Positions 1 to 64,000 of a stretch of 64,000 nucleotides of DNA are shown piece by piece. The position numbers and the translations under genes are program-made. The DNA is from Psychrobacter lutiphocae DSM 21542 (GTDB lineage: Bacteria; Pseudomonadota; Gammaproteobacteria; Pseudomonadales; Moraxellaceae). The notes under the pieces are model-generated. The model was not told the DNA's origin. It ran no database searches and was given only the letters and a program-made list of their open reading frames with translations. The stretch is from positions 1 to 64,000 of the forward strand of contig NZ_KB907627.1 in the NCBI RefSeq assembly GCF_000382145.1, given 5' to 3'. Position 1 is the first letter of the stretch, and each line of letters begins with the position of its first letter.

Positions 1-1048
1 TACCTTCTTGTAAGGTGATGGCACCTGTTACGTCAGTAGTACGGAAGTAGAACTGTGGACGGTAACCATTTAAGAATGGCGTGTGACGACCACCTTCTTC
101 TTTTGATAGTACATATACTTCTGCGTCAAAGTTGGTGTGCGGTGTGATTGAACCTGGTGCCGCTAGTACTTGACCACGTTGTACGTCTTCACGCTTGGTA
201 CCACGTAGTAGTACACCACAGTTCTCACCTGCACGACCTTCGTCTAGTAGCTTACGGAACATCTCAATACCTGTACAGGTTGTTTTTTGAGTGTCACGGA
301 TACCAACGATTTCAATCTCGTCACCAACTTTAATGATACCTGATTCTACACGTCCAGTTACTACGGTACCACGACCTGAGATTGAGAATACGTCTTCGAT
401 TGGCATTAGGAATGGCTTGTCAACGTCACGCTCTGGCTCTGGGATGTAGGTGTCTAGAGTCTCTAGTAGTTCTACTACTGCTGGCTCACCGTATTTGCCG
501 TCTGAGCCGTTTAATGCTTCTAGAGCTGAACCCTTGATGATTGGGGTGTCATCACCTGGAAAGTCGTAGTCTGATAGTAATTCACGTACTTCCATTTCTA
601 CTAGTTCTAGTAGTTCTTCGTCATCTACCATGTCACATTTGTTCATGAATACGATGATGTAGGGTACACCTACCTGACGTGATAGTAGGATATGCTCACG
701 TGTCTGTGGCATTGGACCATCAGTAGCTGATACTACTAGAATTGCTCCGTCCATCTGGGCTGCACCAGTGATCATGTTTTTTACATAGTCAGCGTGGCCT
801 GGGCAGTCCACGTGTGCGTAGTGACGTGTCGCTGTGTCATACTCGATGTGTGAGGTGTTAATGGTAATACCACGTGCTTTTTCTTCTGGTGCTGAGTCAA
901 TGGCTGCGTAGTCTTTGGCTTCGCCACCAGAGGTCTTGGCAGCAACAGTTGCAATAGCAGCAGTTAGTGTGGTTTTACCGTGGTCAACGTGACCGATTGT
1001 ACCGACGTTTACGTGCGGCTTGCTTCGTTCAAACTTGGCCTTTGCCAT
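1..1048 (-). CDS. tuf: Elongation factor Tu (partial, C-terminus cut by window edge)
   Basis: GTPase that delivers aminoacyl-tRNA to the ribosomal A site in the cytoplasm. The reverse complement starts at 1048 with [20 protein letters not shown] and carries the G1 motif GHVDHGKT. About 349 codons are present without a stop, against roughly 396 in the family, so some 45-50 C-terminal residues (end of domain 3) are missing to the left. A Shine-Dalgarno-like AGAGGAAAG precedes the ATG by four bases. It is the last visible gene of the rpsL-rpsG-fusA-tuf series, 451 nt after fusA. Gammaproteobacteria often carry a second tuf copy; this cannot be seen here. Confidence 0.97.
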
Positions 1049-1499
1049 GAGTCTTTCCTCTTTTTAATTAAAAAATTATAAGGTTAAGTTAAATTATTGA
1101 ATTTTAAATTCAGTCATCGTAGAGACAATAGCTTTCGATTAAGTTGTAACAGATACTTTAATTAGTAACTAATAATCCATCTAATTCAACTTATTCTGCT
1201 AACTGCTAACTATTGTCATCTGCTAGATAATCATAATCTTGCAAGTGCTACTAACTATTAGCTTAAATCTATTAGTTTAAATGCAAATGATAAGTTAGGT
1301 GCAAATGATATAAGAAAACAGGCATAAATGACAAGCCCCTGATACGTAATTGTTTATAAATTCATCATCTAATTACAATCTATTCCTAATAGGAATGTCC
1401 AAAGCGCTTATCTATGCTATGTTTTAAGACATGCTTGACTGGCAAACATGTCTTTTCTTTTATCACAACTGCAGTTATGAGTAAGTCAATAACTTGTCG
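1049..1499. other. Gene-free gap between fusA and tuf
   Basis: This AT-rich 451-nt spacer holds no convincing gene. On the minus strand a TATAAT lies at 1075-1080, just before the tuf Shine-Dalgarno, but no good -35 box stands at the right distance. A separate tuf promoter is therefore possible but unproven. Confidence 0.4.
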
Positions 1500-3629
1500 T
1501 TACTCGTCATCATCATCTTTGCCTGAGAATTTTTTCATAATCTCTTCAGCTACAGACTTAGGTGTTTCCGCATACTTTTGGAATTCCATTGAGTATGTTG
1601 CACGACCTTGCGACTGTGAGCGCAGGTTAGTTGCATAGCCAAACATCTCAGCTAAAGGAACTTCAGCACGGATTTGCTTAGTACCACCAGGCAAGTCATC
1701 CATACCTTGAACCATACCACGGCGACGGTTTAAGTCACCCATGATATCACCCATGTACTCTTCAGGTGTTTCAACTTCAACTTTCATAACTGGCTCAAGA
1801 AGCACTGGGTTGGCATTCATGAAACCTTTTTTGAAGGCAATTGAACCCGCCATTTTAAACGATAACTCATCCGAGTCAACATCGTGGTAAGAACCATCAT
1901 ATAAGGTAGCTTTAACACCTACAATTGGGTAACCAGCAAGGATACCGTTCTGCATGCGCTCTTGAATACCTTTATCTACTGCGCTGTGATATTCTTTTGG
2001 TACCACACCACCTACGATTTCTTCAGCAAATTCGTATTCTGGACCTTCATCAAGATCTAGTGGCTCTAGGCGCAACCAAACGTGACCAAATTTACCACGA
2101 CCACCCGTTTGACGTACGAACTTACCTTCTTGCTCAACTGTACCACGAATAGTTTCACGATAAGCAACCTGTGGTGCACCGATGTTGGCTTCTACTTTAA
2201 ATTCACGCTTCATACGATCTACTAGAATTTCTAAGTGAAGCTCACCCATACCACTGATGATTGTCTGACCAGACTCTTCATCTGTGTGTACACGGAACGA
2301 TGGATCTTCTTTTGCTAGACGGCCAAGGGCAACTGACATTTTTTCTTGGTCAGCTTTGGTCTTAGGCTCAACAGCTAGAGAGATAACTGGATCTGGGAAT
2401 TCCATGCGCTCAAGGGTAATGATTTCTTTTTCATCACATAGCGTATCACCAGTACCCACATCTTTCATACCCACTAGGGCAGCGATGTCACCAGCACGAA
2501 TCTCTTCAAGCTCTTGTTGTGATTCAGCGTGCATCTGTACGATACGACCGATACGCTCACGCTTCATCTTAACAGGATTATATACGCTTTCACCTTGCTT
2601 GATAACACCAGAATAAACACGTACGAAGGTTAAGTTACCAACGAATTTGTCGTTCATGATTTTGAACGCTAGTGCTGAGAATGGTGCGTCATCAGATGCT
2701 TCACGCGTACCTTCAGTCTCATCCTTGTCATTAAGAATACCTTTAATAGCAGGGACGTCTTGTGGTGCAGGCATATATCGAATTACACCATCCAACATGA
2801 TCTGTACACCTTTGTTTTTAAAGGCTGTACCACAGTACATTGGGATGATTTCGTTCGCAATTGTACGCTGACGAATGGCCGCATGAATCTCGTCTTCAGT
2901 TAGCTCTTCGCCTTCTAAGTACTTGTTCATTAGCTCTTCGTTGGCTTCTGCAGCTACTTCGACTAGCTCACTACGATACTCTTCCGCTTTATCTTGTAAT
3001 TCAGCTGGAATTTCACGCTCTTCAAACTTCATACCTAACGATTCAACATCCCAATAAATAGCTTTCATGCTGATAAGATCTACAACGCCTTCGAAGTCGT
3101 CTTCCTTACCAATTGGAATAACCATCGCAACTGGATTACCGCCCAAGCGCTCTTTGACTTGCTCTTTCACACGGTAAAAGTCTGCACCCACACGGTCCAT
3201 TTTGTTAACAAATGCTAAGCGTGGAACTTTATATTTATTAGCTTGACGCCATACAGTCTCAGACTGAGGCTGTACACCACCAACCGCACAATAAACCATA
3301 CATGCACCATCTAGTACACGCATAGAACGCTCTACTTCAATGGTGAAGTCAACGTGACCTGGGGTATCAATAATATTGATGCGATGCTCTGGAAATTGAT
3401 GAGCCATACCAGACCAGAAACAAGTCGTTGCAGCTGAGGTAATTGTAATACCACGCTCTTGCTCTTGTTCCATCCAGTCCATGGTAGCGCCACCATCGTG
3501 AGTCTCACCAATTTTATGGTTAACACCGGTGTAGAATAGGATACGTTCGGTCGTGGTTGTTTTACCAGCATCAATGTGTGCTGAAATACCAATATTACGA
3601 TATCGGTTTAGGGGGGTTGCACGTGCCAT
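1500..3629 (-). CDS. fusA: Elongation factor G
   Basis: Ribosomal translocase GTPase acting in the cytoplasm during elongation and ribosome recycling. The 709-residue length is normal for bacterial EF-G. GTP-binding motifs are visible: AHIDAGKT at residues 17-24, DTPGH at 88-92 and NKMD at 142-145. Domains II to V follow, ending in an acidic DDDDE tail. The start is the only sensible one ([20 protein letters not shown]). It follows rpsG after an unusually long 593-nt gap and precedes tuf, the classic str operon order. Confidence 0.98.
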
Positions 3630-4222
3630 AATTTTTTCCTAATGGAATGTCTTTTTAATTTATTTCGTTTTACAAGTTAGTGATAGGCATCAAGCTAAAG
3701 TAGCTTGTATGGACGACTTAATATCATGCAATTGATTATCATGCCAACTTTTTTATTTGCTTACAGCTTACTATAATTACTAGTGATAGTGATTTACAAT
3801 ATCTCTGTATATTCGTAACCCGTATGCTCTATAAAACATTAGCATATTGCGTTCATTTGATGAGTCATCGGTTTATTAGTCAAATTTTGACTGCTTATCT
3901 GACTTTTATATACCCTAACGTACTTAACATTTAGCGTACTTAATATATAGGAGACTTATTACATATTAATCACTTTATATTAATACATTAAGACAGGCAT
4001 TCAAAGCTAACAATACTTATCAAAAACTTAACGCTTATTACTTATCTTTTGTCACTTGCTTATCTTGTATAACTTGCTTGTCGTAGGAGACCATTACTAA
4101 CCGTGGTTGTTAATGGTCCTAGATTAAGACTATATTATTGTACTACTTTTTGCTTATTTATTAAATTAAGCTTGTATTTAAGTTAGCTTATAAGCGCACT
4201 AGGTCAGCTTAAAATAATAAAC
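3630..4222. other. Long rpsG-fusA intergenic region
   Basis: This 593-nt spacer within the str operon is much longer than the few dozen bases usual in enteric bacteria. No open reading frame in it resembles a gene. The only clear structure is the inverted repeat at 4085-4120. The length suggests that fusA has its own promoter or that a processing or regulatory site lies here; this is inference. Confidence 0.5.
4085..4120. repeat. Inverted repeat in rpsG-fusA gap
   Basis: The arms at 4085-4102 and 4105-4120 pair over most of their length (12 of 14 core positions) around a 2-nt loop. No T-run follows on the minus strand, so it is not a normal terminator. It could be an RNA processing or regulatory hairpin about 100 nt downstream of the rpsG stop. 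Confidence 0.45.
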
Positions 4223-4696
4223 TTAGAAGCGGTAGTGAGAGAATGCTTTGTTAGCATCTGCCATGCGGTGAACTTCGTCACGCTTCTTCACAGCATTACC
4301 TTTACCTTCGTGTGCATCAGATAACTCACCAGCCAAGCGGTAAGCCATTGATTTTTCAGAACGCTTAGAAGCAGCGTCAGCAAGCCAACGCATCGCTAAA
4401 GCTGTACGACGGGAGGGGCGTACTTCCATAGGAACTTGATAAGTTGCACCACCAACGCGGCGAGCTTTTACCTCAACCATTGGGCGAACGTTTTCAAGCA
4501 CTTCTTCAAAGAACGCAACTGGATCTTCGATGTTACGCTTTTCTGCAACTTGTTCTAATGCACCGTAAACAATACGTTCAGCGGTAGATTTTTTACCATC
4601 AACCATGATGTGGTTGATGAATTTTGCGATAGTTTGGCTACCAAACTTAGGATCCGGTAGGATCTCACGACTAGCGACGACGCGACGTCTTAGCAT
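4223..4696 (-). CDS. rpsG: 30S ribosomal protein S7
   Basis: Primary 16S rRNA-binding protein that nucleates assembly of the 30S head; in enterobacteria it also represses its own operon. The 157-residue length matches the family. It begins [18 protein letters not shown], where many relatives have MPRRR, and contains the conserved [16 protein letters not shown] and [10 protein letters not shown] segments. It lies 197 nt downstream of rpsL and upstream of fusA on the same strand. Confidence 0.98.
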
Positions 4697-4893
4697 AATA
4701 AATTTCCTTGTCTTCAGGGTTGTCTGGCATTCATAACCATATACTAGATATGTGTTAATAATTTAAGTGGTTACCAGCCAGCCTTACTGCGTGGCGGTAT
4801 GCTTACCTGTTAACACCCTCTATTAAGTAATCGGGTTTGTTAACCATATCGGTACAGCACCTAGCCCACGCATTAATAATGTTAGTTTGCTAA

Positions 4894-5268
4894 TTAAACC
4901 TTAGGTTTCTTAGCACCATATTTAGAACGACCTTGCTTACGGTCTTTAACGCCTGCACAGTCAAGTGCGCCGCGAACAGTGTGATAACGTACACCTGGTA
5001 AGTCTTTAACACGACCACCACGGATTAGTACAACACTGTGCTCTTGCAAGTTATGGCCTTCACCACCGATGTAGCTAGACACTTCATAACCTGAGGTTAA
5101 GCGAACACGACATACTTTACGCATGGCTGAGTTTGGTTTTTTAGGTGTGGTAGTATATACACGAGTACATACACCGCGGCGTTGTGGGCATGATTGTAAA
5201 GCAGGAACGCCAGACTTTTCCTTTAATACTTTACGACCCTTACGAATCAATTGGTTAGTTGTTGCCAT
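4894..5268 (-). CDS. rpsL: 30S ribosomal protein S12
   Basis: Small-subunit decoding-centre protein and first gene of the str operon. The 124 residues match the family length. The two loops where streptomycin resistance mutations usually fall read [12 protein letters not shown] and [13 protein letters not shown], that is, wild-type lysines, so no resistance substitution is seen. The start [13 protein letters not shown] follows a GGGAGAAGGATG-type Shine-Dalgarno. Transcription is probably from the promoter at 5489-5517, leaving a leader of about 210 nt. Confidence 0.98.
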
Positions 5269-5488
5269 AAGGCATCCTTCTCCCGTTTATTAAATACAAA
5301 AAAATGGGTCATTAGGTTTACTACTGCTATTTATTGCCTAATTCTCATTGTCTTATGTGCTACAAACTTAAGTTGAAAACACTGGTAAAAACACCTGCAT
5401 TAATCACCCAAGCTTAGAGCGATAAAACAATCAGCGTATCAGCAATATATCGCCATCTACGTAAGCCTACCCATTTTTCGGACACTAT

Positions 5489-5517
5489 ATTATATAGAGT
5501 TTTTACATAATACTCAA
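5489..5517 (-). promoter_or_regulatory. Probable str operon (rpsL) sigma-70 promoter
   Basis: Read on the minus strand, TTGAGT (5512-5517) and TATAAT (5489-5494) are separated by exactly 17 bp. It is the best promoter match upstream of rpsL and predicts a transcription start near 5482. The remaining 5269-5688 sequence shows no gene. Confidence 0.65.
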
Positions 5518-5848
5518 GCCCCTAAAGGCTTTGATAATATCTTTATAAAAAACTGTATGCTGACTGTTAAAAGCAAGCAGCGCCTTTGTGCTAAACTAAG
5601 CGCTTAGCTGATGAACACCTCTGAATTAGCCTTGTTTTAGCGCAACAAGCCAGCCTTATTTTAGTTTGGCGGTATCGCTAAATTTCAAGTGCAAAACTCA
5701 GTGTTCAACACGAGATTATTAGAAGATCTCGACACCTATATAACACTTTATTTATTATTTGCAACCCTGTTTACTGTTTTAATCTTATTTTTTTACTTTA
5801 ATTTTAATTTTCCTATTGTTTATCTTGCTGTTAATGCGTTATCACAGC

Positions 5849-5916
5849 ACGCAAATACTAAACACACGCAAATACTAAACACACGCAAATGCTAAACACA
5901 CGCAAATGCTAAAAAA
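5849..5916 (+). repeat. 17-bp tandem repeat, four copies
   Basis: Four consecutive 17-bp units of the form ACGCAAATACTAAACAC, the last two with G in place of A at position 9 and the final copy running into an A-tract. The array ends 16 bp before the fkpB start codon, so copy number would change the 5' untranslated region. Confidence 0.9.
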
Positions 5917-5932
5917 GAAAAGAGAGCACTTC

Positions 5933-6442
5933 ATGACAACTTCAAACCAACATTCAGATATCGTTACGCCCAATCAAGACACTCGCATTACGCACGGCAG
6001 CCAAGTACAGCTACACTTTGAAGTGTCATTAGAAAATGGCACTGTCATCGACTCCACCTTTCACCGTCCTGAGCCAGTGAGCTTAACTGTTGGTGATGAT
6101 AGCCTATTGCCTGGATTTGAAAGCGTACTCAATAACTTACGTGCTGGCGATACTCGTACCGCTCATTTAGAGCCAGAACAAGCTTTTGGCGAATGGAATG
6201 AAGATAACGTCCAGACCTTCAGTCGCACTCAATTTGCCCTGTCAGAGCCAAATCCTGTGGTCGGTATGATGATGGAATTTGAAGATAAAGGTAAAAACAC
6301 CCTGCCAGGCGTCATCAGCAAGGTCACCAACGACGAGGTGGAAGTGGACTTTAACCATCCTTTAGCCGGTCAAGCCGTACTATTTAAAGTACAAATCTTT
6401 AAAGTAACCCCACCAGGACAAACTGGCATTCAAATCATGTAA
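5933..6442 (+). CDS. fkpB: FKBP-type peptidyl-prolyl isomerase, SlpA/FkpB type
   Basis: Cytoplasmic cis-trans prolyl isomerase and chaperone of the SlpA subgroup. After about 20 variable residues it has an FKBP core (VQLHFEVSLENGTVIDSTF, then LTVGDDSLLPGFESVLNNLRAGD) interrupted by the insert-in-flap domain around VVGMMMEFEDKGKN, with the FKBP strand returning at DFNHPLAGQAVLFKV. I chose ATG 5933 (169 residues) because AGAGAG lies 6 nt upstream; the ATG at 5906 is inside the tandem repeat and would add nine poorly conserved residues. In many gammaproteobacteria fkpB sits next to lspA and ispH, but here it stands alone. Confidence 0.9.
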   Translation: MTTSNQHSDIVTPNQDTRITHGSQVQLHFEVSLENGTVIDSTFHRPEPVSLTVGDDSLLPGFESVLNNLRAGDTRTAHLEPEQAFGEWNEDNVQTFSRTQFALSEPNPVVGMMMEFEDKGKNTLPGVISKVTNDEVEVDFNHPLAGQAVLFKVQIFKVTPPGQTGIQIM

Positions 6443-6515
6443 CATACTGCTAAAAACCTCAAGCAAATAAAGCATAGAGTAAAAGCATAAAAAGCTAAGG
6501 ACAAAGGTATCAAGT

Positions 6516-7556
6516 ATGAAATACACCACTCTGCTCCAACTTGGTGATAAGATTTCCAAAATCTGTTTAGGCACCATGACTTGGGGTCAACAAAACACAG
6601 AAACACAAGCCCATGAACAAATGGACTATGCTCTTTCAGCAGGCGTTAACTTCTGGGATACTGCTGAGATGTATCCATCCCCGCCAGCTCAAGAAAAACA
6701 AGGTGATACTGAGCGCTTTATCGGCACTTGGTTTGCCAAAACCAAACAGCGCCAGCAAGTGGTGTTGGCCAGCAAAATTTCACCCATGAGCTTTTTGCGT
6801 GACGGCAAAACCCGCTTTAACGCTAAACATATTAGTCAAGCGCTTGATGGCAACTTGCAACGCTTGCAAACAGACTATATTGACTTATATCAACTACATT
6901 GGCCTGAGCGTGAGACCAACTACTTTAGCACCCGAGGTTATACGCCCGCCATGACAGGGCAGGATTTAAGTAATCTTACCCCATTTTTGGAGACCATAGA
7001 GGCACTGAATAATGAAGTGAAAAAAGGTCGTATTAGAGCGTGGGGATTATCGAATGAAACCGCTTGGGGCGTGATGCGTTATTTATGGGAAGCTGAGAAA
7101 AATGGCTTGCAAGGTCCTATCACGGTTCAAAACCCATACAGTCTGTTAAACCGCCTGTATGAAGTGGGATTGGCTGAAGTGTCGCATCGCGAAAACGTAG
7201 GTCTACTTGCTTACTCACCATTAGGGTTTGGCGTACTGTCGGGCAAATACTTAAATGGCAAACAGCCAGCAGGTGCTCGTCTAACCCTTTATGATCGCTT
7301 CCAGCGTTATATTAATCCAGAAGCAAAGTCGGCAACCCAGCAGTACGCTCACATTGCTGAACAAGCTGGCTTGGATATGGCTCAAATGGCACTGGCCTTT
7401 GTCAACTCTCGTCCGTTTATCACCAGTAATATTATTGGTGCCACCACAATGGATCAGCTCAAATCCAATATCGACAGTATCAATCTTGAACTAAGCAATG
7501 ATGTGTTAGAAGCCATTGAGCAGGTACATACCAAGCAACCAAACCCCTCGCCTTAA
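6516..7556 (+). CDS. tas: NADP(H)-dependent aldo-keto reductase, Tas-like
   Basis: TIM-barrel oxidoreductase of the aldo/keto reductase superfamily. The opening (LGDKISKICLGTMTWGQQNT, then HEQMDYALSAGVNFWDTAEMYP) closely follows the Tas subfamily, including the catalytic Asp/Tyr pair in DTAEMY. The family's later elements are present: LVLASKI-like strand, DYIDLYQLHWPER, and the cofactor-binding end LAFVNSRPFITSNIIGATT. Length 346 matches Tas. E. coli Tas suppresses tyrosine auxotrophy by an unclear route, so the physiological substrate is unknown. It is monocistronic, 73 nt after fkpB. Confidence 0.9.
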   Translation: MKYTTLLQLGDKISKICLGTMTWGQQNTETQAHEQMDYALSAGVNFWDTAEMYPSPPAQEKQGDTERFIGTWFAKTKQRQQVVLASKISPMSFLRDGKTRFNAKHISQALDGNLQRLQTDYIDLYQLHWPERETNYFSTRGYTPAMTGQDLSNLTPFLETIEALNNEVKKGRIRAWGLSNETAWGVMRYLWEAEKNGLQGPITVQNPYSLLNRLYEVGLAEVSHRENVGLLAYSPLGFGVLSGKYLNGKQPAGARLTLYDRFQRYINPEAKSATQQYAHIAEQAGLDMAQMALAFVNSRPFITSNIIGATTMDQLKSNIDSINLELSNDVLEAIEQVHTKQPNPSP

Positions 7557-7676
7557 CCAGCTACTCAATGAATGTAGTCATTGATTATTGATTAAAACAC
7601 TTTGCGTAAAAAAGCCCTCGTCATGAGCTTTTGTATAGGACTCTAAACTTGTTTAAATATACATCTTATAAACGTT

Positions 7677-8618
7677 TTACGCTGATATTTTAGCAGTCAA
7701 TTTTGTTAACACACGTGCTTTCAGTGAATCCAGTCCTTGCTGCATATGCTGTTGTAGCTCTTGGGTAAGCTCATCACGTGTCTTACCCGTACTAGATAAA
7801 GGCTCTAAAGGCAGGATATAAGCAGTGACTGGATTGCTATCCATTACCGTTAAAAAGCTTTGTACAAACGTCGTATCTCCGACAAAAGGAATCTTATCAT
7901 CCATCTCACCCTTGTCGTTAACATAACAAATCACAACTGGCTGTACCGGCTTATCCGCATCTATTGCCGCTTGTAACAGCTTGCCATATAGCGATTTAAT
8001 GGCAGTACCATCAGTGGTAGTGCCCTCAGGATAGAAAAGAACCGAGTAGCCTTTTTTGAGAAACTCAGTAATTTGAGCAGACACTTTGCCTGAATCACCA
8101 GAGCCACGTTTGATAAATAACGAACCACAAGCACGAGCCAGACGACCAAAAGCTGGCATTACCTCTACTTCTGCTTTTGACAAAAAGAACGCTGGCACCA
8201 CACTGCCCATTACAGGAATATCCATCCAAGACACATGGTTGGCCGCCCACAGACCTTGCGTGGTAGGCATCGGCTCAACTTCTACCACTTTGATATTAAA
8301 CGCCGCTGCCATTTTTCCACAAAATATTTTATTGTAGCGCAACACTTTATCGCGCTTAGGCACAGCGCCCCATCCATCAATCTTAGTAATCGCTCGATAG
8401 CCATTCACCATAGTGGTGGTCATGCCTTTTAATACTTGAGCACGGTTAAGCTGGGTAGTCACTGGTTTAGCCAATCGAGTGACAGGCTTGGCAATACGCT
8501 GCGTTAACGATTGTCTGAAAGTACCAGAGCTTGATTGCTCTTTAGCACTATGATTATTGCCACTTTGATTAGTTTGTTTGGTTTGGTTGCTGCCTGTTAA
8601 TGGCGCTTTGTCGATCAT
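7677..8618 (-). CDS. PlsC-family lysophospholipid acyltransferase (copy 1)
   Basis: Probable 1-acyl-glycerol-3-phosphate acyltransferase or related lysophospholipid acyltransferase at the inner membrane. The catalytic HX4D motif is visible in NHVSWMDIPV and the substrate-binding glycine motif in VLFYPEGTTTDG. The 313 residues include an N-terminal extension of some 60-90 residues rich in Gln, Ser, Thr and Asn that the neighbouring copy lacks. It is a tandem paralogue of 8842-9657, with near-identical central blocks. Which phospholipid step each performs cannot be told from sequence. Confidence 0.85.
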   Translation of the reverse strand: MIDKAPLTGSNQTKQTNQSGNNHSAKEQSSSGTFRQSLTQRIAKPVTRLAKPVTTQLNRAQVLKGMTTTMVNGYRAITKIDGWGAVPKRDKVLRYNKIFCGKMAAAFNIKVVEVEPMPTTQGLWAANHVSWMDIPVMGSVVPAFFLSKAEVEVMPAFGRLARACGSLFIKRGSGDSGKVSAQITEFLKKGYSVLFYPEGTTTDGTAIKSLYGKLLQAAIDADKPVQPVVICYVNDKGEMDDKIPFVGDTTFVQSFLTVMDSNPVTAYILPLEPLSSTGKTRDELTQELQQHMQQGLDSLKARVLTKLTAKISA

Positions 8619-8841
8619 AAAAATCCTTGGTTAAATCATTGCTTTCACGCATGATATCTTAATTCATAACATAAGCTAATAACATAAGCATAGCTTATAT
8701 CTGTGTTTACAGTATGCCAATTTTTATGATTTTTGCTAATAACTTGTGTGACTAATCTTGCTAGTGTCTGTCTTTAACTCTTCTTTTATTGCTGGTTTTG
8801 TAGTTGTTTTAATTGCTGTTTTTTTTTGATAACCAACGAAA

Positions 8842-9657
8842 CTAACCTTTGTTTAACACTCGGTTATGCAGCTCTTCCAAGCCTGTCTGCATACGCTGTT
8901 GCAGCTCTTCAGTCAACTCAGACCGAGTCTTGCCGGTCGGTGATAAAGGCTCTAAAGGCAGCACATAAGCTTTGACTGGCAAATCGCTATCTATCACTCG
9001 AAATAGACTTTCTTTTAGCGTAATGTTGCCATAAAAAGGAACCGTTTCATCTAACTCGCCTTTTTCATTGACATAGCACACCACGATCGGCTGCACTGGC
9101 TTATCGGCATCAATGGCTGCTTGCAACAATTTACCATGTAGCTTCTTAATTTGTTTGCCATCGGTAGTGGTTGCTTCTGGATAAAACATTACCGAATAGC
9201 CTTGCTGTAAAAATCGTGAAATCTGATCGGCAACGGTATCGGCATCCCCTGAACCACGGTTAATAAATAGCGTGCCAGCCGCTTTGGCCAATACTCCAAA
9301 TATTGGCATCTTCTCCACTTCCGCTTTGGATAAAAAAAACGCTGGTGACACAGACCCCATGACAGGTATATCCATCCAAGAGACATGATTTGATGCCCAT
9401 AATGCATGTGTTTTTGGTACTGGTTCAACCTGCACGACTTCGACACCAAAGGCGCCTGCTGCGCTTTTACAAAAAGCTTGGATGTATTTTGGCAGGATAT
9501 CTCTAGGCGGTTCTTGCCAAGCACCTATTTTGGTTGCGGCACGATAGCCGCCTACCATAGTTTGCACTAGGCCAGAGGCGACTTTGGTTCTTTTTATAGT
9601 ATGCTTGATACTCAAGTTATGTTTGATACGGTGCGCAATGCTCGCTTTATTGCTCAT
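8842..9657 (-). CDS. PlsC-family lysophospholipid acyltransferase (copy 2)
   Basis: Second acyltransferase of the PlsC family, 271 residues. It has HX4D in NHVSWMDIPVMG and the later motif MFYPEATTTDG, where alanine replaces the glycine of the usual PEG triad found in copy 1. It lies 223 nt upstream of copy 1 on the same strand, so the pair arose by tandem duplication and could be co-transcribed. The PEG-to-PEA change may alter substrate preference; that is inference. Confidence 0.85.
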   Translation of the reverse strand: MSNKASIAHRIKHNLSIKHTIKRTKVASGLVQTMVGGYRAATKIGAWQEPPRDILPKYIQAFCKSAAGAFGVEVVQVEPVPKTHALWASNHVSWMDIPVMGSVSPAFFLSKAEVEKMPIFGVLAKAAGTLFINRGSGDADTVADQISRFLQQGYSVMFYPEATTTDGKQIKKLHGKLLQAAIDADKPVQPIVVCYVNEKGELDETVPFYGNITLKESLFRVIDSDLPVKAYVLPLEPLSPTGKTRSELTEELQQRMQTGLEELHNRVLNKG

Positions 9658-10016
9658 AGGATTGCCTTTGTTTTTGTCTGGACTTGTGTATTAAAAGTTT
9701 AAATTTATCAATATCTACCGCTATGGATCAAACCTCAGCGTAAAAGTATAACAAAAACACATCCAGTAATCAGATGTTCACTAAAATATTTTCACAACCC
9801 TTATTTTTTTCACAACCTTTATTTAAAGTCAAGCTTAGCTAGTTTAAATCATTGACCGCACAAGATTTGTATCCATTTATATACCAGCCCTTTTAATTTG
9901 TCTCAATAAACGCCATTATTATCAATAAGAGACAGCTTAAACTGCTTATTAAACAACTTAAACTGCTTGTTAAACAACTTATAATAAACTGATAACGATA
10001 AAACAGGTGACTTTTT
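9658..10016. other. Divergent promoter region, acyltransferase and hflX
   Basis: This 359-nt gap separates the divergent acyltransferase copy 2 and hflX. A 21-bp direct repeat occurs twice in tandem (9936-9956 and 9957-9977, one mismatch), immediately followed by TATAAT at 9980-9985, a plausible hflX -10 box. No gene is seen. Confidence 0.5.
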
Positions 10017-11462
10017 TTGGAATACTTTGAACGACATAAAGGTGGCGAACGTGCCATCTTAGTACATTTAGACATTAGACAAATCTCAGACCCAGACGAC
10101 TTAGAAGAATTCAAACTGCTGGTAGACTCTGCTGGTGCCCAGCAGCTTTCCGTCATTACTGGCTCACGCTTAAAGCCTGATGCCAAATACTTTGTGGGCA
10201 GCGGTAAAGCGCAAGAGATTGCCGAGCAGGTACAAGCGCTGGATGCAGACATTGTCATTTTTGACCACAGTTTATCACCCTCACAGCAACGTAACCTTGA
10301 AACTATCTGCCAATGCCGCGTGCTAGATCGCACTGGTTTGATTCTAGATATTTTTGCGCAACGCGCACGCACCTATGAAGGTAAACTGCAAGTTGAGCTG
10401 GCGCAGCTAAACCACCTTGCCACCCGCCTCGTCCGAGGTTGGACTCACTTAGAGCGTCAAAAGGGTGGAATTGGCTTGCGTGGACCTGGTGAGACTCAGC
10501 TTGAAACGGACAGACGTTTGCTACAAATTCGAGTCAACCAATTAAAGGCACGACTCGACAAGGTTAAGCAGACCCGTGCGCAAGGTCGAGCCAAACGCCA
10601 AAAATCAGACGTATTAACCATCTCTTTGGTCGGCTATACTAACGCCGGTAAGTCCTCATTGTTTAACCGTTTGGTTGATGAGAACATCTACGCCGCTGAT
10701 CAATTATTTGCCACCTTAGACCCGACATTAAGACGGCTAAACTGGCAAGGCGTGGGACGTGTGGTCTTGGTCGATACGGTTGGTTTCGTGCGTCACTTGC
10801 CACACGAGTTGGTTGAGTCATTTCATGCGACCTTAGAAGAGACCTTGGAGGCCGACTTACTGCTACACGTGATTGACTCATCCAGCCCAGACATGCATGA
10901 GCAAATCAATGCGGTAAAACAAGTGTTGGCACAAATTAATAACGATGTCCCTGTGCTTAATGTGTATAACAAAATCGACTTAACTGGTGAGCCAGCCCGT
11001 ATCAAATATAGCGAACCTGGTGTGCCCAGCCGTGTTTATGTCTCTGCCAAAGAAGATCTGGGTATGAGCATGTTAACAACCGCGGTACAACAACGGCTAA
11101 CCGGTAAGTTAACTACCTTTGAGCTGACCTTGCCGTTTAATGCTGGTTATCTAAAAAATGAACTATATCGCTTGGATGTGGTCGAGCAAGAAAGCTATGA
11201 TGAGACTGGGCATGAGGTGCTCATACTGCGTCTGCCAGCCGACAAACTGCAACAGCTGCTGGGACAGGCTAATATAGACCCACTAGACGTCTTACCAGCA
11301 GAGCAAGCCAAACTGGTGATCACCCCACTTGAGCCGTTTGAAAAAGAGATGAAGGCAGAGGCTGATGCGCTGGATAGTGGCAATGGAAATGGCAGCGATA
11401 GTGCGGATGAGAGTGAGTTGGAAGATTTATATTTAGATGACTCAAACTTAACCGATGAGTAA
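10017..11462 (+). CDS. hflX: Ribosome-associated GTPase HflX
   Basis: GTPase that binds the 50S subunit and can split stalled ribosomes. The N-terminal HflX domain (residues about 5-190) includes the glycine-rich GGIGLRGPGETQLE segment; the G domain follows with LVGYTNAGKSSLFN (G1), DTVGFVRHLPHELVESF (G3) and NKID (G4). The start is TTG at 10017, supported by AGGTGA ending 6 nt upstream and by in-frame conservation from MEYFERHKGGER. The tail from about residue 445 is acidic and low-complexity (repeats of Asp, Ser, Gly, Asn), longer than in E. coli. A terminator follows at 11551. No hfq or hflKC neighbours are present. Confidence 0.95.
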   Translation: MEYFERHKGGERAILVHLDIRQISDPDDLEEFKLLVDSAGAQQLSVITGSRLKPDAKYFVGSGKAQEIAEQVQALDADIVIFDHSLSPSQQRNLETICQCRVLDRTGLILDIFAQRARTYEGKLQVELAQLNHLATRLVRGWTHLERQKGGIGLRGPGETQLETDRRLLQIRVNQLKARLDKVKQTRAQGRAKRQKSDVLTISLVGYTNAGKSSLFNRLVDENIYAADQLFATLDPTLRRLNWQGVGRVVLVDTVGFVRHLPHELVESFHATLEETLEADLLLHVIDSSSPDMHEQINAVKQVLAQINNDVPVLNVYNKIDLTGEPARIKYSEPGVPSRVYVSAKEDLGMSMLTTAVQQRLTGKLTTFELTLPFNAGYLKNELYRLDVVEQESYDETGHEVLILRLPADKLQQLLGQANIDPLDVLPAEQAKLVITPLEPFEKEMKAEADALDSGNGNGSDSADESELEDLYLDDSNLTDE

Positions 11463-11550
11463 ACCGATTCGAATTAAATAAACGCTAACCAACAAAACCC
11501 ACAGCCATTAACATCACATCAGTAGCAGCTAATTAATAAAAAAGTTAAGA

Positions 11551-11585
11551 AAAAAGCAGCGTCTAAACAGGCTCTGCTTTTTTTT
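11551..11585 (+). terminator. Intrinsic terminator after hflX
   Basis: AAAAAGCAG (11551-11559) pairs with CTGCTTTTT (11574-11582) and continues into a T-run. It lies about 90 nt after the hflX stop. Confidence 0.75.
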
Positions 11586-11715
11586 ATTTAATAGCTATGA
11601 ATTAATGCCTAGCTGTTCCAGAGTATCCCTAGCAAGTTTTTTTGCATTATAAATCCTGTAAATACCCAGTATTAGTTTGCCTTTATCTATTGCCAACCCA
11701 AGTTTGCCCAACTAT

Positions 11716-11751
11716 CATAAGAGCTTAGACAGCCATAAGAGCTTAGACAGC
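11716..11751 (+). repeat. 18-bp perfect tandem duplication
   Basis: CATAAGAGCTTAGACAGC occurs twice head-to-tail within the 334-nt gap between hflX and the LrgA-like gene, about 45 nt before the latter's start. Apart from this and the terminator the gap shows no feature. Confidence 0.9.
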
Positions 11752-11796
11752 ATATTAAAACCTGACGTTATACCGTTGCTAGATCAAGGATGAGTT

Positions 11797-12324
11797 ATGC
11801 CCTCTTTAACCGACCACACCATTGCCCCGTCCAAAAAATCGATGCCGTTGCCAATGGCTATTTTATTAACCTTGGCGATTGTCATCTGTATTCGTGAAGG
11901 GGCAGTCTTTGTTTGTCAAGCGATCGGCTATGCCAGTGCCGCCAATATTGTCGGCATGATTTCCTTTTTTGTCCTACTGATGCTGTGGCGCTTTACCATC
12001 GGCCTACCCGAATGGCTGACCCATGCCAGTAATACCCTCTTAGTCGATAGTGGCTTTGCCTTTCTGCCTGTCTCAGCAGGCGCAGGTCTGTTAATCTTTG
12101 CCTTAGGCGATGAGCTATGGGGCATCGTCATCACCCTAGTCGTCAGCACCCTACTGCCTTTATGGGCATTGGCCAAACTGGCAAATGCTTGGCTGGGTGG
12201 CTCACCTGATAATAATGTTGCTGACTCTGATTCTAGCTCTATATCTGACGCTGAATCAGATCTCAAGGATGCCAAGCTCAATAAGGCAAACAGCCAAACC
12301 ACATCTACGGATCAATCACAATAA
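11797..12324 (+). CDS. CidA/LrgA-family holin-like membrane protein
   Basis: Small polytopic inner-membrane protein. Four hydrophobic segments lie between residues about 18 and 132, with the CidA/LrgA-like pattern of a middle GLPEWLTHASNTLLVDSGFA loop followed by FLPVSAGAG. The C-terminal 40 residues are hydrophilic and acidic. It is 12 nt upstream of an LrgB-family gene, the pairing that defines the family. CidA/LrgA proteins are described as holin-like regulators of murein hydrolase export or as metabolite (pyruvate, glycolate) transport partners. The role here is inferred from the pair. Confidence 0.8.
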   Translation: MPSLTDHTIAPSKKSMPLPMAILLTLAIVICIREGAVFVCQAIGYASAANIVGMISFFVLLMLWRFTIGLPEWLTHASNTLLVDSGFAFLPVSAGAGLLIFALGDELWGIVITLVVSTLLPLWALAKLANAWLGGSPDNNVADSDSSSISDAESDLKDAKLNKANSQTTSTDQSQ

Positions 12325-12336
12325 AGGCAGCAGGTC

Positions 12337-13041
12337 ATGACTTTACTACAACACATGCCAGATGGCACCACCTACCTCACCATCCTCGCTGCCTTTATGC
12401 TGACCTTAGTCGCTCACGTTATCGCTCGAATATTGGCTAAGCGCATTCAAGGCTTGCCTATGGTCATTACTGCTTTGATTTTGGTACTGGCTTTCTTATA
12501 TTTTTTTAGTTGGGATTATGAGCACTACTATGCAGTCGCCAAGCCCATCTTTGACCACCTGCTTGGCTATGTCACTGTGCTGCTGGCCATTCCGTTAGCT
12601 ACTATGAACTTTAAAGGCTTGCCGCTAAAGAAGCTGACCATTATTGTCATCATTGCCAGCTTAGTAGGCGCCTTATTACCGATGAGTATGGCCTATGGCT
12701 TTGCGCTAAGTCACGACAGCATCTTGGCATTTGCTACCCGCTCAGTGACCACCCCAATTGGGCTAAGTGTGGCAGAAATCATCCAAGCGCCACTCGCTTT
12801 AGCCAACTTAATCATTATTGTCTCTGGTTTGCTTGGTGGCGCTGTCGCCCGACCACTGTTCCGTAATGTAAATGATGATAGAGCCAAAGGGTTGGCATTA
12901 GGATTGGCAGCGCATGCGTTTGGGACGGTAGAGGCTTGGCAGATTAGTCATACTGCTGGACGTTATGCTGCATTTGGACTGGCAGTAAATGGCTTGGTAA
13001 CTGCGGTTTGGGTGCCTATATTTTTGGCCGCCATACTATAA
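12337..13041 (+). CDS. lrgB: LrgB/CidB-family membrane protein
   Basis: Integral membrane partner of the LrgA-like protein upstream. The family signature is clear: ATRSVTTPIGLSVAEIIQAP, then GLLGGAVARPLF and GLALGLAAHAFGTVEAWQ, followed by a final hydrophobic pair. The 234 residues match LrgB length. It probably forms a bicistronic unit with 11797-12324. Known homologues include plant plastid glycolate/glycerate transporters and bacterial antiholin-like proteins. Confidence 0.88.
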   Translation: MTLLQHMPDGTTYLTILAAFMLTLVAHVIARILAKRIQGLPMVITALILVLAFLYFFSWDYEHYYAVAKPIFDHLLGYVTVLLAIPLATMNFKGLPLKKLTIIVIIASLVGALLPMSMAYGFALSHDSILAFATRSVTTPIGLSVAEIIQAPLALANLIIIVSGLLGGAVARPLFRNVNDDRAKGLALGLAAHAFGTVEAWQISHTAGRYAAFGLAVNGLVTAVWVPIFLAAIL

Positions 13042-13597
13042 GTTATAAGCTATTTTGTTTGGAGCCATTTTGTTAATGCAACTCATGAGCTTTGTTAATC
13101 ATAGCTGCTGTTATCTAATGCGTTTGATTATCGCTGGCATTTACCAAAGTGCTTAAATAATTTGGCAGACGCCCTAGCTTCACGCTCATTGTGTTGCTGT
13201 GTTCTTCACTCATACACCATTTGTATCTGCTATTTTATAACCAACGAACTAATAAACGCGGTGTCTCGCTAAGCCTATATATACAGTGCTTGCGCTTGGT
13301 TGTCTTGTTACCTTTTTAGACTTCTTTGACTATCGCTCTTACCTCATCTTTTTTAATGTTTCTTAATCTTTCTACACTGCTGTTAATACGCTACCAAAGC
13401 AATGAAACATTAGATATCAGCGGCTAATAGTGCTATATTATTCTCACACTAACGCCAGCATATTGGCTGCAAGCTCATGGCTACCTGTATTTTAGTGATG
13501 AAGCATCTATCAATTACGCCTTAATAAGCTATTAAATAACACGGCAGATATACAGCGTGAGTATCAAAACACCTAGTTTTAAAAAAAGCGAAAAAAT
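13042..13597. other. Gene-free gap upstream of lytic transglycosylase
   Basis: These 556 nt contain no supported gene and no clear hairpin terminator after lrgB. The sequence is not repetitive. Any promoter for the downstream transglycosylase gene must lie here, but I see no strong match. Confidence 0.4.
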
Positions 13598-14473
13598 ATG
13601 TCTAATTTGTTAACCAAAATTTTGTGCCACTCAACCAGCTTAGCTATCGGCACAGCTTTTGCCTCTGTCAGTATGCTAACGGCACATGCTGCGGGCAATA
13701 TGTACATATACAAAGATGACTCAGGACAAGTCTTACTGACCAATGTTAAGCCTTCTGGGAACTTTGACAGATTTAGTAAAAAAGTTAAAGTCACCTACTA
13801 TCCTAATACAGATGCTGAGCAAGAAGCAGACAATAGCACTACCCTGCCAGCGCTCAACCCTCCAAGTTATTATAGTAGCCCTACGGCAAACACATCTTAT
13901 GCAGCCCAAATGGCCAATCAAGTTATAGGTAGCAGCAATCATACTTATGACTCATACATTCTTGCTTCTGCCAGCCGTCACGACGTGGATCCAGCTTTGC
14001 TAAAAGCCATGATGCATACTGAATCAGGCTTTAATCCCAACGCTAGATCACCAGTTGGCGCACAGGGGTTAATGCAACTGATGCCTGCTACTGCCCGCCG
14101 TTTTTCAGTGCGCAATGCTTGGAATCCTGCTGATAACATCGAAGGCGCTGCTAAATATGTCGCTTGGCTGTCAAAACGCTTTAATGGGAAAGTAGAGCAT
14201 ATTCTAGCTGGCTATAACGCTGGAGAAGGTAATGTCGATAAGTATGGCGGCATTCCACCATTTAGAGAGACTCGTAACTATGTGAGACGAGTATTAGATC
14301 GCTATAATAGATTATACAAAACAGATCCTGCACTCTTTGCTGGCAATCAAACGGCTACGGCAAATCTACAAATTGTCAGCTATAACAGCGCTGATATTCC
14401 AAGCTTTGCGACCACCAGTAATGCCTATTCGCAAGAAGCCTTTGATATCTTGCGTCAAAGAAGCGCAAACTAA
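13598..14473 (+). CDS. Exported lytic transglycosylase (DUF4124 + SLT domain)
   Basis: Periplasmic enzyme that cleaves peptidoglycan glycan strands to 1,6-anhydro products. A signal peptide (residues 1-31, ending SMLTAHAA) leads into a DUF4124-like segment (MYIYKDDSGQVLLTNVKPSG). After a Ser/Thr-rich linker comes the SLT domain (about 120-235) with the catalytic glutamate in MMHTESGFNPNA, then GAQGLMQLMPATA and AGYNAGEGNV. It is monocistronic with a strong terminator at 14526. Confidence 0.9.
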   Translation: MSNLLTKILCHSTSLAIGTAFASVSMLTAHAAGNMYIYKDDSGQVLLTNVKPSGNFDRFSKKVKVTYYPNTDAEQEADNSTTLPALNPPSYYSSPTANTSYAAQMANQVIGSSNHTYDSYILASASRHDVDPALLKAMMHTESGFNPNARSPVGAQGLMQLMPATARRFSVRNAWNPADNIEGAAKYVAWLSKRFNGKVEHILAGYNAGEGNVDKYGGIPPFRETRNYVRRVLDRYNRLYKTDPALFAGNQTATANLQIVSYNSADIPSFATTSNAYSQEAFDILRQRSAN

Positions 14474-14525
14474 CCCCACTTCATTCAGCGCCAGATTTTA
14501 TTTAACAATTTCAATAAGTTTAACG

Positions 14526-14565
14526 AAAAGCCCTCTACTATAATTAAAATAGTAGAGGGCTTTTT
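14526..14565. terminator. Strong intrinsic terminator
   Basis: Perfect 16-bp stem: 14526-14541 pairs with 14549-14564 around a 7-nt loop. A-rich and T-rich flanks make it able to serve both the transglycosylase gene (plus) and the DUF2789 gene (minus). Confidence 0.95.
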
Positions 14566-14619
14566 GTTGTTTGTAGATTACTTGTAGAGCTTAATCTAAC
14601 TTAGCTTAGAAGCTTTGGC

Positions 14620-14862
14620 TTAGTTTGCTGACGCATGCAAGCGTACATTCAGCTCATCAATCACTTCCACCCAGACCGCATCACGCTTCCACTCTTCTTG
14701 TAAAAAGGCGCGCTGTGAGTCTGTCCAAAATTCAGCATCTTTTAAATTGTCATCACGACCTAGCTGATGCTCACTGATGAATTTATCAATCGCGGCATCT
14801 GAGCTGTCTAGGCCTAACTGGGCAAATAATTCATTCATTGTATATTCTGGTTCACCTAACAT
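14620..14862 (-). CDS. DUF2789 family protein
   Basis: Small acidic cytoplasmic protein of unknown function, 80 residues from the ATG at 14862. The DUF2789 pattern is recognisable: MNELFAQLGLDSSDAAIDKF, then AEFWTDSQRAFLQEEW and a C-terminal helix VEVIDELNVRL. I chose 14862 rather than the longer frame start at 14892 because AAGGAGA lies 7 nt before it on the minus strand and the family begins there. It stands alone between two terminators. Confidence 0.8.
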   Translation of the reverse strand: MLGEPEYTMNELFAQLGLDSSDAAIDKFISEHQLGRDDNLKDAEFWTDSQRAFLQEEWKRDAVWVEVIDELNVRLHASAN

Positions 14863-14983
14863 ACCTGTCTCCTTATTTATTTTATTTTGCACTTATATTT
14901 TAACTACATAGTGTAGCAAAAATGACTAATCATACTGTGCAATTACTATTGAGAATTTTTTACATTATGTTAACAGGCAGCAT

Positions 14984-15015
14984 AAAAAAAGCCTGCACAT
15001 GGGCAGACTTTTTTT
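14984..15015 (-). terminator. Terminator downstream of mdh
   Basis: AAAAAAAGCCTGC pairs with GGGCAGACTTTTTTT with one mismatch and a short loop. It lies about 35 nt after the mdh stop, with a T-run in both orientations. Confidence 0.85.
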
Positions 15016-15048
15016 ACAATGAAGACAGCGTTTAAAAAATCATTAAAC

Positions 15049-16032
15049 TTATGGAAGTAGATGCTCTACTGCATCACGCTCCTCGGTAAGCTCTTGCTCA
15101 GTGGCTGACATTTTTTCTTTTGAGAAGTCAGATGACACATCTAAGCCTTCAACGATTTTCCAATCGCCATTGCTGCAAGTACATGGGAATGAGTAGATTA
15201 GGCCTTTAGCGATACCGTACTCACCTTGTGAGTAAACGCCCATAGATACCCAATCATTCTCGTCAGAGCCAAGTGCCCAAGTGCGCATGTGTGCGATGGC
15301 AGCGTTGGCAGCAGAAGCCGCTGATGAAGCACCACGGGCTTCAATGATAGCCGCACCACGTTTTTGTACGCTTGGGATGTAGCTATTTTCGTACCAGTCA
15401 CGATCTACTTGATCTAAAGCTGGCTTACCATTAACTGTACACTCAGTTAGATCTGGATACTGAGTTGATGAGTGGTTACCCCAGATGATCATTTTTTTGA
15501 TGTCATTAACAGTGCTGTTGGTTTCTTCAGCAAGCTGAGCCATACCACGGTTGTGGTCTAGACGTGTCATCGCAGTGAAGTTACGTGGGTCTAAATCTGG
15601 TGCGTTACGCTGAGCGATTAGCGCATTCGTGTTTGCTGGGTTACCAACAACCAATACTTTCACATCACGGCTGGCCACTTCGTTTAATGCTTTACCTTGC
15701 GCTGAGAAGATAGTGGCGTTCGCTTCAAGTAGGTCTTTACGCTCCATACCTGGACCACGAGGACGAGCACCTACTAATAAGGCATAATCTGCATCTTTAA
15801 ATGCAACGTTGGCATCGTCAGTCTGAACGATACCTGCTAATAGTGGGAATGCACAATCTTCAAGCTCCATAACCACCCCTTTTAGGGCGTCAAGTGCAGG
15901 TGTAATTTCTAATAGCTGTAAAATAACAGGCTGATCTTTACCTAGCATTTCGCCTGAAGCAATACGAAACAGCATGGCATAACTAATATTACCAGCAGCA
16001 CCAGTAACGGCAACGCGAACAGGTTGTTTCAT
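15049..16032 (-). CDS. mdh: Malate dehydrogenase (NAD)
   Basis: TCA-cycle enzyme interconverting malate and oxaloacetate in the cytoplasm. The Rossmann motif [15 protein letters not shown] is at residues 7-21, the substrate loop contains [15 protein letters not shown] with its arginines, [10 protein letters not shown] follows, and the catalytic histidine is in [13 protein letters not shown]. The 327 residues fit the cytosolic-type (group 2) MDH found in Moraxellaceae and Burkholderia rather than the 312-residue E. coli type. It appears monocistronic. Confidence 0.97.
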
Positions 16033-16487
16033 GTAATTCTCCTAGTGTATTTTTTTGGGTTTTACCTTGTGGTTATGACAGGCTTGCCATCATAAAGTCG
16101 GGGTTATTAAAATCTTCTTAATCTTGTTATAGCAAGCGTTTTGATTATAAAGTATCTTTGACACTGTCTTTTATTTTAGCCAGTTTTCTTAATTTATCTT
16201 AGAAAACCTTGTCCTTTTATAAACGTATTTATACAGTAAACGTATTAAAAATTTTAGAAAGATGCTAAAAAATACTGATTTTAAACGCAATAAAAGTTTA
16301 GCACCTTTCAATTTATTGCTCAAACCTAATTGTGTCTATTTTTTTAAACAATTATTATCGCTTAAACAGACCAACGCACACTTTAATCACTCAACCGCTT
16401 TAATCCGTTCATCTGTTTAAGCTCAGTTGTCTGTTCAAGCTGTACCTTACTGTACACTAACCCACTATAACTTGTCTAAGTCAGCAC
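16033..16487. other. Gap between slt and mdh
   Basis: This 455-nt stretch lies upstream of mdh and downstream of slt. Around 16258-16315, AAAGATGCTAAA and TTTAGCACCTTT form an imperfect inverted repeat with a long loop. I see no supported gene. Confidence 0.35.
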
Positions 16488-18587
16488 TTAATAGCTTGCT
16501 GGTACATAGCCCATACGCTGTGACAACGGCATTGGTGAGCCTAACAAACTACTATAAATTGTGGCGTTTTCCATCACACGTTTTACATAATCACGAGTTT
16601 CAGGATAATTAATGGTCTCTACGTATTGATCTGCTGCTAATGTACCATAACTGGGCTGCCAAAGTTTGGCCTTATTTGGTCCAGCGTTATAGCCAGCTGT
16701 CGCCAATACTGGATGATTATGTAGCTTACGCATAATATCGCTCATATACCAAGTGCCATAACGAATATTGGTATCGCCACTGTTGGCACGACTGGCGCTA
16801 TAACTCTCACCCAAGTTGCGAGCAATATAACGTGCAGTATCTGGCATAATTTGCATTAAGCCACTAGCACCTACCCCTGAGCGTGCTGAGGTTACAAAGC
16901 GGCTCTCTTGACGCATAATGCCATACGCCCATGCAGGATCTATACCTACTTGGCGACTATAACGCACCACTTCATTTTGATGAGGCATGGGGTGTGATAA
17001 GCTAAATATTTCTAGATTATCCGCGACATTAATTGCATAAATCGAACGATCTAGCCAGCCTATATCATGGGCATATTTGGCCGCTGCAATTACCATATTG
17101 GTATCATTATTATTAAGTGCCTGTCTAACTGCCCAGTTCCATTCTCGATTGGCATAAGCACGGCTGGCATTAGATTGATATAGTGCCAATGCACGTGCAA
17201 AGTTTTGGTCATTGAGCATACGGGCGGTATCACTACTTGATACTTGTGGCAGGTTGTTGCTGCCAGCGTTAAAGCGCTGACCTAACTTATCTTGTGCTAA
17301 AAATCCGTAGTAATCATTGTTTTTGGCCAATTGTTGATATATCTGACGTGCCTGTCCTTTTTGGCTACTATTACCTTTTTGTTCATAGGCTCGTGCCAAC
17401 CAATATTGCCAGATATGTTCTTTTTGGGTGGCATCATGCATACTGCCAATGGCAGTTATCACATCATTCCACTGATCAAAACGAATCGCCACTTTGGCAT
17501 ACTCTTCTGCTTCTTCATCACTGTAACTTGCGCCTGCACTGTTGCGAAACCATGTCAACGCATCTTGGCTATAACCGTCATCCGTATTAAAGAAAACACG
17601 GCGCATGGCAAGGGTGCGATAGGCTTGACGGCGGGTATCATCACTGATGAGCTTCTGCCCATAAGAGTCGGTTAAATTCAGATCATAGCCAAGCTGAATA
17701 GCACCTTCACTGTAAGACTTGTTAACAATACGACCTAGCGCATATAGATACAAGTATTGATTTTTGGCACTATAAGGCTCACGGCTAAAGCGAGTGATAT
17801 AAGCGGCAGGACTGGCCTGTATGCTACTTAACTCACTATACGCAATTGGTGTCCCTAATGATTGTGCTAAAGTCATAATATCACCCGTCTTACCCTCACG
17901 CAGCATGCGCATCAAGCGCTCTTTGCGATCGCTATCACTGATCATCGGGTTGCCATTCATCTCCATCGCCAATTGATCACACAAGGCTGGCTGCTTTTTG
18001 GTGTTGAGCCATACCATAGGCTTTAATGCAATGGCTCGCATCGCATCACCACCGTTATTAAAGCCTAAAGCTATGGCACATTTTTCACTGTCGTCAGCGT
18101 TGGTGATATAGCTAGCTACTTGTCTAACGGCACTATAATCACCAGATTGCGCTTTGGTTTCGGCATAATCTGCAATGAGCTTTTCGGCCATAACACTGCC
18201 TTGATACTGCTTAGCAAAGTTAATCACCACGTTTGGGTGCAATGTGGATATGTCATTATTTAAACGCCAGTAGGCAGGATACATAGCAAATAGCCCGCCA
18301 TTCATCATCTGCTCATATTGATACAAAGCGCCTGCATCACGGCGCTCACTGGCAGCATAAGCTTCATTAAAATAGTTAACGCTGGTATCGTACGCATATT
18401 GTGATTTATTTTCTTGAAAGGACAGTTGCGCACAGGCAATTTGGCTCATGCCTAATAGAGCAAGCAAAGAGGTTGCTAATGCAACTTTTTTGTTTAGCTT
18501 AATTTTGTTAAGCTTAGCGCTTAAACTATTGTCGCTACCTGTGTCACGCTGTTGGTTAACGGTGCGAATAAAGGTATTAATTCTCAT
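16488..18587 (-). CDS. slt: Soluble lytic murein transglycosylase
   Basis: Periplasmic exo-lytic transglycosylase of the Slt70 class, 699 residues. A hydrophobic segment near residues 34-53 (LATSLLALLGMSQIACAQ) looks like a signal peptide preceded by a longer-than-usual N-terminal region; an internal start could remove part of it. The long alpha-superhelical U/L domain follows. The catalytic SLT domain is at about 545-680, with the glutamate in GIMRQESRFVTSA, then GASGLMQIMPDTA and ATAGYNAGPNKA. It is single-copy and unlike the shorter SLT protein at 13598. Confidence 0.93.
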   Translation of the reverse strand: MRINTFIRTVNQQRDTGSDNSLSAKLNKIKLNKKVALATSLLALLGMSQIACAQLSFQENKSQYAYDTSVNYFNEAYAASERRDAGALYQYEQMMNGGLFAMYPAYWRLNNDISTLHPNVVINFAKQYQGSVMAEKLIADYAETKAQSGDYSAVRQVASYITNADDSEKCAIALGFNNGGDAMRAIALKPMVWLNTKKQPALCDQLAMEMNGNPMISDSDRKERLMRMLREGKTGDIMTLAQSLGTPIAYSELSSIQASPAAYITRFSREPYSAKNQYLYLYALGRIVNKSYSEGAIQLGYDLNLTDSYGQKLISDDTRRQAYRTLAMRRVFFNTDDGYSQDALTWFRNSAGASYSDEEAEEYAKVAIRFDQWNDVITAIGSMHDATQKEHIWQYWLARAYEQKGNSSQKGQARQIYQQLAKNNDYYGFLAQDKLGQRFNAGSNNLPQVSSSDTARMLNDQNFARALALYQSNASRAYANREWNWAVRQALNNNDTNMVIAAAKYAHDIGWLDRSIYAINVADNLEIFSLSHPMPHQNEVVRYSRQVGIDPAWAYGIMRQESRFVTSARSGVGASGLMQIMPDTARYIARNLGESYSASRANSGDTNIRYGTWYMSDIMRKLHNHPVLATAGYNAGPNKAKLWQPSYGTLAADQYVETINYPETRDYVKRVMENATIYSSLLGSPMPLSQRMGYVPASY

Positions 18588-18630
18588 AAATAAAAGTCTT
18601 TTAAATACAGCGTAGGCTCTACCCTAACGC

Positions 18631-18715
18631 TAAGTTAGTTTTAGAAGTTATAAGTTAGTTTTAGAAATTATAAGTTGGTTTTAGAAATTATAAGTTGGTT
18701 TTAGAAATTATAGGT
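18631..18715. repeat. 20-bp tandem repeat, about four copies
   Basis: Units of the form TTAGAAATTATAAGTTGGTT repeat head-to-tail about 4.2 times with single-base differences, in the slt-miaB intergenic region. The units abut directly with no spacers, so this is not a CRISPR array. Confidence 0.9.
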
Positions 18716-18827
18716 AATAACTCATAGATTATAGGCAACAACTTGCACTAACCCAAAATGCTTTATGTAAGTCTATGTTGCAGCCAAGCTTACAATACTG
18801 ATTATAAACCTGCTATAACACAGCTTA

Positions 18828-18836
18828 TGGTATAAT
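18828..18836 (+). promoter_or_regulatory. Extended -10 promoter candidate for miaB
   Basis: TGGTATAAT matches an extended -10 element (TGN then TATAAT). No good -35 box stands 17 bp upstream, as is common for extended -10 promoters. It lies 66 nt before the miaB start. Confidence 0.5.
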
Positions 18837-18901
18837 AGTCGTCAATCAAACCCCTCTGTTTATCAACATATTTATCCACATCTAACCTTGGACTGCTAAC
18901 T

Positions 18902-20407
18902 ATGAGTGCGACTTTATTTGATCCCAAAACCATCCAAACCCCAGACAAGCAAACTTCAGGCTTAACCAATGACTTAGGCCAACATGGTGATCTGGGTGCG
19001 GATAGTATCAGTCAAGCCAGCCAACCCACAGGGCAACCCAAAAAGAAAGTGTTTATTGCCACCCAAGGTTGCCAGATGAACGTTTATGACTCAGAAAAAA
19101 TGGGCAATGTGCTCAGTGAGTCTCACGATATGATCGTGACGGACAATATTGAAGAAGCAGATGTCTTGATCATGAACACCTGCTCAATCCGTGAAAAAGC
19201 ACAAGAAAAAGTCTTCTCTGAACTCGGGCGCTGGCGCAAGCTAAAAGAAGACAATCCAGATCTAGTTATCGGTGTCGGTGGCTGCGTGGCCTCACAAGAA
19301 GGCGACAATATCCAAAAACGCGCCCCTTATGTGGATATGGTATTTGGCCCGCAAACCCTGCACCGTTTGCCTGAGTTGTATGACAAATCAACGGCTCAAA
19401 AACAGGTTAAGCCAAAAGACCGTATCGGTACAGTGGATGTCTCCTTTCCAAGTATTGAGAAATTTGACTTCCTACCTGAGCCTAAAGTTGACGGCTATCG
19501 CGCCTTTGTCTCTATCATGGAAGGCTGCTCAAAATACTGCTCATTTTGTGTCGTTCCCTACACCCGCGGTGAAGAATTATCTCGCCCACTCGATGACGTA
19601 TTGGCAGAAGTAGACAGTCTTGCCGAGCAAGGGGTACGTGAAATCACACTTTTGGGTCAGAACGTTAACGGCTATCGTGGCGAAAAAGACGACGGCAGCA
19701 TTTGCCGCTTTGCGGAGCTGTTGCACTATGTGGCGCATGTCGATGGTATTGAGCGCATTCGTTATACCACCAGTCATCCGCTAGAATTTACCGATGATAT
19801 TATTGATGCCTATGCCAAACTACCACAGCTGGTATCCCACCTGCATCTACCAGTTCAAAGTGGCTCGAACAAAATCTTAGCCGCTATGAAGCGCAACCAC
19901 ACCATTGATGTGTATATCAATCAGATCAAAAAGCTAATGGCAGTGCGCCCCGATATGCACTTATCAAGTGACTTTATCATTGGCTTCCCTGGTGAAACCG
20001 AAGAAGACTTTTTGGATACCCTAAACCTAGCGAAAGATCTCGACTTTGATCACTCGTACAGCTTTATTTATTCAAAACGTCCTGGCACGCCAGCAGCTGA
20101 GTTGCCTGATGATGTCAGTCTGGCTACCAAAAAAGAACGCTTGGCTATTTTCCAGCAAGTTATTCGTGAGTCAACGCTAAAGAAAACCGAGCAAATGATT
20201 GGTAAAACCTTACGTGTGATGGTAGAAGAAGTGGCTGATCGCTATCCAGATCAACTATTAGGTACAGCAGACAATACCCGTTCCGTATTATTTAAAGCCA
20301 CTGACGAACAAAAGTCAGAATTGATGGGTAAGTTTGTCACCGTTAAGATTACTGATTATGTCAGCCCACATATGGTACGTGGGGAATTGGTTGAGGTATT
20401 GGGTTAA
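18902..20407 (+). CDS. miaB: tRNA-2-methylthio-N6-dimethylallyladenosine synthase
   Basis: Radical-SAM methylthiotransferase converting i6A37 to ms2i6A37 in tRNAs reading UNN codons. The UPF0004 domain begins at [18 protein letters not shown] (about residue 50) with its cysteines including NTCSIRE and GGCVASQ. The radical SAM motif CX3CX2C is in [22 protein letters not shown] domain ends the protein near [17 protein letters not shown]. The first 45 residues form a polar, non-conserved extension. A strong terminator follows at 20456. The ybeZ/ybeY neighbours seen in E. coli are absent. Confidence 0.96.
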
Positions 20408-20455
20408 TAATTTATTCTTAACAACTTCTTTATTAAGCCCAAACTTTTATTACAC

Positions 20456-20490
20456 AAGGTACGTTGCCCTCTCGGCACGTACCTTTTTTA
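20456..20490. terminator. Terminator after miaB
   Basis: AAGGTACGTTGCC pairs with GGCACGTACCTT with one bulged T and a 5-nt loop, followed by a T-run. It lies between convergent miaB and argE and is oriented for miaB. Confidence 0.9.
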
Positions 20491-20570
20491 ATCCAGTTTT
20501 ATTAATCTAGTTTCAGTTACGTTGTCTCTTTATCCTTATCTTTGCACCCCTAAAAGCTCTCTATTTCACT

Positions 20571-21842
20571 CTATTTTACTGATTCTAATGACTGAAGAAT
20601 TTTTTGCAAAAAATAATCACACTGGGATAATTGATCCAACGCCACAAACTCATTGGCTTTGTGTGCCTGCTCAATACTGCCTGGCCCACAAATGACAGTG
20701 GGTATGCCAGCATTGGTAAACTGACCACCTTCAGTCGCATAGGCCACCTTATGTCGTGCAGAAGCACCGACTAAGCCTGCAATCAAGTCTTGAAGGGCTT
20801 GAGAGTCAGCATCCGTCATCGCGGGTACACTCTCAAGCTGCTGGAGCTCAATACCTGTATCAGCATCTGTCTGTTGCATTTGCTGTGTCAGTCGCTCAGC
20901 TTCTTGCTTAATCGCAGGTAAAATATCTTCAACTCCCATCATCGGCAGGTTGCGATAATCAAAGGTAAACTGACACAAGTTAGGGACAATATTGGTCGCT
21001 GTCCCACCGTCAATGGTGCCTACGGACAAGGTCGAATATGGCACATCAAACTCACTATCTTGCGAAGCGGAGGTTGCCAGTTTATTGGCCAACTCATCAA
21101 TAAACCCAATCAAGCGAGCGGCATAACTAATGGCATTCACCCCTTGAGTGGTCAGCGAAGAATGTGCTGACTTGCCATGTACCGTACAGCGAAATACCGA
21201 AATGCCTTTATGCGCAATCACCATCTTCATAGAGGACGGCTCACCGACAATACAATAGTCAGGCTGAATGCCACGCTGCTGTAAATCGGCCAACATCAAG
21301 GGCGCACCCAAGCAGCCCACCTCTTCATCAAAGGACAGTGCCAAGTGCAGCGGCTTAGCCAGTTTGCCTTGCTTAGCCTGTTTGCCTTGCTTAGAGAGTG
21401 CCACAGCTTGCGGTAATATGTGTAGCGCACAAGCAATAAAGCCTTTCATATCACAGGCACCACGCCCATACAGCTTATCGTCACGAATCTCAGCGGTAAA
21501 CGGATCTGACGCCCAATCTTGCCCATCTACTGGAACCACATCGCTATGACCTGATAGCACAATACCCCCTGTAACTTGCCCACCAACGGCTGGCACAGTG
21601 ACAAACAAGTTGGCCTTGCTTTGTGACTCATCAAAGGTGAGTATTGGCTCAAGACCTAGGCTGTAACAGTAGGCTTGTACGTCTTTAATCAAAGCTAAGT
21701 TTGAGTGGCGACTGACCGTATCATAACTGATCAAACGCTTGAGCCAATCCACACTCGTGTCTGGCCAGTCCATACTCGTGTCAGACATACTCGTGTCAAA
21801 ATAGTCAGTTGGGTGCTCAGTTTGTGGGCTAGATGTGCTCAT
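20571..21842 (-). CDS. argE: Acetylornithine deacetylase
   Basis: M20-family zinc peptidase that hydrolyses N-acetylornithine to ornithine in arginine synthesis. Metal and catalytic residues are visible in LSGHSDVVPVDG, GRGACDMKGF, LSFDEEVGCLGAP and GEPSSMKMVIAHKG, with the final histidine in CGPGSIEQAHKANEF. I chose ATG 21842 (MSTSSPQ) because AAGGA lies just upstream; the frame opens at 21863. The N-terminus carries near-repeats DTSMSDTSMDWPDTSVDW and a KQGKQAKQGKLAK insert lies before LHLALSFDEE, both coded by short tandem duplications. Another M20 amidohydrolase is possible but ArgE fits best. Confidence 0.88.
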   Translation of the reverse strand: MSTSSPQTEHPTDYFDTSMSDTSMDWPDTSVDWLKRLISYDTVSRHSNLALIKDVQAYCYSLGLEPILTFDESQSKANLFVTVPAVGGQVTGGIVLSGHSDVVPVDGQDWASDPFTAEIRDDKLYGRGACDMKGFIACALHILPQAVALSKQGKQAKQGKLAKPLHLALSFDEEVGCLGAPLMLADLQQRGIQPDYCIVGEPSSMKMVIAHKGISVFRCTVHGKSAHSSLTTQGVNAISYAARLIGFIDELANKLATSASQDSEFDVPYSTLSVGTIDGGTATNIVPNLCQFTFDYRNLPMMGVEDILPAIKQEAERLTQQMQQTDADTGIELQQLESVPAMTDADSQALQDLIAGLVGASARHKVAYATEGGQFTNAGIPTVICGPGSIEQAHKANEFVALDQLSQCDYFLQKILQSLESVK

Positions 21843-22048
21843 GATTGTCCTTATCTTATGCAACGCAGCCTATCTTTAATGCTTTTCTGTACGCTTTCTT
21901 ACAGACATGCTTGCAGGCTTTCTTTTTGACTTTAGACTGCTTAGTGTTGGCTTAATGCGCTTTGCTGTGTTGTCTTTTTTGTTGGGCCAATTCTGTATTT
22001 AGGCTATCGAATTATTTGTTAATTTTTCATTTGCTAGCTTGTTAATTT

Positions 22049-22080
22049 GCTCGTTCGTTAATTTGCTCGTTCGTTAATTT
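22049..22080. repeat. 16-bp perfect tandem duplication
   Basis: GCTCGTTCGTTAATTT occurs twice head-to-tail, just downstream of the deaminase gene stop. Confidence 0.9.
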
Positions 22081-22089
22081 ATTAGCTGC

Positions 22090-22575
22090 TTAGTCTGCTT
22101 TCTGCCAAACTTGCTGATGCAATGCTTTGATTTGTTGATCCAGACCAGCAACCGGTCCTTGCACCTCAAGATGCGGGGCAACCTCATGAATGCTTAAAGT
22201 ATTGACCGGTGCAGGTTCCGTGACGCCAACCTCTTGCATCCACTGGCGCAGCTGCTGTGATGAGCTGGCATAGACAATGCGACCTAACCCAGCCCACGCA
22301 TGAGCAGCTGAGCACATAGGACAGTGCTCACCTGAGGTATAGACCACGGCTTGCGCTCTCTCTGCTGCGCTCATATTTTGAGCCGCCCAGCGTGCTAGGG
22401 CAATTTCAGGATGGTAGGTCGGTTCAACACTATGAATGCGATTGCGATCTTCTTTTAGCACCACGCCGTCAGCACTGACCAAGACACTGCCAAAAGGTCT
22501 GTCCCCAGCAGCAACCGCCTCTGCGGCCAGCTCAACACAGCGCTTCAGATGAATCATATCGTTATCGGTTAACAT
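22090..22575 (-). CDS. Nucleoside/guanine deaminase-like protein (CDA fold)
   Basis: Zinc-dependent deaminase of the cytidine deaminase-like superfamily, 161 residues. The zinc and catalytic motifs are YHPEIALARW (H-x-E) and SGEHCPMCSAAH (PCxxC). The opening CVELAAEAVAAGDRPFGSVLV resembles TadA/GuaD-type proteins, but length and the missing tRNA-binding tail suggest a free nucleobase or nucleoside substrate rather than tRNA. The exact substrate cannot be read from sequence. It is probably monocistronic, downstream of nothing on its strand within 125 nt. Confidence 0.8.
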   Translation of the reverse strand: MLTDNDMIHLKRCVELAAEAVAAGDRPFGSVLVSADGVVLKEDRNRIHSVEPTYHPEIALARWAAQNMSAAERAQAVVYTSGEHCPMCSAAHAWAGLGRIVYASSSQQLRQWMQEVGVTEPAPVNTLSIHEVAPHLEVQGPVAGLDQQIKALHQQVWQKAD

Positions 22576-22701
22576 AGATGACCTCTCCTTTTACCACTCT
22601 GTTCTTTTTTTTCCTCTGCTTCTACTACGACTTTTTTGCGCCTTCTTTTTTATGGCTTGCTTGCTGCTAAGTCGCTTTTATGATGGAATACTAAGTTGCT
22701 T

Positions 22702-23358
22702 TTATGATGGATTGTTTTTATTCATCACATCAATCACAGGCGGCATAGTCTTTGGCTTTAGCCCTTCTTCCTCCAGCTCTTTGGCTGTTTTTGCATTAAT
22801 CGCCAGTCCAGCAATTAATGGTAGGCTCATCAATGGTTTACGAGGACGGATAGCCAAGCTTACTGGCACCATGCGCACAAATTCATACAAATACAAATAT
22901 GACTCTTCGCCACCTTCAAACTCATCATCAGGCTCAATACGAATGGCGCCAATCTTTGCCAAATCTGCAAACATGCTGTTTTCTTCCGCAGTAAGCACGC
23001 TGTCAGTCACACCAAAGCCGGTCATAAAGCCATTTGCCCATTGCTTTAGCGCAATCACACGCTCATACAGATCATGTTCATCATCAGGCACAAGCGGTGA
23101 ATACTGGTAAGCATCATCTTTGTCTTTTAGCTGAAATGAGGTGTCTTCAGCCTCTTCTGCCAGCAAGGTTAACGCAGCCTCATCTGGGATAGAAAAACTT
23201 AATTCACTTAATAAGCGTTCCCAGTCTTCAATATTGTTTGGTGCGTGGCACACCGTCATTAGACCAGTCATTAGACCATGTAGCTCACTGATACTGACAT
23301 CTGTCCAATCTGCAAATGCTTTGTTCCAATCATTCCAGCCTGAAATATCGTCATTCAT
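22702..23358 (-). CDS. ygfB: UPF0149 (YgfB/YecA) family protein
   Basis: Cytoplasmic protein of the YgfB family, 218 residues. Recognisable blocks are SISELHGLMTGLMTVCHAP near residue 22, then ALKQWANGFMTGFG and the LYEFVRM segment. The C-terminal 50 residues are non-conserved and lysine-rich. It sits divergently next to the coiled-coil and zapA genes, the neighbourhood known from Pseudomonas (pepP-UPF0149-TIGR02449-zapA), though pepP is not here. In Pseudomonas YgfB affects ampC expression; no such role can be claimed here. Confidence 0.85.
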   Translation of the reverse strand: MNDDISGWNDWNKAFADWTDVSISELHGLMTGLMTVCHAPNNIEDWERLLSELSFSIPDEAALTLLAEEAEDTSFQLKDKDDAYQYSPLVPDDEHDLYERVIALKQWANGFMTGFGVTDSVLTAEENSMFADLAKIGAIRIEPDDEFEGGEESYLYLYEFVRMVPVSLAIRPRKPLMSLPLIAGLAINAKTAKELEEEGLKPKTMPPVIDVMNKNNPS

Positions 23359-23545
23359 ACTTGTTACCCTTGTCTTATCTGTAATTAGTCTTTAATTTAG
23401 CGTTTGTTTATTGAACCTGTGATTGAAAAACACAATCATTAACATCTTATGCTAGATATAATGTGGGCATCTATGGCATTATTAAAGGATAATACACATC
23501 ATCTTGCATTTAAATTTAAGCTAACTTTAGTAGAAGTGACCTCTT

Positions 23546-23956
23546 ATGACCCAACCTTTAATTGAAAAACTGCAACACTTAGATACCGTGCTACATGACA
23601 TACGCCAGCGCTATAATGCCACCTACAATGAGCTGCAAGCCCTCAAAAACAATCCACAGACGAACAGCAATGAGCTTAGCTTATTACAACAGCAGCTTAA
23701 TGACAGCCAGCATGCGTATGAACAAAGTGTCGAACAGCAGCAACAGTTGCAACAAAAGTTTGACAGCCTTGATGCTGAGTATCAAGCGCTGGCCGAGGCG
23801 CATCATAACCTAAATGATGACTACCAAGCACTACAAAAAAAATATCAAGAGCTAGAAAAATCCAGCTTAGCGCAATTAGAAAAAAACCGCTTGGCAAAAG
23901 AAAAAACCAAGTTGGTCATGCAGCGGTTAACCTTAATTGACCAAGCTTCTGAATAA
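23546..23956 (+). CDS. Coiled-coil protein upstream of zapA (TIGR02449/ZapB-like)
   Basis: 136-residue protein that is almost entirely heptad coiled coil, rich in Gln, Leu and Glu (for example LLQQQLNDSQHAYEQSVEQQ). It begins MTQPLIEKLQHLDTVLHDI. Position between the UPF0149 gene and zapA matches the short TIGR02449 proteins of pseudomonads, which look like ZapB. A role in Z-ring organisation with ZapA is inferred from context. It is longer than ZapB (about 80 residues). Confidence 0.65.
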   Translation: MTQPLIEKLQHLDTVLHDIRQRYNATYNELQALKNNPQTNSNELSLLQQQLNDSQHAYEQSVEQQQQLQQKFDSLDAEYQALAEAHHNLNDDYQALQKKYQELEKSSLAQLEKNRLAKEKTKLVMQRLTLIDQASE

Positions 23957-24042
23957 GCCACTGAACAGGCCACTGCAAAGCTCATACTAGCAACCCAATT
24001 ACAATAAAAGCTCGGATTATTTTACTTTTTAAGAGATTATTT

Positions 24043-24651
24043 ATGTCAACCAATTACGCCAACTCAAATCAATCCCAGAACGCAGAAACCGATACGGACA
24101 CACAGATAGCAGCCACTCATAGCGCTGACACTCACTCTGTTGAGGCCAGTCTTGCTGATGACTATCTAACTGGCGACAGCCCTAACGAAGCCGGCGACAC
24201 TGGTTTAAACCAAACCAAAGCACTATCTGAACTGCCTGAAGAATTGCCTGAACTGCCTGAAGCAGACGCACAGACTCAGCAGTCTGAGCTTGAGTCGCAA
24301 ACAGAGACTGCCGAAGACAAGGACGCAGAAGACAATCCAGAGTCTGCATATACCACGGTCAGTATTGATATCTTAGGCCGCTCATACAATATCAACTGCC
24401 CAGTGGGTGAAGAAGATGAGCTAGTGTTGGCGACCAAAGATATCAACACCTTTTTAAACGATTTGCGTGAAAAGATGCCTCATATTGGCTATGAGAACTT
24501 GCTGGTATTGTGCTGTCTCAACTTATTTAATCGCCTGCAACAAAAAGATAAAGACGCCAACGCCCATGCCAGCGCCAACCATGCCACAGCGGAGCAAGCA
24601 CAGCAGCTGATTGATAAAATGATTGCTGACATGCAGTTTTTTAAAGACTAA
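24043..24651 (+). CDS. zapA: Cell division protein ZapA with acidic N-terminal extension
   Basis: FtsZ-associated Z-ring stabiliser. The ZapA domain occupies the C-terminal half (about residues 103-202): TTVSIDILGRSYNINCPVGE, then ATKDINTFLNDLREKMP, YENLLVLCCLNLFNRLQ, and a C-terminal coiled coil. Unlike the typical 100-110 residue ZapA, it has about 100 extra N-terminal residues that are acidic and low in complexity, including a duplicated ELPEELPELPE run. It lies 86 nt after the coiled-coil gene. No 6S RNA is evident downstream, where a convergent gene begins at once. Confidence 0.85.
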   Translation: MSTNYANSNQSQNAETDTDTQIAATHSADTHSVEASLADDYLTGDSPNEAGDTGLNQTKALSELPEELPELPEADAQTQQSELESQTETAEDKDAEDNPESAYTTVSIDILGRSYNINCPVGEEDELVLATKDINTFLNDLREKMPHIGYENLLVLCCLNLFNRLQQKDKDANAHASANHATAEQAQQLIDKMIADMQFFKD

Positions 24652-24656
24652 CTGCT

Positions 24657-25232
24657 TTATGACTCATTAGTCGTGTTCTGGGAGTTTAGGCTTGAACCAG
24701 AAGACTGCTGCGCATGAAACTCGGCTTGGTGCTCATAGTTACAAAAAAACCAAGTCGTCAGCTGTTTTAATGCTTGTTGCTTGTCAAACAATTGCTGCTT
24801 TTGCTGCTCATAAGCCTGTTTCAGCTGCTTTTTTTGTTTACGGCTCATGGTTTTTAGATCTGCTTGTGCAGCATTAGCATTAACACAGGCATTAACTTTA
24901 CCATTATGGCTTGCATTAGCTTTATCATTGGCATTGGGATATAACACCTTTTCACTCTCAGCAACCGCCTGCTGCAACTGCGCAATCTCTGCATTTAACT
25001 GTGCAATCTCTGCCTGTTGTGATTCATCTAATGCCGATTCTGGCTTTGCCTCAAGCACACCTCGATACTCTGCCAAAGGATAGCCACACAAACTACACTC
25101 TCTTGGGGTAATGACATCTCCTGCCTTTGGCATAAAGGCTTTGGGTGGCTTAGGATACATAAACCGAAAAAAGCCCCACATCAGCACCGACATAATAAGT
25201 AATACAAAAAAGACTGAAAAAAAAGCAGCCAT
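24657..25232 (-). CDS. Membrane-anchored coiled-coil protein with CxxC pair, unknown function
   Basis: I do not recognise the family. The 191 residues start with one strong transmembrane segment (about 3-25, FFSVFFVLLIMSVLMWGFF), then a short motif CSLCGYPLAEYRG that looks like half a zinc ribbon, and a long Gln/Ala-rich coiled coil (about 65-160). A lone WFFCNYEHQAEFH follows near the C-terminus and could supply a further cysteine and histidines. It is convergent with zapA, five bases apart. Confidence 0.6.
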   Translation of the reverse strand: MAAFFSVFFVLLIMSVLMWGFFRFMYPKPPKAFMPKAGDVITPRECSLCGYPLAEYRGVLEAKPESALDESQQAEIAQLNAEIAQLQQAVAESEKVLYPNANDKANASHNGKVNACVNANAAQADLKTMSRKQKKQLKQAYEQQKQQLFDKQQALKQLTTWFFCNYEHQAEFHAQQSSGSSLNSQNTTNES

Positions 25233-25888
25233 GGCATTTCCCTAAAAAAGAACAAAAATATATTTTTTACAATTTCTACTACTAAGGTTAAAAGTTATTA
25301 TAAATAATTATAAGCGCTTAATTATAAGCGCTTAAAGAAAAGCACCAAACTAAAAGTACTTATACATCTTAGCTCAGTAAACAGATCAGGCGCATAAGCT
25401 CAGTAAACGGAGCAGGCACACAACAAAAACTAAATTGTTTTACAAACGCTTAACACGACCTTAGCGTAGTTGACAACGACAATTGATAAAATATTGATGT
25501 TATACTAAAGATAGCCTTACTAAAAGTGTGGCTTATCACGGCTACAAAGTACTTAAAGACAATCACATCAATAACCGTGATACTGAAAAAGACCTAATCA
25601 TTAATGACGATAGCAATTAATGACGATAGCAATTAATGACGGTCATGATAAAGAAATAATGGTCATAATAACAGATGACCAAACGAGCCAAGCTTAAACA
25701 ATCAAGCTTAAAATAACCAAGGCAATCGCACCAAACTTAGAACATAGACTCAATAATAACAAATTTAATAATTTGACCCTCTATGTTTTCACTGTAACAG
25801 CGCCGTGACATATATTTTAATGGCGCAATAGCGTAGTGCCGATGCCTTCATATTCAAAAACCATATTCTATATAAATAGGACCTCATA
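25233..25888. other. Long repeat-bearing region upstream of nadE
   Basis: This 656-nt gap has no supported gene. It holds several short duplications: two TATAAGCGCTTAA copies near 25310-25336, a CTCAGTAAACRGA-type pair near 25374-25410, and the 16-bp array at 25600-25648. A TTGACA near 25469 and TATACT near 25501 are too far apart to form one promoter. Confidence 0.4.
25600..25648. repeat. 16-bp tandem repeat, three copies
   Basis: ATTAATGACGATAGCA repeats head-to-tail; the third copy diverges at its end. It lies about 240 nt upstream of nadE. Confidence 0.9.
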
Positions 25889-27583
25889 ATGCCTACTCAT
25901 AATAAATCGCTAGCCCAAAGAAGCTCATTGAAGTTTGCGCTAGCCCAAGCCCACTTTATGGTGGGAGACATCCAAGCCAATATACATAAAATACGCCAGT
26001 TGGCGATCGAGGCCCGTGATAACGGAGCGGACATCATTGTCTTTCCAGAACTGGCATTACTTGGTTATCCACCAGAAGATTTATTGCTGCGTCCAAGCCT
26101 AGCTGAGCGTATCAAAACCGCATTAAATTCGTTAAGTGATATTAATGATATCGTGATGATTATCGGCTATCCACACGTCGACTATCATGGTACCTTTAAC
26201 TCAGCAGCTATTATTCAAAATGGTCAGCAAAAAGGCTTTTATCACAAACAGTATTTGCCAAACTATGGCGTATTTGATGAGCGTCGTTACTTTGATAAAG
26301 GTCGCAATCAAGTGCTATTCGATTATCAAGGTGTCACCATCGGTCTGCTAATTTGCGAAGATTTATGGGAAGATGAGCCAATCAAAGCCTTAAAAGACCA
26401 AGGCGCAGACTTAGTGGTCACCATCAATGCCTCCCCCTTTGAAGCTGGCAAACAACATGCCCGCCAAGCCTTATTGACCAAACGTGCCAATGACTATCAT
26501 CTGCCCATTGTGTATTGTAACTGTGTTGGCGGTCAAGATGACTTGGTATTTGATGGTGGCTCTATGGTGGTTCAGCCCAATGGCGAGCTTGCCCATGAAG
26601 CCCCTAGATTCTTAGAGCATATGCTATATGCCACGTATCAGACCTCAGTCGCTGCTGAATCCGATGACGATACAGAGCGTACAGAAGTCGCTCATTTTGA
26701 CACTCAAGCGAAAGCACCTTTGCAACTCAGTGCTGAATCTGAAACCTACCAAGCCTTGGTCGTTGGCTTACGTGACTATGTCAATCATTCAGGCTTTGAA
26801 GGGGTTATTGTCGGTTTATCTGGCGGTATCGACTCTGCATTAACGCTGTGTATTGCTGTAGATGCTTTAGGATCTGACAAGGTTTATGCGGTGATGATGC
26901 CTTATGAATACACCTCACAGATCAGCTTAGAGGACGCACAAGCTCAGGCACGTCGCTTAAATGTCTCTTATACTGTCTGCCCAATTCATGATGCCGTAAA
27001 TGGTATGCGCCATACGCTAGCACCTTTGTTTAGCAAAGCCAAAGCCGATACCACAGAAGAAAACATCCAAGCTCGTGCACGTGGCATGATCTTGATGGCG
27101 CTGTCGAATAAATTCGGTCATCTGGTCATTACCACTGGCAATAAGTCTGAAATGGCTGTCGGTTACTCAACCCTTTATGGCGATATGGCGGGTGGCTTTG
27201 ATGTGCTAAAAGATGTGTATAAAACTCAGGTCTATGCACTGGCCAACTATCGTAACCGCTTAGAAGATACTGACGTCATTCCTGAGCGAGTCATTACGCG
27301 TCCGCCATCAGCAGAGCTACGCCCAGATCAAAAAGATCAAGACAGCTTGCCTGACTATGAAATCTTGGACGCCATTTTAAAAGACTATATTGATAACGAC
27401 TTAGGCTTTGATGAGATCACCGCCAAAGGCTTTGATCCGCATATTGTGCGCCAGACTATCTTATTGGTTGATAGAAGCGAATATAAGCGTCGCCAAGCTC
27501 CGATTGGCACTAAGGTAAGCCATAAAGCATTTGGACGTGAGCGTCGCTATCCCTTAGTTAATGGTTGGACAGTTGAAAAATAA
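25889..27583 (+). CDS. nadE: Glutamine-dependent NAD+ synthetase
   Basis: Final step of NAD synthesis: amidates deamido-NAD using glutamine and ATP. The N-terminal nitrilase-type glutaminase domain (about 13-260) shows the Glu-Lys-Cys triad in VFPELALLGYPPEDLL, YHKQYLPNYGVFDE and GLLICEDLWED. The C-terminal synthetase (about 285-564) has the PP-loop GLSGGIDSALTL and TTGNKSEMAVGYSTLYGDMA. The 564 residues match the two-domain proteobacterial form. AGGACC precedes the start. A terminator follows at 27651. Confidence 0.96.
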   Translation: MPTHNKSLAQRSSLKFALAQAHFMVGDIQANIHKIRQLAIEARDNGADIIVFPELALLGYPPEDLLLRPSLAERIKTALNSLSDINDIVMIIGYPHVDYHGTFNSAAIIQNGQQKGFYHKQYLPNYGVFDERRYFDKGRNQVLFDYQGVTIGLLICEDLWEDEPIKALKDQGADLVVTINASPFEAGKQHARQALLTKRANDYHLPIVYCNCVGGQDDLVFDGGSMVVQPNGELAHEAPRFLEHMLYATYQTSVAAESDDDTERTEVAHFDTQAKAPLQLSAESETYQALVVGLRDYVNHSGFEGVIVGLSGGIDSALTLCIAVDALGSDKVYAVMMPYEYTSQISLEDAQAQARRLNVSYTVCPIHDAVNGMRHTLAPLFSKAKADTTEENIQARARGMILMALSNKFGHLVITTGNKSEMAVGYSTLYGDMAGGFDVLKDVYKTQVYALANYRNRLEDTDVIPERVITRPPSAELRPDQKDQDSLPDYEILDAILKDYIDNDLGFDEITAKGFDPHIVRQTILLVDRSEYKRRQAPIGTKVSHKAFGRERRYPLVNGWTVEK

Positions 27584-27650
27584 TTGCCGTCCAAAATAAG
27601 TGCAGTTTAATGAAAGAAAAACTGCAAGCCAAACAATAGCTCAATGAATA

Positions 27651-27688
27651 ACCGCCTTGCTGGCAAACGTCAGTAAGGCGGTTTTTTA
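27651..27688. terminator. Terminator after nadE
   Basis: ACCGCCTTGCTG (27651-27662) pairs with CAGTAAGGCGGT (27671-27682) with one mismatch, followed by TTTTTT. It lies between convergent nadE and yggS. Confidence 0.93.
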
Positions 27689-27742
27689 TTTAATATGGTT
27701 TTTTTTGATGCTTAGATGCCAATCGATAAAGAGTATCCATCT

Positions 27743-28465
27743 TTATTCTCTGGCACCAAAAATAGCACTACCGACCCGCACCATAGTCGAGCCATGCGCA
27801 ATTGCCTCAGTCATATCCGCACTCATTCCCATACTCAGTGTATCCCACTGGGTTAGCTCTGGATGCGCCTGTTGCATCTGATCAAACAGCTGCTTGGTAC
27901 GCTCAAAAGCATCACTGCCCTCTTTTGACGGAATAATCATCAGCCCACGCAAGCAGAGATTGTCATAACCTTTAACACTGGCAACCAAACTGTCTAACTC
28001 TTGCGGTAAGCAGCCAGACTTGCTCTCTTCTTGATCAATATTGACCTGTATCAAGACGTTGAGCTTCGGCAAGCCTTCAGGACGTTGATCATTCAAGCGT
28101 TTGGCAATAATGTCGCGCTCAATCGTATGCACCCAATCAAAGACTTGAGCAATATCCCGGGTCTTATTACGCTGAATGTGACCAATATAGTGCCAGACTA
28201 CGTTCTGTCTCGCACCTTCTGTTGTCTGGGCTAACAGCTGCTTTACTTGCGCTATCTTATCTACCGCTTCTTGCAAGTAATTTTCACCAAAATGCTGCTG
28301 ACCCGCTGTCGCAAGCGTTGCAACCATTTGTGCAGGCTTAGTTTTGGACACCGCCAATAAGGTGACTGGATCTCGATTGACAGCAGCGCTAGCGGTAGCT
28401 ACTGCTTGTTTCACGTCCTGCCAATACTGTAATAATTGCTCAGATGAAAAGTTGTTTTCTGTCAT
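27743..28465 (-). CDS. yggS: Pyridoxal phosphate homeostasis protein YggS
   Basis: PLP-binding single-barrel protein of the YggS/PROSC family that buffers free vitamin B6. The PLP lysine is in LLAVSKTKPAQMV, followed by GENYLQEAVDKI, WHYIGHIQRNKTRD and the C-terminal LSMGMSADMTEAIAHGSTMVR-type block. I chose ATG 28465 (MTENNFSSE) because AAGGAG lies 7 nt upstream; the frame opens eight codons earlier at 28489. It is divergent from pilT, the arrangement also known in Pseudomonas. Confidence 0.93.
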   Translation of the reverse strand: MTENNFSSEQLLQYWQDVKQAVATASAAVNRDPVTLLAVSKTKPAQMVATLATAGQQHFGENYLQEAVDKIAQVKQLLAQTTEGARQNVVWHYIGHIQRNKTRDIAQVFDWVHTIERDIIAKRLNDQRPEGLPKLNVLIQVNIDQEESKSGCLPQELDSLVASVKGYDNLCLRGLMIIPSKEGSDAFERTKQLFDQMQQAHPELTQWDTLSMGMSADMTEAIAHGSTMVRVGSAIFGARE

Positions 28466-28609
28466 CGCCCTTCTCCTTCTTTGCGTCATTTATCATAATC
28501 CGTTTAATTCTACTACAAGCCAATAAATATCCAATATTACCAGCTACTGACACCCACTCCATTGTGCTGTATAGTCAAAGAACACTGCAACAGATAAGGA
28601 TATCTACTT

Positions 28610-29743
28610 ATGTTAGCTCCTAGCCTAGATCTAGCAATCAACTTCGGTTCAAGCTCACAATCAGAGTCAGAATCTGATACAGTCACCACCGCAAATGTCA
28701 ACAAACCAACTCCTTTGTATCAGTTATTACAGCATATGGTTGCACATAACGCCTCTGATTTGCACCTATCTTCAGGTATGCCAGCTATGATGAGAGTCCA
28801 TGGTGATATGCTCAAAATCGACATGCCAGCACTGAGCACTGAACAGGTTGCACACTTTATCGACACCACAATGAATGATGCACAGCGCCAAGACTTTGCT
28901 GCCTTACAAGAAGTAGATTATGCCATTAGTTTACCTGATGGTGAGCGCTTTCGAGTTAATGCTTTTGTTCAACAAAGAGGCAAAGCCGCTGTATTTCGAC
29001 ATCTTGCGACCACCTTGCTCAATCTCACACAGATCAGTACAGAACACAGTAACATCTTGATAAAAATAACAGAGCTCCATCAGGGTTTAGTACTGCTCAC
29101 AGGCGCTACTGGGTCTGGTAAATCCACCACACTTGCCGCTTTAATCGAACATATTAACCAGACCCGCCCCACCCATATTTTAACCTTAGAAGATCCCATT
29201 GAGTTTATACATCAACCAAAACTTAGCCTAATTAATCAACGTCAAATCAGCCAACACACTTCAAGCTTTGACAGTGCACTGCGTGCTGCTTTGCGGGAAG
29301 ATCCAGATGTGATATTGATCGGTGAACTGCGTGATTTGACCAGTATTCGGTTAGCACTTACCGCTGCTGAAACAGGGCATCTGGTCTTTGCCACCTTACA
29401 TACCCGTTCGGCAGTGAAAACCATCGACCGTATCATAGATGTGTTTCCTGCTGAAGAAAAACCTATGATTCGAGCCATGCTTTCTGAGTCATTACAAGCT
29501 GTTGTATCGCAAAGCTTAATTAAACATAGTGTGAGTGGTCGCGTGGCCGCTTTTGAAATCTTACTATCTACACCTGCCACCCGTAACCTTATCCGCCAAA
29601 ACAAACTGACACAGTTGTATTCTGCTATTCAAACAGGGACTAATCTAGGTATGAGCACTTTAGATGACAGTCTCAAAAAGCTATATCAACAAAAGCTAAT
29701 CACCCAAAACACAATGCAGCAGCATATTAAGAATTTATGCTAA
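28610..29743 (+). CDS. pilT: Type IV pilus retraction ATPase, PilT family
   Basis: Hexameric secretion-superfamily ATPase at the cytoplasmic face of the inner membrane that powers pilus retraction and twitching. The Walker A motif GATGSGKST is at residues 165-173, the Asp box near LTLEDPIEFIH, Walker B in DPDVILIGELRDL and the His box in ETGHLVFATLHT. The DLHLSSGMPAMMRVHGDM opening is typical. The protein has 30 non-conserved residues at the start and several departures from canonical PilT (for example QRGKAAVFRHL), so it could be a PilT paralogue. Placement beside yggS supports pilT. Confidence 0.85.
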   Translation: MLAPSLDLAINFGSSSQSESESDTVTTANVNKPTPLYQLLQHMVAHNASDLHLSSGMPAMMRVHGDMLKIDMPALSTEQVAHFIDTTMNDAQRQDFAALQEVDYAISLPDGERFRVNAFVQQRGKAAVFRHLATTLLNLTQISTEHSNILIKITELHQGLVLLTGATGSGKSTTLAALIEHINQTRPTHILTLEDPIEFIHQPKLSLINQRQISQHTSSFDSALRAALREDPDVILIGELRDLTSIRLALTAAETGHLVFATLHTRSAVKTIDRIIDVFPAEEKPMIRAMLSESLQAVVSQSLIKHSVSGRVAAFEILLSTPATRNLIRQNKLTQLYSAIQTGTNLGMSTLDDSLKKLYQQKLITQNTMQQHIKNLC

Positions 29744-29847
29744 AAGTTTATGCTAAAAATCTATACTAAAAACCTAAACGCATAAGCTGAAGTTAGGGTA
29801 TGCATATGTCTTGGACCTTTTATCTATTACATTTGTACATTTAACAA

Positions 29848-29872
29848 AAAGCCTGCAACCAAGGCAGGCTTT
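29848..29872. terminator. Hairpin between pilT and fur
   Basis: AAAGCCTGC (29848-29856) pairs perfectly with GCAGGCTTT (29864-29872). Only a short T-run follows, so termination efficiency is uncertain. Confidence 0.6.
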
Positions 29873-29941
29873 GTGGGAAAAACAAACTAGCGATGTTCTC
29901 GTAGCCAGGGCATGCTTCCATTTTGAAAATATTGAAGACAC

Positions 29942-29957
29942 GTCCTAGTAGTAGGAC
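29942..29957. repeat. Short palindrome next to fur stop
   Basis: GTCCTA-GTAG-TAGGAC forms a 6-bp stem with a 4-nt spacer just before the fur stop codon at 29961. The flanking GAAGACACG recurs at 31513 and in part at 40229, suggesting a dispersed intergenic repeat. Confidence 0.5.
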
Positions 29958-29960
29958 ACC

Positions 29961-30392
29961 TTATTTTGCTGCATTGTGACAATCTTCATTATCACATAAA
30001 CCATACAATACCAGTGAGTGCCCAGACAGCTTGAAGCCATGCTCTTTAGCCACTTTTTCTTGTTGTTCCTCAATAATAGAATTACGAAACTCAATAATCT
30101 TACCGCAAATATCACATACCATGTGATCGTGATGCTCTTCTTGAGTAATTTCAAACACAGACAAGTTATTTTCAAAGTTATGGCGCTCAACAATACCAGC
30201 TTGTTCAAACTGAGTTAGCACACGATACACAGTCGCCAAACCCACATCTTCACCTTGATCAATCAAGGCTTTATATACCTCTTCTGCACTCATGTGGTGA
30301 TCTTCAGCATTTTCTAATAGCTCAAGAATTTTTACTCTTGGTAGAGTGACCTTTAACCCAGCTTTACGTAAATCTTGATTGATTATTTTCAT
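29961..30392 (-). CDS. fur: Ferric uptake regulator
   Basis: Iron-responsive transcriptional repressor. The 143 residues show the winged helix (KAGLKVTLPRVKILELLENA, then GLATVYRVLTQFEQAGIV) and the metal sites HHDHMVCDICGKIIEF and LCDNEDCH. The start MKIINQDLRK follows AGGGA at 7 nt. It is divergent from bamE, a conserved gammaproteobacterial pairing. I see no convincing Fur box in the intergenic region, so autoregulation is not shown. Confidence 0.97.
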   Translation of the reverse strand: MKIINQDLRKAGLKVTLPRVKILELLENAEDHHMSAEEVYKALIDQGEDVGLATVYRVLTQFEQAGIVERHNFENNLSVFEITQEEHHDHMVCDICGKIIEFRNSIIEEQQEKVAKEHGFKLSGHSLVLYGLCDNEDCHNAAK

Positions 30393-30867
30393 TGTAATCC
30401 CTATAACGTTATAATTGATGTTTTAGTTGTCATGCCAAGTTAATAGCTTTCATGCTCATTTAACTCTTTGTGCCATTTTTAAGTTTTGTGCCATTTTTAA
30501 GTTAAGTACAAAACGTTTGGTTTGGCTATAGTTTACACTGTGGCTATGGTTCAAACTAAATTGCATATAGTCTAAGCTTTATGTAGTCTAAGCTTTATGC
30601 AAAATTTAGTTAAATAATCACGTAAATGGTAGGCAATTGCAAGTAATTGACGTATCATTTATCAAAACAATTAAACTTATCTCAAAATATTGACAACTTA
30701 ACTGTTAAAACTTAACGATAGTACATTTAATATTTTTAGTACATTTATTTTTTCTTATCAACTGTTTCTATTTTTCTTAGTAAACTCTTGATAAGCCCAA
30801 TCATTATCTATTATCGCTATTATTTGTCTTTATTAGCGCTAATCATAGATTATCAAAACGTGAAATT
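30393..30867. other. fur-bamE divergent intergenic region
   Basis: These 475 nt hold the divergent promoters, which I cannot place with certainty, and two perfect tandem duplications: an 18-bp unit TTTGTGCCATTTTTAAGT at 30467-30502 and a 16-bp unit TAGTCTAAGCTTTATG at 30568-30599. No gene is seen. Confidence 0.6.
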
Positions 30868-31242
30868 ATGAAACTATTAAAATCCCTACTGTATCCTGTT
30901 GCTATCACAGCCACACTATCACTTTCTGCCTGCTCAATCTTTGGAGTATATACCATCGACTTACCACAAGGCACACCGATTACTCAGCAACAAGCTCAAC
31001 AAATCATGCCTGGTATGCATAAAAACCAAGTTCTTTATTTAATTGGTAGCCCAGCTTTACGTGATACACTTGCACCAAATCGCTGGGACTATATCTATGA
31101 TTATACACCAGGTACTTACGGCAAACGTGAAGGCAAACAAATCATTCATAATGCCAGCCAACACCTGATTATCTACTTTGATGACTCAGATGTTGTGACA
31201 AGAGTTGAAGGGGTAGAGACCCTTCCTGTCAAGAATCAATAA
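30868..31242 (+). CDS. bamE: Outer membrane assembly lipoprotein BamE (SmpA/OmlA)
   Basis: Lipoprotein subunit of the BAM complex that inserts beta-barrel proteins in the outer membrane. A signal peptide ends in the lipobox LSAC (acylated Cys at residue 22). The SmpA/OmlA domain follows: QQIMPGMHKNQVLYLIGSPAL, then PNRWDYIYDYTPG and the strand HLIIYFDDSDVVTRVEG. The 124 residues match the family. It is divergent from fur. Confidence 0.95.
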   Translation: MKLLKSLLYPVAITATLSLSACSIFGVYTIDLPQGTPITQQQAQQIMPGMHKNQVLYLIGSPALRDTLAPNRWDYIYDYTPGTYGKREGKQIIHNASQHLIIYFDDSDVVTRVEGVETLPVKNQ

Positions 31243-31554
31243 ACATAAACATAAACATAATTGTAGCAACCGTCTTTTTGCTGCTATATGCAAATGTCAT
31301 ATGTCATATATTGATACCGCAAACACTGGAAACACCAGAAACCTGGAAACATTGATACCCTAATTGGTCTGGTGCCATAATTGCCCCTGCCAAACGTATT
31401 TTACCCATTCAAAGCCAGTCTAGACGTACTGATTTATCAATACGCCTAGACTAAGGTCTGTATGACAAGATTTAGCTATGTTTAGCCCATTTAAATACTA
31501 TTGCACGAGTTGAAGACACGCCCTAATATATCAACTCTATACAGCCCCTTGTAT
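31243..31554. other. Intergenic region after bamE
   Basis: These 312 nt contain an inverted repeat (31417-31428 with 31441-31452, 11 of 12 positions paired, 12-nt loop) that may end bamE transcription though no T-run follows. Near 31510-31550 lie GAAGACACGCCCTA and TACAGCCCCTTGT, both of which recur in other intergenic gaps of this window. Confidence 0.5.
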
Positions 31555-31962
31555 CTACTGTCTATTTGCACGTCTTTTGCGTTTGCGCATCGGATCTATG
31601 CTCAGCGGACGATACACTTCAACTCTGTCATGCGCTTGCAGCTCATAGCTGAGCAATTTCTTTTGTGAATAGACACCGACCAGCCACTGCTTATTATCCA
31701 CTTGAGTGGCATGACGCTGCGACTCACACCACTGCTTTAGCTCAGGATACTTCTCAAGCCAGCCTGATAGCTGTAATGCCTGATACAGATGTGTACCCTC
31801 TGCTACCTCAAGCTCTAAATAAACATGCTCACTTGCCGTTGGTGCATACGCCAAACTAATCGGTATTTGTGCCTGTGATGCGGTCTGACTGCTATTGGCT
31901 TTAGCATTGGCATTTAAATCAGTATTAGCGTTAACATCTAGGTTAGCAGCGACTGTATTCAT
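31555..31962 (-). CDS. rnfH: RnfH family protein
   Basis: Small ubiquitin-like-fold protein of unknown exact function (RnfH/RatB). After about 35 low-complexity Asn/Ala residues (a DLNANAKANS-like run) comes the family core: ISLAYAPTASEHVYLELEVAEGT, then ALQLSGWLEKYPEL, VGVYSQKKLLSYELQAHDRVEVYRP-type end with basic tail. In other gammaproteobacteria it lies beside ratA and bamE; bamE is the near neighbour here and ratA is absent. Its ATG overlaps the stop of the gene at 31959-33080 in... the opposite order: the membrane-protein gene ends TGA within the ATGA, so this gene is translated second. Confidence 0.85.
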   Translation of the reverse strand: MNTVAANLDVNANTDLNANAKANSSQTASQAQIPISLAYAPTASEHVYLELEVAEGTHLYQALQLSGWLEKYPELKQWCESQRHATQVDNKQWLVGVYSQKKLLSYELQAHDRVEVYRPLSIDPMRKRKRRANRQ

Positions 31963-33080
31963 GATAAAAACCAGCCCACAATTGCGATGATAATTAATAA
32001 AGGTGCTAAAATACGTATCGCTACACGCCAGACATTATAAATAGCCTCTGACTTGAAGTTTAACGACTTACGCATATGACTAATCTTCATTTGCCAACCA
32101 GAAAAGATAGCCAGCACCAGCGCACTAACAATACTAATAACCACTAGCAATATCGACAAAATACTCGGTGTCGCCAACAAAACCAACAGCACCCCCAAAA
32201 TAATACCAATCAAGGTAGCTATCCAAATACCAAAACGCTGAAAACGAGTCGCAATTTGCGTACTGGCATAATGCATAAAAAAGGCAGCTGCCAACAACAC
32301 ACCAAGCGCATAAATAATCGTGGGGATTGGTGCCAAAGCACCTGTGCTAAAGATTAACGCCACGCTACCAATCAACAACTGAGTAACCCAAATCGGGAAA
32401 ACTGTCTTGGTAGCTATCTCACGTGTATTACGACCAGCTTCTACACTGTGATTGGGGTCTGAGCTAACTAAAGGGTTATTAAACCAATACAGCCCTGTAC
32501 CCACCCCGACACTTACCAAGGCCAAGGTGACCGCTCTTGCCCACTCACCCAAGCTTGGCTCAGTCATTACCAATGCCAACGATGACGCCTGACTTATAGC
32601 ACCCATGACGAAGGCAATGCCTATTAAGACCAAAGCGATAATCAAAGTGCTTCCGCCGAGCAGACTCAATATACCGGCAATGACCATCATCACGGCTGCC
32701 AATGCAAAAGCAGGCACATCAAGAGTAACACCCAGTCTGCCAGCGGCATCTAATAAGTTTTCACTGACAGCATCAATACTTAATCCAGCGATAACCAGTG
32801 ACAAGATAACCGTTAGCCACACAAAGCTGCGCCAAATGGTGCTGGTATCTGCTTGCCGTGTCAGCTCTTGAATCCCTTGCGCCGGTGTTTTTTGACTGCG
32901 ATGCGCCAAACCGATTTCTGCATAAAGCAGCGGCAAGCCAACAACAAGCATCGCCGCCAACCACATCAGCCAAAAATCTATCTGACCACTTGGGCTGGGT
33001 AAAAACCAGCGAAATAATAATAAAGGCAATAGTGCAGCAATAAACAAAGAGGCAGAACGGTTTTGCATGCGAATATCCAT
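31959..33080 (-). CDS. Polytopic membrane protein, possible transporter
   Basis: Inner-membrane protein of 373 residues with about ten hydrophobic segments spread over its length. The early LPLLYAEIGLAHRSQKTPAQ stretch is reminiscent of sodium:neurotransmitter symporter family proteins, but the match is weak and I do not assign a substrate. It is translationally coupled to rnfH, whose ATG overlaps this gene's TGA stop (31959-31962), so the two form an operon. Confidence 0.6.
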   Translation of the reverse strand: MDIRMQNRSASLFIAALLPLLLFRWFLPSPSGQIDFWLMWLAAMLVVGLPLLYAEIGLAHRSQKTPAQGIQELTRQADTSTIWRSFVWLTVILSLVIAGLSIDAVSENLLDAAGRLGVTLDVPAFALAAVMMVIAGILSLLGGSTLIIALVLIGIAFVMGAISQASSLALVMTEPSLGEWARAVTLALVSVGVGTGLYWFNNPLVSSDPNHSVEAGRNTREIATKTVFPIWVTQLLIGSVALIFSTGALAPIPTIIYALGVLLAAAFFMHYASTQIATRFQRFGIWIATLIGIILGVLLVLLATPSILSILLVVISIVSALVLAIFSGWQMKISHMRKSLNFKSEAIYNVWRVAIRILAPLLIIIAIVGWFLS

Positions 33081-33170
33081 GGGCTAGTTAATGTATGTTA
33101 AGGTGACAATCTAACCGATTTTAACAGACTAAATCAATCTGACTAAAATAAATAGGTGTTAGCGTATAAA

Positions 33171-33200
33171 GCGTATAAGTATAAAGCGTATAAGTATAAA
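33171..33200. repeat. 15-bp perfect tandem duplication
   Basis: GCGTATAAGTATAAA occurs twice head-to-tail, preceded by a partial copy, in the 381-nt gap between the cytochrome c4 and membrane-protein genes. Apart from this and the terminator at 33282 the gap holds no feature. Confidence 0.9.
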
Positions 33201-33281
33201 TAGCTGCTACCGTTAAATATGGTTTTAGTCAAAAATAGTCATAAAGTCAAATATTAAATACATTCAAAGCGCTTAACAACA

Positions 33282-33304
33282 AAAACCCCGAAGAACGGGG
33301 TTTT
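33282..33304. terminator. Intrinsic terminator between cytochrome c4 and membrane protein genes
   Basis: AAAACCCCG pairs perfectly with CGGGGTTTT around a 5-nt loop. It lies about 160 nt after the cytochrome c4 stop on the minus strand. Confidence 0.85.
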
Positions 33305-33461
33305 CATAAAAAAAGTGCTATTGTAGAGTCATCTTGTGCTGGCCTTACAAGGGTATAAAGACACCAAAACTTAGCCATATTATCTCTATCTGCATATATT
33401 AGCTAGTAATACTCGCTATTAAGCTAAGTAGTATGGGTGACTGACAACAGCTAAATATAAA

Positions 33462-34127
33462 TTAGTGAAGTGCACTCACATACTGAGATAAGATCTTGAT
33501 GTCTCTATCTGACAATCGAGATGCCACAGTCTGCATCATACCTTTATCGCCTTCTTTCTGAGCATCGTTGACACGCATCTGATCCTTGCCAACATCATCT
33601 TCACGACCAGCGGCACGGAACATTTTTAACTGTAAGCCAATATATTCAGCATGTTGGCCACTGATACGTGGGAAGGCGGCATAGGCGTTACCTGCACCTT
33701 TTGGATCATGGCAACCAGCACAAGAGATGACGCCACGTGTTTTATCACCACCCAAGAATAACTTGGTTGCGGCCTCTGTTGTCGCTGGATTACCAGCAAA
33801 AGCACCCCAAGGCTTTTGTTCGGAGTAATATCCTGCAACGTTGGCAAGGTCTTGCTCTGATAACATCGCAATTTGACCTTGCATGATACCGTTAACACGG
33901 TAACCGGTTTTAAAATCTCTTAACTGCTTGAATAAGTAACGTACGTTCTGACCGGCTAAGTTAGGCTGTGTTGGGATGACACTAACCCCAGTAGCACCGT
34001 GACAGGCAGCACAGTTTTCTTCAACTATCTTAAAACCTGCCTCAACATCATACTTAGGAACCGTAATAACTGCATGGGCGCTGAGACTGGCTATACATAG
34101 GCTGGTGGCAACGAGCAATTTTTTCAT
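33462..34127 (-). CDS. Dihaem cytochrome c4
   Basis: Periplasmic electron carrier, usually between the bc1 complex and terminal oxidases. A signal peptide (residues 1-19, ending SAHA) precedes two c-type domains with haem-binding CAACH at 39-43 and CAGCH at 136-140. Candidate axial methionines lie in GIMQGQIAMLS and in MMQTVASRLS. The 221 residues fit cytochrome c4. A cytochrome c5 gene lies 450 nt upstream on the same strand, but a terminator between them suggests separate transcription. Confidence 0.93.
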   Translation of the reverse strand: MKKLLVATSLCIASLSAHAVITVPKYDVEAGFKIVEENCAACHGATGVSVIPTQPNLAGQNVRYLFKQLRDFKTGYRVNGIMQGQIAMLSEQDLANVAGYYSEQKPWGAFAGNPATTEAATKLFLGGDKTRGVISCAGCHDPKGAGNAYAAFPRISGQHAEYIGLQLKMFRAAGREDDVGKDQMRVNDAQKEGDKGMMQTVASRLSDRDIKILSQYVSALH

Positions 34128-34577
34128 TGTAGTTTAATCCTACTAAGTCTTTCAGGCGGTAGCTAAGTACTTATAACTTCAATAAGCGCTAATTATGCCT
34201 TAATTATTGATGTAAATGATCAGTATCAGCCATCAATCAATCAGCCAAACCCATCATCATCTGTCATTAAAAAGCAATGACCATTATTAAGAATAATATA
34301 ACACTAAGCGGTAAGCTATAACTACTCACTGAGAATATTTAATGCCATTATTATATCAATAGTTTTGTAAAAATAGCTAGCCAAGAGTGACATATTAGTC
34401 AATGCCTGTGTAAACATATTGCTATCAGTTACTTGTACAGCAAAAAAGCCTTGATTTTATCAAGGCTTTTTCTGACTTAATGACTTAAGGGTTTATAGTT
34501 TTTTTTCAGTTTTGTGTGATTTAAACCAGCTGCTTTATTGCATTTGATTTTATTTAATTTGGCTCAATTTTGTCAGT
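34128..34577. other. Gap between cytochrome genes
   Basis: 450 AT-rich nt. The only clear feature is the terminator at 34443-34471. Confidence 0.4.
34443..34471. terminator. Terminator after cytochrome c5
   Basis: AAAAAGCCTTGAT (34443-34455) pairs perfectly with ATCAAGGCTTTTT (34459-34471) around a 3-nt loop. It is symmetric, so it could act in both directions. Confidence 0.93.
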
Positions 34578-34883
34578 CTAATTAGACATATACTCAATCA
34601 AGGCTTGATAGTCAGCATCGCTACAAGTACTGCACAGTCCACCAGCTGGCATTTGTGACATGCCATCTTTGACAGCGTTTACGAGTGCCGGCATACCTTT
34701 TTGTGCGGTCAGCTTTTTCCAAGTGGCACTATCACCTGTTTTTGGCGCATTCAGTGCACCTGTGGCATGACAAGCGGCACAGCTGTCTTCATACTGCTGT
34801 GCGACATTGGCGCTCGCTAACATTGGCGTGGTACTAACCAGTAGTCCTAAAAATAGCGGTGCGATTGCTTGTTTAAGGCTCAT
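34578..34883 (-). CDS. Monohaem cytochrome c5
   Basis: Small periplasmic electron carrier, 101 residues, with a signal peptide ending near residue 26 (MLASANVAQ). The haem motif CAACH is at 35-39 and the axial methionine probably lies in GMSQMPAGG. The CSTCSD cysteine pair near residues 84-87 is typical of the cytochrome c5 group. Confidence 0.92.
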   Translation of the reverse strand: MSLKQAIAPLFLGLLVSTTPMLASANVAQQYEDSCAACHATGALNAPKTGDSATWKKLTAQKGMPALVNAVKDGMSQMPAGGLCSTCSDADYQALIEYMSN

Positions 34884-35310
34884 TTTATTCTCCTTACCTA
34901 AGATAAAAATGGATATGCGATGTGCTGCAAACCTTTTATCGAGGTTGGGCTATTATCTTTAATTGAATGGGCTTAGCTAAACTAAGTTGGATAAATCTCA
35001 ATCTATTTTAATATACTATTTCAAAACCAAAATTATGTTGGTTTATTCAGTTAACACCTATTCACTAATCTATATTATGAAGGCATTGCTCAAAATTGCA
35101 ATACATTAAAAGCCAACTATTATCATAACAGTTCAAGAGTCATTGAAAAGTTGATAGTTTCAATAAATATAATTAATTTTAATAAACTAGTTACACCATA
35201 TATTTAATAAAACTTAAATATTATAGGCAATATCTGACTTTATTATCAATAATAGCTAAGAGTGGTTATAATGGAGTTCTTAATATTAAGTTTTTATCCT
35301 GAGATAACCT
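34884..35310. other. AT-rich gap upstream of engB
   Basis: 427 nt of very AT-rich sequence without a supported gene. TATAAT at 35267-35272 is a possible -10 box for engB, 39 nt before its start, but no good -35 accompanies it. Confidence 0.4.
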
Positions 35311-36096
35311 ATGAGTACCGCACCAAAATCGAAGAAAAAAACCAAAGCGCCAGAGTATGTGGCGCCTGAGTCGGCATCAGATTTATCGCATCTGTCAGCC
35401 AGAAAACGCTTAGAGCAAACTGAATTTTTGATGTCTGCCCCAACCTTTAAGTTATGCCCAGCAGATACAGGCTATGAAGTGGCCTTTGCTGGACGCTCTA
35501 ATGCGGGCAAATCATCCGCCATTAATGTGTTGACCAATCAGCGCCAATTGGCACGCTCGTCAAAGACGCCTGGGCGCACGCAAATGATTAACTTTTTTAC
35601 CATAGGTAATAAAGAGACACGCTTGGTGGATTTGCCCGGTTACGGCTATGCCGCTGTACCAGAGAAGATGAAACAGCTGTGGCAAATTGAACTTGAAGAA
35701 TACTTGGTATCTCGTGAAAGCTTATCTGGCTTAGTGCTATTAATGGACTGCCGTCATCCGCTCAAGTTCTTCGATGAGCAAATGCTACTATGGGCAAAAG
35801 ATGGTGAACTGCCAGTACATGTACTGCTGACCAAAGCCGATAAATTCAAATATGGACCTGCAAAAAACATCTTATTAAAAACCAAACGTGAGCTTGAAAA
35901 GTTGGATTTACCCTTTAGTATCCAATTATTTTCAGCATTGAAAAAAGAAGGGGTGGATGAGCTGGCTGAAGTGATGGGACGTTGGCTGCATCTTGAAGCG
36001 CCAACTGTCAGTAGCAAAGCATCAACTGACCGTATTGCAGTACCTGATGACCGTATTGCAGTACCTGATGATAGTAGTGAAACACCTAATAGCTAA
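35311..36096 (+). CDS. engB: Ribosome biogenesis GTPase EngB (YihA/YsxC)
   Basis: Essential small GTPase in 50S assembly and cell-cycle progression. The G domain (about 48-235) shows G1 [10 protein letters not shown], the switch region [15 protein letters not shown]3 DLPGYGYA, and G4 LTKADKF. The C-terminal tail carries an exact in-frame 21-bp tandem duplication (36028-36048 and 36049-36069) giving DRIAVPD twice. The 261 residues exceed E. coli YihA (210) because of low-complexity extensions at both ends. Cytochromes c lie divergently upstream, as in several gammaproteobacteria. Confidence 0.95.
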
Positions 36097-36113
36097 CCAT
36101 CTAGCACCTAAGC

Positions 36114-36170
36114 TTTAACAATACAGATTTCACAGGGTGAATTTAACAATACAGATTTCACAATAGTGAA
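36114..36170. repeat. 28/29-bp imperfect tandem duplication
   Basis: Two copies of a unit beginning TTTAACAATACAGATTTCAC lie in the engB-ileS intergenic region (36114-36141 and 36142-36170). Confidence 0.85.
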
Positions 36171-36373
36171 TTTAATAACAGGTGGAGTAATTACCCTTCC
36201 TTTAGGTTTTATCTTATAATTGGTTGCTCTTTTATTTTATAATAGCCTTTATTTTAGCTTTATATTTTAGCTTTAATTGTTATAACTGATTTTTTTGACT
36301 ATTTTGTAAGCAGCTTTTTGCAAACAAGCAAACCAATAAACCCAACTGACTAACTTTTGAAAAGACGGCTTCT

Positions 36374-39226
36374 ATGACTGATTCTACTAAGACAACTCCA
36401 GATTATCCTGACTACAAAGACACCCTCAACCTTGCAGACACTGCATTTCCAATGCGCGGCAACCTAGCTAAGCGTGAGCCAGAATGGTTAAAGGCGTGGG
36501 AAGCGGATGATGTGTATGGCAAGATTCGTAAAGCCAAAGCTGGACGTGAAAAGTATATTCTGCACGATGGCCCTCCATATGCAAACGGTCAAATTCACTT
36601 AGGCCACGCAGTAAACAAGGTGCTAAAAGACATTATTGTTAAATCAAAAACCTTATCTGGTTATGATGCCCCTTACGTGCCAGGCTGGGATTGTCATGGT
36701 CTGCCTATTGAACAAAAGGTAGAAGCCAAAGTCGGTAAAGTGGGTCAAAAGGTAACTGCTACTGAGTTTCGTGGTCTTTGCCGTGAATATGCACGCAGTC
36801 AGATCGACATGCAAATGGCTGACTTTAAGCGTTTGGGCGTGTTTGGTGATTGGGACAATCCTTATTTGACTATGAACTTCCATCAAGAAGCCAACATTGT
36901 GCGTGCCTTGGCAAAAATCTATGCCAATGGCTATGTTACTCGTGGCATGAAACCAGTTAACTGGTGCTTGGATTGTGGCTCATCACTGGCGGAAGCGGAA
37001 GTCGAATATGAGGACAAAACCTCAGATGCTATCTATGTGGCATTTGACTTAGTAGATCCTGCGCAAGTCTTACCTGAAAGCGGTGCGGTTGACAGCAAGG
37101 TCTCAGCCGTTATCTGGACCACGACACCTTGGACATTGCCAGCCAACCAAGCCATTGCGGTTAGCGCCGACTTTGAATATAGCATTATCAAAACCAACAA
37201 AGGAAACTTCATCTTTGCCAGCGACTTAGTAGAAGATGCGTTAACTGCCTTAGGTCTAGAAAACCAAGGCATGATTACCACCTTAACGGGCGATAAACTT
37301 GAGCATATCAAAGCACAGCATCCATTGATTGCAGAGCGTCAAGTTCCGATTATCCTTGGCGATCATGTCACCACTGAAAGCGGTACTGGTCTGGTGCATA
37401 CTGCCCCTGCTCATGGTGCTGATGACTATGTGGTAAGCCTACGTTATAACTTGCCTGTGACCAATCCAGTTGCTGGTAATGGCGTATATTTGGACACCGC
37501 AGAAGTGTTTGTCGGTGAGCATATCTATAAAGCACAGCCTAAGATTATTGCCACCTTAAATGACAGCGGTCACTTATTAAAGCATTACAAAATGGAGCAC
37601 AGCTATCCGCATTGCTGGCGCCACAAAACTCCGATTATTTTCCGCGCCACACCGCAGTGGTTTATCCGTATGGACCACAAAGTAGAGGGACGTCATAACA
37701 CCTTGCGAGAGCAAACCATGACCGACATTCCGAATGTCACTTGGACACCTGCTTGGGGACAAAACCGTATTGAAGCCATGGTCGCTGGTCGTCCTGATTG
37801 GTGTATCTCACGTCAACGTACTTGGGGCGTGCCGATTCCCTTCTTTACTCATAAAGATACCGATGAGCTGCATCCAAACACCATGCAGATCATGGAAGAT
37901 ATCGCCCAGTTAATCGAAAAAGGCGGCGTTGAAGCCTGGTTTGAAGCCGATGCCGAGCAGTTTATTGGCGATGATGCTAATGAGTATGTTAAATCAACCG
38001 ATACGTTGGACGTTTGGTTTGATTCAGGAACAACGCATTTTGCAGTGCTTGAGCAAGATGAGAGCTTAACTAATCCAGCCGATATGTATTTAGAAGGCTC
38101 AGATCAACACCGTGGTTGGTTCCAAACCTCGCTACTGACCTCAGAGGCAATGTATGGTCGAGCACCGTATAAGCAAGTGTTAACTCACGGCTTTGTGGTC
38201 GATGAAAATGGCCGTAAAATGAGTAAATCTTTGGGTAATATCATTAACCCACAAGATGAAATCAACAAAACTGGTGCCGATATGCTGCGTATGTGGATTG
38301 CTGCCAGTGACTATCGTTATGAGATGAACGCCGGTAAGCAGGCCTTCAAAGGCGCTACCGATATGTACCGCCGTATCCGTAATACCATTCGTTTTTTACT
38401 AGCCAATACGGATGATTTCAACCCTGACAGCGATGCGTTGCCAATGGATGGACTGCTGAGCTTAGATAAATATATCATGCACAGAGCGCACACAGTACAA
38501 CAGGCCATTATTAAAGCCTATGATGCGATGGACTTCCACCAAGTTACCCAACAAGTCACTGCATTTTGCTCGCAAGACTTGGGCGGCTTTTATCTAGATA
38601 TTATTAAAGATCGCCAATACACCACCAAAGCTGACGGCAAGCCACGTCGTTCAGCGCAAACTGCTTTGTACCATATTGCCCATGCACTGCTGCGCTGGAT
38701 TGCGCCTATCTTAAGCTTTACTGCTCAAGAAGCGTGGGAAGCCTTATTAAAAGAGAATGCCATAGATGATAATGCCTATGTGTTTACTCAAGAGTGGTAT
38801 GTGTTACCTAAATTTGTCATGAACAAAGTCAGTGACGCTGACTGGGCGCTGATTTTAGAAGCCCGTGATGCGATAAATAAGGTCATTGAGCATGCACGTG
38901 AGCAAAAAACCATCAATGCTAACTTATCAGCAGCGGTGACCATTTATGCCGCAGGCGATATTTATAGCAGCTTGGCAAAACTTGAAGATGAACTACGCTT
39001 TGTATTGATCACCAGTACTGCCGACTTACAGGCGCTTGATGGTGAGCAAGGAGAAGCCACAGACCTAGACAGCTTACGTGTTAGCGTCAGTCCAGCTGAA
39101 GGTGAAAAGTGTGTACGCTGCTGGCATGTGCGTGAAGATGTCAACTCAGATCCAGAGCATCCAGGCATCTGTCTCCGCTGTGTGAGCAATATTGCTGGAT
39201 CAGGTGAGGTTCGCCACTATGCCTAA
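36374..39226 (+). CDS. ileS: Isoleucyl-tRNA synthetase
   Basis: Class I aminoacyl-tRNA synthetase, 950 residues. The HIGH-type motif is in [18 protein letters not shown] and the KMSKS loop in [12 protein letters not shown]. The editing CP1 domain includes [14 protein letters not shown]. The zinc-binding C-terminus reads [11 protein letters not shown] and [10 protein letters not shown]. It has the standard bacterial (mupirocin-sensitive type) architecture. The stop overlaps the lspA start. Confidence 0.98.
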
Positions 39227-39842
39227 CTCATCCAATTCGCCTAACTCAGCAAAGCCTAGCACCTCTAGCGCTACGCCAACGCCAGCTTATGTGACGCCTG
39301 AGCCAAGCCCAAACAAACGGCCAGAGCTGATACCCAATGGCAGTCAAGCCTTACTTTGGTATCTGCTTTCGGCATTGGTAATAGGTTTAGATCAGTGGAC
39401 CAAGCTGCTGGCTGACAGCAGCTTGCAGTTTCATCAGTCTATTCCGGTGATTGAGCCGTATTTAAACTGGACACTGGCATATAACTATGGCGCAGCTTTT
39501 AGCTTTTTGGCCGATCAAGGCGGCTGGCAAAAATGGTTTTTTGCTGGCTTGTCGCTGGTGATGTCGTTATTCTTACTGATTTATCTAACACGTGCGCCAC
39601 GTCAAGCGAGACTACTAAATGTGGGCTTGGCACTGATTTTAGGCGGTGCAATTGGCAATTTAATTGACCGTGTGCGTATTGGTAAAGTCATTGACTTTAT
39701 CCATGTGCATTATGCCGATGTCTGGCACTATCCTATTTTTAATGTGGCAGATATTGCCATTTGTACTGGTGTTGCCATTGTGGTGGTTGATATGCTGTTT
39801 TTTGAAAATAAGCGCAACGCCAGGTATCAAAAAGCCAATTAG
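39219..39842 (+). CDS. lspA: Lipoprotein signal peptidase (signal peptidase II)
   Basis: Inner-membrane aspartyl protease that removes signal peptides from prolipoproteins. Four transmembrane segments follow a Ser/Pro/Thr-rich N-terminus of about 40 residues. Family blocks are [43 protein letters not shown] (first catalytic Asp) and [11 protein letters not shown] (second). I chose ATG 39219 (MPNSSNS), which overlaps the ileS stop at 39224-39226 and has GGTGAGG upstream; a frame opening at 39192 would add nine residues. ileS-lspA is a conserved pair. Confidence 0.95.
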
Positions 39843-39851
39843 AAACTGCAT

Positions 39852-39884
39852 AGAATTGATTTATTAGGACTATAAATCAATTCT
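39852..39884. repeat. Perfect 13-bp inverted repeat after lspA
   Basis: The arms 39852-39864 and 39872-39884 pair perfectly around TAGGACT. No T-run follows; instead TACAGCCCCTTGT, which is also found at 31538. It may end the ileS-lspA unit or be a repeat element. Confidence 0.6.
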
Positions 39885-39924
39885 GTACAGCCCCTTGTGA
39901 GTAAAAAGACATTTTGATTAGACA

Positions 39925-40185
39925 ATGCCATTAGAGTGCATCTATATGGTTACTAACTTTATTATTATTTTTTTTCTCATTCTATTTACCGCTTTGAGCA
40001 ATTATGCGAAAAGCACTTGGTTAGATTATTCAATAAGAATAATAGGGCTTGTGAGCCTTAATCTGTTCTTATCGAAATTCGTGGTAGATCTTCCTCTAGA
40101 GCTTTTTATTATCCATATGTTATTTATGTTTTTTTCAGCTCTATTTATCTTATATTTAATGAAAAAATTTAGCTTGAAGTCATAA
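39925..40185 (+). CDS. Possible small membrane protein, unknown
   Basis: An 86-codon frame with two or three hydrophobic segments (for example TNFIIIFFLILFTALSNY and LFIIHMLFMFFSALFILYL). It is very AT-rich and Phe/Leu/Ile-rich, and I see no clear Shine-Dalgarno. It may start at the internal MVTNF (39946). It resembles nothing I know and may be non-coding. Confidence 0.3.
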   Translation: MPLECIYMVTNFIIIFFLILFTALSNYAKSTWLDYSIRIIGLVSLNLFLSKFVVDLPLELFIIHMLFMFFSALFILYLMKKFSLKS

Positions 40186-40286
40186 CTTAGCTAAAAACTC
40201 AATCTTTGACCATCTATATCCAATTAGGGACACGCCCTCGTAATCCTAGCAGATTACAAAAGCTACATTAGGCTTGTTGGTATCCA

Positions 40287-40712
40287 TTAAAGCTGAGAAA
40301 AATCGCCACCTGAAATCAGATAAAACAACCCCGCCAAGTTAATAATAACAGTCAGATAATAGGTCATACGAAACTCTGGTTTTTGGGTTTTGTGACGCAA
40401 CCTACTTTGTGCCAGCATCGCACCTGCCCAGCCACCGAGGACACTAAGTAGATGTAAAGTCATCTCAGGTGTACGCCAACGCCCTTGCTCTGCTGCTTTC
40501 TTATCCTTAGCATAGATTGCATAAGTTAGGATACCAAGCGCCAGATACCATCCGGCAACTAACGGGCTAATACTACCTGAAAACATCAATATGACCAGTA
40601 CCAAATACAACCCAATGGCGATTAAACCTTGCTGTTTTTGCTGGTGCTGCAAGCTTTTTTGACGTCTTATTTTTTTTGAAGGATGTTGTCTTGATTTATT
40701 GCGTTTGGTCAT
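40287..40712 (-). CDS. DUF1294 membrane protein
   Basis: Inner-membrane protein of unknown function, 141 residues. A strongly basic N-terminus (KRNKSRQHPSKKIRRQK) leads to two hydrophobic hairpins. The DUF1294 signature is visible: IYAKDKKAAEQGRWRTPE, then LLSVLGGWAGAMLAQSRLRHKTQK. Some family members fuse this domain to a cold-shock domain; that domain is absent here. Confidence 0.85.
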   Translation of the reverse strand: MTKRNKSRQHPSKKIRRQKSLQHQQKQQGLIAIGLYLVLVILMFSGSISPLVAGWYLALGILTYAIYAKDKKAAEQGRWRTPEMTLHLLSVLGGWAGAMLAQSRLRHKTQKPEFRMTYYLTVIINLAGLFYLISGGDFSQL

Positions 40713-40839
40713 TATTTTTCATAAGTAATTTGGATATTGTAATAAGTGTACTACACTCCCAACTAATGACAACCTTCTTGTAGTGGTGGCTAAAACTATA
40801 TAAAAATTAGATAAGCCAGCTTTGATAGAAATAATAACT

Positions 40840-41184
40840 TTATTTATTAGCTGTTTGAACCAACTTAGCTACCACTCTTTCACATGTATTTTTATCTTTG
40901 GCCAAAAGCGCTGTTATATCTTGCATCGTAACTAAGCTTACTCCCTCAATAGATGATGATTTATTAACATCATCCGCATTCATTAAAAAACCTTCATAGG
41001 GCAATTCACTATCAATACATTGAGGCATTTCAGCATCATTAATATTAATTATATGCGCATCTTGAGTACCAGCCAATACTGGTTGCATCAATACTGGTTG
41101 CATCAATCCTGATAACATGCATAAAACAAATAATTTTTTCACTCTCATATCCTTATTTTTAATATTCAAAATATTTATACTCAC
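40840..41184 (-). CDS. Small exported protein, unknown
   Basis: I do not recognise a family. A signal-like segment KKLFVLCMLSGLMQPVLMQPVLAG is split across a 15-bp exact tandem duplication (41076-41105) encoding QPVLM twice. The mature part holds two cysteines (CIDSE, NTCERV) that could form a disulfide. The frame opens with GTG at 41184; an internal ATG at 41148 (MRVKKLFV) gives a cleaner signal peptide, but its Shine-Dalgarno-like AAGGA is too close. Start uncertain. Confidence 0.5.
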   Translation of the reverse strand: MSINILNIKNKDMRVKKLFVLCMLSGLMQPVLMQPVLAGTQDAHIININDAEMPQCIDSELPYEGFLMNADDVNKSSSIEGVSLVTMQDITALLAKDKNTCERVVAKLVQTANK

Positions 41185-41387
41185 AATAAATAGCCACTGT
41201 ATAGATATTTTTTATATACCTATCTACTTATCTCACTCACTAATAAAAAGCAAAAAATAGCTTATTGATACATTTGGCTTAAATGCCTATTGACCAATAA
41301 GCTATTAATTACTAAACGCTTTATTAAACATTGCTTATGAGTAAAGTTTACTATTACAATAACAATGTAGTGTTAAACAAATGCACT

Positions 41388-41600
41388 CTATTTACACTTC
41401 ACAAAGTCAAAAGATATATTTAAATCATTTTGAAATTTATCTTTTGCTTTGCTCTCAGCTTCACTTTTATTATTAGCTGACACTTTAGTCATTTTGTCAG
41501 GACTGCCGTTCTTATAAGTCCAACATTCATAACTCATTGAAGCTTGCGCAGAAATACTAAACAACAATGACAGTGGCAGCATAGCTAATACTTTTTTCAT
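41388..41600 (-). CDS. Small exported protein, unknown
   Basis: A 70-residue protein with a clean signal peptide (MKKVLAMLPLSLLFSISAQA) and a mature part of about 50 residues with two cysteines (YECWTYKNG and FVKCK), probably a disulfide in the periplasm. AAGGAGG lies 8 nt upstream of the ATG, which supports real translation. Family unknown. It neighbours another small two-cysteine exported protein at 40840-41184 on the same strand. Confidence 0.65.
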   Translation of the reverse strand: MKKVLAMLPLSLLFSISAQASMSYECWTYKNGSPDKMTKVSANNKSEAESKAKDKFQNDLNISFDFVKCK

Positions 41601-42009
41601 ATATAACCCCTCCTTATGCCTGAAAATAATTATAATTAAGTAAGCTCATCGTATTCTTAATTTATATTATGCATCTTATAAAAATGTACTATAACAACAT
41701 AAGTTACTTAAAGAAAATTATTCCAAATTCATATAAATACTCTAATAAAATGTTTTATTTACCTCAATTTTTTATCAAAGCAACTTAATTAAGAACACTT
41801 GTTAATTTATATCATGAATAACACCATAAAGCTGTCCGATATGTCGGACATATCACTACCAACATGTCCTGAAGTATCAGAAAGGTATGAAAAAATAGAG
41901 CAAACAGTAGCTATACTTTAGGCTTGCAACTTCACCAAGTCATCACCATAAACTAACTAGCCATTAATAAACCGTCAAAAACCATAAGTATTTAAATACA
42001 AAGACCCAG
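41601..42009. other. Regulatory gap upstream of FAD oxidoreductase
   Basis: 409 nt between divergent genes. It contains the palindromic site at 41833-41853 and a TATACT at 41912-41917 that could be the -10 box for the oxidoreductase gene. No small gene is supported. Confidence 0.45.
41833..41853. promoter_or_regulatory. Overlapping palindromic operator candidate
   Basis: Two overlapping inverted repeats share a half: TGTCCGA-TATG-TCGGACA (41833-41850) and ATATGTC-G-GACATAT (41839-41853), both perfect. A further ATGTCCTGA follows at 41873. This dyad lies about 160 nt before the oxidoreductase start and resembles a dimeric regulator site. The cognate regulator is unknown. Confidence 0.5.
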
Positions 42010-43686
42010 ATGACCAATACTTCTCCATTTATAGACACTGACACTAAGTTAAGACAGACCAGCGCAACCAACAACTCTAACCCACCACTTAAAGTGGGTA
42101 TTATTGGCGGTGGTGTTGCTGGATCAACGATTGCCATTCGTCTAGCAGCGCTAGGAATAGAGACTTATTTGTTCGAGAGCAAAGCCAGCTTAATCGATGG
42201 GCCACCCATGTGTCACTTACACGCTGGTGGCAACCTGTATCGTGAAATTCCAGATAGTGACTGTGTTGAGTTATTAAAGCAGTCTATTGATATGTTGCGC
42301 ATGTATCCTTATAGCATAGATGTGCGCCCTACTGTATTTGCGGTGCCGCTGCGTGATGACGGCAATCCGCAAGATCTGCTGCCTCGATTGCAGCTGCTTA
42401 CTCAAGAATATCAACAGATGATCCTTGATGACCCAGCCAATAAAGTCTTGGGTGAGCCAGAAGATTACTACCGTTTATATCAGCGTGATGAGCTTGAAGC
42501 ATTGATGACGAGCAATGCTAATCTGGATACACTGGATAAATGGGTCACCGCTGCCGCCGAGCAACTGGATTTAGATAAATTAAAATTCCCGCTTATCTTG
42601 GTACAAGAATATGGTTGGAATATCTTCCGCTTAGCTGCTTCAGCGCAGCTGGCGCTTAAGTCCTATCCCAATGCCTATTTACTGCTCAACACCCAAGTGG
42701 TTGATGTCACTCAAGCAGACAGCAGTAATAATAGTAATAATGATAAAAAATGGCAGCTACACTATCGGACTCATCAAAATCAAAGCGTCAGCCAAACTGA
42801 AGCAAACAACCAAACTAAGACAACTGAAAAATTAAATCACAACGCTCAACCCGCTATTTTAGAAGTGGACTATCTGATTAATGCCTGCGGCTTTCGTACC
42901 GGTGTGATTGACAATATGGTGGGCGTTTCTGCGCAGCGTATGGTTGAGTTTAAGGCCTCCTACGTCACCCATTGGAATAATGACCGCTCAGATACAGCCA
43001 CTCAAAACCACCACACCGGCTGTCGCACCAACAGTCACACCAACAGTCACACCAACAGTCACAAGTTGCCTGAGATTATTATTCACGGCAAGCGTGGCAC
43101 TCCACAGGGGATGGTACAACTGACACCTTATCCCGATGGTTATTACCAAATTCATAGTATGAATAAAAAAGTAACTTTATTTGATGACGGTCTGGTTGCT
43201 GCTAAAGAAGACGATGCGCAACCTGAGTTAAAAGATAAGTATTTAAGCTTTATTGATCAAGGCTGGAATCCAAAGACCTTACAGCAGCGCAGCCAACGTG
43301 CCATTGAACAGGTCAGTGAATTTGTGCCGCGTTTTGCCTCAGCTAAGCCAACTCAAAATGCCTTATATGGCGGTCAGCAAATCCCAGGAGACAATGACAC
43401 GCTTCGGGTTGCTGATATCCGCATTTATCCTGAGCAACACTACGCCCGTGCTGAGAATGTAAAAGCCTCATCTGCGTTAGAAGCGTCTGATGATTTGGTA
43501 AGCCAACTGCAACAGCAGCAGCTGATTGGCGCACTTAAGTCACAGAATCAAGCGCGACATCAGCACCAATGGGATTATCTTCAGCAAGTTAACAAAGCCA
43601 GCATAGACGTACTGGCTGAGCAGTTGGCACAGCAAAGAGCCTTCCCGTTACCGATGGCAGGCGTGGTCACACCTCTTCAGTCTTAG
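42010..43686 (+). CDS. FAD-dependent oxidoreductase, unknown substrate
   Basis: Rossmann-fold flavoprotein, 558 residues. The FAD-binding motif VGIIGGGVAGSTIAIRLAALG is at about residues 29-49 with the acidic end ETYLFES. A later LINACGFRTGVID resembles the second FAD contact of the DAO/GR2 class. An inserted low-complexity stretch contains three exact 12-bp repeats (43027-43062) encoding TNSH three times. The HLHAGGNLYREIPD segment is distinctive, but I cannot name the reaction. It is probably monocistronic with the palindrome upstream as a control site. Confidence 0.7.
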   Translation: MTNTSPFIDTDTKLRQTSATNNSNPPLKVGIIGGGVAGSTIAIRLAALGIETYLFESKASLIDGPPMCHLHAGGNLYREIPDSDCVELLKQSIDMLRMYPYSIDVRPTVFAVPLRDDGNPQDLLPRLQLLTQEYQQMILDDPANKVLGEPEDYYRLYQRDELEALMTSNANLDTLDKWVTAAAEQLDLDKLKFPLILVQEYGWNIFRLAASAQLALKSYPNAYLLLNTQVVDVTQADSSNNSNNDKKWQLHYRTHQNQSVSQTEANNQTKTTEKLNHNAQPAILEVDYLINACGFRTGVIDNMVGVSAQRMVEFKASYVTHWNNDRSDTATQNHHTGCRTNSHTNSHTNSHKLPEIIIHGKRGTPQGMVQLTPYPDGYYQIHSMNKKVTLFDDGLVAAKEDDAQPELKDKYLSFIDQGWNPKTLQQRSQRAIEQVSEFVPRFASAKPTQNALYGGQQIPGDNDTLRVADIRIYPEQHYARAENVKASSALEASDDLVSQLQQQQLIGALKSQNQARHQHQWDYLQQVNKASIDVLAEQLAQQRAFPLPMAGVVTPLQS

Positions 43687-43744
43687 CTTAGTCTGTTAAG
43701 TCTAGCCTCTTAAGTAAGGTAAGCATATTAGATCTTATGCCGCT

Positions 43745-44410
43745 TCAGATTTTATGAGTCGCAATCGGATCATGGATGTGTACGTATTTATTTAACAGTG
43801 CCACAGCTGAGTTAATATCATTGCACACCACCAAGCGGTCTAAATCCTCTTGCTTCATAAAGCCCTCTTCTGTGGTGTGCTTTAAGTGCTCAATTAACGG
43901 ATCATAAAAGCCATTGATGTTGAGAATCACCATTGGCTTTTCATGCTGATACAGCTGACGCCAAGTGGCAATTTCCATAATCTCTTCAAGCGTGCCCAAT
44001 CCGCCAGGTAAAGTGATAAATGCATCGGCATACTCGGCCATCAGTGCCTTGCGGGTGTGCATGGTATCGGTTAAATGCAGGCTGGTTAAGCCATCGTGCG
44101 CTATTTCGTGATCGAGCATAAAGGTCGGGATTACGCCAACCGCTTGCGCACCGCCGCGAATAACGGCATCTGCGACCGCACCCATTAGGCCAATACTGGC
44201 ACCACCATACACCAATCCCATGTCATTTTTTGCCAAGGCAGCCCCCAGATCTTTGGCCGCTTGCTCATAAATAGGGTTTTTGCCGATACGTGAGCCACAA
44301 TATACCGCGACTAATGGCTGAGTGATGTCTGACTTATCGACTGCATCACTAACGTTAACCACGTCTTTGCTGGTGATGGTTTTATAGCTTGGTTTTGACG
44401 CTTGTGTCAT
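43745..44410 (-). CDS. LOG family protein (TIGR00730)
   Basis: Lysine-decarboxylase-like fold protein of the LOG family. The phosphate and active-site motifs are LVYGGASIGLMGAVADA and TLPGGLGTLEEIME (PGGxGTxxE), with MHTRKALMAEYAD between. Characterised members hydrolyse nucleoside 5'-monophosphates (cytokinin ribotide or AMP) to base and ribose phosphate. The 221 residues include about 25 extra N-terminal residues. AAGGGGG precedes the start. It is monocistronic. Confidence 0.9.
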   Translation of the reverse strand: MTQASKPSYKTITSKDVVNVSDAVDKSDITQPLVAVYCGSRIGKNPIYEQAAKDLGAALAKNDMGLVYGGASIGLMGAVADAVIRGGAQAVGVIPTFMLDHEIAHDGLTSLHLTDTMHTRKALMAEYADAFITLPGGLGTLEEIMEIATWRQLYQHEKPMVILNINGFYDPLIEHLKHTTEEGFMKQEDLDRLVVCNDINSAVALLNKYVHIHDPIATHKI

Positions 44411-44816
44411 AAATTTGTGCCCCCTTAAAGGGTAAAATGGATTTATTTTAAATAAGTGTCAACTGAGTATAATAACATACCGCAAAAAATCGAGCTTTAT
44501 CACTGTGTTTTTTTTAACTGACACGCAACTGATTGCGCATTGCTTTTTTTATATTGGTTTTTTATTACGCTTATCTATTATCAAATCAAAGCATCTTTCA
44601 TTAGTTAACCCATTATTCACTGCATTATTAAAAAACTCTTGTTGCCATATATAATGAACAGTGCGTGTTAAGTTGCTACTATAAATACAGAGGTAAATCT
44701 CTTATGATATCAAGCGCCTGCAAGTTCAAGCGTCTACAAAGTAAGGCAGCCACTTTTTCATTCGCCCAAACCTTTGTCGGTTGGGATATGTCATAAACAT
44801 TTACAAGGTAGTTCCT
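44411..44816. other. Gap between LOG gene and hydrolase
   Basis: Divergent promoter region. It contains a 30-codon frame at 44704-44796 with AGAGG about 10 nt upstream (see findings) and a TATAAT near 44649. Nothing else is supported. Confidence 0.4.
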
Positions 44817-45707
44817 ATGACTCACAGCACCCACACGTTGACCATAATGACCGAGCGCAATCAGCCGCTCACCGCCACCTTATATAGCCCTGCTGAACAA
44901 ACCAATGAACAGGTCAAAAATGCCATCATGCTTGCTCCAGCAACTGGCATTAAGCGTTTATTTTATAACAGTTTTGCCAGCTATTTGGCCAGCCAAGGCT
45001 TTGGAGTCATCACCTATGATAACGAAGGCATCGGTGACTCTTTAACCTCTCCGCTAGCCAAATGTGATGCCTCATTGATCAGTTGGGGTCGCCATGATGC
45101 CACTGCGGTATTAGATGCGCTACAAGATGAATTTCCTAATGCCAACTATCATCTAATCGGTCACAGCGCCGGCGGACAACTCATCGGCTTAATGCCCAAT
45201 TATCAAGCCTTAAGCTCAGTGGTCAATGTCGCCTGCTCATCTGGTCGTATTAAGAATATGGAGATGCCATTTAAAGCGCAAGCCATCTTGTTTATGGATG
45301 GCGCCATTACTTTAGGCAACCTACTTTTGGGCTATACTCCTTCAGATAAGTTTAATATGGGTGAGCCCCTGCCACGTGGGGTTGCCAAACAGTGGCGTGA
45401 CTGGTGCAATGGTAAGGGCTATATCAAAACTGCCTTTGGTAAAACTGTCTTCACCCATTATTATGATAAGCTTACCATGCCCTCATTATGGTTAAACTTC
45501 AGTGATGATGACATTGCCAATGCCAAAAACGTCGATGATATGCTCACCGTCTTTACCGCCATGCCAGCAGAAAAACGCATGATGACGCCCGAGCAGTTTG
45601 GCTTAAAGCATATCGGCCATATGCGCTACTTTAGCAGTAAGACCCATGCCAAAGCACCAGAGCTTTGGCAGATGGCAACCGATTGGATTTTACAACATGG
45701 CGCATAG
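44817..45707 (+). CDS. Alpha/beta hydrolase (COG4757-like)
   Basis: Serine hydrolase fold protein, 296 residues from ATG 44817 (MTHSTHTLTIMTERNQ), with AAGG upstream; the frame opens at 44781. The nucleophile elbow is LIGHSAGGQLIG, an early strand reads VITYDNEGIGDS, and the likely catalytic His is in LKHIGHMRYF. The LFMDGAITLGNLLLGYTPS cap-like segment and RMMTPEQFG fit the COG4757 group. Substrate unknown. Confidence 0.8.
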   Translation: MTHSTHTLTIMTERNQPLTATLYSPAEQTNEQVKNAIMLAPATGIKRLFYNSFASYLASQGFGVITYDNEGIGDSLTSPLAKCDASLISWGRHDATAVLDALQDEFPNANYHLIGHSAGGQLIGLMPNYQALSSVVNVACSSGRIKNMEMPFKAQAILFMDGAITLGNLLLGYTPSDKFNMGEPLPRGVAKQWRDWCNGKGYIKTAFGKTVFTHYYDKLTMPSLWLNFSDDDIANAKNVDDMLTVFTAMPAEKRMMTPEQFGLKHIGHMRYFSSKTHAKAPELWQMATDWILQHGA

Positions 45708-45771
45708 GGTTTTGCCGCTTTTTTAAACTGTTTTTCTATTAAACTGCTTTTTATCTTAGATTACCAAAAAC

Positions 45772-46800
45772 ATGCCCAATATCTTAAACTCAAACACAGA
45801 CTCAAGTGTAAAGGTAAGCTCAGACGCATCGCCTTGGTACAGTGCTTCGCCTTGGCAGCAGTACCACCGCCCTTTTGTGCGGGATTTAGCATTTGCGTTA
45901 GCCTGTCCTGATGCACTAAAACAATGGCAATCACCTGAGCCAAATTTGGTGTCACCACCCATCTTTGTGCATCCATCTAGCTTTTGGCAACAGCAGTTTC
46001 AGCGGTATGCTCCCCGCTTGCAACAGTTGGATACTGGCAACAGTTATCAAGACTTAACTCGTTACTTAATGTCCCGCCCTAGCCCTTATCGACTAGGCTT
46101 TCACTTTGAGGGATTGATCCACTTTTGGCTAGAAGATGGGTATCAACTTGGGCTACATCCCTACGAGGTACTGGCACACAATGTGCAGCTGTACAATGGC
46201 ATGCAGACCACAGGCGAGCTAGATTTTATTTTGTGTAATCATGACACTGGTGAGGTGGAGCATTGGGAGCTGGCGATTAAGTTTTATTTGGGCTCAGCGC
46301 CTTATGACTTTGGCAATTGGGTAGGTATTAACTCACGTGATACTCTAGAGCGTAAACTGACACATATGCAAAGCAAGCCATTTCGTAGCGTTTGGATAGA
46401 CTTAGATGGCTACCATAAGCTGAAGATTGATAGACGTTATGTGGTGCTCAAAGGTCGCTTTTTTCAACCCAGTCATCAACAATTTACCCGTCCTGACTGG
46501 CTCAGTGATGATTTCCCACTGCACACTTGGTATAAGTTACATCACCAATATGACTGGCACAGCTTACTTGAGCGCAATACGCTAGATGATAAGGCGCTAC
46601 GTCCAGCACACTATATTGAATGGCTAACTTATCGCCCATTTTATGATGCCAGTTATTTGACAACTCGGCCGTTGCCATTAGATCCTTGGCTGGACAAAGA
46701 GGAGCTACGCCAGCGCCGTCATCGTTTGGCACATTGGCCTTATGTTCCTTTGACTTTTGCAGAGTTGACTACCAATTTGTATATACAGCAAGCTCAGTGA
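45772..46800 (+). CDS. DUF1853 family protein
   Basis: Protein of unknown function, 342 residues. The DUF1853 core includes RLGFHFEGLIHFWLEDGYQ, NVQLYNGMQTTGELDFILCN and EHWELAIKFYLG. The acidic GELDFI and the following WELAIKFY pattern look like a PD-(D/E)XK-type nuclease core; that is inference. It is the last host gene before the prophage, and its stop at 46798-46800 abuts the probable left end, with the C-terminus apparently intact. Confidence 0.8.
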   Translation: MPNILNSNTDSSVKVSSDASPWYSASPWQQYHRPFVRDLAFALACPDALKQWQSPEPNLVSPPIFVHPSSFWQQQFQRYAPRLQQLDTGNSYQDLTRYLMSRPSPYRLGFHFEGLIHFWLEDGYQLGLHPYEVLAHNVQLYNGMQTTGELDFILCNHDTGEVEHWELAIKFYLGSAPYDFGNWVGINSRDTLERKLTHMQSKPFRSVWIDLDGYHKLKIDRRYVVLKGRFFQPSHQQFTRPDWLSDDFPLHTWYKLHHQYDWHSLLERNTLDDKALRPAHYIEWLTYRPFYDASYLTTRPLPLDPWLDKEELRQRRHRLAHWPYVPLTFAELTTNLYIQQAQ

Positions 46801-46826
46801 CCACACCCTAGATAAATACCCCAGAA

Positions 46827-46907
46827 AGGCGTTATAAATGTGGGAAGAAGTGGGATAGCTAGGGATTATGTGGGATGAATATGTAATGAGGTTACACTAG
46901 GCGTTAT
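46827..46907. repeat. Left-end repeats: phased GTGGGA motifs and AGGCGTTAT pair
   Basis: Four hexamers spaced exactly 10 bp apart (GTGGGA at 46840, 46850 and 46870; TAGGGA at 46860) lie between two exact AGGCGTTAT copies (46827-46835 and 46899-46907). The position at the presumed phage end suggests transposase or bending-protein sites. The exact terminus cannot be fixed. Confidence 0.55.
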
Positions 46908-46925
46908 CAGAAAATCAATAAAAAT

Positions 46926-46960
46926 AAGAAGGCCTGCTCTTAATCGAACAGGTCTTCTTG
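46926..46960 (-). terminator. Terminator hairpin at end of prophage early operon
   Basis: AAGAAGGCCTG pairs with CAGGTCTTCTT (one mismatch), overlapping the last codons of the Mor gene. On the minus strand it is followed by a T-rich stretch (TTATTTTTATT), suitable for ending the early transcript. Confidence 0.75.
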
Positions 46961-47299
46961 CGTTTTGGGTAGGGATTTGCGGACTTTGGCGAGGATCTGG
47001 TAGATGGTTACCATTGAAAGCTGATACTTTTGTGCAAGCTGGTGGTGGTTGGTGCCGTTGAAGTCCTGCCAGATAGCTAGATCACGCTTGTGTAGCTCGG
47101 CTGGGGTGTTTTTGGGAACATAGAGCATACTGCCGCCCCAGTGTGCTGTCATACGATCGGCTAAATGAAAAGCAATCTGTTCACATGACTCTGGAGGTAT
47201 GTCTGTAAATTTGGCCAGTATGTCTGCTCCTTGCCCCACCATGTCTTGTAGGAATGCAGTGCCTAATTGAGTGTGTTTGCCAGTCTTTTTATCCGTCAT
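46940..47299 (-). CDS. mor: Mor-family transcription activator
   Basis: Phage activator of middle/late transcription, 119 residues. The Mor family pattern is visible: DMVGQGADILAKF, then CEQIAFHLADRMTAHWGGSMLYVPK, and a C-terminal helix-turn-helix HHQLAQKYQLSMVTIYQILAKVRKS. It is the last gene of the leftward early operon, with its stop inside a terminator hairpin. By analogy with Mu it should switch on the late genes from 56.5 kb rightward. Confidence 0.88.
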   Translation of the reverse strand: MTDKKTGKHTQLGTAFLQDMVGQGADILAKFTDIPPESCEQIAFHLADRMTAHWGGSMLYVPKNTPAELHKRDLAIWQDFNGTNHHQLAQKYQLSMVTIYQILAKVRKSLPKTQEDLFD

Positions 47300-47409
47300 A
47301 TCCAGCCCCCTGTATGTGCCATGCTATCTACTATAAGTTACTATTTTATAGTGTTTGTGACTGTTTAGGTGTGTGTAGCATGGCAGGTCTGGTCAATTAT
47401 TATGCAAAA

Positions 47410-47835
47410 TTACAGTCTATTTAGCCATTTTTTGAGTGATTCGATGACTTGGCTGGCATCTTTTGTGCTTAAAAACTGTAATGCTGATTTGCCAGTTTGG
47501 CGCTCGACATAACTAGCTAGTGCTCGCTCGCTTGGGTTACGTACTGCACCAGCGTCATGAAGCTCTAACCACAAACTACGTATTAACTTTGATTGTGGGT
47601 CGCAAGCTTGTTTTAGCTTGCCAGCTCGCTTGGGCTTGGCTGGGGTGAAGCCTTTATCACGTAAATTATCTAGCACCTTTAATAACTCTGGTTTGGTCAT
47701 TTTCTTTGTGCTGTCTTTGCCTGTAAGCTCGGTGAGCATATGGCGGTATGTGCCATCGTCCAATCCAAGTTTACTTTTACCAATATGAATAAGCTGGATT
47801 AATTTGGGCTTCGTTGGGGTGTATTTGGTTGTCAT
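47410..47835 (-). CDS. gemA: GemA-like regulatory protein (Mu gp16 family)
   Basis: DUF1018/GemA protein, 141 residues, an early Mu gene that alters host gene expression. It has the usual IHIGKSKLGLDDGTYRHML opening and TGKDSTKKMTKPELLKVLD segment, and the C-terminal WLELHDAGAVRNPSERALASY block. It lies between DUF3164 and Mor, as in many Mu-like phages. The 110-nt gap before Mor shows no gene. Confidence 0.88.
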   Translation of the reverse strand: MTTKYTPTKPKLIQLIHIGKSKLGLDDGTYRHMLTELTGKDSTKKMTKPELLKVLDNLRDKGFTPAKPKRAGKLKQACDPQSKLIRSLWLELHDAGAVRNPSERALASYVERQTGKSALQFLSTKDASQVIESLKKWLNRL

Positions 47836-47923
47836 TGTGATAGCCTTGTTTTTTGGTGTTTTAAAAAGGGTGAGTGGCTTGCGCTACTCACCCTGTTATT
47901 GATTTTTAAATAACTAAAATGGG

Positions 47924-48547
47924 TTATACATTAGAAAAATCTAATGCAATCTGTTGATATTTGCCTGAGTCGTCACGCTCATAAAAACGGATGTATTCTT
48001 TGGTGTCAGTGACTTTAATTGCATCACCAATGGCCTGCATTGCTTTAAGCCACTTACTGTCTGAGATATCAAGACTGCGCAAGCTAAGTACACGATGTGT
48101 GCTAATCTTGCCCTCTTTGTCGACCTGAAATGCATTGTTAATCAGTGCTTTGATGTTGTCATTGCTATCAGCTGTCCAGTCATGTAAGCATTCATCAATG
48201 AGCTGTTTGGCAATCTGTAAGCGTTCGTCAAAGACGATATTTTCGCTGACGGCAAGTTGCACTTTGTACTTACCGTCATAGCTGATTAGGCTGGTATTGC
48301 CTTTTTTGCCGCCAAGATGTACGTCATATTCACTGGCTGATAAGGCTACAAAATCATTGAAGTCTGCAAATAGTGTTGCTTTATCTTGACGCATTGTTGT
48401 TTGTAGTTGTCTGGCGGTATCAACCATTTTTTTGACGACTTCGTTTCTAATTATGTCGATAGGTTTTACCTTATCGATGGGAATTAGATGTCCTTTATCA
48501 TTTTGCATATAGCCTTCTGGGGCTTGATTTATGGTTGTGTCTGTCAT
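47924..48547 (-). CDS. DUF3164 phage protein
   Basis: Early protein of unknown function common to Mu-like phages, 207 residues. Family blocks include GYMQNDKGHLIPIDKVKPID, the helix MRQDKATLFADFNDFVAL, and KGNTSLISYDGKYKVQLAV. It lies 33 nt downstream of the B gene and is co-transcribed with it. The C-terminus FYERDDSGKYQQIALDFSNV fits the family end. Confidence 0.85.
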   Translation of the reverse strand: MTDTTINQAPEGYMQNDKGHLIPIDKVKPIDIIRNEVVKKMVDTARQLQTTMRQDKATLFADFNDFVALSASEYDVHLGGKKGNTSLISYDGKYKVQLAVSENIVFDERLQIAKQLIDECLHDWTADSNDNIKALINNAFQVDKEGKISTHRVLSLRSLDISDSKWLKAMQAIGDAIKVTDTKEYIRFYERDDSGKYQQIALDFSNV

Positions 48548-48580
48548 CGTAATATTCCTTCTGTTATTAATTGAGTTGGG

Positions 48581-49723
48581 TTATACATTCATGATTAAAT
48601 CGGCATTGATAACGGGTATGCCTAGTTCTGTGGCATGGTTCATCGCACCTGTTAGTAGGTTGCCTATCGCAAGTGGATACATAAGGCTTTGAGTTACTTT
48701 GCCTTTGCTGTCTGTGCGTACTAGGCGGCTAACGATGGCGTTGATGCCTGAGTCATCAATGATGCTGTTAATATCCTGATTTTTGCCCAGGCGTTTGGCT
48801 AAATAGCCACCTAATTCGGCAGGTGCTATGGGTTGCAAGGTGACTATTTCACAACGCTGGACTACTTCACGTATGGTTGGGTTTTGCTCAGATAGCTTTA
48901 GCCCAAGCTCGTTTTGACCGATTAAGATAATGCCAAGCAGTTTGTCGTAACCGTCTTCAAGCTCAAAGAAACGCTTTAAGTGCTTGAGGGTCGGTATTGG
49001 CAAGCTATGTGCTTCTTCTATAATAAGCACATGGCTGTTGCCTGCTTTGTGGCTTTCTTTTAGTACGTTATGTACTTGGCGAAAGCGAGCCTCTGGACTG
49101 CGTTTGATGTGTTCAAGCGGTGCTAGGGCGTTTAGTATCGCTTCGGCTATGTGTGCTGCTTTTAGGGTTTTGCCTTTGATGTCATTGTCTTCTGCTGCTA
49201 AGACATACGGCTCAATGGCAATAATGGATTGGTTCTCACGTTTGAGACGATCAATAAGGTCACGCTTTAACGTAGTTTTACCAGCACCTGACTCGCCAAC
49301 GACGGCGATGAAGCCGCCATGCTTGGCGGTATGGTGCATGGCTGCACGCACGTAAGCGGTATCGCTTGACTGATATAGCTCATCAGCACTGCGAATATCA
49401 TTGGTAAATGGGTTGCTAAACAGTTTGAAGTGTTTGCGTGCTGACTCGGTTAAGGTTTGTTTGCGGAGTAGCATGAGTTCATCCTCTTGTTGGGTTGTTG
49501 TCTTGGTTGATGGGTGTTGCTGTTTTGGTTGAGTGTCAAACTTGATACCGTGATCGGTTAAAAAGCGGTTTATGCCATTGATGACAATGCTTTTGTTTGG
49601 CGACTTTGGGTACTGGTTGTGATTTAGCATTAGGCTAACGCTTGCAGGGCTAATCCCAAGATGACTTGCTAGGTTGCGCTGGCTAATGTTGTTTTCTTTT
49701 AATAACTGCTTGAGTGCTTTCAT
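48581..49723 (-). CDS. Transposition target-capture ATPase (MuB-like, AAA+)
   Basis: Partner of the transposase: an ATP-dependent DNA-binding protein that selects targets and stimulates strand transfer. The N-terminal 60 residues form a helix-turn-helix (NNISQRNLASHLGISPASVS). The AAA+ domain has Walker A GESGAGKTT at 143-151, Walker B in HVLIIEEAHSLP, and a later sensor region near IILIGQNELG. The 380 residues exceed MuB (312). It follows transposase A with a REP-like hairpin in the 89-nt gap. Confidence 0.88.
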   Translation of the reverse strand: MKALKQLLKENNISQRNLASHLGISPASVSLMLNHNQYPKSPNKSIVINGINRFLTDHGIKFDTQPKQQHPSTKTTTQQEDELMLLRKQTLTESARKHFKLFSNPFTNDIRSADELYQSSDTAYVRAAMHHTAKHGGFIAVVGESGAGKTTLKRDLIDRLKRENQSIIAIEPYVLAAEDNDIKGKTLKAAHIAEAILNALAPLEHIKRSPEARFRQVHNVLKESHKAGNSHVLIIEEAHSLPIPTLKHLKRFFELEDGYDKLLGIILIGQNELGLKLSEQNPTIREVVQRCEIVTLQPIAPAELGGYLAKRLGKNQDINSIIDDSGINAIVSRLVRTDSKGKVTQSLMYPLAIGNLLTGAMNHATELGIPVINADLIMNV

Positions 49724-49743
49724 GGTCGTTCCTTGTTTTTATC

Positions 49744-49780
49744 AAATCCCCCTAAATCCCCCTTTGAAAAAGGGGGATTT
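49744..49780. repeat. REP-like hairpin element between transposase and ATPase genes (copy 1)
   Basis: A direct copy AAATCCCCCT (49744-49753) is followed by a perfect 12-bp stem, AAATCCCCCTTT (49754-49765) with AAAGGGGGATTT (49769-49780). Related copies lie at 51582 and 53202. Elements of this sequence type are widespread in bacterial genomes. Confidence 0.85.
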
Positions 49781-49812
49781 AAAAGCCTTGCCCTTTTACA
49801 AAGTAGAATTAG

Positions 49813-51558
49813 TTAATGGTTAACCACTTTTAGGTGCTGTACGGGTTTGCCCATGACGATGCGGTCGGCAATATCGGTGATGGCGGTTTGGGGTACGCCA
49901 TTTGGATACTGCTGTTGTAAGTCTTGATAATGCTCTGGTGTCCACTGATTACCCAATAAGCCTCGTAGCTCCATCGCTGCTTGGACGTGAGTGAGTGGCT
50001 TGAGTTCACGATTGCCTTTTATTAGATGCTCATGGGTGCTGGTATCAATGGTTTGACCAGCTTTGGTAATCACATTGGGTACGTTGCCATCTATGTGGCT
50101 GTTGTCAACATCTGCCATGGCGTCGACTTTGCCTTGATAGGCGGCTTGTTTTTTCTTACGTGCTTTATCGACATCGCTTTCGGTATCTACGCCATAAGCG
50201 TCTTTAAGCATGGCTTTGCGGTTTGCATCTGCTTGACTGTCTGGTTTGGTGATCATCGTCTCACCAATGACAGGACTGTGAATGGCAAAGCCCGCCTCAT
50301 CTGTCTGTATTGGGCTGATGGTATAAACGGTGTCCAACCAAGTGACATCAATATCAGGCGCACGATAAGGGTTGACGACTATCTCAACTTCGGCTTTTGG
50401 ATAGATGTCTGGCAGATGGGTGACATCGTATGTCTGGTTTGGATAGCCTTTGATGGTGTGAGTTACGGTTAAGTCGCCACGTACTTTCATAACTTTTGGC
50501 TTGGTAGTCACTAGCTCTCGGCATATTTCCATACTTGGGGCTAGGCGTAGTTGCTCAGGGGTAATGGTTAGCCATACCGCATTGCGAGTCTTACGGGTGC
50601 GACTGTGGGTGGCGGTGGCATTAAAATGGGTACGCCATTTGGTGCAGTAGGCGTTTAACTCATCTAATGTTTTGATATTTAAAAATGTGAGGCGGCTTTC
50701 AAACTTGCATTCGACGATGTCGTTGTGCTTTTCGACTTGTCCTTTGGCACGGCTGTTGCCAGCTGCGTGTTCTATGTGCTCGACTTGCAGACGATCAAGT
50801 AAGTTTAAAAATAGACCTGATAAGTTTGCCGAGCCTTTGTCCATTACTAATATATTAGGCACACCGTGCATGGGGTCATTCGCTGCACGCTTTTGTATGG
50901 CATTTAAGAAGACTTGGGTTAAATTTTCGCTAGACTCTGCGCCCATGACGTATTCCACATAGGTAGCAGCGCTATAATGGTCGGTGACTACGTAACGGAT
51001 GACCCTTTGTTTTTCAATCTTTCGAATATTGGCAGGTTTGTTTTTATAAAACTCTTTTTGCTCCATTACCGCTAAGCCGCCTTTTGGTAGATAGAACAGC
51101 ACACAAACTGAGGCATCAATCTGCCAGACGTGGTTTGGGTGCAGACTACGTTGGTTAACGTGGGCTGTGGGCGTGGATAACTGGCTGGGGTGGCAGTGAT
51201 GCGCTTTTAAGGCACGCAGTATGGTGCTAACGGCTACGTCAGGTAGTTTGCCTTGGGCTTTTAACATTTCGGCTGCATCAGAAACTGACAAGATTTGTTT
51301 GCCATTGGCACGGGTGGCAACTAAAATCATGCCACCTATCAGCTCGGCTTGTGCTTTGGTTATCATGCTGTCTCCTTTGTCGGTACGTGTCTTGCGAGGC
51401 TTGGTAAGGCCTGCGTCTTTGAGTAGTTGATAGACTTGTTTGGTTGAGCAACACAGGTATTCCGCTGCTTGCTCAACGATTGGCGTTTTTTGCCCATGCT
51501 TGGCGGATTGCAGGCGCTGGGCAAGCTGTTTTAGGTAGTTATATGTGGCGGTATCCAT
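49813..51558 (-). CDS. Phage transposase A (DDE, BcepMu/B3 type)
   Basis: Catalyses replicative transposition of the phage. N-terminal helix-turn-helix segments (about 25-125, for example YLCCSTKQVYQLLKDAG) are followed by an rve-type DDE core with D148 in HVWQIDAS, D240 in ILVMDKGSAN and E276 in SRAKGQVEKHND. A Mu-type C-terminal beta domain follows at about 370-430. The 581 residues and the sequence around the D/E residues fit the BcepMu/B3 transposase group rather than MuA (663). It is preceded by REP-like copy 2 and by the coiled-coil phage gene. Confidence 0.92.
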   Translation of the reverse strand: MDTATYNYLKQLAQRLQSAKHGQKTPIVEQAAEYLCCSTKQVYQLLKDAGLTKPRKTRTDKGDSMITKAQAELIGGMILVATRANGKQILSVSDAAEMLKAQGKLPDVAVSTILRALKAHHCHPSQLSTPTAHVNQRSLHPNHVWQIDASVCVLFYLPKGGLAVMEQKEFYKNKPANIRKIEKQRVIRYVVTDHYSAATYVEYVMGAESSENLTQVFLNAIQKRAANDPMHGVPNILVMDKGSANLSGLFLNLLDRLQVEHIEHAAGNSRAKGQVEKHNDIVECKFESRLTFLNIKTLDELNAYCTKWRTHFNATATHSRTRKTRNAVWLTITPEQLRLAPSMEICRELVTTKPKVMKVRGDLTVTHTIKGYPNQTYDVTHLPDIYPKAEVEIVVNPYRAPDIDVTWLDTVYTISPIQTDEAGFAIHSPVIGETMITKPDSQADANRKAMLKDAYGVDTESDVDKARKKKQAAYQGKVDAMADVDNSHIDGNVPNVITKAGQTIDTSTHEHLIKGNRELKPLTHVQAAMELRGLLGNQWTPEHYQDLQQQYPNGVPQTAITDIADRIVMGKPVQHLKVVNH

Positions 51559-51581
51559 AGGTTGCTCTTGTTGTGGTTAAA

Positions 51582-51618
51582 AAATCTCCCTAAATCCCTC
51601 TTTATAAAAGAGGGACTT
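51582..51618. repeat. REP-like hairpin element upstream of transposase (copy 2)
   Basis: A degenerate copy of the element at 49744: AAATCTCCCT, then TCCCTCTTT (51595-51603) pairing with AAAGAGGGA (51607-51615). Confidence 0.8.
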
Positions 51619-51628
51619 AAAAGCAGGG

Positions 51629-52561
51629 TTAGTCTTGCGCTAGCTCTTCAGGTGTCTGCCCTTGTAGCTGAAAGTTGTCAGGGTCTAGGGCATCATGCAT
51701 CCAGTCCGGAGTTATCATCTCGGCCAGATTGATCTCGATGCCGTCGGCAGCTGCTAGCTCGGCGATACGGTTATAGGTGTAGCTGACATCACTGTCTATC
51801 TTTAATGTCAAGTGAGGTACGTCCTCTACTGCCTGCTCTTTCAATGTAATGATTGAGTTATTAAATTGGCTAATGGCGGTGAGCATACTGGTCACTGCTT
51901 GTGCCAACTCGCTACTGATGTGTGCTTCTAGTTCTTTTTGCACCGCCAGCTTTTGGTCTGGGTCTTTGCGCAGGCTAAGCTTGGCATCTAGCTCGTCTAT
52001 CTTTTTGTTCTTTGTCGATAGCACGCTGTCTTTGGCTTTGGCATCTGCTTGGAGCTCATTGATTTGCTGTTGCAGGGCGTCACGTGTTTTGACGTGTTTG
52101 GCACTCATTTCTTCAATGAGATCTATCAAGGTTTCTTTGTCTTCAGCTTGTACCGCTTCACCGTTGATGATGACTTCACGTTCGGCATCGGGGAGCTTGC
52201 GGAGTTTACGTAGGTCGCGTGTAGATAGCCCGATTTTTTTACTTGATTCAAAAAAATCTTCACCAAAAACTTCTAAGTTTTGAATTTCTTCATCAACCGT
52301 TCTTCTTGATTTGCCTTGACATTGGCAAAAATCTTCCCAAGTGGCGATATGCCGCCAATTTCCATCAGGATCAACTAACCTTAAGCCCTTGTATTCTTTA
52401 GAGTTTTTTATTTCAGCCCATAACTTAATTCGGGCAACTTTCGCCAGTTTTTCATTGAATTCTGCAAATTGAGCTTGACCTAAACTTAAAGCAACATTTA
52501 GATGCCCATCTGAAACTACTTCTTGCAACTGTGCCAATTGACTTTGATTGATATTACTCAT
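51629..52561 (-). CDS. Early phage coiled-coil protein, unknown
   Basis: 310-residue protein with no recognised catalytic motif. The N-terminal part (WAEIKNSKEYKGLRL, WEDFCQCQGKSRRTVDEEIQ) looks like a DNA-associated helical domain, followed by a long coiled coil at about 135-215 (QQQINELQADAKAKDSVL). Similar proteins occur upstream of the transposase in B3/BcepMu-type phages, as I recall, but function is unknown. Its ATG overlaps the upstream stop by one base (TAATG), so the two are translationally coupled. Confidence 0.6.
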   Translation of the reverse strand: MSNINQSQLAQLQEVVSDGHLNVALSLGQAQFAEFNEKLAKVARIKLWAEIKNSKEYKGLRLVDPDGNWRHIATWEDFCQCQGKSRRTVDEEIQNLEVFGEDFFESSKKIGLSTRDLRKLRKLPDAEREVIINGEAVQAEDKETLIDLIEEMSAKHVKTRDALQQQINELQADAKAKDSVLSTKNKKIDELDAKLSLRKDPDQKLAVQKELEAHISSELAQAVTSMLTAISQFNNSIITLKEQAVEDVPHLTLKIDSDVSYTYNRIAELAAADGIEINLAEMITPDWMHDALDPDNFQLQGQTPEELAQD

Positions 52562-52845
52562 TATTTAACTTCCTCATTAATACGTTGTAACCAGCCATGT
52601 TTACGCATATAAACTAAAGCTTGTGATAGTGATCTTCCTGAACGAATGAGTCGTTCTAACTCAAAACTAACCTCTACTGCCGTACTGATTTCATTGTCAT
52701 CAAAGCCTCTGCCTAGTAGATCTTGTGGTGATGTATTTGGCATACCTAAGACTTCTCTAGCTAAAGATCCATACATAGTGGTAGCTAAAATATTTAATTG
52801 CATTTGTGTTTTTAAATAACCAATAAGTTCGTGAGTATTTGACAT
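52561..52845 (-). CDS. Small early phage protein, unknown
   Basis: 94 residues, probably all helical, acidic in the middle (GRGFDDNEISTAVEVSFELE) with a basic end RKHGWLQRINEEVK. No family recognised. It is coupled to the coiled-coil gene downstream and begins 12 nt after the winged-helix gene, with AAGGAT upstream. Confidence 0.55.
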   Translation of the reverse strand: MSNTHELIGYLKTQMQLNILATTMYGSLAREVLGMPNTSPQDLLGRGFDDNEISTAVEVSFELERLIRSGRSLSQALVYMRKHGWLQRINEEVK

Positions 52846-52857
52846 ATTTAATCCTTA

Positions 52858-53175
52858 TTAAGTTAAGTATTGGTTGGCATGGGCAGTGACTCGTTGGCTG
52901 ACCGCATCTAACTGCTGTTGTGCTTGTCCTACCTCTAGGCTGTGTGCTCTTGCGATGGCGAGACAGGCTGTTGATAGTGCATACTTTTTGTTGTGTTCGA
53001 ACTGGACGGCCATGCCCTCATCGACCATAGTTTGTAGCGTGCGTAGGGTGTTGACGCTGTTTTCACCGATGGCGTCTGCGATATCTTTTAATGCCATGCC
53101 TGTTAATGACTTACCTGCTAATACCTTTTGGATCTTGAGTGCTCGTCTGGTGGCACTGTCTTTGATTTTTGTCAT
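52858..53175 (-). CDS. Winged-helix DNA-binding protein, early phage gene
   Basis: 105 residues. The segment GMALKDIADAIGENSVNTLR followed by TMVDEGMAVQFEHNKKYALS has the helix-turn-helix and wing layout of IclR-like N-terminal domains. The C-terminal 40 residues are helical. AAGGAGA precedes the start. It is probably a regulator or accessory DNA-binding protein of transposition; the target is unknown. Confidence 0.65.
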   Translation of the reverse strand: MTKIKDSATRRALKIQKVLAGKSLTGMALKDIADAIGENSVNTLRTLQTMVDEGMAVQFEHNKKYALSTACLAIARAHSLEVGQAQQQLDAVSQRVTAHANQYLT

Positions 53176-53177
53176 GA

Positions 53178-53603
53178 TTATTCTCCTTGTGTTGCTTGTG
53201 GAATCCCCCTAAATCCCCCTTTGGAAAAGTGGGACTTGAGCAGCTGCACTGGTTGACTCTGTGCTCTTGCCAGCTCGGTGCGCAAGAGGTCGTTTTCGGT
53301 GTACGCGCAGTACCAAGCGGTGATAAAAAAACCTAGAAAAACTGCCAATAGTACTTTTAGCGAGTCACGCTTGGGTGCAATGCGGTATAAGGCTGATTGA
53401 CGCTTTAGCTTGCGCATGGGGTCATCTATTGCGCTAATCCCGTCTTTGCGTAGCTTGTAGTTAATGATGGCTATCTCAGAGGCAGATAGCTGGTCGCAAA
53501 TGGTAGTGATAATTTGGTCGGCATAGCGTAGCTCTTGACGTAACTCACGAGTATCTAACTGTAGGGTGGTTGCCCCTTTACGTTGTTTTGGCTGCTTGGT
53601 CAT
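53178..53603 (-). CDS. Early phage membrane protein, C-terminus encoded by a REP-like element
   Basis: 141 residues from ATG 53603 (MTKQPKQRKGATT), chosen because AGGAGG lies 7 nt upstream; the frame opens at 53663. One transmembrane segment (VLLAVFLGFFITAWYCAY, about 83-101) follows a basic cytoplasmic domain. The last ~16 residues (SHFSKGGFRGIPQATQGE) are encoded by the REP-like element at 53202-53237, so the original protein was probably different at its end. Function unknown. Confidence 0.6.
   Translation of the reverse strand: MTKQPKQRKGATTLQLDTRELRQELRYADQIITTICDQLSASEIAIINYKLRKDGISAIDDPMRKLKRQSALYRIAPKRDSLKVLLAVFLGFFITAWYCAYTENDLLRTELARAQSQPVQLLKSHFSKGGFRGIPQATQGE
53202..53237. repeat. 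REP-like element inside a coding sequence (copy 3)
   Basis: AATCCCCCTAAATCCCCCTT followed by a degraded right arm (AAAAGTGGGACTT). It is related to 49744 and 51582 and lies within the 3' end of the gene at 53178-53603. Confidence 0.85.
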
Positions 53604-53605
53604 GG

Positions 53606-53830
53606 TTATGCCTCCTGTGTTTGGGTGTCGGCTTTGGCTTTGGTATTGGTGCGTGAGACGCACCCTACTAGAGTGGACAATGTCTTATTTGCTGTGTGGC
53701 TTTGGCAGTCGATAAGGCGCTTGCAATACACACGGCTGGTATCCTTGCTTATAGGGTTGTAGCCGTTAAGCTGACTTAAAGGTTTGACTTGATGACAGCG
53801 AGTGCAAGTAGCAAATACTGGGTGGCTCAT
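53606..53830 (-). CDS. Small zinc-finger-like phage protein with repeat-encoded tail
   Basis: 74 residues. The N-terminus has CTRCHQVKPLSQLNGY and later YCKRLIDC, a plausible four-cysteine metal site. The segment LVGCVSRTNT near the end is encoded by the GGTGCGT hairpin repeat at 53645-53668. AGGAGG precedes the start, and the AGGAGG of the next gene lies in this gene's last codons. Function unknown. Confidence 0.55.
   Translation of the reverse strand: MSHPVFATCTRCHQVKPLSQLNGYNPISKDTSRVYCKRLIDCQSHTANKTLSTLVGCVSRTNTKAKADTQTQEA
53645..53668. repeat. GGTGCGT hairpin repeat inside coding sequence
   Basis: A 24-bp element whose core GGTGCGT-GAG-ACGCACC is a short hairpin, followed by CTAC. It differs by one base from the copy at 55410-55433. 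Confidence 0.9.
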
Positions 53831-53832
53831 GG

Positions 53833-54348
53833 TTATGCCTCCTCATTTTCGGGTTGTGTCTTAGTGGGAGTAATCTTGAGCCCCATGGCGACTTTGATGT
53901 CGTGGCTTTTGCCTCGTGTGCCTTCAACCATGCCAGTTAAGATACGAGAGCAGTATTCTGGGTTGTAGCCACGAGCTTCTGCCCACTCTTTTAGGGTGAT
54001 GCCTTGATCAATAAGCTGTTTGCGGAATTCATTGGGGGTTTTAGCTCTAACCTGGTTTGATCTTATTAATCGCTTTTTAATAGGTGTGTTTTGGTTACGA
54101 TAGTTACTTGGACTTATTAAACTGAGCGATTGAAAACTACTGTTGATTTTTTCAAGTTTGATTTCTGCTAATGCTATTAAGTCATTTGTTAATGTTTTAA
54201 GAGGTGGGTTTTCTACTTTGTCTTCTGTCAAATTATCGATTAGTAGTGTTAATAATGAATCAAGTTGATTGATATTGTTTTTTGCAACTTGCAAGTTTGA
54301 CAATAAATCTTCTTTATGGAGTGTTTTAGTTCGGTTGATATAACTCAT
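53833..54348 (-). CDS. Ner-like DNA-binding protein with N-terminal helical domain
   Basis: 171 residues. The N-terminal ~110 residues are helical and AT-rich in coding. The C-terminal 55 residues (TPNEFRKQLIDQGITLKEWA, then RGYNPEYCSRILTGM) match the whole of the neighbouring 70-residue protein at 54412-54624, so a DNA-binding module has been duplicated and fused to another domain. A role in regulating the early promoter is inferred. Confidence 0.65.
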   Translation of the reverse strand: MSYINRTKTLHKEDLLSNLQVAKNNINQLDSLLTLLIDNLTEDKVENPPLKTLTNDLIALAEIKLEKINSSFQSLSLISPSNYRNQNTPIKKRLIRSNQVRAKTPNEFRKQLIDQGITLKEWAEARGYNPEYCSRILTGMVEGTRGKSHDIKVAMGLKITPTKTQPENEEA

Positions 54349-54411
54349 AGTTAGTAACCATATTTAGATATTAAAAGGTGAATAAAAAGGTTGGTAATGG
54401 TATAATTAAGC

Positions 54412-54624
54412 CTATATATTATTTGGGTCTAGTGGGATTTTTAGTCCTAGTTTCACAGCGATTTCATGTCCTCGTCCATATAAGCCTTTTCGTTCGCCTG
54501 ACATGATTTTGTATACTTCAGGTACAGGGTAGCCGTTGATTTGTGCCCATTGTTTTAGAGTGATGCCACGCTCGTATAATTCGGCACGTACTTGGTCTGG
54601 AGTTTTTGGTTGAGTGGTTGCCAT
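54412..54624 (-). CDS. Ner-like small DNA-binding regulator
   Basis: First gene of the leftward early operon, 70 residues. A single helix-turn-helix-like domain: TPDQVRAELYERGITLKQWA, then INGYPVPEVYKIMSGERKG and GHEIAVKLGLKIPL. Position directly after the early promoter, opposite the repressor, matches ner/cro-type negative regulators of transposable phages. AAGGAAAT precedes the ATG. Confidence 0.72.
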   Translation of the reverse strand: MATTQPKTPDQVRAELYERGITLKQWAQINGYPVPEVYKIMSGERKGLYGRGHEIAVKLGLKIPLDPNNI

Positions 54625-54683
54625 TTTTATTTCCTTAGATGGTTAGGTTTTAGTATCACAAGGTTTTTTACTTGCTTAGGGGT

Positions 54684-54713
54684 ATATTAAGGTACGCAAA
54701 TGCGTACTGTCAA
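54684..54713 (-). promoter_or_regulatory. Prophage early promoter with embedded palindromic operator
   Basis: On the minus strand TTGACA (54708-54713) and TAATAT (54684-54689) are 18 bp apart. A perfect palindrome GTACGCA-AA-TGCGTAC (54692-54707) fills the spacer. The repressor gene at 54753 reads away from it, so this is the likely repressor or Ner operator. Confidence 0.72.
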
Positions 54714-54752
54714 GTATTAAATGAACGTTTTTGAGTACCTTTGGGGTTTTTT

Positions 54753-55130
54753 ATGTTTGGTCAACGATTAAAAGAAGAGCGTAATCGCCTAAAACTGAAC
54801 CAAGAAGAGTTCGGTGAAGCCTGTGGAGTTAGAAAACAGGCTCAAATTAAATATGAAAAAGGTGAGCGAAAACCTGACAGTGATTATTTACAAAAAGCAT
54901 ATGAGTTAGGCGTTGATGTTAGCTATTTATTTACTGGCGTGAGGGCGGAAACGTTACAAGATAGTTCAAATATCCGCAGTTATCGTATTAATGGTGAAGA
55001 ACAAGATATTGTTTTAGCTCGTATTAATTTAATGATAAATAACCCTGATATTCGTGAGGGATTGATGAGTATGAGTGAGGAACAAACTGACATTATGATG
55101 CGGTTAATTAAATCGTTTGCTGGAGATTAA
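54753..55130 (+). CDS. XRE-family phage repressor
   Basis: Probable lysogeny repressor, 126 residues from ATG 54753 (MFGQRLKEERNRLKLNQEEF). The helix-turn-helix runs from about residue 15 to 60 (GEACGVRKQAQIKYEKGERK and ADYLQKAYELGVDVSYLFTG-type end). The C-terminal 55 residues are probably for oligomerisation; no S24 protease domain is present, so it is not a self-cleaving LexA-type repressor. The frame opens with TTG at 54741, but ATG 54753 aligns with the family start. It is divergent from the early operon. Confidence 0.8.
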   Translation: MFGQRLKEERNRLKLNQEEFGEACGVRKQAQIKYEKGERKPDSDYLQKAYELGVDVSYLFTGVRAETLQDSSNIRSYRINGEEQDIVLARINLMINNPDIREGLMSMSEEQTDIMMRLIKSFAGD

Positions 55131-55133
55131 TAT

Positions 55134-55325
55134 ATGAAACAGAAAGAACAAATAAAGCCTTTGACAGAGGTGCAAGCAACTAAAGTTGCTTGGTGTTTAT
55201 TAGTTGAGGAGCTAATAGCACAAGGTGTATTAAACCCCAAAGGCTTATTAGAACGTATTGACGAAGTGAGCTGGCTTGATGATTCAGATGAATTAGACTT
55301 TTTCAGACGTACTGTTCAGGAATAA
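55134..55325 (+). CDS. Small protein co-transcribed with the repressor, unknown
   Basis: 63 residues, acidic, helical (VAWCLLVEELIAQGVLNPKG and DEVSWLDDSDELDFFRR). It starts 3 nt after the repressor stop, GGAGATTAAT being a Shine-Dalgarno before ATG 55134. A strong terminator follows. No family recognised; a partner of the repressor is possible. Confidence 0.6.
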   Translation: MKQKEQIKPLTEVQATKVAWCLLVEELIAQGVLNPKGLLERIDEVSWLDDSDELDFFRRTVQE

Positions 55326-55326
55326 A

Positions 55327-55361
55327 AAAAGCCCCATCACAGTGATGTGACGGGGCTTTTG
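55327..55361 (+). terminator. Terminator after repressor operon
   Basis: AAAAGCCCC (55327-55335) pairs with GGGGCTTTT (55352-55360), with an inner CATCAC/GTGATG stem. Confidence 0.9.
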
Positions 55362-55409
55362 GTACTCTGTGTCTGTATAGACGGGTACTCTAAAACGCTT
55401 GGCGTTGTC

Positions 55410-55433
55410 ATTGGTGCGTGGGACGCACCCTAC
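55410..55433. repeat. GGTGCGT hairpin repeat, intergenic copy
   Basis: Copy of the 24-bp element at 53645-53668 with one difference. Copies of CTTGGCGTTG flank it (55398 and 55437). Confidence 0.9.
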
Positions 55434-55451
55434 AAGGCTTGGCGTTGGGGT

Positions 55452-55492
55452 GTTATGGTTGCCTTCTGCACAGGTTGAAGGCTAAACATAAC
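55452..55492 (+). other. Long imperfect hairpin upstream of dinD-like gene
   Basis: GTTATGGTTGCCTTC (55452-55466) pairs with GAAGGCTAAACATAAC (55477-55492) with one bulge and one mismatch around a 10-nt loop. No T-run follows. It may be a small RNA, an operator or a relic of a repeat. The rest of 55326-55641 shows no gene. Confidence 0.5.
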
Positions 55493-55641
55493 GGTCTGCT
55501 AGAGACTCTGTTGGGGATTATAGCATATGTAATTGTGTAATGAATGATAGCATCAAATAATACTTATATTTCATATATAGATTCTATCAATTAAGGTAGA
55601 ATAGCATTACAAGTTAATTTCACAACTTAAAGGAAATTATA

Positions 55642-56481
55642 ATGTCAAATTATGACTTAGCACTTGAAGATATTGATGTTTTTCATTATGAAGAAGGCTC
55701 AATAAACTTTAATGACCTTTGTGCTGAAAATGGATTTACCTACTGGTATGCAAGAGATTATATGAAGATGCTCGGCTACCAAAAATATAACAGTTTTAAA
55801 AAGCCTGTTAACAAAGCTATTACTACGTGTATGACTTTAGATATTGATGTGACGGATAATTTCGTACAGGTTAATAGAGTCATTAATGGTGAAGAGGTTA
55901 AAGACTATAAACTTTCAAGATTTGCGTGCTATCTTATTGCAATGAATGCAGATGGTAAAAAGCTAGAAGTCGCAAGGGCACAAGCATTTTTTGCAGCAGC
56001 GGCTGAAACCATTCGTAGATATGTCAGTGATGCAAGCCAAGTTGAACGTGTGTTGATACGAGATGAAATTAGCATCCATGAGAAATCACTTAGTGGTGTA
56101 GCAAAAGAAGCTGGAGTAGAAAAATATGCACTATTCCAGAATGCAGGCTATCGTGGTATGTATAATATGAATTTGAGTAAGTTAAAAGACTATAAAAATA
56201 GTCCTGATGTACGTCGCACATTATTAGATTATATGGGAAAAGATGAGCTTGCAGCGAACCTATTTAGAATTACACAAACAGAACTAAAAATGCGTAATGA
56301 AAACATTAAAGGTCAACGTAATTCTGAAAATGCAGCTGAACAAGTTGGACGTAAGGTTAGAAAAACAATGATTGAGATTGGCGGAATTGCTCCTGAAGAC
56401 ATGGAACTTGAAGAAGATATTAAGAAAATTAAAACATCTCTTAAGCAAACTCATAAAGGTCTGAAAAAAATTGATGATTAA
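55642..56481 (+). CDS. dinD: DinD-like DNA-damage-inducible protein (BRO-N family)
   Basis: 279 residues, closely following E. coli DinD in layout. An N-terminal BRO-type domain (GFTYWYARDYMKMLGYQKYN, then LSRFACYLIAMNADGKKLEVA) leads to the DinD C-terminal half: FQNAGYRGMYNMNLSKLKD, GKDELAANLFRITQTELKM and NAAEQVGRKVRKTMIEIGG. E. coli DinD is LexA-controlled and inhibits RecA filament activity in vitro. It lies between repressor and late operon and looks like a moron. AAAGGAAAT precedes the ATG. A LexA box is not visible, in keeping with the absence of LexA from Moraxellaceae. Confidence 0.85.
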   Translation: MSNYDLALEDIDVFHYEEGSINFNDLCAENGFTYWYARDYMKMLGYQKYNSFKKPVNKAITTCMTLDIDVTDNFVQVNRVINGEEVKDYKLSRFACYLIAMNADGKKLEVARAQAFFAAAAETIRRYVSDASQVERVLIRDEISIHEKSLSGVAKEAGVEKYALFQNAGYRGMYNMNLSKLKDYKNSPDVRRTLLDYMGKDELAANLFRITQTELKMRNENIKGQRNSENAAEQVGRKVRKTMIEIGGIAPEDMELEEDIKKIKTSLKQTHKGLKKIDD

Positions 56482-56530
56482 AGTCATAACCCTTAAACCG
56501 CCATAAAATAAAAAAACCACCTAAATAAAT

Positions 56531-56566
56531 AACCTGTTAACTACATTTAGTTAACAGGTTTTTTTT
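56531..56566 (+). terminator. Perfect hairpin plus T8 abutting a start codon
   Basis: AACCTGTTAACT (56531-56542) pairs perfectly with AGTTAACAGGTT (56549-56560), followed by eight T in all before the ATG at 56567. It is a textbook terminator for dinD, but the next gene begins right after it. Confidence 0.85.
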
Positions 56567-57094
56567 ATGTCAAATCCAAACATCAAAAACGAACTGCCTT
56601 GGGTAGATGAAGGTCGTCACTATATCGGACTAACAGAAATCCGAGGCACCCGTCATAACAAAACCATCCAGCGCTGGCTAAGTGAACTTAATGCTTGGTG
56701 GCGGGATGACGAAACCCCTTGGTGCGGTGTATTCACTGCCCACTGTCTAAGTGCCAGCAAACGTGGTATCCCCAAACACTGGTATCGAGCCAAAGCCTAT
56801 GCCAGCTACGGCACACTTCTATCTCAACCTGCCTATGGCTGTCTTGGTGTGATGAGCCGTAAAGGCGGTGGTCATGTCTGCTTTATCATTGGTAAAACCT
56901 CAGGTAATCGCCTTGTGGTACTTGGTGGCAATCAAAATAATCAAGTCAGTATTGCCTCCTATCCCCGTAGTCGCTTTGACGCCTTTGTCTGGCCACCAAG
57001 AGGTAATGGCGTACCTAGCCTGCCATACCACTACCGCTATGATTTGCCAAATTATCAATATGGTCACTATCGTCAACCGACCTCTGAAGCGTAA
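56567..57094 (+). CDS. Phage lysis peptidase (TIGR02594/CHAP-like endolysin)
   Basis: Probable peptidoglycan hydrolase, 175 residues. The Cys nucleophile is in ETPWCGVFTAHC (C53) and the His in KGGGHVCFIIGK (H103), the layout of NlpC/P60-CHAP-like TIGR02594 proteins; GGNQNNQVSI follows. It opens the rightward lysis and packaging series. No normal Shine-Dalgarno precedes it; AGG at 56556-56558 lies in the stem of the preceding hairpin. No signal peptide, so release would need the holin downstream. Confidence 0.8.
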   Translation: MSNPNIKNELPWVDEGRHYIGLTEIRGTRHNKTIQRWLSELNAWWRDDETPWCGVFTAHCLSASKRGIPKHWYRAKAYASYGTLLSQPAYGCLGVMSRKGGGHVCFIIGKTSGNRLVVLGGNQNNQVSIASYPRSRFDAFVWPPRGNGVPSLPYHYRYDLPNYQYGHYRQPTSEA

Positions 57095-57103
57095 GGAGCT
57101 GTT

Positions 57104-57346
57104 ATGCAATCTTATGATAACCAGCTAAGTAATACTAAGCACTGGTATCAGTCCAAAACTATCTGGTTTAACGCTATCTTGGGCTTTTTGGCATTAATCG
57201 TTAGCATACTAGACCCACTTATACCACAGCTTGAAGCCTTTATGACTGCTGAAAACTTTGGCTTACTGCTCGCTTCTGTCAACTTAATCAACGCTGTATT
57301 GCGTAAGTTTACCCACAAAGCGATTAAAGGCGGTAAGCGTGAGTGA
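57104..57346 (+). CDS. Holin-like membrane protein
   Basis: 80 residues, with one or two hydrophobic segments (TIWFNAILGFLALIVSILDPL and ENFGLLLASVNLINAVLR) and a basic C-terminus KFTHKAIKGGKRE. AAGGAG precedes the ATG. Position after the lysis peptidase indicates a holin; the last 8 nt overlap the next gene. Confidence 0.7.
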   Translation: MQSYDNQLSNTKHWYQSKTIWFNAILGFLALIVSILDPLIPQLEAFMTAENFGLLLASVNLINAVLRKFTHKAIKGGKRE

Positions 57347-57548
57347 CATTATCGACACCGCCAATAAGAGCTTTGAATATTGGCTAAATGGGCAAATTCA
57401 ACAAGCAACAAAACAAGCCGAGCCAAACGATATTGATGCGTGTGAGGACTGTGGCAAGCCTATTGGCACGGCTCGTAAATGTGCTGTGCCATCTGCTACT
57501 CGCTGTATTAACTGCCAAACTAAATACGAAATAAGGAACAAACGATGA
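57339..57548 (+). CDS. TraR/DksA-like zinc-finger protein
   Basis: 69 residues starting with GTG at 57339, overlapping the holin gene by 8 nt. The C4 zinc finger CEDCGKPIGTARKCAVPSAT...CINCQ is typical of small phage TraR/DksA proteins, which bind RNA polymerase's secondary channel. The ATGA overlap with the next gene couples their translation. Confidence 0.82.
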   Translation: MSDIIDTANKSFEYWLNGQIQQATKQAEPNDIDACEDCGKPIGTARKCAVPSATRCINCQTKYEIRNKR

Positions 57549-57877
57549 TACTAGAGCTTGAAACCTATCAAGCAATTGGGTTGGCAGTGACTATCGGCGG
57601 TAGTATCTGGGGTGCTGGCAAGGCGTTTTTTACTCGTTTTGAAACGGCGCTACGTGAGCGTGATGACGGTCTTAAAGATGAGCTAAGTAAGCTAAGCCGT
57701 CAAGTGGGTGTGCAGACAGGTGAGGTACGACAGCTAGAAAAAGACTTGTTACAACTTAAAGCCGAATTGCCTGCTAAGTACGTCCATAAGTCTGACTTTA
57801 ACCGTACCTTTACGGTGGTGGAAGCTAAGCTTGATAGGCTGTATGGCATTATTAGCCAAAACAATAATAAGGATTAG
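57545..57877 (+). CDS. DUF2730 phage protein
   Basis: 110 residues with one N-terminal hydrophobic segment (IGLAVTIGGSIWGAGKAFF) and a coiled coil (about 40-75, LSRQVGVQTGEVRQLEKDLL). The ending LDRLYGIISQNNNKD fits the DUF2730 family of Mu-like phages (around Mu gp25). Function unknown, possibly linked to lysis. Confidence 0.75.
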   Translation: MILELETYQAIGLAVTIGGSIWGAGKAFFTRFETALRERDDGLKDELSKLSRQVGVQTGEVRQLEKDLLQLKAELPAKYVHKSDFNRTFTVVEAKLDRLYGIISQNNNKD

Positions 57878-57879
57878 CT

Positions 57880-58191
57880 ATGACTATTGATTTACAAAAA
57901 AGTCGCCGTGAGGGTATGCGCTGGTATTTACTAGTGGCCATGCATCGTGGTGAGCCACTTGGCTGCTCTGATCATATACTCAAAACCATTATGGATGATA
58001 TCTACGGCAAGGTAACGCCTAGTGAGCTACACCAACAGCTAAGCTATCTTGAAAAAAAGCAGACAGTGACGGTGACAAAAAGCCCTGATGGGCATTGGCA
58101 TGGCAGGCTGACCGCTGTGGGTATTGATATTGTGGATTATACGGTGGACTGCCCTGCGGGTATCGCTCGCCCTGCTAAGTATTGGGAGTAA
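57880..58191 (+). CDS. Winged-helix-like phage protein (Mu gp26 region)
   Basis: 103 residues. The pattern HRGEPLGCSDHILKTIMDDI, then TPSELHQQLSYLEKKQTVTV and GRLTAVGIDIVDYTVDCPAG is that of a winged-helix fold, known from several Mu-like phages between DUF2730 and the small terminase. Function unknown. Confidence 0.65.
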   Translation: MTIDLQKSRREGMRWYLLVAMHRGEPLGCSDHILKTIMDDIYGKVTPSELHQQLSYLEKKQTVTVTKSPDGHWHGRLTAVGIDIVDYTVDCPAGIARPAKYWE

Positions 58192-58196
58192 ATGCT

Positions 58197-58745
58197 ATGG
58201 GACGGGAAACTGCGATTGATAGGCTTGCACCTGAGCACTTAGAACTGCTAAAGCAAAGGCTTGAGGATAGTGGCTTTAGAAATTATCAAGAGCTAACTGA
58301 CTGGTTAACTGAGATGGGATATGAAATCAGTAAATCTAGTGTGCATCGCTTTGGTAAAAAGCATGAGCAAAAGATACAAGCGGTCAGTTTGTCGACACAA
58401 GCTGCTATCCATATGGCAGAGCGTAATCCTGATGATGCTGGGGCACTGTCATCCACTGTGATTACGATGATGCAATCAGAGTTTTTTAATGCACTGGTGC
58501 GACTACAAAGTCTAGATGATGACAATGTTAGCCCAATGCAACGTATGACAGCCTTATCTAAAATTAGTAAAGGAATTGCTGAGCTGTCTAAAGCATCTGT
58601 TAATCAGAAAAAATGGCAAGTTGAAGTGCGTGAAAAAACGAAGATAGCCGCTGATGAAGTACAGGATATTGTGAAATCTGGTGGTCTATCTGATGAAACA
58701 GCTGACTTGATACGCTCTAAGATCTTGGGGATTGCACACTCATGA
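58197..58745 (+). CDS. Small terminase subunit (DUF3486, Mu gp27-like)
   Basis: DNA-recognition subunit of the packaging motor, 182 residues from ATG 58197 (MGRETAIDRLAPEHLELLKQ) with GGAG 8 nt upstream; a TTG opens the frame at 58182. The helix-turn-helix is in YQELTDWLTEMGYEISKSSV, and the C-terminal half is helical. Its stop overlaps a 25-codon gene at 58742. Confidence 0.85.
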   Translation: MGRETAIDRLAPEHLELLKQRLEDSGFRNYQELTDWLTEMGYEISKSSVHRFGKKHEQKIQAVSLSTQAAIHMAERNPDDAGALSSTVITMMQSEFFNALVRLQSLDDDNVSPMQRMTALSKISKGIAELSKASVNQKKWQVEVREKTKIAADEVQDIVKSGGLSDETADLIRSKILGIAHS

Positions 58746-58819
58746 AAGCAAATCTTTGGGACGTTATTATCATTTGGATATTTTGTCAAACCATTCTTGA
58801 GTTAGGCAAATGCATATGA
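58742..58819 (+). CDS. 25-residue membrane microprotein candidate
   Basis: The frame runs MKANLWDVIIIWIFCQTILE and ends GKCI. It begins in an ATGA overlap with the small-terminase stop and ends in an ATGA overlap with the large-terminase start, so all three could be translationally coupled. The middle is one short hydrophobic helix with two cysteines. It could instead be only a linker for coupling. Confidence 0.45.
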   Translation: MKANLWDVIIIWIFCQTILELGKCI

Positions 58820-60363
58820 AACATGCCACGATTAAAAACACGCCATCTATATTCTTACCCTATCAGCAAGCATGGGTAGCGGATACTTCAGCGGTAAAAA
58901 TATTCGTGAAATCACGGCGTATTGGTGGCTCATGGGCGGAAGCTGGTGAATCAGCACTGGAAGCTTCACGCCAAAATGGACAAGATACCTGGTATATCGG
59001 TTATGCCAAAGATATGGCGATAGAGTTTATCCGTGATGTCGCAGACTGGGCTAAGTATTATCAGCTTGCTGCTGGTGAGATTGAAGAGTCTGAAGAGGTG
59101 TTTATTGAAGGCGATGAAAAAAAATCTATCCTTGCTTATACCATCAAGTTTGCTAGCGGATGGCGTGTGACGGCTTTGTCTTCTGCACCTCGCAATCTAC
59201 GTGGTAAACAAGGGCGGGTGATTATTGATGAGGCGGCATTCCATGACAATTTGGGGGAACTACTAAAAGCGGCATTTGCCTTACTAATCTGGGGTGGCTG
59301 TGTACGTATTATTAGTACTCATAATGGTGTCACTAACCCTTTTAACCAACTGGTAGAAGATGTTAAGGCTGGAAGGCTACCTTACAGTTTACACCAAACT
59401 ACCTTTGATGAAGCCTTAGAGCAAGGTTTATACAAGCGAATTTGTCTAAAGCTTGGGCGTGAATGGACTGCTGAAGGTGAAGCTAAGTGGGCAAATGAAA
59501 TCCGTGAGATTTATGCAGATAACTTGGATGAAGAGCTTAACTGTATCCCTAAAAACAGCGGCGGCAAGTGGCTTAGTCGTGCGCTTATCGAAAGCCGTAT
59601 GACACCTGATGTGCCCATCTTGTTATATAAGCGTGGTAATGACTTTAATCTACAAACTGAAGCCTTGCGGATTGCAGACTGTAATCAGTGGTGTGTAGAA
59701 AATATACAACCTATTATTGATAACTTGCCTAACAATGCAAAATGCTTTGTGGGTGGTGACTATGGTCGTAATGGGGATTTAACAGTGTTCCCACTTGCGA
59801 TACGTACCACTGGATTGGTATTGGAATGCCAAGCGATATTTGAGTTAGAGAATATCCCATTTAGTCAGCAAGAACAGGTGCTTAATTATATATGCGATGG
59901 TCTGATTGATACTGGACGAATGTTGTTAGGTATGGCACTGGATGCTGGTGGTATTGGTGCGTCTAATAGTGAAAAAGCACAGCAACGCTATGGCGCAAGT
60001 GTGGTTGAGTGTGTCAAGTTTAGCAATGCTTGGTATGCGCTTAATATGCCACCGTTTAAGGCGGCACTTGAGGATGGCACAGTTGATAACTTGCCACGTC
60101 ATGAGAATGTGTTGTCTGATTTATCTGCGTTTGAAGTGATTGATGGTGTGCCAAAACTGCCAAAAAAGAAAAATAAGGGCAAAGACAATCAAGACCGACA
60201 TGGTGATATTGGGACGGCACTGGTACTGATGCACTATGCCAATCGGACGTTGAACGATGGTGCATTAACGATAGGCTCTCGCCCCAGTGATACAGATAAC
60301 AGTGTACAACAAGGTATCGGTCTGCTTGACCGCTTTAAAAATATGATACGAGGCTATGACTAA
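58816..60363 (+). CDS. Large terminase subunit (Mu gp28-like)
   Basis: Packaging ATPase/nuclease, 515 residues from ATG 58816 (MKHATIKNTPSIFLPYQQAW). The ATPase region has the Walker A-like RRIGGSWAEAGES and Walker B GRVIIDEAAFHD, then RIISTHNG. The RNase H-type nuclease has FVGGDYGRNGDLTVFPL and MALDAGGIGASNSE with acidic residues at strand ends, and a third Asp in DRHGDIGTAL. The frame opens two codons earlier at 58810; 58816 is coupled to the microprotein stop. Confidence 0.92.
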   Translation: MKHATIKNTPSIFLPYQQAWVADTSAVKIFVKSRRIGGSWAEAGESALEASRQNGQDTWYIGYAKDMAIEFIRDVADWAKYYQLAAGEIEESEEVFIEGDEKKSILAYTIKFASGWRVTALSSAPRNLRGKQGRVIIDEAAFHDNLGELLKAAFALLIWGGCVRIISTHNGVTNPFNQLVEDVKAGRLPYSLHQTTFDEALEQGLYKRICLKLGREWTAEGEAKWANEIREIYADNLDEELNCIPKNSGGKWLSRALIESRMTPDVPILLYKRGNDFNLQTEALRIADCNQWCVENIQPIIDNLPNNAKCFVGGDYGRNGDLTVFPLAIRTTGLVLECQAIFELENIPFSQQEQVLNYICDGLIDTGRMLLGMALDAGGIGASNSEKAQQRYGASVVECVKFSNAWYALNMPPFKAALEDGTVDNLPRHENVLSDLSAFEVIDGVPKLPKKKNKGKDNQDRHGDIGTALVLMHYANRTLNDGALTIGSRPSDTDNSVQQGIGLLDRFKNMIRGYD

Positions 60364-61944
60364 ATGAGTATAACGACCAGCAAAAGCAACCAACTGTCAC
60401 AAGAGATTGCCAGTCGTGAAAAGATAAACCCATATCTAGGCTCTGACTTGGGTGCCCTGATGATGTCACTACCTAATCCTGATCCTGTGCTAAAAAAACT
60501 GGGCTGCGATATAGAGGTGTATCGAGATATTATGGTCGACCCTGTCATTAAGGGTGCTGTGCGTCGTCGCCGCTCTGCTGTCGTTGGTCTTGAATATGGG
60601 CTCGACCAAGGGGATGCCTCAGATAAAGTGATGGACTTGTGCAAGCAGGTACTGGCTAATATCAAGCTGCGTACCTTGATACGTGAGCTACACGATGCAG
60701 CATGGTATGGTTATAGCCCAGCTGAGGTGTATTGGACTAAAGATAATGGCTTATGGATACCATCAAAGGTCGTCGGGAAACCGCCTGAGTGGTTTGGCTT
60801 CAATGGTGATAATGATCTGTGCTTTAAAGGCTTTGATAATATGAGCTTTGAGCCTGTGCCTGATATGAAGTTTATCATGGCTCGTAATGATGCAACCTTT
60901 AACAATCCATACGGTGTGGCGGATATGGCAGCTGTGTACTGGTATGCGATATTCCGTAAAGGCGGACTGAAGTTTTGGTTACGCTTTGCCGATAAATACG
61001 GTCAAGCTTTTATTGTAGGTAAGCATCCCCGTGGTACACCGCAACTTGAGGTCGATAAAATACTGGATAGCTTGGAGGTGTTAAGCCAAGACGGTATTGG
61101 TGCTATCCCTAATGATGGCTCTGTCGAAATCATTGAGGCGGCTGGCAAAGGGGCAACTGCTGATATGTTTGAGCGACTATTAAAGTACTGCCGTAGCGAG
61201 ATTAATATTGCACTGCTTGGACAGGATCAATCGACTGATTCATCGAGCACCAATGCCTCTGCACAGGCTGGGCTTGAGGTAACAGACGACATACGTGATG
61301 CCGATGGTGAAATGATAAGCGACGCCATCAATGAGCTATTGCGTTATGTGGTGCGCTTAAATATAGGTGATAATGAGCCAATGCCTGTCTGGTCTATGTG
61401 GTCTGATGAGGATGTGACCGAAGCTTTGGCTAATCGTGATGAAAAACTACAAAAAGCGGGGGCACGTCTGACTAAAACCTACTTTATGCGAGCCTATAAA
61501 CTCGGTGAAGATGATGTCGATGTCGACGCACCGCTTACGGCACAAGCTCGAAGTCGAGGACGTGCTGCTCGTGGCCGACAAGATGAGGCTACGCAAGACT
61601 CTGGTGTGAAAGCGGACTTTAGTGAGAATCCATCCCCAACCCTTGCTGTATCAAAGGAAGGGAGATTTACGCCTATACGAATAGACTATGCAGATACTAA
61701 TGTCGATAAAATGGCAAATGCCAGCCAGCCATATATAGACGATTGGTTAACCCGTCTGAAGGTGGTGATTGATAGTGCGCCAAACTTAGAGGCTTTGCCT
61801 GATATGCTGGCTAATGCTTTTAGTGATCTACCCAATGATGAATTGGTTGAGGTAATAGCACTGGGGATGACGGCAGCAGAGTTGGCTGGAGGTGCTGAGG
61901 TGGTTGGCGAAGCGGTATTAAATAAAGATGGTAGTAGCTTGTGA
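60364..61944 (+). CDS. Portal protein (DUF935, Mu gp29-like)
   Basis: Dodecameric portal through which DNA enters the head, 526 residues. DUF935 features: YRDIMVDPVIKGAVRRRRSA, DAAWYGYSPAEVYW, and LGQDQSTDSSSTNASAQAG. It starts directly after the terminase stop. The C-terminal 100 residues contain a GRAARGRQDEATQDSG linker and an acidic helical tail. Confidence 0.92.
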   Translation: MSITTSKSNQLSQEIASREKINPYLGSDLGALMMSLPNPDPVLKKLGCDIEVYRDIMVDPVIKGAVRRRRSAVVGLEYGLDQGDASDKVMDLCKQVLANIKLRTLIRELHDAAWYGYSPAEVYWTKDNGLWIPSKVVGKPPEWFGFNGDNDLCFKGFDNMSFEPVPDMKFIMARNDATFNNPYGVADMAAVYWYAIFRKGGLKFWLRFADKYGQAFIVGKHPRGTPQLEVDKILDSLEVLSQDGIGAIPNDGSVEIIEAAGKGATADMFERLLKYCRSEINIALLGQDQSTDSSSTNASAQAGLEVTDDIRDADGEMISDAINELLRYVVRLNIGDNEPMPVWSMWSDEDVTEALANRDEKLQKAGARLTKTYFMRAYKLGEDDVDVDAPLTAQARSRGRAARGRQDEATQDSGVKADFSENPSPTLAVSKEGRFTPIRIDYADTNVDKMANASQPYIDDWLTRLKVVIDSAPNLEALPDMLANAFSDLPNDELVEVIALGMTAAELAGGAEVVGEAVLNKDGSSL

Positions 61945-61954
61945 GTGATAAATT

Positions 61955-63178
61955 ATGAGCGATAAAGATCTGGCTAATGTACAAGCGGCGTTTAAGCTAC
62001 CCTTTGCTGAGCAAATAGCGTTTTACCAGCAAAAGCTGCGGTTGCCAACACAGAGCTATAAAGACTTACAAGCACACCAGCATGACAAAGCGTTTGTGGT
62101 CGCTGGCGCAATGAAGGCGGACCTTCTAAAAGACTTGCAAGATGCTGTGGCGAAAGCAATAGAAGATGGTGAAAGCTTAGGTCAATTTAAATCACGCTTT
62201 GATGAGATTGTAGCCAAGCGGGGCTGGCTAACTGATACTGATAAAGAATACAAGGCGTGGCGTGCTCGTATTGTCTATCTGACCAATCTGCGTAGCAGTC
62301 ATGCGGCTGGACGCTGGCAACAGATGCGTACCCCTGAGATGATGGCGGCACGCCCATACTGGCAGTATCGGCATACGACGCTTGATAATCCAAGGCTCAA
62401 TCATAAACGGCTTAATGGTAAGGTACTGCCTGCTGATGATGGCTGGTGGTCAATCAACTATCCTCCCAACGGCTATGGCTGTAACTGCTATGTGCGGGCG
62501 TTAAGTAGAAAAGATGTAGAGCGTTTAGGGCTTAGCGTTGCAAAAACACCAGATTATGATGGTGCAGATGATAGCTTTGCGCATGCACCAGGATCGAGCT
62601 GGTATCCTGATCTTGATAAATATAGCTATGCAATCGCTAAGGCGATGGTTGCTGATGGTATGGCAAACGGGGTGTTTGAGCGTTGGATAGCAAGAATGAA
62701 TGACCAGCGTGATGAACTGGTACAAAGTGATGGCTATAAAGGTCTATCAAGTTTGGATAAAAACCGACTGATAAGACAGGCTGACACGGGTGAAAAATAT
62801 GCAGTGGCAGTGATAAATCCAAGCCAAAAGCAAATACTGGATGTTAAAACACAAACTATCTGGCTAAGTGAATATGATGCTCTTAAACAGGCGCAAAGCC
62901 GTGCAGGTAATCATGGGTTTGATGCATCGAGTTATCACAAAGTACAACGAGTTATTGATAATGCGACGCTTATTGTACGTCAGATACATAAGCCTACGGG
63001 TGATCTGTCAAAACGCACATTATGGGTTGAAGGGTTTATTGATGGTAAGACGTCTCGATATAGTGCAGTGCTGCATCAGACGGCGGATGGCAAAGAGGTG
63101 TATTTGAAGTCTTATAGGTTAGATAGCACTAAAGACAAATCAATCAAGAAACGTGGTGAAGTGCTATTTGAGAAATAG
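61955..63178 (+). CDS. MuF-type head morphogenesis protein with C-terminal PBECR-like domain
   Basis: 407 residues. The N-terminal MuF/SPP1 gp7 domain (about 50-205) shows RARIVYLTNLRSSHAAGRWQ, then PYWQYRHTTLDNPRLNHKRL, DDGWWSINYPPNGYGCNCY and a short ALSRKDVERLG. The C-terminal ~120 residues (TIWLSEYDALKQ, then HKVQRVIDNATLIVRQIHKP and DGKTSRYSAVLHQTADGKEV) look like a PBECR2-type barnase/EndoU-like nuclease domain, a known variable module at the end of MuF proteins. MuF acts in capsid assembly and may enter the cell with DNA. The PBECR call is inference. Confidence 0.8.
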   Translation: MSDKDLANVQAAFKLPFAEQIAFYQQKLRLPTQSYKDLQAHQHDKAFVVAGAMKADLLKDLQDAVAKAIEDGESLGQFKSRFDEIVAKRGWLTDTDKEYKAWRARIVYLTNLRSSHAAGRWQQMRTPEMMAARPYWQYRHTTLDNPRLNHKRLNGKVLPADDGWWSINYPPNGYGCNCYVRALSRKDVERLGLSVAKTPDYDGADDSFAHAPGSSWYPDLDKYSYAIAKAMVADGMANGVFERWIARMNDQRDELVQSDGYKGLSSLDKNRLIRQADTGEKYAVAVINPSQKQILDVKTQTIWLSEYDALKQAQSRAGNHGFDASSYHKVQRVIDNATLIVRQIHKPTGDLSKRTLWVEGFIDGKTSRYSAVLHQTADGKEVYLKSYRLDSTKDKSIKKRGEVLFEK

Positions 63179-63190
63179 CAGACAAAATGA

Positions 63191-63292
63191 AGCACCTAGC
63201 AGAACGCTCCCAGAGTTCTCATGCCAATCACCGAAATCTGTAAAATAGATTGGTGGCGGGAGGGAGGCTCACCGCAGTTGGGGCTAGGTGCC
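63191..63292 (+). ncRNA. Structured RNA candidate between MuF and gpG genes
   Basis: A perfect closing stem GCACCTAGC (63192-63200) with GCTAGGTGC (63283-63291) encloses a hairpin AGAAC/GTTCT (63201-63205 and 63215-63219) and a second hairpin with CACC/GGTG (63229-63232 with 63252-63255) capped by AATCT/AGATT (63235-63239 with 63247-63251). The loop CTCCC (63207-63211) could pair with GGGAG at 63258-63262, a pseudoknot. No open reading frame of note. It lies within an operon, so it could be cis-acting or a processed RNA. Confidence 0.55.
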
Positions 63293-63316
63293 TATTTATA
63301 TTAATACATAACATGA

Positions 63317-63841
63317 GTGGGTGCAATGATAAGCGTACAACTTGAAGGCGTTGAGCAAGTAGAAAAGCAGCTGCTACGAGTGCAACAGCGTGTGGGTGAT
63401 ATGCGTCCACTTATGGCGGATATCGGTGAGCATCTAGTCAATAGCACTCATGATAACTTTGAAAGCTCTACTGCACCAGATGGCTCAAAATGGGAGGCTA
63501 ATAGCCCAGTCACTTTTGCTCGTATGCTAGGCAAGTCTGATACGGGTAAATCAGGACGCATTAACAAGCGTGGTGTGAATAAAGTGGCGAATAAGCGACC
63601 GCTGATAATGAGTCATACATTAATGCAATCAATCCATTATCAGGAAACTAGCACTAATGTGACAGTCGGTACTAATATGGTGTATGGCGCAATGATGCAC
63701 TATGGTGGTAGTAAGGCTAAGTTCCCTCATCTGTGGGGTGATATACCAGCACGTCCGTATTTGGGTATTGGCCGTGATGATGGGTCGGTGATTAAAGATA
63801 TGATTGGAGATTATTTGCTTGATGCTTTAAATAATAGATAA
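63317..63841 (+). CDS. Phage virion morphogenesis protein (Mu gpG-like)
   Basis: Tail-completion/virion morphogenesis protein of the Mu gpG family. The frame opens with ATG-less GTG near 63317 (174 residues); ATG 63326 (MISVQLEGVEQVEKQLLRVQ) gives 171 and fits the family start better. Blocks include STHDNFESSTAPDGSKWEAN, NKRPLIMSHTLMQSIHYQ and VYGAMMHYGGSKAKFPHLWG, then IPARPYLGIGRDD. It follows the structured-RNA candidate. Confidence 0.85.
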   Translation: MGAMISVQLEGVEQVEKQLLRVQQRVGDMRPLMADIGEHLVNSTHDNFESSTAPDGSKWEANSPVTFARMLGKSDTGKSGRINKRGVNKVANKRPLIMSHTLMQSIHYQETSTNVTVGTNMVYGAMMHYGGSKAKFPHLWGDIPARPYLGIGRDDGSVIKDMIGDYLLDALNNR

Positions 63842-63850
63842 CTAAGCCAT

Positions 63851-63925
63851 CCCCAGCCCTGAGAAGCGTTAAGAAAAGCTCTGGGGGAGCTTTTTAGCTT
63901 CGCAAGAGCCAAGCTGTGCTTGGCT
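63851..63925 (+). promoter_or_regulatory. Competing hairpins after gpG-like gene
   Basis: AAAAGCTC (63874-63881) pairs with GAGCTTTT (63887-63894), a terminator with T-run. CCCCAG (63851-63856) can instead pair with CTGGGG (63881-63886), which would disturb it. A third hairpin AGCCAAGC/GCTTGGCT (63907-63914 and 63918-63925) follows. It may be an attenuator or simply a terminator cluster. Confidence 0.5.
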
Positions 63926-63950
63926 AAAGAAAAGGAAGGGAATGAAAATA

Positions 63951-63981
63951 AAAACCGCTTAAATGCGATTTAAGCGGTTTT
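63951..63981. terminator. Perfect 14-bp terminator hairpin near window end
   Basis: AAAACCGCTTAAAT (63951-63964) pairs perfectly with ATTTAAGCGGTTTT (63968-63981) around GCG. It is symmetric and could serve converging transcripts. Confidence 0.85.
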
Positions 63982-64000
63982 GTTGTGTTTGTGGGGTTAG

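What the first reader, a model, noticed from the sequence alone, without database searches (positions are those of the whole stretch)
63191..63292. Compact structured-RNA candidate inside the phage packaging/morphogenesis operon
The 137-nt gap between the MuF and gpG-like genes carries nested stems: a perfect 9-bp closing stem, two hairpins stacked inside it, and a possible 5-bp pseudoknot between a hairpin loop (63207-63211) and a downstream GGGAG. It is G+C-richer than nearby spacers, and such organised pairing is unlikely by chance. It could be a cis-regulatory element, a packaged RNA, a counter-defence RNA or a processed sRNA. I do not match it to a class I know.
Basis: partly seen in the sequence, partly recalled or inferred. 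Interest (0 to 1): 0.7.

Follow-up and report, generated by a model that had tools for sequence, protein, structure and literature searches.

The report
Antisense RNA paired with phage toxin
The folded stretch looks like a small tRNA-shaped RNA gene read from the opposite strand of a Mu-like phage, and in related phages it changes together with the predicted RNA-cutting toxin domain of the gene beside it, so it may be the RNA that protects cells from that toxin.

Summary
The fold is real, but it is probably an RNA gene on the MINUS strand, not a part of the late mRNA. A sigma70-type promoter (TTGCAC-N17-TAATAT) lies 5 nt upstream of a 102-nt RNA (63292 to 63191): 9-10 bp closing stem, D-like arm, middle arm and T-like arm, with complementary loops (CUCCC/GGGAG).

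Of 160 related MuF loci, 153 could be measured. When MuF has a long C-terminal domain (clusters 0-5), gpG lies at least 20 nt away in 85 of 97; without one, under 20 nt in 30 of 32. Spacers of clusters 0-3 carry an antisense promoter in 33 of 57 (sense strand 1 of 57). Some RNAs have a canonical tRNA T-arm. RNA similarity tracks the C-terminal domain: L063 and L065 match at 91% up to it, then differ in domain and RNA together, and matching resumes at the -10 box. One RNA is an orphan without a detected MuF.

Best explanation: a tRNA-shaped RNA antitoxin for a virion-borne MuF nuclease (PBECR/MuF_C type). Structure, promoter and linkage rest on sequence; expression, nuclease activity (weakly supported for this MuF) and inhibition are inferred. 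Rfam: no match.

The parts
63191..63292 (-). Proposed RNA gene (102 nt): GGCACCTAGC ... GCTAGGTGCT
   Evidence: Fold, covariation in 4 homologues, promoter plus stem beats 20 of 20 shuffles, coordinates, CM hit on - strand (the window is in that model's training set)
63298..63303 (-). -10 element TAATAT, 5 nt upstream of the RNA
   Evidence: Sequence; joint promoter/stem test
63321..63326 (-). -35 element TTGCAC, 17-bp spacer; overlaps the start of gpG
   Evidence: Sequence
63283..63292 (-). Closing (acceptor-like) stem, 5' strand GGCACCUAGC
63191..63200 (-). Closing stem, 3' strand GCUAGGUGCU, abutting the T-like arm
63256..63275 (-). D-like arm; its CUCCC (63262-63266) can pair with the T-like loop
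63229..63255 (-). Middle (anticodon-position) arm, variable between relatives
63201..63219 (-). T-like arm; loop GGGAG at 63207-63211
61955..63178 (+). MuF gene (minor head protein) with a long C-terminal domain; convergent with the RNA
   Evidence: PHROG 220 and Pfam Phage_Mu_F
62762..63175 (+). MuF C-terminal domain, predicted nuclease of the PBECR3 kind (weak)
   Evidence: No Pfam hit for the window itself; PBECR3 E 0.0059, below cut-off, in the 71% identical P. aquaticus protein; Foldseek BFVD hits to phage proteins named Nuclease, E 1.2e-4 and 4.0e-4
63326..63841 (+). gpG-like gene (tail completion or Neck1)
   Evidence: PHROG 26

Best explanation
The element is an RNA gene transcribed from its own sigma70-type promoter on the strand opposite the late operon. 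The RNA folds into a tRNA-like shape (acceptor-like closing stem stacked on a T-like arm, a D-like arm whose loop pairs with the T-like loop, a variable middle arm) and acts in trans as the RNA antitoxin (immunity RNA) of the C-terminal nuclease domain of the adjacent MuF protein. MuF would be packaged and injected with the DNA; a cell that holds the phage or prophage transcribes the RNA, which binds the nuclease, perhaps as a tRNA-shaped substrate mimic, and so escapes it. SHOWN by sequence: structure with covariation, antisense promoters, link of the spacer to the MuF C-terminal domain, joint exchange of domain and RNA, one orphan copy. INFERRED: that the RNA is made, that MuF of this family is injected and cuts RNA, and that the RNA inhibits it.
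For: (1) Structure: covariation in the window-like set and in a tRNA-like set with canonical T-arm, 8 of 20 pairs changed on both sides, 97.9% of cells paired, 0 of 500 shuffles. (2) Strand: promoter plus closing stem beats all 20 shuffles in 32 of 68 spacers on the minus strand and 1 of 68 on the plus strand; promoter alone 33 of 57 against 1 of 57 in clusters 0-3, and 0 of 6 in clusters 4-5, ART and unknown types. (3) tRNA likeness: 11 loci with a canonical 5-bp/7-nt T-arm, all in C-terminal cluster 2; 2 of the 4 weak genome hits of the model of that set are a tRNA-Thr and a tmRNA. (4) Link to the domain: gpG at least 20 nt from MuF in 85 of 97 loci of clusters 0-5 and in 2 of 32 with a short MuF, Fisher 2e-17; long MuF in 79 of 81 spacer loci, 22 of 58 without. 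(5) Joint exchange: L063/L065; partial Mantel over 57 loci, RNA with C-term given N-term 0.449, p 0.0005. (6) Nuclease: PBECR2 21, PBECR3 7, MuF_C 4 of 75 spacer MuFs; 5, 1, 0 of 58 others. (7) Orphan RNA in G096 beside a protein 58% identical to the one encoded next to the MuF of L018.
Against: No expression or activity data. The window's own MuF has no PBECR hit in Pfam at E up to 1, and no PDB match reaches E 0.001. 12 of 97 loci with a long C-terminus have under 20 nt, and Pseudomonas phage H71 has PBECR2 (E 4e-22) with a 1-nt gap. Cluster 1 (PBECR2) shows the closing-stem signal in only 1 of 19, so its RNAs, if any, fold differently. RNA also correlates with the MuF N-terminus given the C-terminus (0.206, p 0.0005). 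The + strand of the window folds more stably, and in P. aquaticus three outer pairs fail on the - strand while two of them are G-U on the + strand. The G-U strand test (25 against 8, p 0.002) weakens to 16 against 8 (p 0.076) without two outlier loci. Only one orphan was found; the MuF search of its genome had no positive control.
Confidence: 0.6

Rival explanations
1. Type I-like control: the antisense promoter drives transcription into the 3' end of the MuF gene and keeps MuF (or the late operon) silent in the lysogen by interference or RNA duplexes; the folded part only stabilises the RNA.
For: The promoter points into the MuF gene, and the RNA ends within a few nt of the MuF stop codon in many loci, with no room for a terminator. 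It is present mainly where MuF carries a toxin-like domain.
Against: The folds are conserved by compensatory changes and have tRNA features. The orphan RNA in L226 has no MuF gene in cis among its ORFs of at least 100 aa. A plain antisense RNA would not need to be tRNA-shaped. Some cluster 1 spacers end in a terminator-like hairpin (by eye), which would stop such transcription.
Confidence: 0.15
2. One reading: a structured element on the + strand of the late mRNA (processing site, translational coupling, packaged or riboswitch-like RNA).
For: More stable fold on +; G-U pairs on + in P. aquaticus.
Against: Promoters on the minus strand; canonical T-arms read on the minus strand; phages with a short MuF lack the spacer although they need the same genes; Mu joins F and G without a gap.
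Confidence: 0.08
3. A tRNA-shaped decoy against host tRNA-cutting defences, unconnected with MuF, carried at this site as an accessory gene.
For: tRNA shape, own promoter, rapid turnover, an orphan copy. Phage tRNAs that evade tRNA-targeting defences are known (PMC10264068, PMC11555353: title and start of abstract in the listing only).
Against: It does not explain absence beside short MuFs or the joint exchange of RNA and C-terminal domain.
Confidence: 0.1
4. A DNA element, such as a gyrase or cruciform site of Mu-like phages.
For: In Mu a gyrase cut site is annotated near here, between G and I.
Against: In Mu it lies after G, not between F and G. Promoters, canonical T-arms and RNA-type loop pairing are not explained.
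Confidence: 0.03

Closest known systems
Type III toxin-antitoxin systems (ToxIN and relatives; features recalled, except the phrase 'endoribonuclease toxin and RNA antitoxin' in the abstract of PMC5449768 listed)
   Same: A structured RNA proposed to neutralise an endoribonuclease directly.
   Different: Own promoter on the opposite strand; single copy in the window; tRNA-like shape; toxin domain is part of a phage head protein.
MuF polymorphic toxins with downstream immunity genes (PMC5576092: passages and section 8 read)
   Same: Same toxin carrier (MuF with C-terminal extension) and same place (right after the toxin gene).
   Different: That paper looks for small immunity ORFs; here an RNA gene on the other strand would fill the role. 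The words intergenic and antisense do not occur in its main text.
PBECR and MuF-C domains (PMC5512222: passages read)
   Same: Predicted RNase domains fused to MuF and probably injected; the paper predicts Mu's own copy to be inactive, and Mu has no spacer.
   Different: No linked RNA gene in the passages seen.
tRNA and tmRNA
   Same: T-arm, D-like arm, closing stem in the acceptor position; the model of the tRNA-like set hits a tRNA and a tmRNA.
   Different: Closing stem of 8-12 bp, long middle arm, no CCA seen, not called by ARAGORN.

Membership tests
Type III toxin-antitoxin | RNA antitoxin is a set of tandem repeats (recalled) | tested here: not met
   Single copy in the window; by eye two copies in L171 only
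Type III toxin-antitoxin | Antitoxin and toxin in one operon on one strand (recalled) | tested here: not met
   Promoter and RNA on the strand opposite MuF
Type III toxin-antitoxin | RNA directly inhibits the nuclease | not testable with these tools
   Needs co-expression
MuF polymorphic toxin | MuF domain with a C-terminal extension | tested here: met
   Phage_Mu_F 7.6e-16 at residues 60-180 of 407; C-terminal domain modelled at pLDDT 88-89
PBECR nuclease | Match to a PBECR profile | tested here: inconclusive
   None for the window; PBECR3 17.0 bits against a cut-off of 30 in the P. aquaticus relative; Foldseek BFVD hits named Nuclease; no PDB hit at E 0.001
tRNA gene | Called by ARAGORN | tested here: not met
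   0 genes in the window and in 7 loci
Rfam families | Score at the gathering threshold | tested here: not met
   0 matches in the window and in 20 relatives; sub-threshold matches do not lie on the element
Type I antisense antitoxin | RNA acts on the toxin mRNA | not testable with these tools
   Antisense to the spacer and convergent with MuF; one orphan without MuF argues against

The most novel reading that the evidence does not exclude
A widespread, fast-evolving class of tRNA-shaped immunity RNAs: each virion-delivered MuF nuclease domain travels as a cassette with its own antisense RNA antidote, and bacteria keep orphan copies as RNA immunity genes. This would be the first RNA-based immunity to a polymorphic toxin known to me.
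Probability: 0.5. Interest if true: 0.92.

Novelty: new variant of a known kind. Interest (0 to 1): 0.82.

Why it matters
MuF toxins are common in temperate phages, and immunity has been sought as small proteins (PMC5576092). An RNA antidote on the other strand would be missed by gene callers, would explain how a phage survives its own injected nuclease, and gives a test: each RNA should protect against its own MuF domain only. It would also be a new family of tRNA-like RNAs absent from Rfam release 15 as searched here.

Tried and rejected
Rfam and ARAGORN found nothing on the element. blastn of the spacer against phages and plasmids: no match; in 348 family genomes only the window's genome and one relative. 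Three hits at E 0.03 to 0.09 (L010-L012) were read and look like chance. The looser pattern returned 17 stretches: 4 already known, and 13 without a T-arm that look like chance. A stem-only scan without the promoter was not selective: 11 of 76 spacers at p <= 0.05. A first HMM of the MuF C-terminus matched 149 of 153 because it included the shared linker and was replaced by a domain-only one: 40 of 82 spacer loci against 8 of 57 without. The window-like model R1 found only its four training sequences in 340 genomes. First genome-contig scan with the window MuF alone: no relative.

The window itself is not. In one search the arms were picked by script, 5 loci were dropped and 6 added by hand; relatives are not independent, so the kissing result (8.32 against 6.97, sd 0.34, p 0.0002, n 31) is indicative only. 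The longer kisses in L055 and L063 were seen by eye and were not the ones the script chose. Clusters are single-linkage groups; Pfam names for them rest on representatives, and the two cluster 0 and two cluster 2 representatives scanned there had no PBECR hit.

Full report
Location. The window lies in a genome of the genus of Psychrobacter aquaticus: G003 is in the same genus and its contig C15 has the length and match of NZ_AUSW01000015.1. The Mu-like late genes run TerS, TerL, portal, MuF, gpG. The finding is the spacer between MuF and gpG.

Observation. The stem, hairpins and loop complementarity are as described, and both strands fold better than most shuffles, + somewhat better than -. 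No Rfam family matches.

Relatives. A 74% identical spacer stands at the same place in P. aquaticus CMS 56. More distant Mu-like prophages of the genus have, in the same spacer but on the minus strand, an RNA-like sequence with a canonical tRNA T-arm, a 9-12 bp closing stem and a conserved 25-mer. The 25-mer also occurs in two viral contigs whose loci look G+C-rich by eye (L027, L029). Upstream of the stem most of these have a TATAAT box. ARAGORN and Rfam do not report them.

Panel. In 153 of 160 the distance from MuF to the next ORF could be measured: 58 under 20 nt, 12 from 20 to 79, 83 of 80 or more.

Strand. The joint score of promoter and closing stem beats all 20 shuffles in 32 of 68 spacers on the minus strand and in 1 of 68 on the plus strand; the window is among the 32 (TTGCAC-N17-TAATAT, 5 nt, GGCACCTAGC/GCTAGGTGCT). 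Promoter alone: 33 of 57 against 1 of 57 in clusters 0-3, 0 of 6 in clusters 4 and 5 (window not included). Closing stems hold 25 G-U against 8 A-C (p 0.002), 16 against 8 (p 0.076) without L070 and L171.

Architecture. In many loci the RNA has a closing stem, a D-like arm, a middle arm and a last hairpin directly before the 3' strand of the closing stem. The D-like and T-like loops are more complementary within a locus than between loci (caveats in Tried and rejected). In the window-like set the pairing is CUCCC/GGGAG in three members, and CUAC/GUAG in the Moraxella MAG (for CUAC/GUAG and for the window). Covariation: window-like set, tRNA-like set. The -10 box lies 5-11 nt before the stem by the design of the test, so the RNA would start at or near the stem; it ends close to the MuF stop codon in many loci, which suggests 3' trimming rather than an intrinsic terminator (inference).

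Link to the MuF C-terminus. Spacer loci have a long MuF in 79 of 81; loci without a spacer in 22 of 58. Grouped by the last 150 residues and with gpG located, clusters 0-5 have gpG at 20 nt or more in 85 of 97, short MuFs in 2 of 32 (Fisher 2e-17). Pfam at E 0.01: PBECR2 21, PBECR3 7, MuF_C 4 of 75 spacer MuFs; PBECR2 5, PBECR3 1 of 58 others (seven near-identical spacer loci left out, the window added). By cluster the promoter-plus-stem signal is 17 of 19 (cluster 0, the window's), 10 of 14 (cluster 2), 4 of 6 (cluster 3), 1 of 19 (cluster 1, PBECR2 by its two representatives), 0 of 5 (clusters 4 and 5) and 0 of 3 others. Cluster 1 spacers do have antisense promoters (7 of 18) but, by eye, another fold, some with a terminator-like hairpin. 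The 11 loci with a canonical T-arm are all in cluster 2.

Joint exchange. L063 and L065 match at 91% up to base 3243 inside MuF, not at all over 3244-3812 / 3244-3816, and again at 81% from 3813 / 3817. The replaced piece is the MuF C-terminus (normalised similarity 6 of 100, N-terminus 97) plus the whole RNA (3713-3803 and 3728-3804); matching resumes at the edge of the -10 box (3813-3818 and 3817-3822). The two RNAs belong to different classes (ACGGCCGA last loop; TTCGAAT T-arm). Over 57 loci RNA similarity follows the C-terminus given the N-terminus (0.449) and, less, the N-terminus given the C-terminus (0.206), both p 0.0005.

Named phages. RcapMu, RcWaterboi, RR1-B and EBPR siphovirus 4 have PBECR2 (E 3e-24 or better) and spacers of 92-103 nt; RC1 has PBECR3 and 66 nt; Mu has a weak MuF_C match and overlapping F and G. 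H71 has PBECR2 but 1 nt: a counterexample. In HS6 and vB-Vv-ZX4290, with other C-termini, a 65-75 aa ORF follows MuF, as expected of a protein immunity gene.

Orphan. In G096 an RNA of the tRNA-like set with a TATAAT box (L226:6769-6897) lies between hrpA-like and cytochrome b561-like genes (names are my reading of the translations), beside a 116-aa protein 58% identical to the one encoded next to the MuF of G095. MuF queries found nothing in G096 (at 1e-20 with the window MuF; at 0.01 with the L020 MuF, no positive control). This is what an island of immunity genes would look like; it is one case.

Toxin domain of the window. No Pfam match beyond Phage_Mu_F; its relative in P. aquaticus has PBECR3 below the cut-off. 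AlphaFold models are confident (pLDDT 88 and 89). PDB: nothing at E 0.001; the most probable listed hit is a toxin of a Salmonella toxin-antitoxin complex (7vd7_A, 0.77 and 0.75), with unrelated folds also listed. BFVD: three hits under 0.001, one without name and two named Nuclease.

Literature. Ten searches. Passages of PMC5512222 predict that PBECR domains fused to MuF are injected RNases and that Mu's is inactive. Passages and section 8 of PMC5576092 propose small immunity ORFs after MuF toxins. Passages of PMC9936078 on phage Fc02 named no RNA here. The other papers were seen as listings. No paper in these listings describes the RNA; subscription journals and preprint servers are largely not held.

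Conclusion. An antisense, structured, often tRNA-like RNA gene that moves with the MuF C-terminal domain is well supported by sequence. That it is an RNA antitoxin is the best explanation, at 0.6; nothing here shows expression or inhibition.

Noticed in passing
L226:6769-7586: Orphan tRNA-like RNA beside a 116-aa protein whose relative is encoded next to the MuF gene of L018, outside a recognisable prophage: a possible immunity island.
   Followed up: partly
L171, MuF-gpG spacer: Two similar copies of one hairpin-like RNA motif in tandem (by eye), recalling repeat antitoxins.
   Followed up: no
L063:3865-4219 and L065:3877-4231: Both carry an extra ORF between the RNA promoter and gpG; function unknown.
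   Followed up: no
L215:1259-1486 and L216:1286-1483: Small ORFs directly after MuF in Pseudoalteromonas phage HS6 and Vibrio phage vB-Vv-ZX4290, with other MuF C-termini: possible protein immunity genes.
   Followed up: partly
L217 (Pseudomonas phage H71): PBECR2 MuF with no spacer before gpG; where its immunity lies is open.
   Followed up: no
window 63842-63985: Two terminator-like hairpins follow gpG (by eye), at the place where Mu has its gyrase site, terminator and late promoter.
   Followed up: no
G000:C48:13512-13564: Three weak hits spaced by 18 nt to part of the spacer, perhaps a tandem repeat.
   Followed up: no
G055:C1: Three places with the same MuF match and RNA motif, i.e. three similar prophages in one genome.
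   Followed up: no
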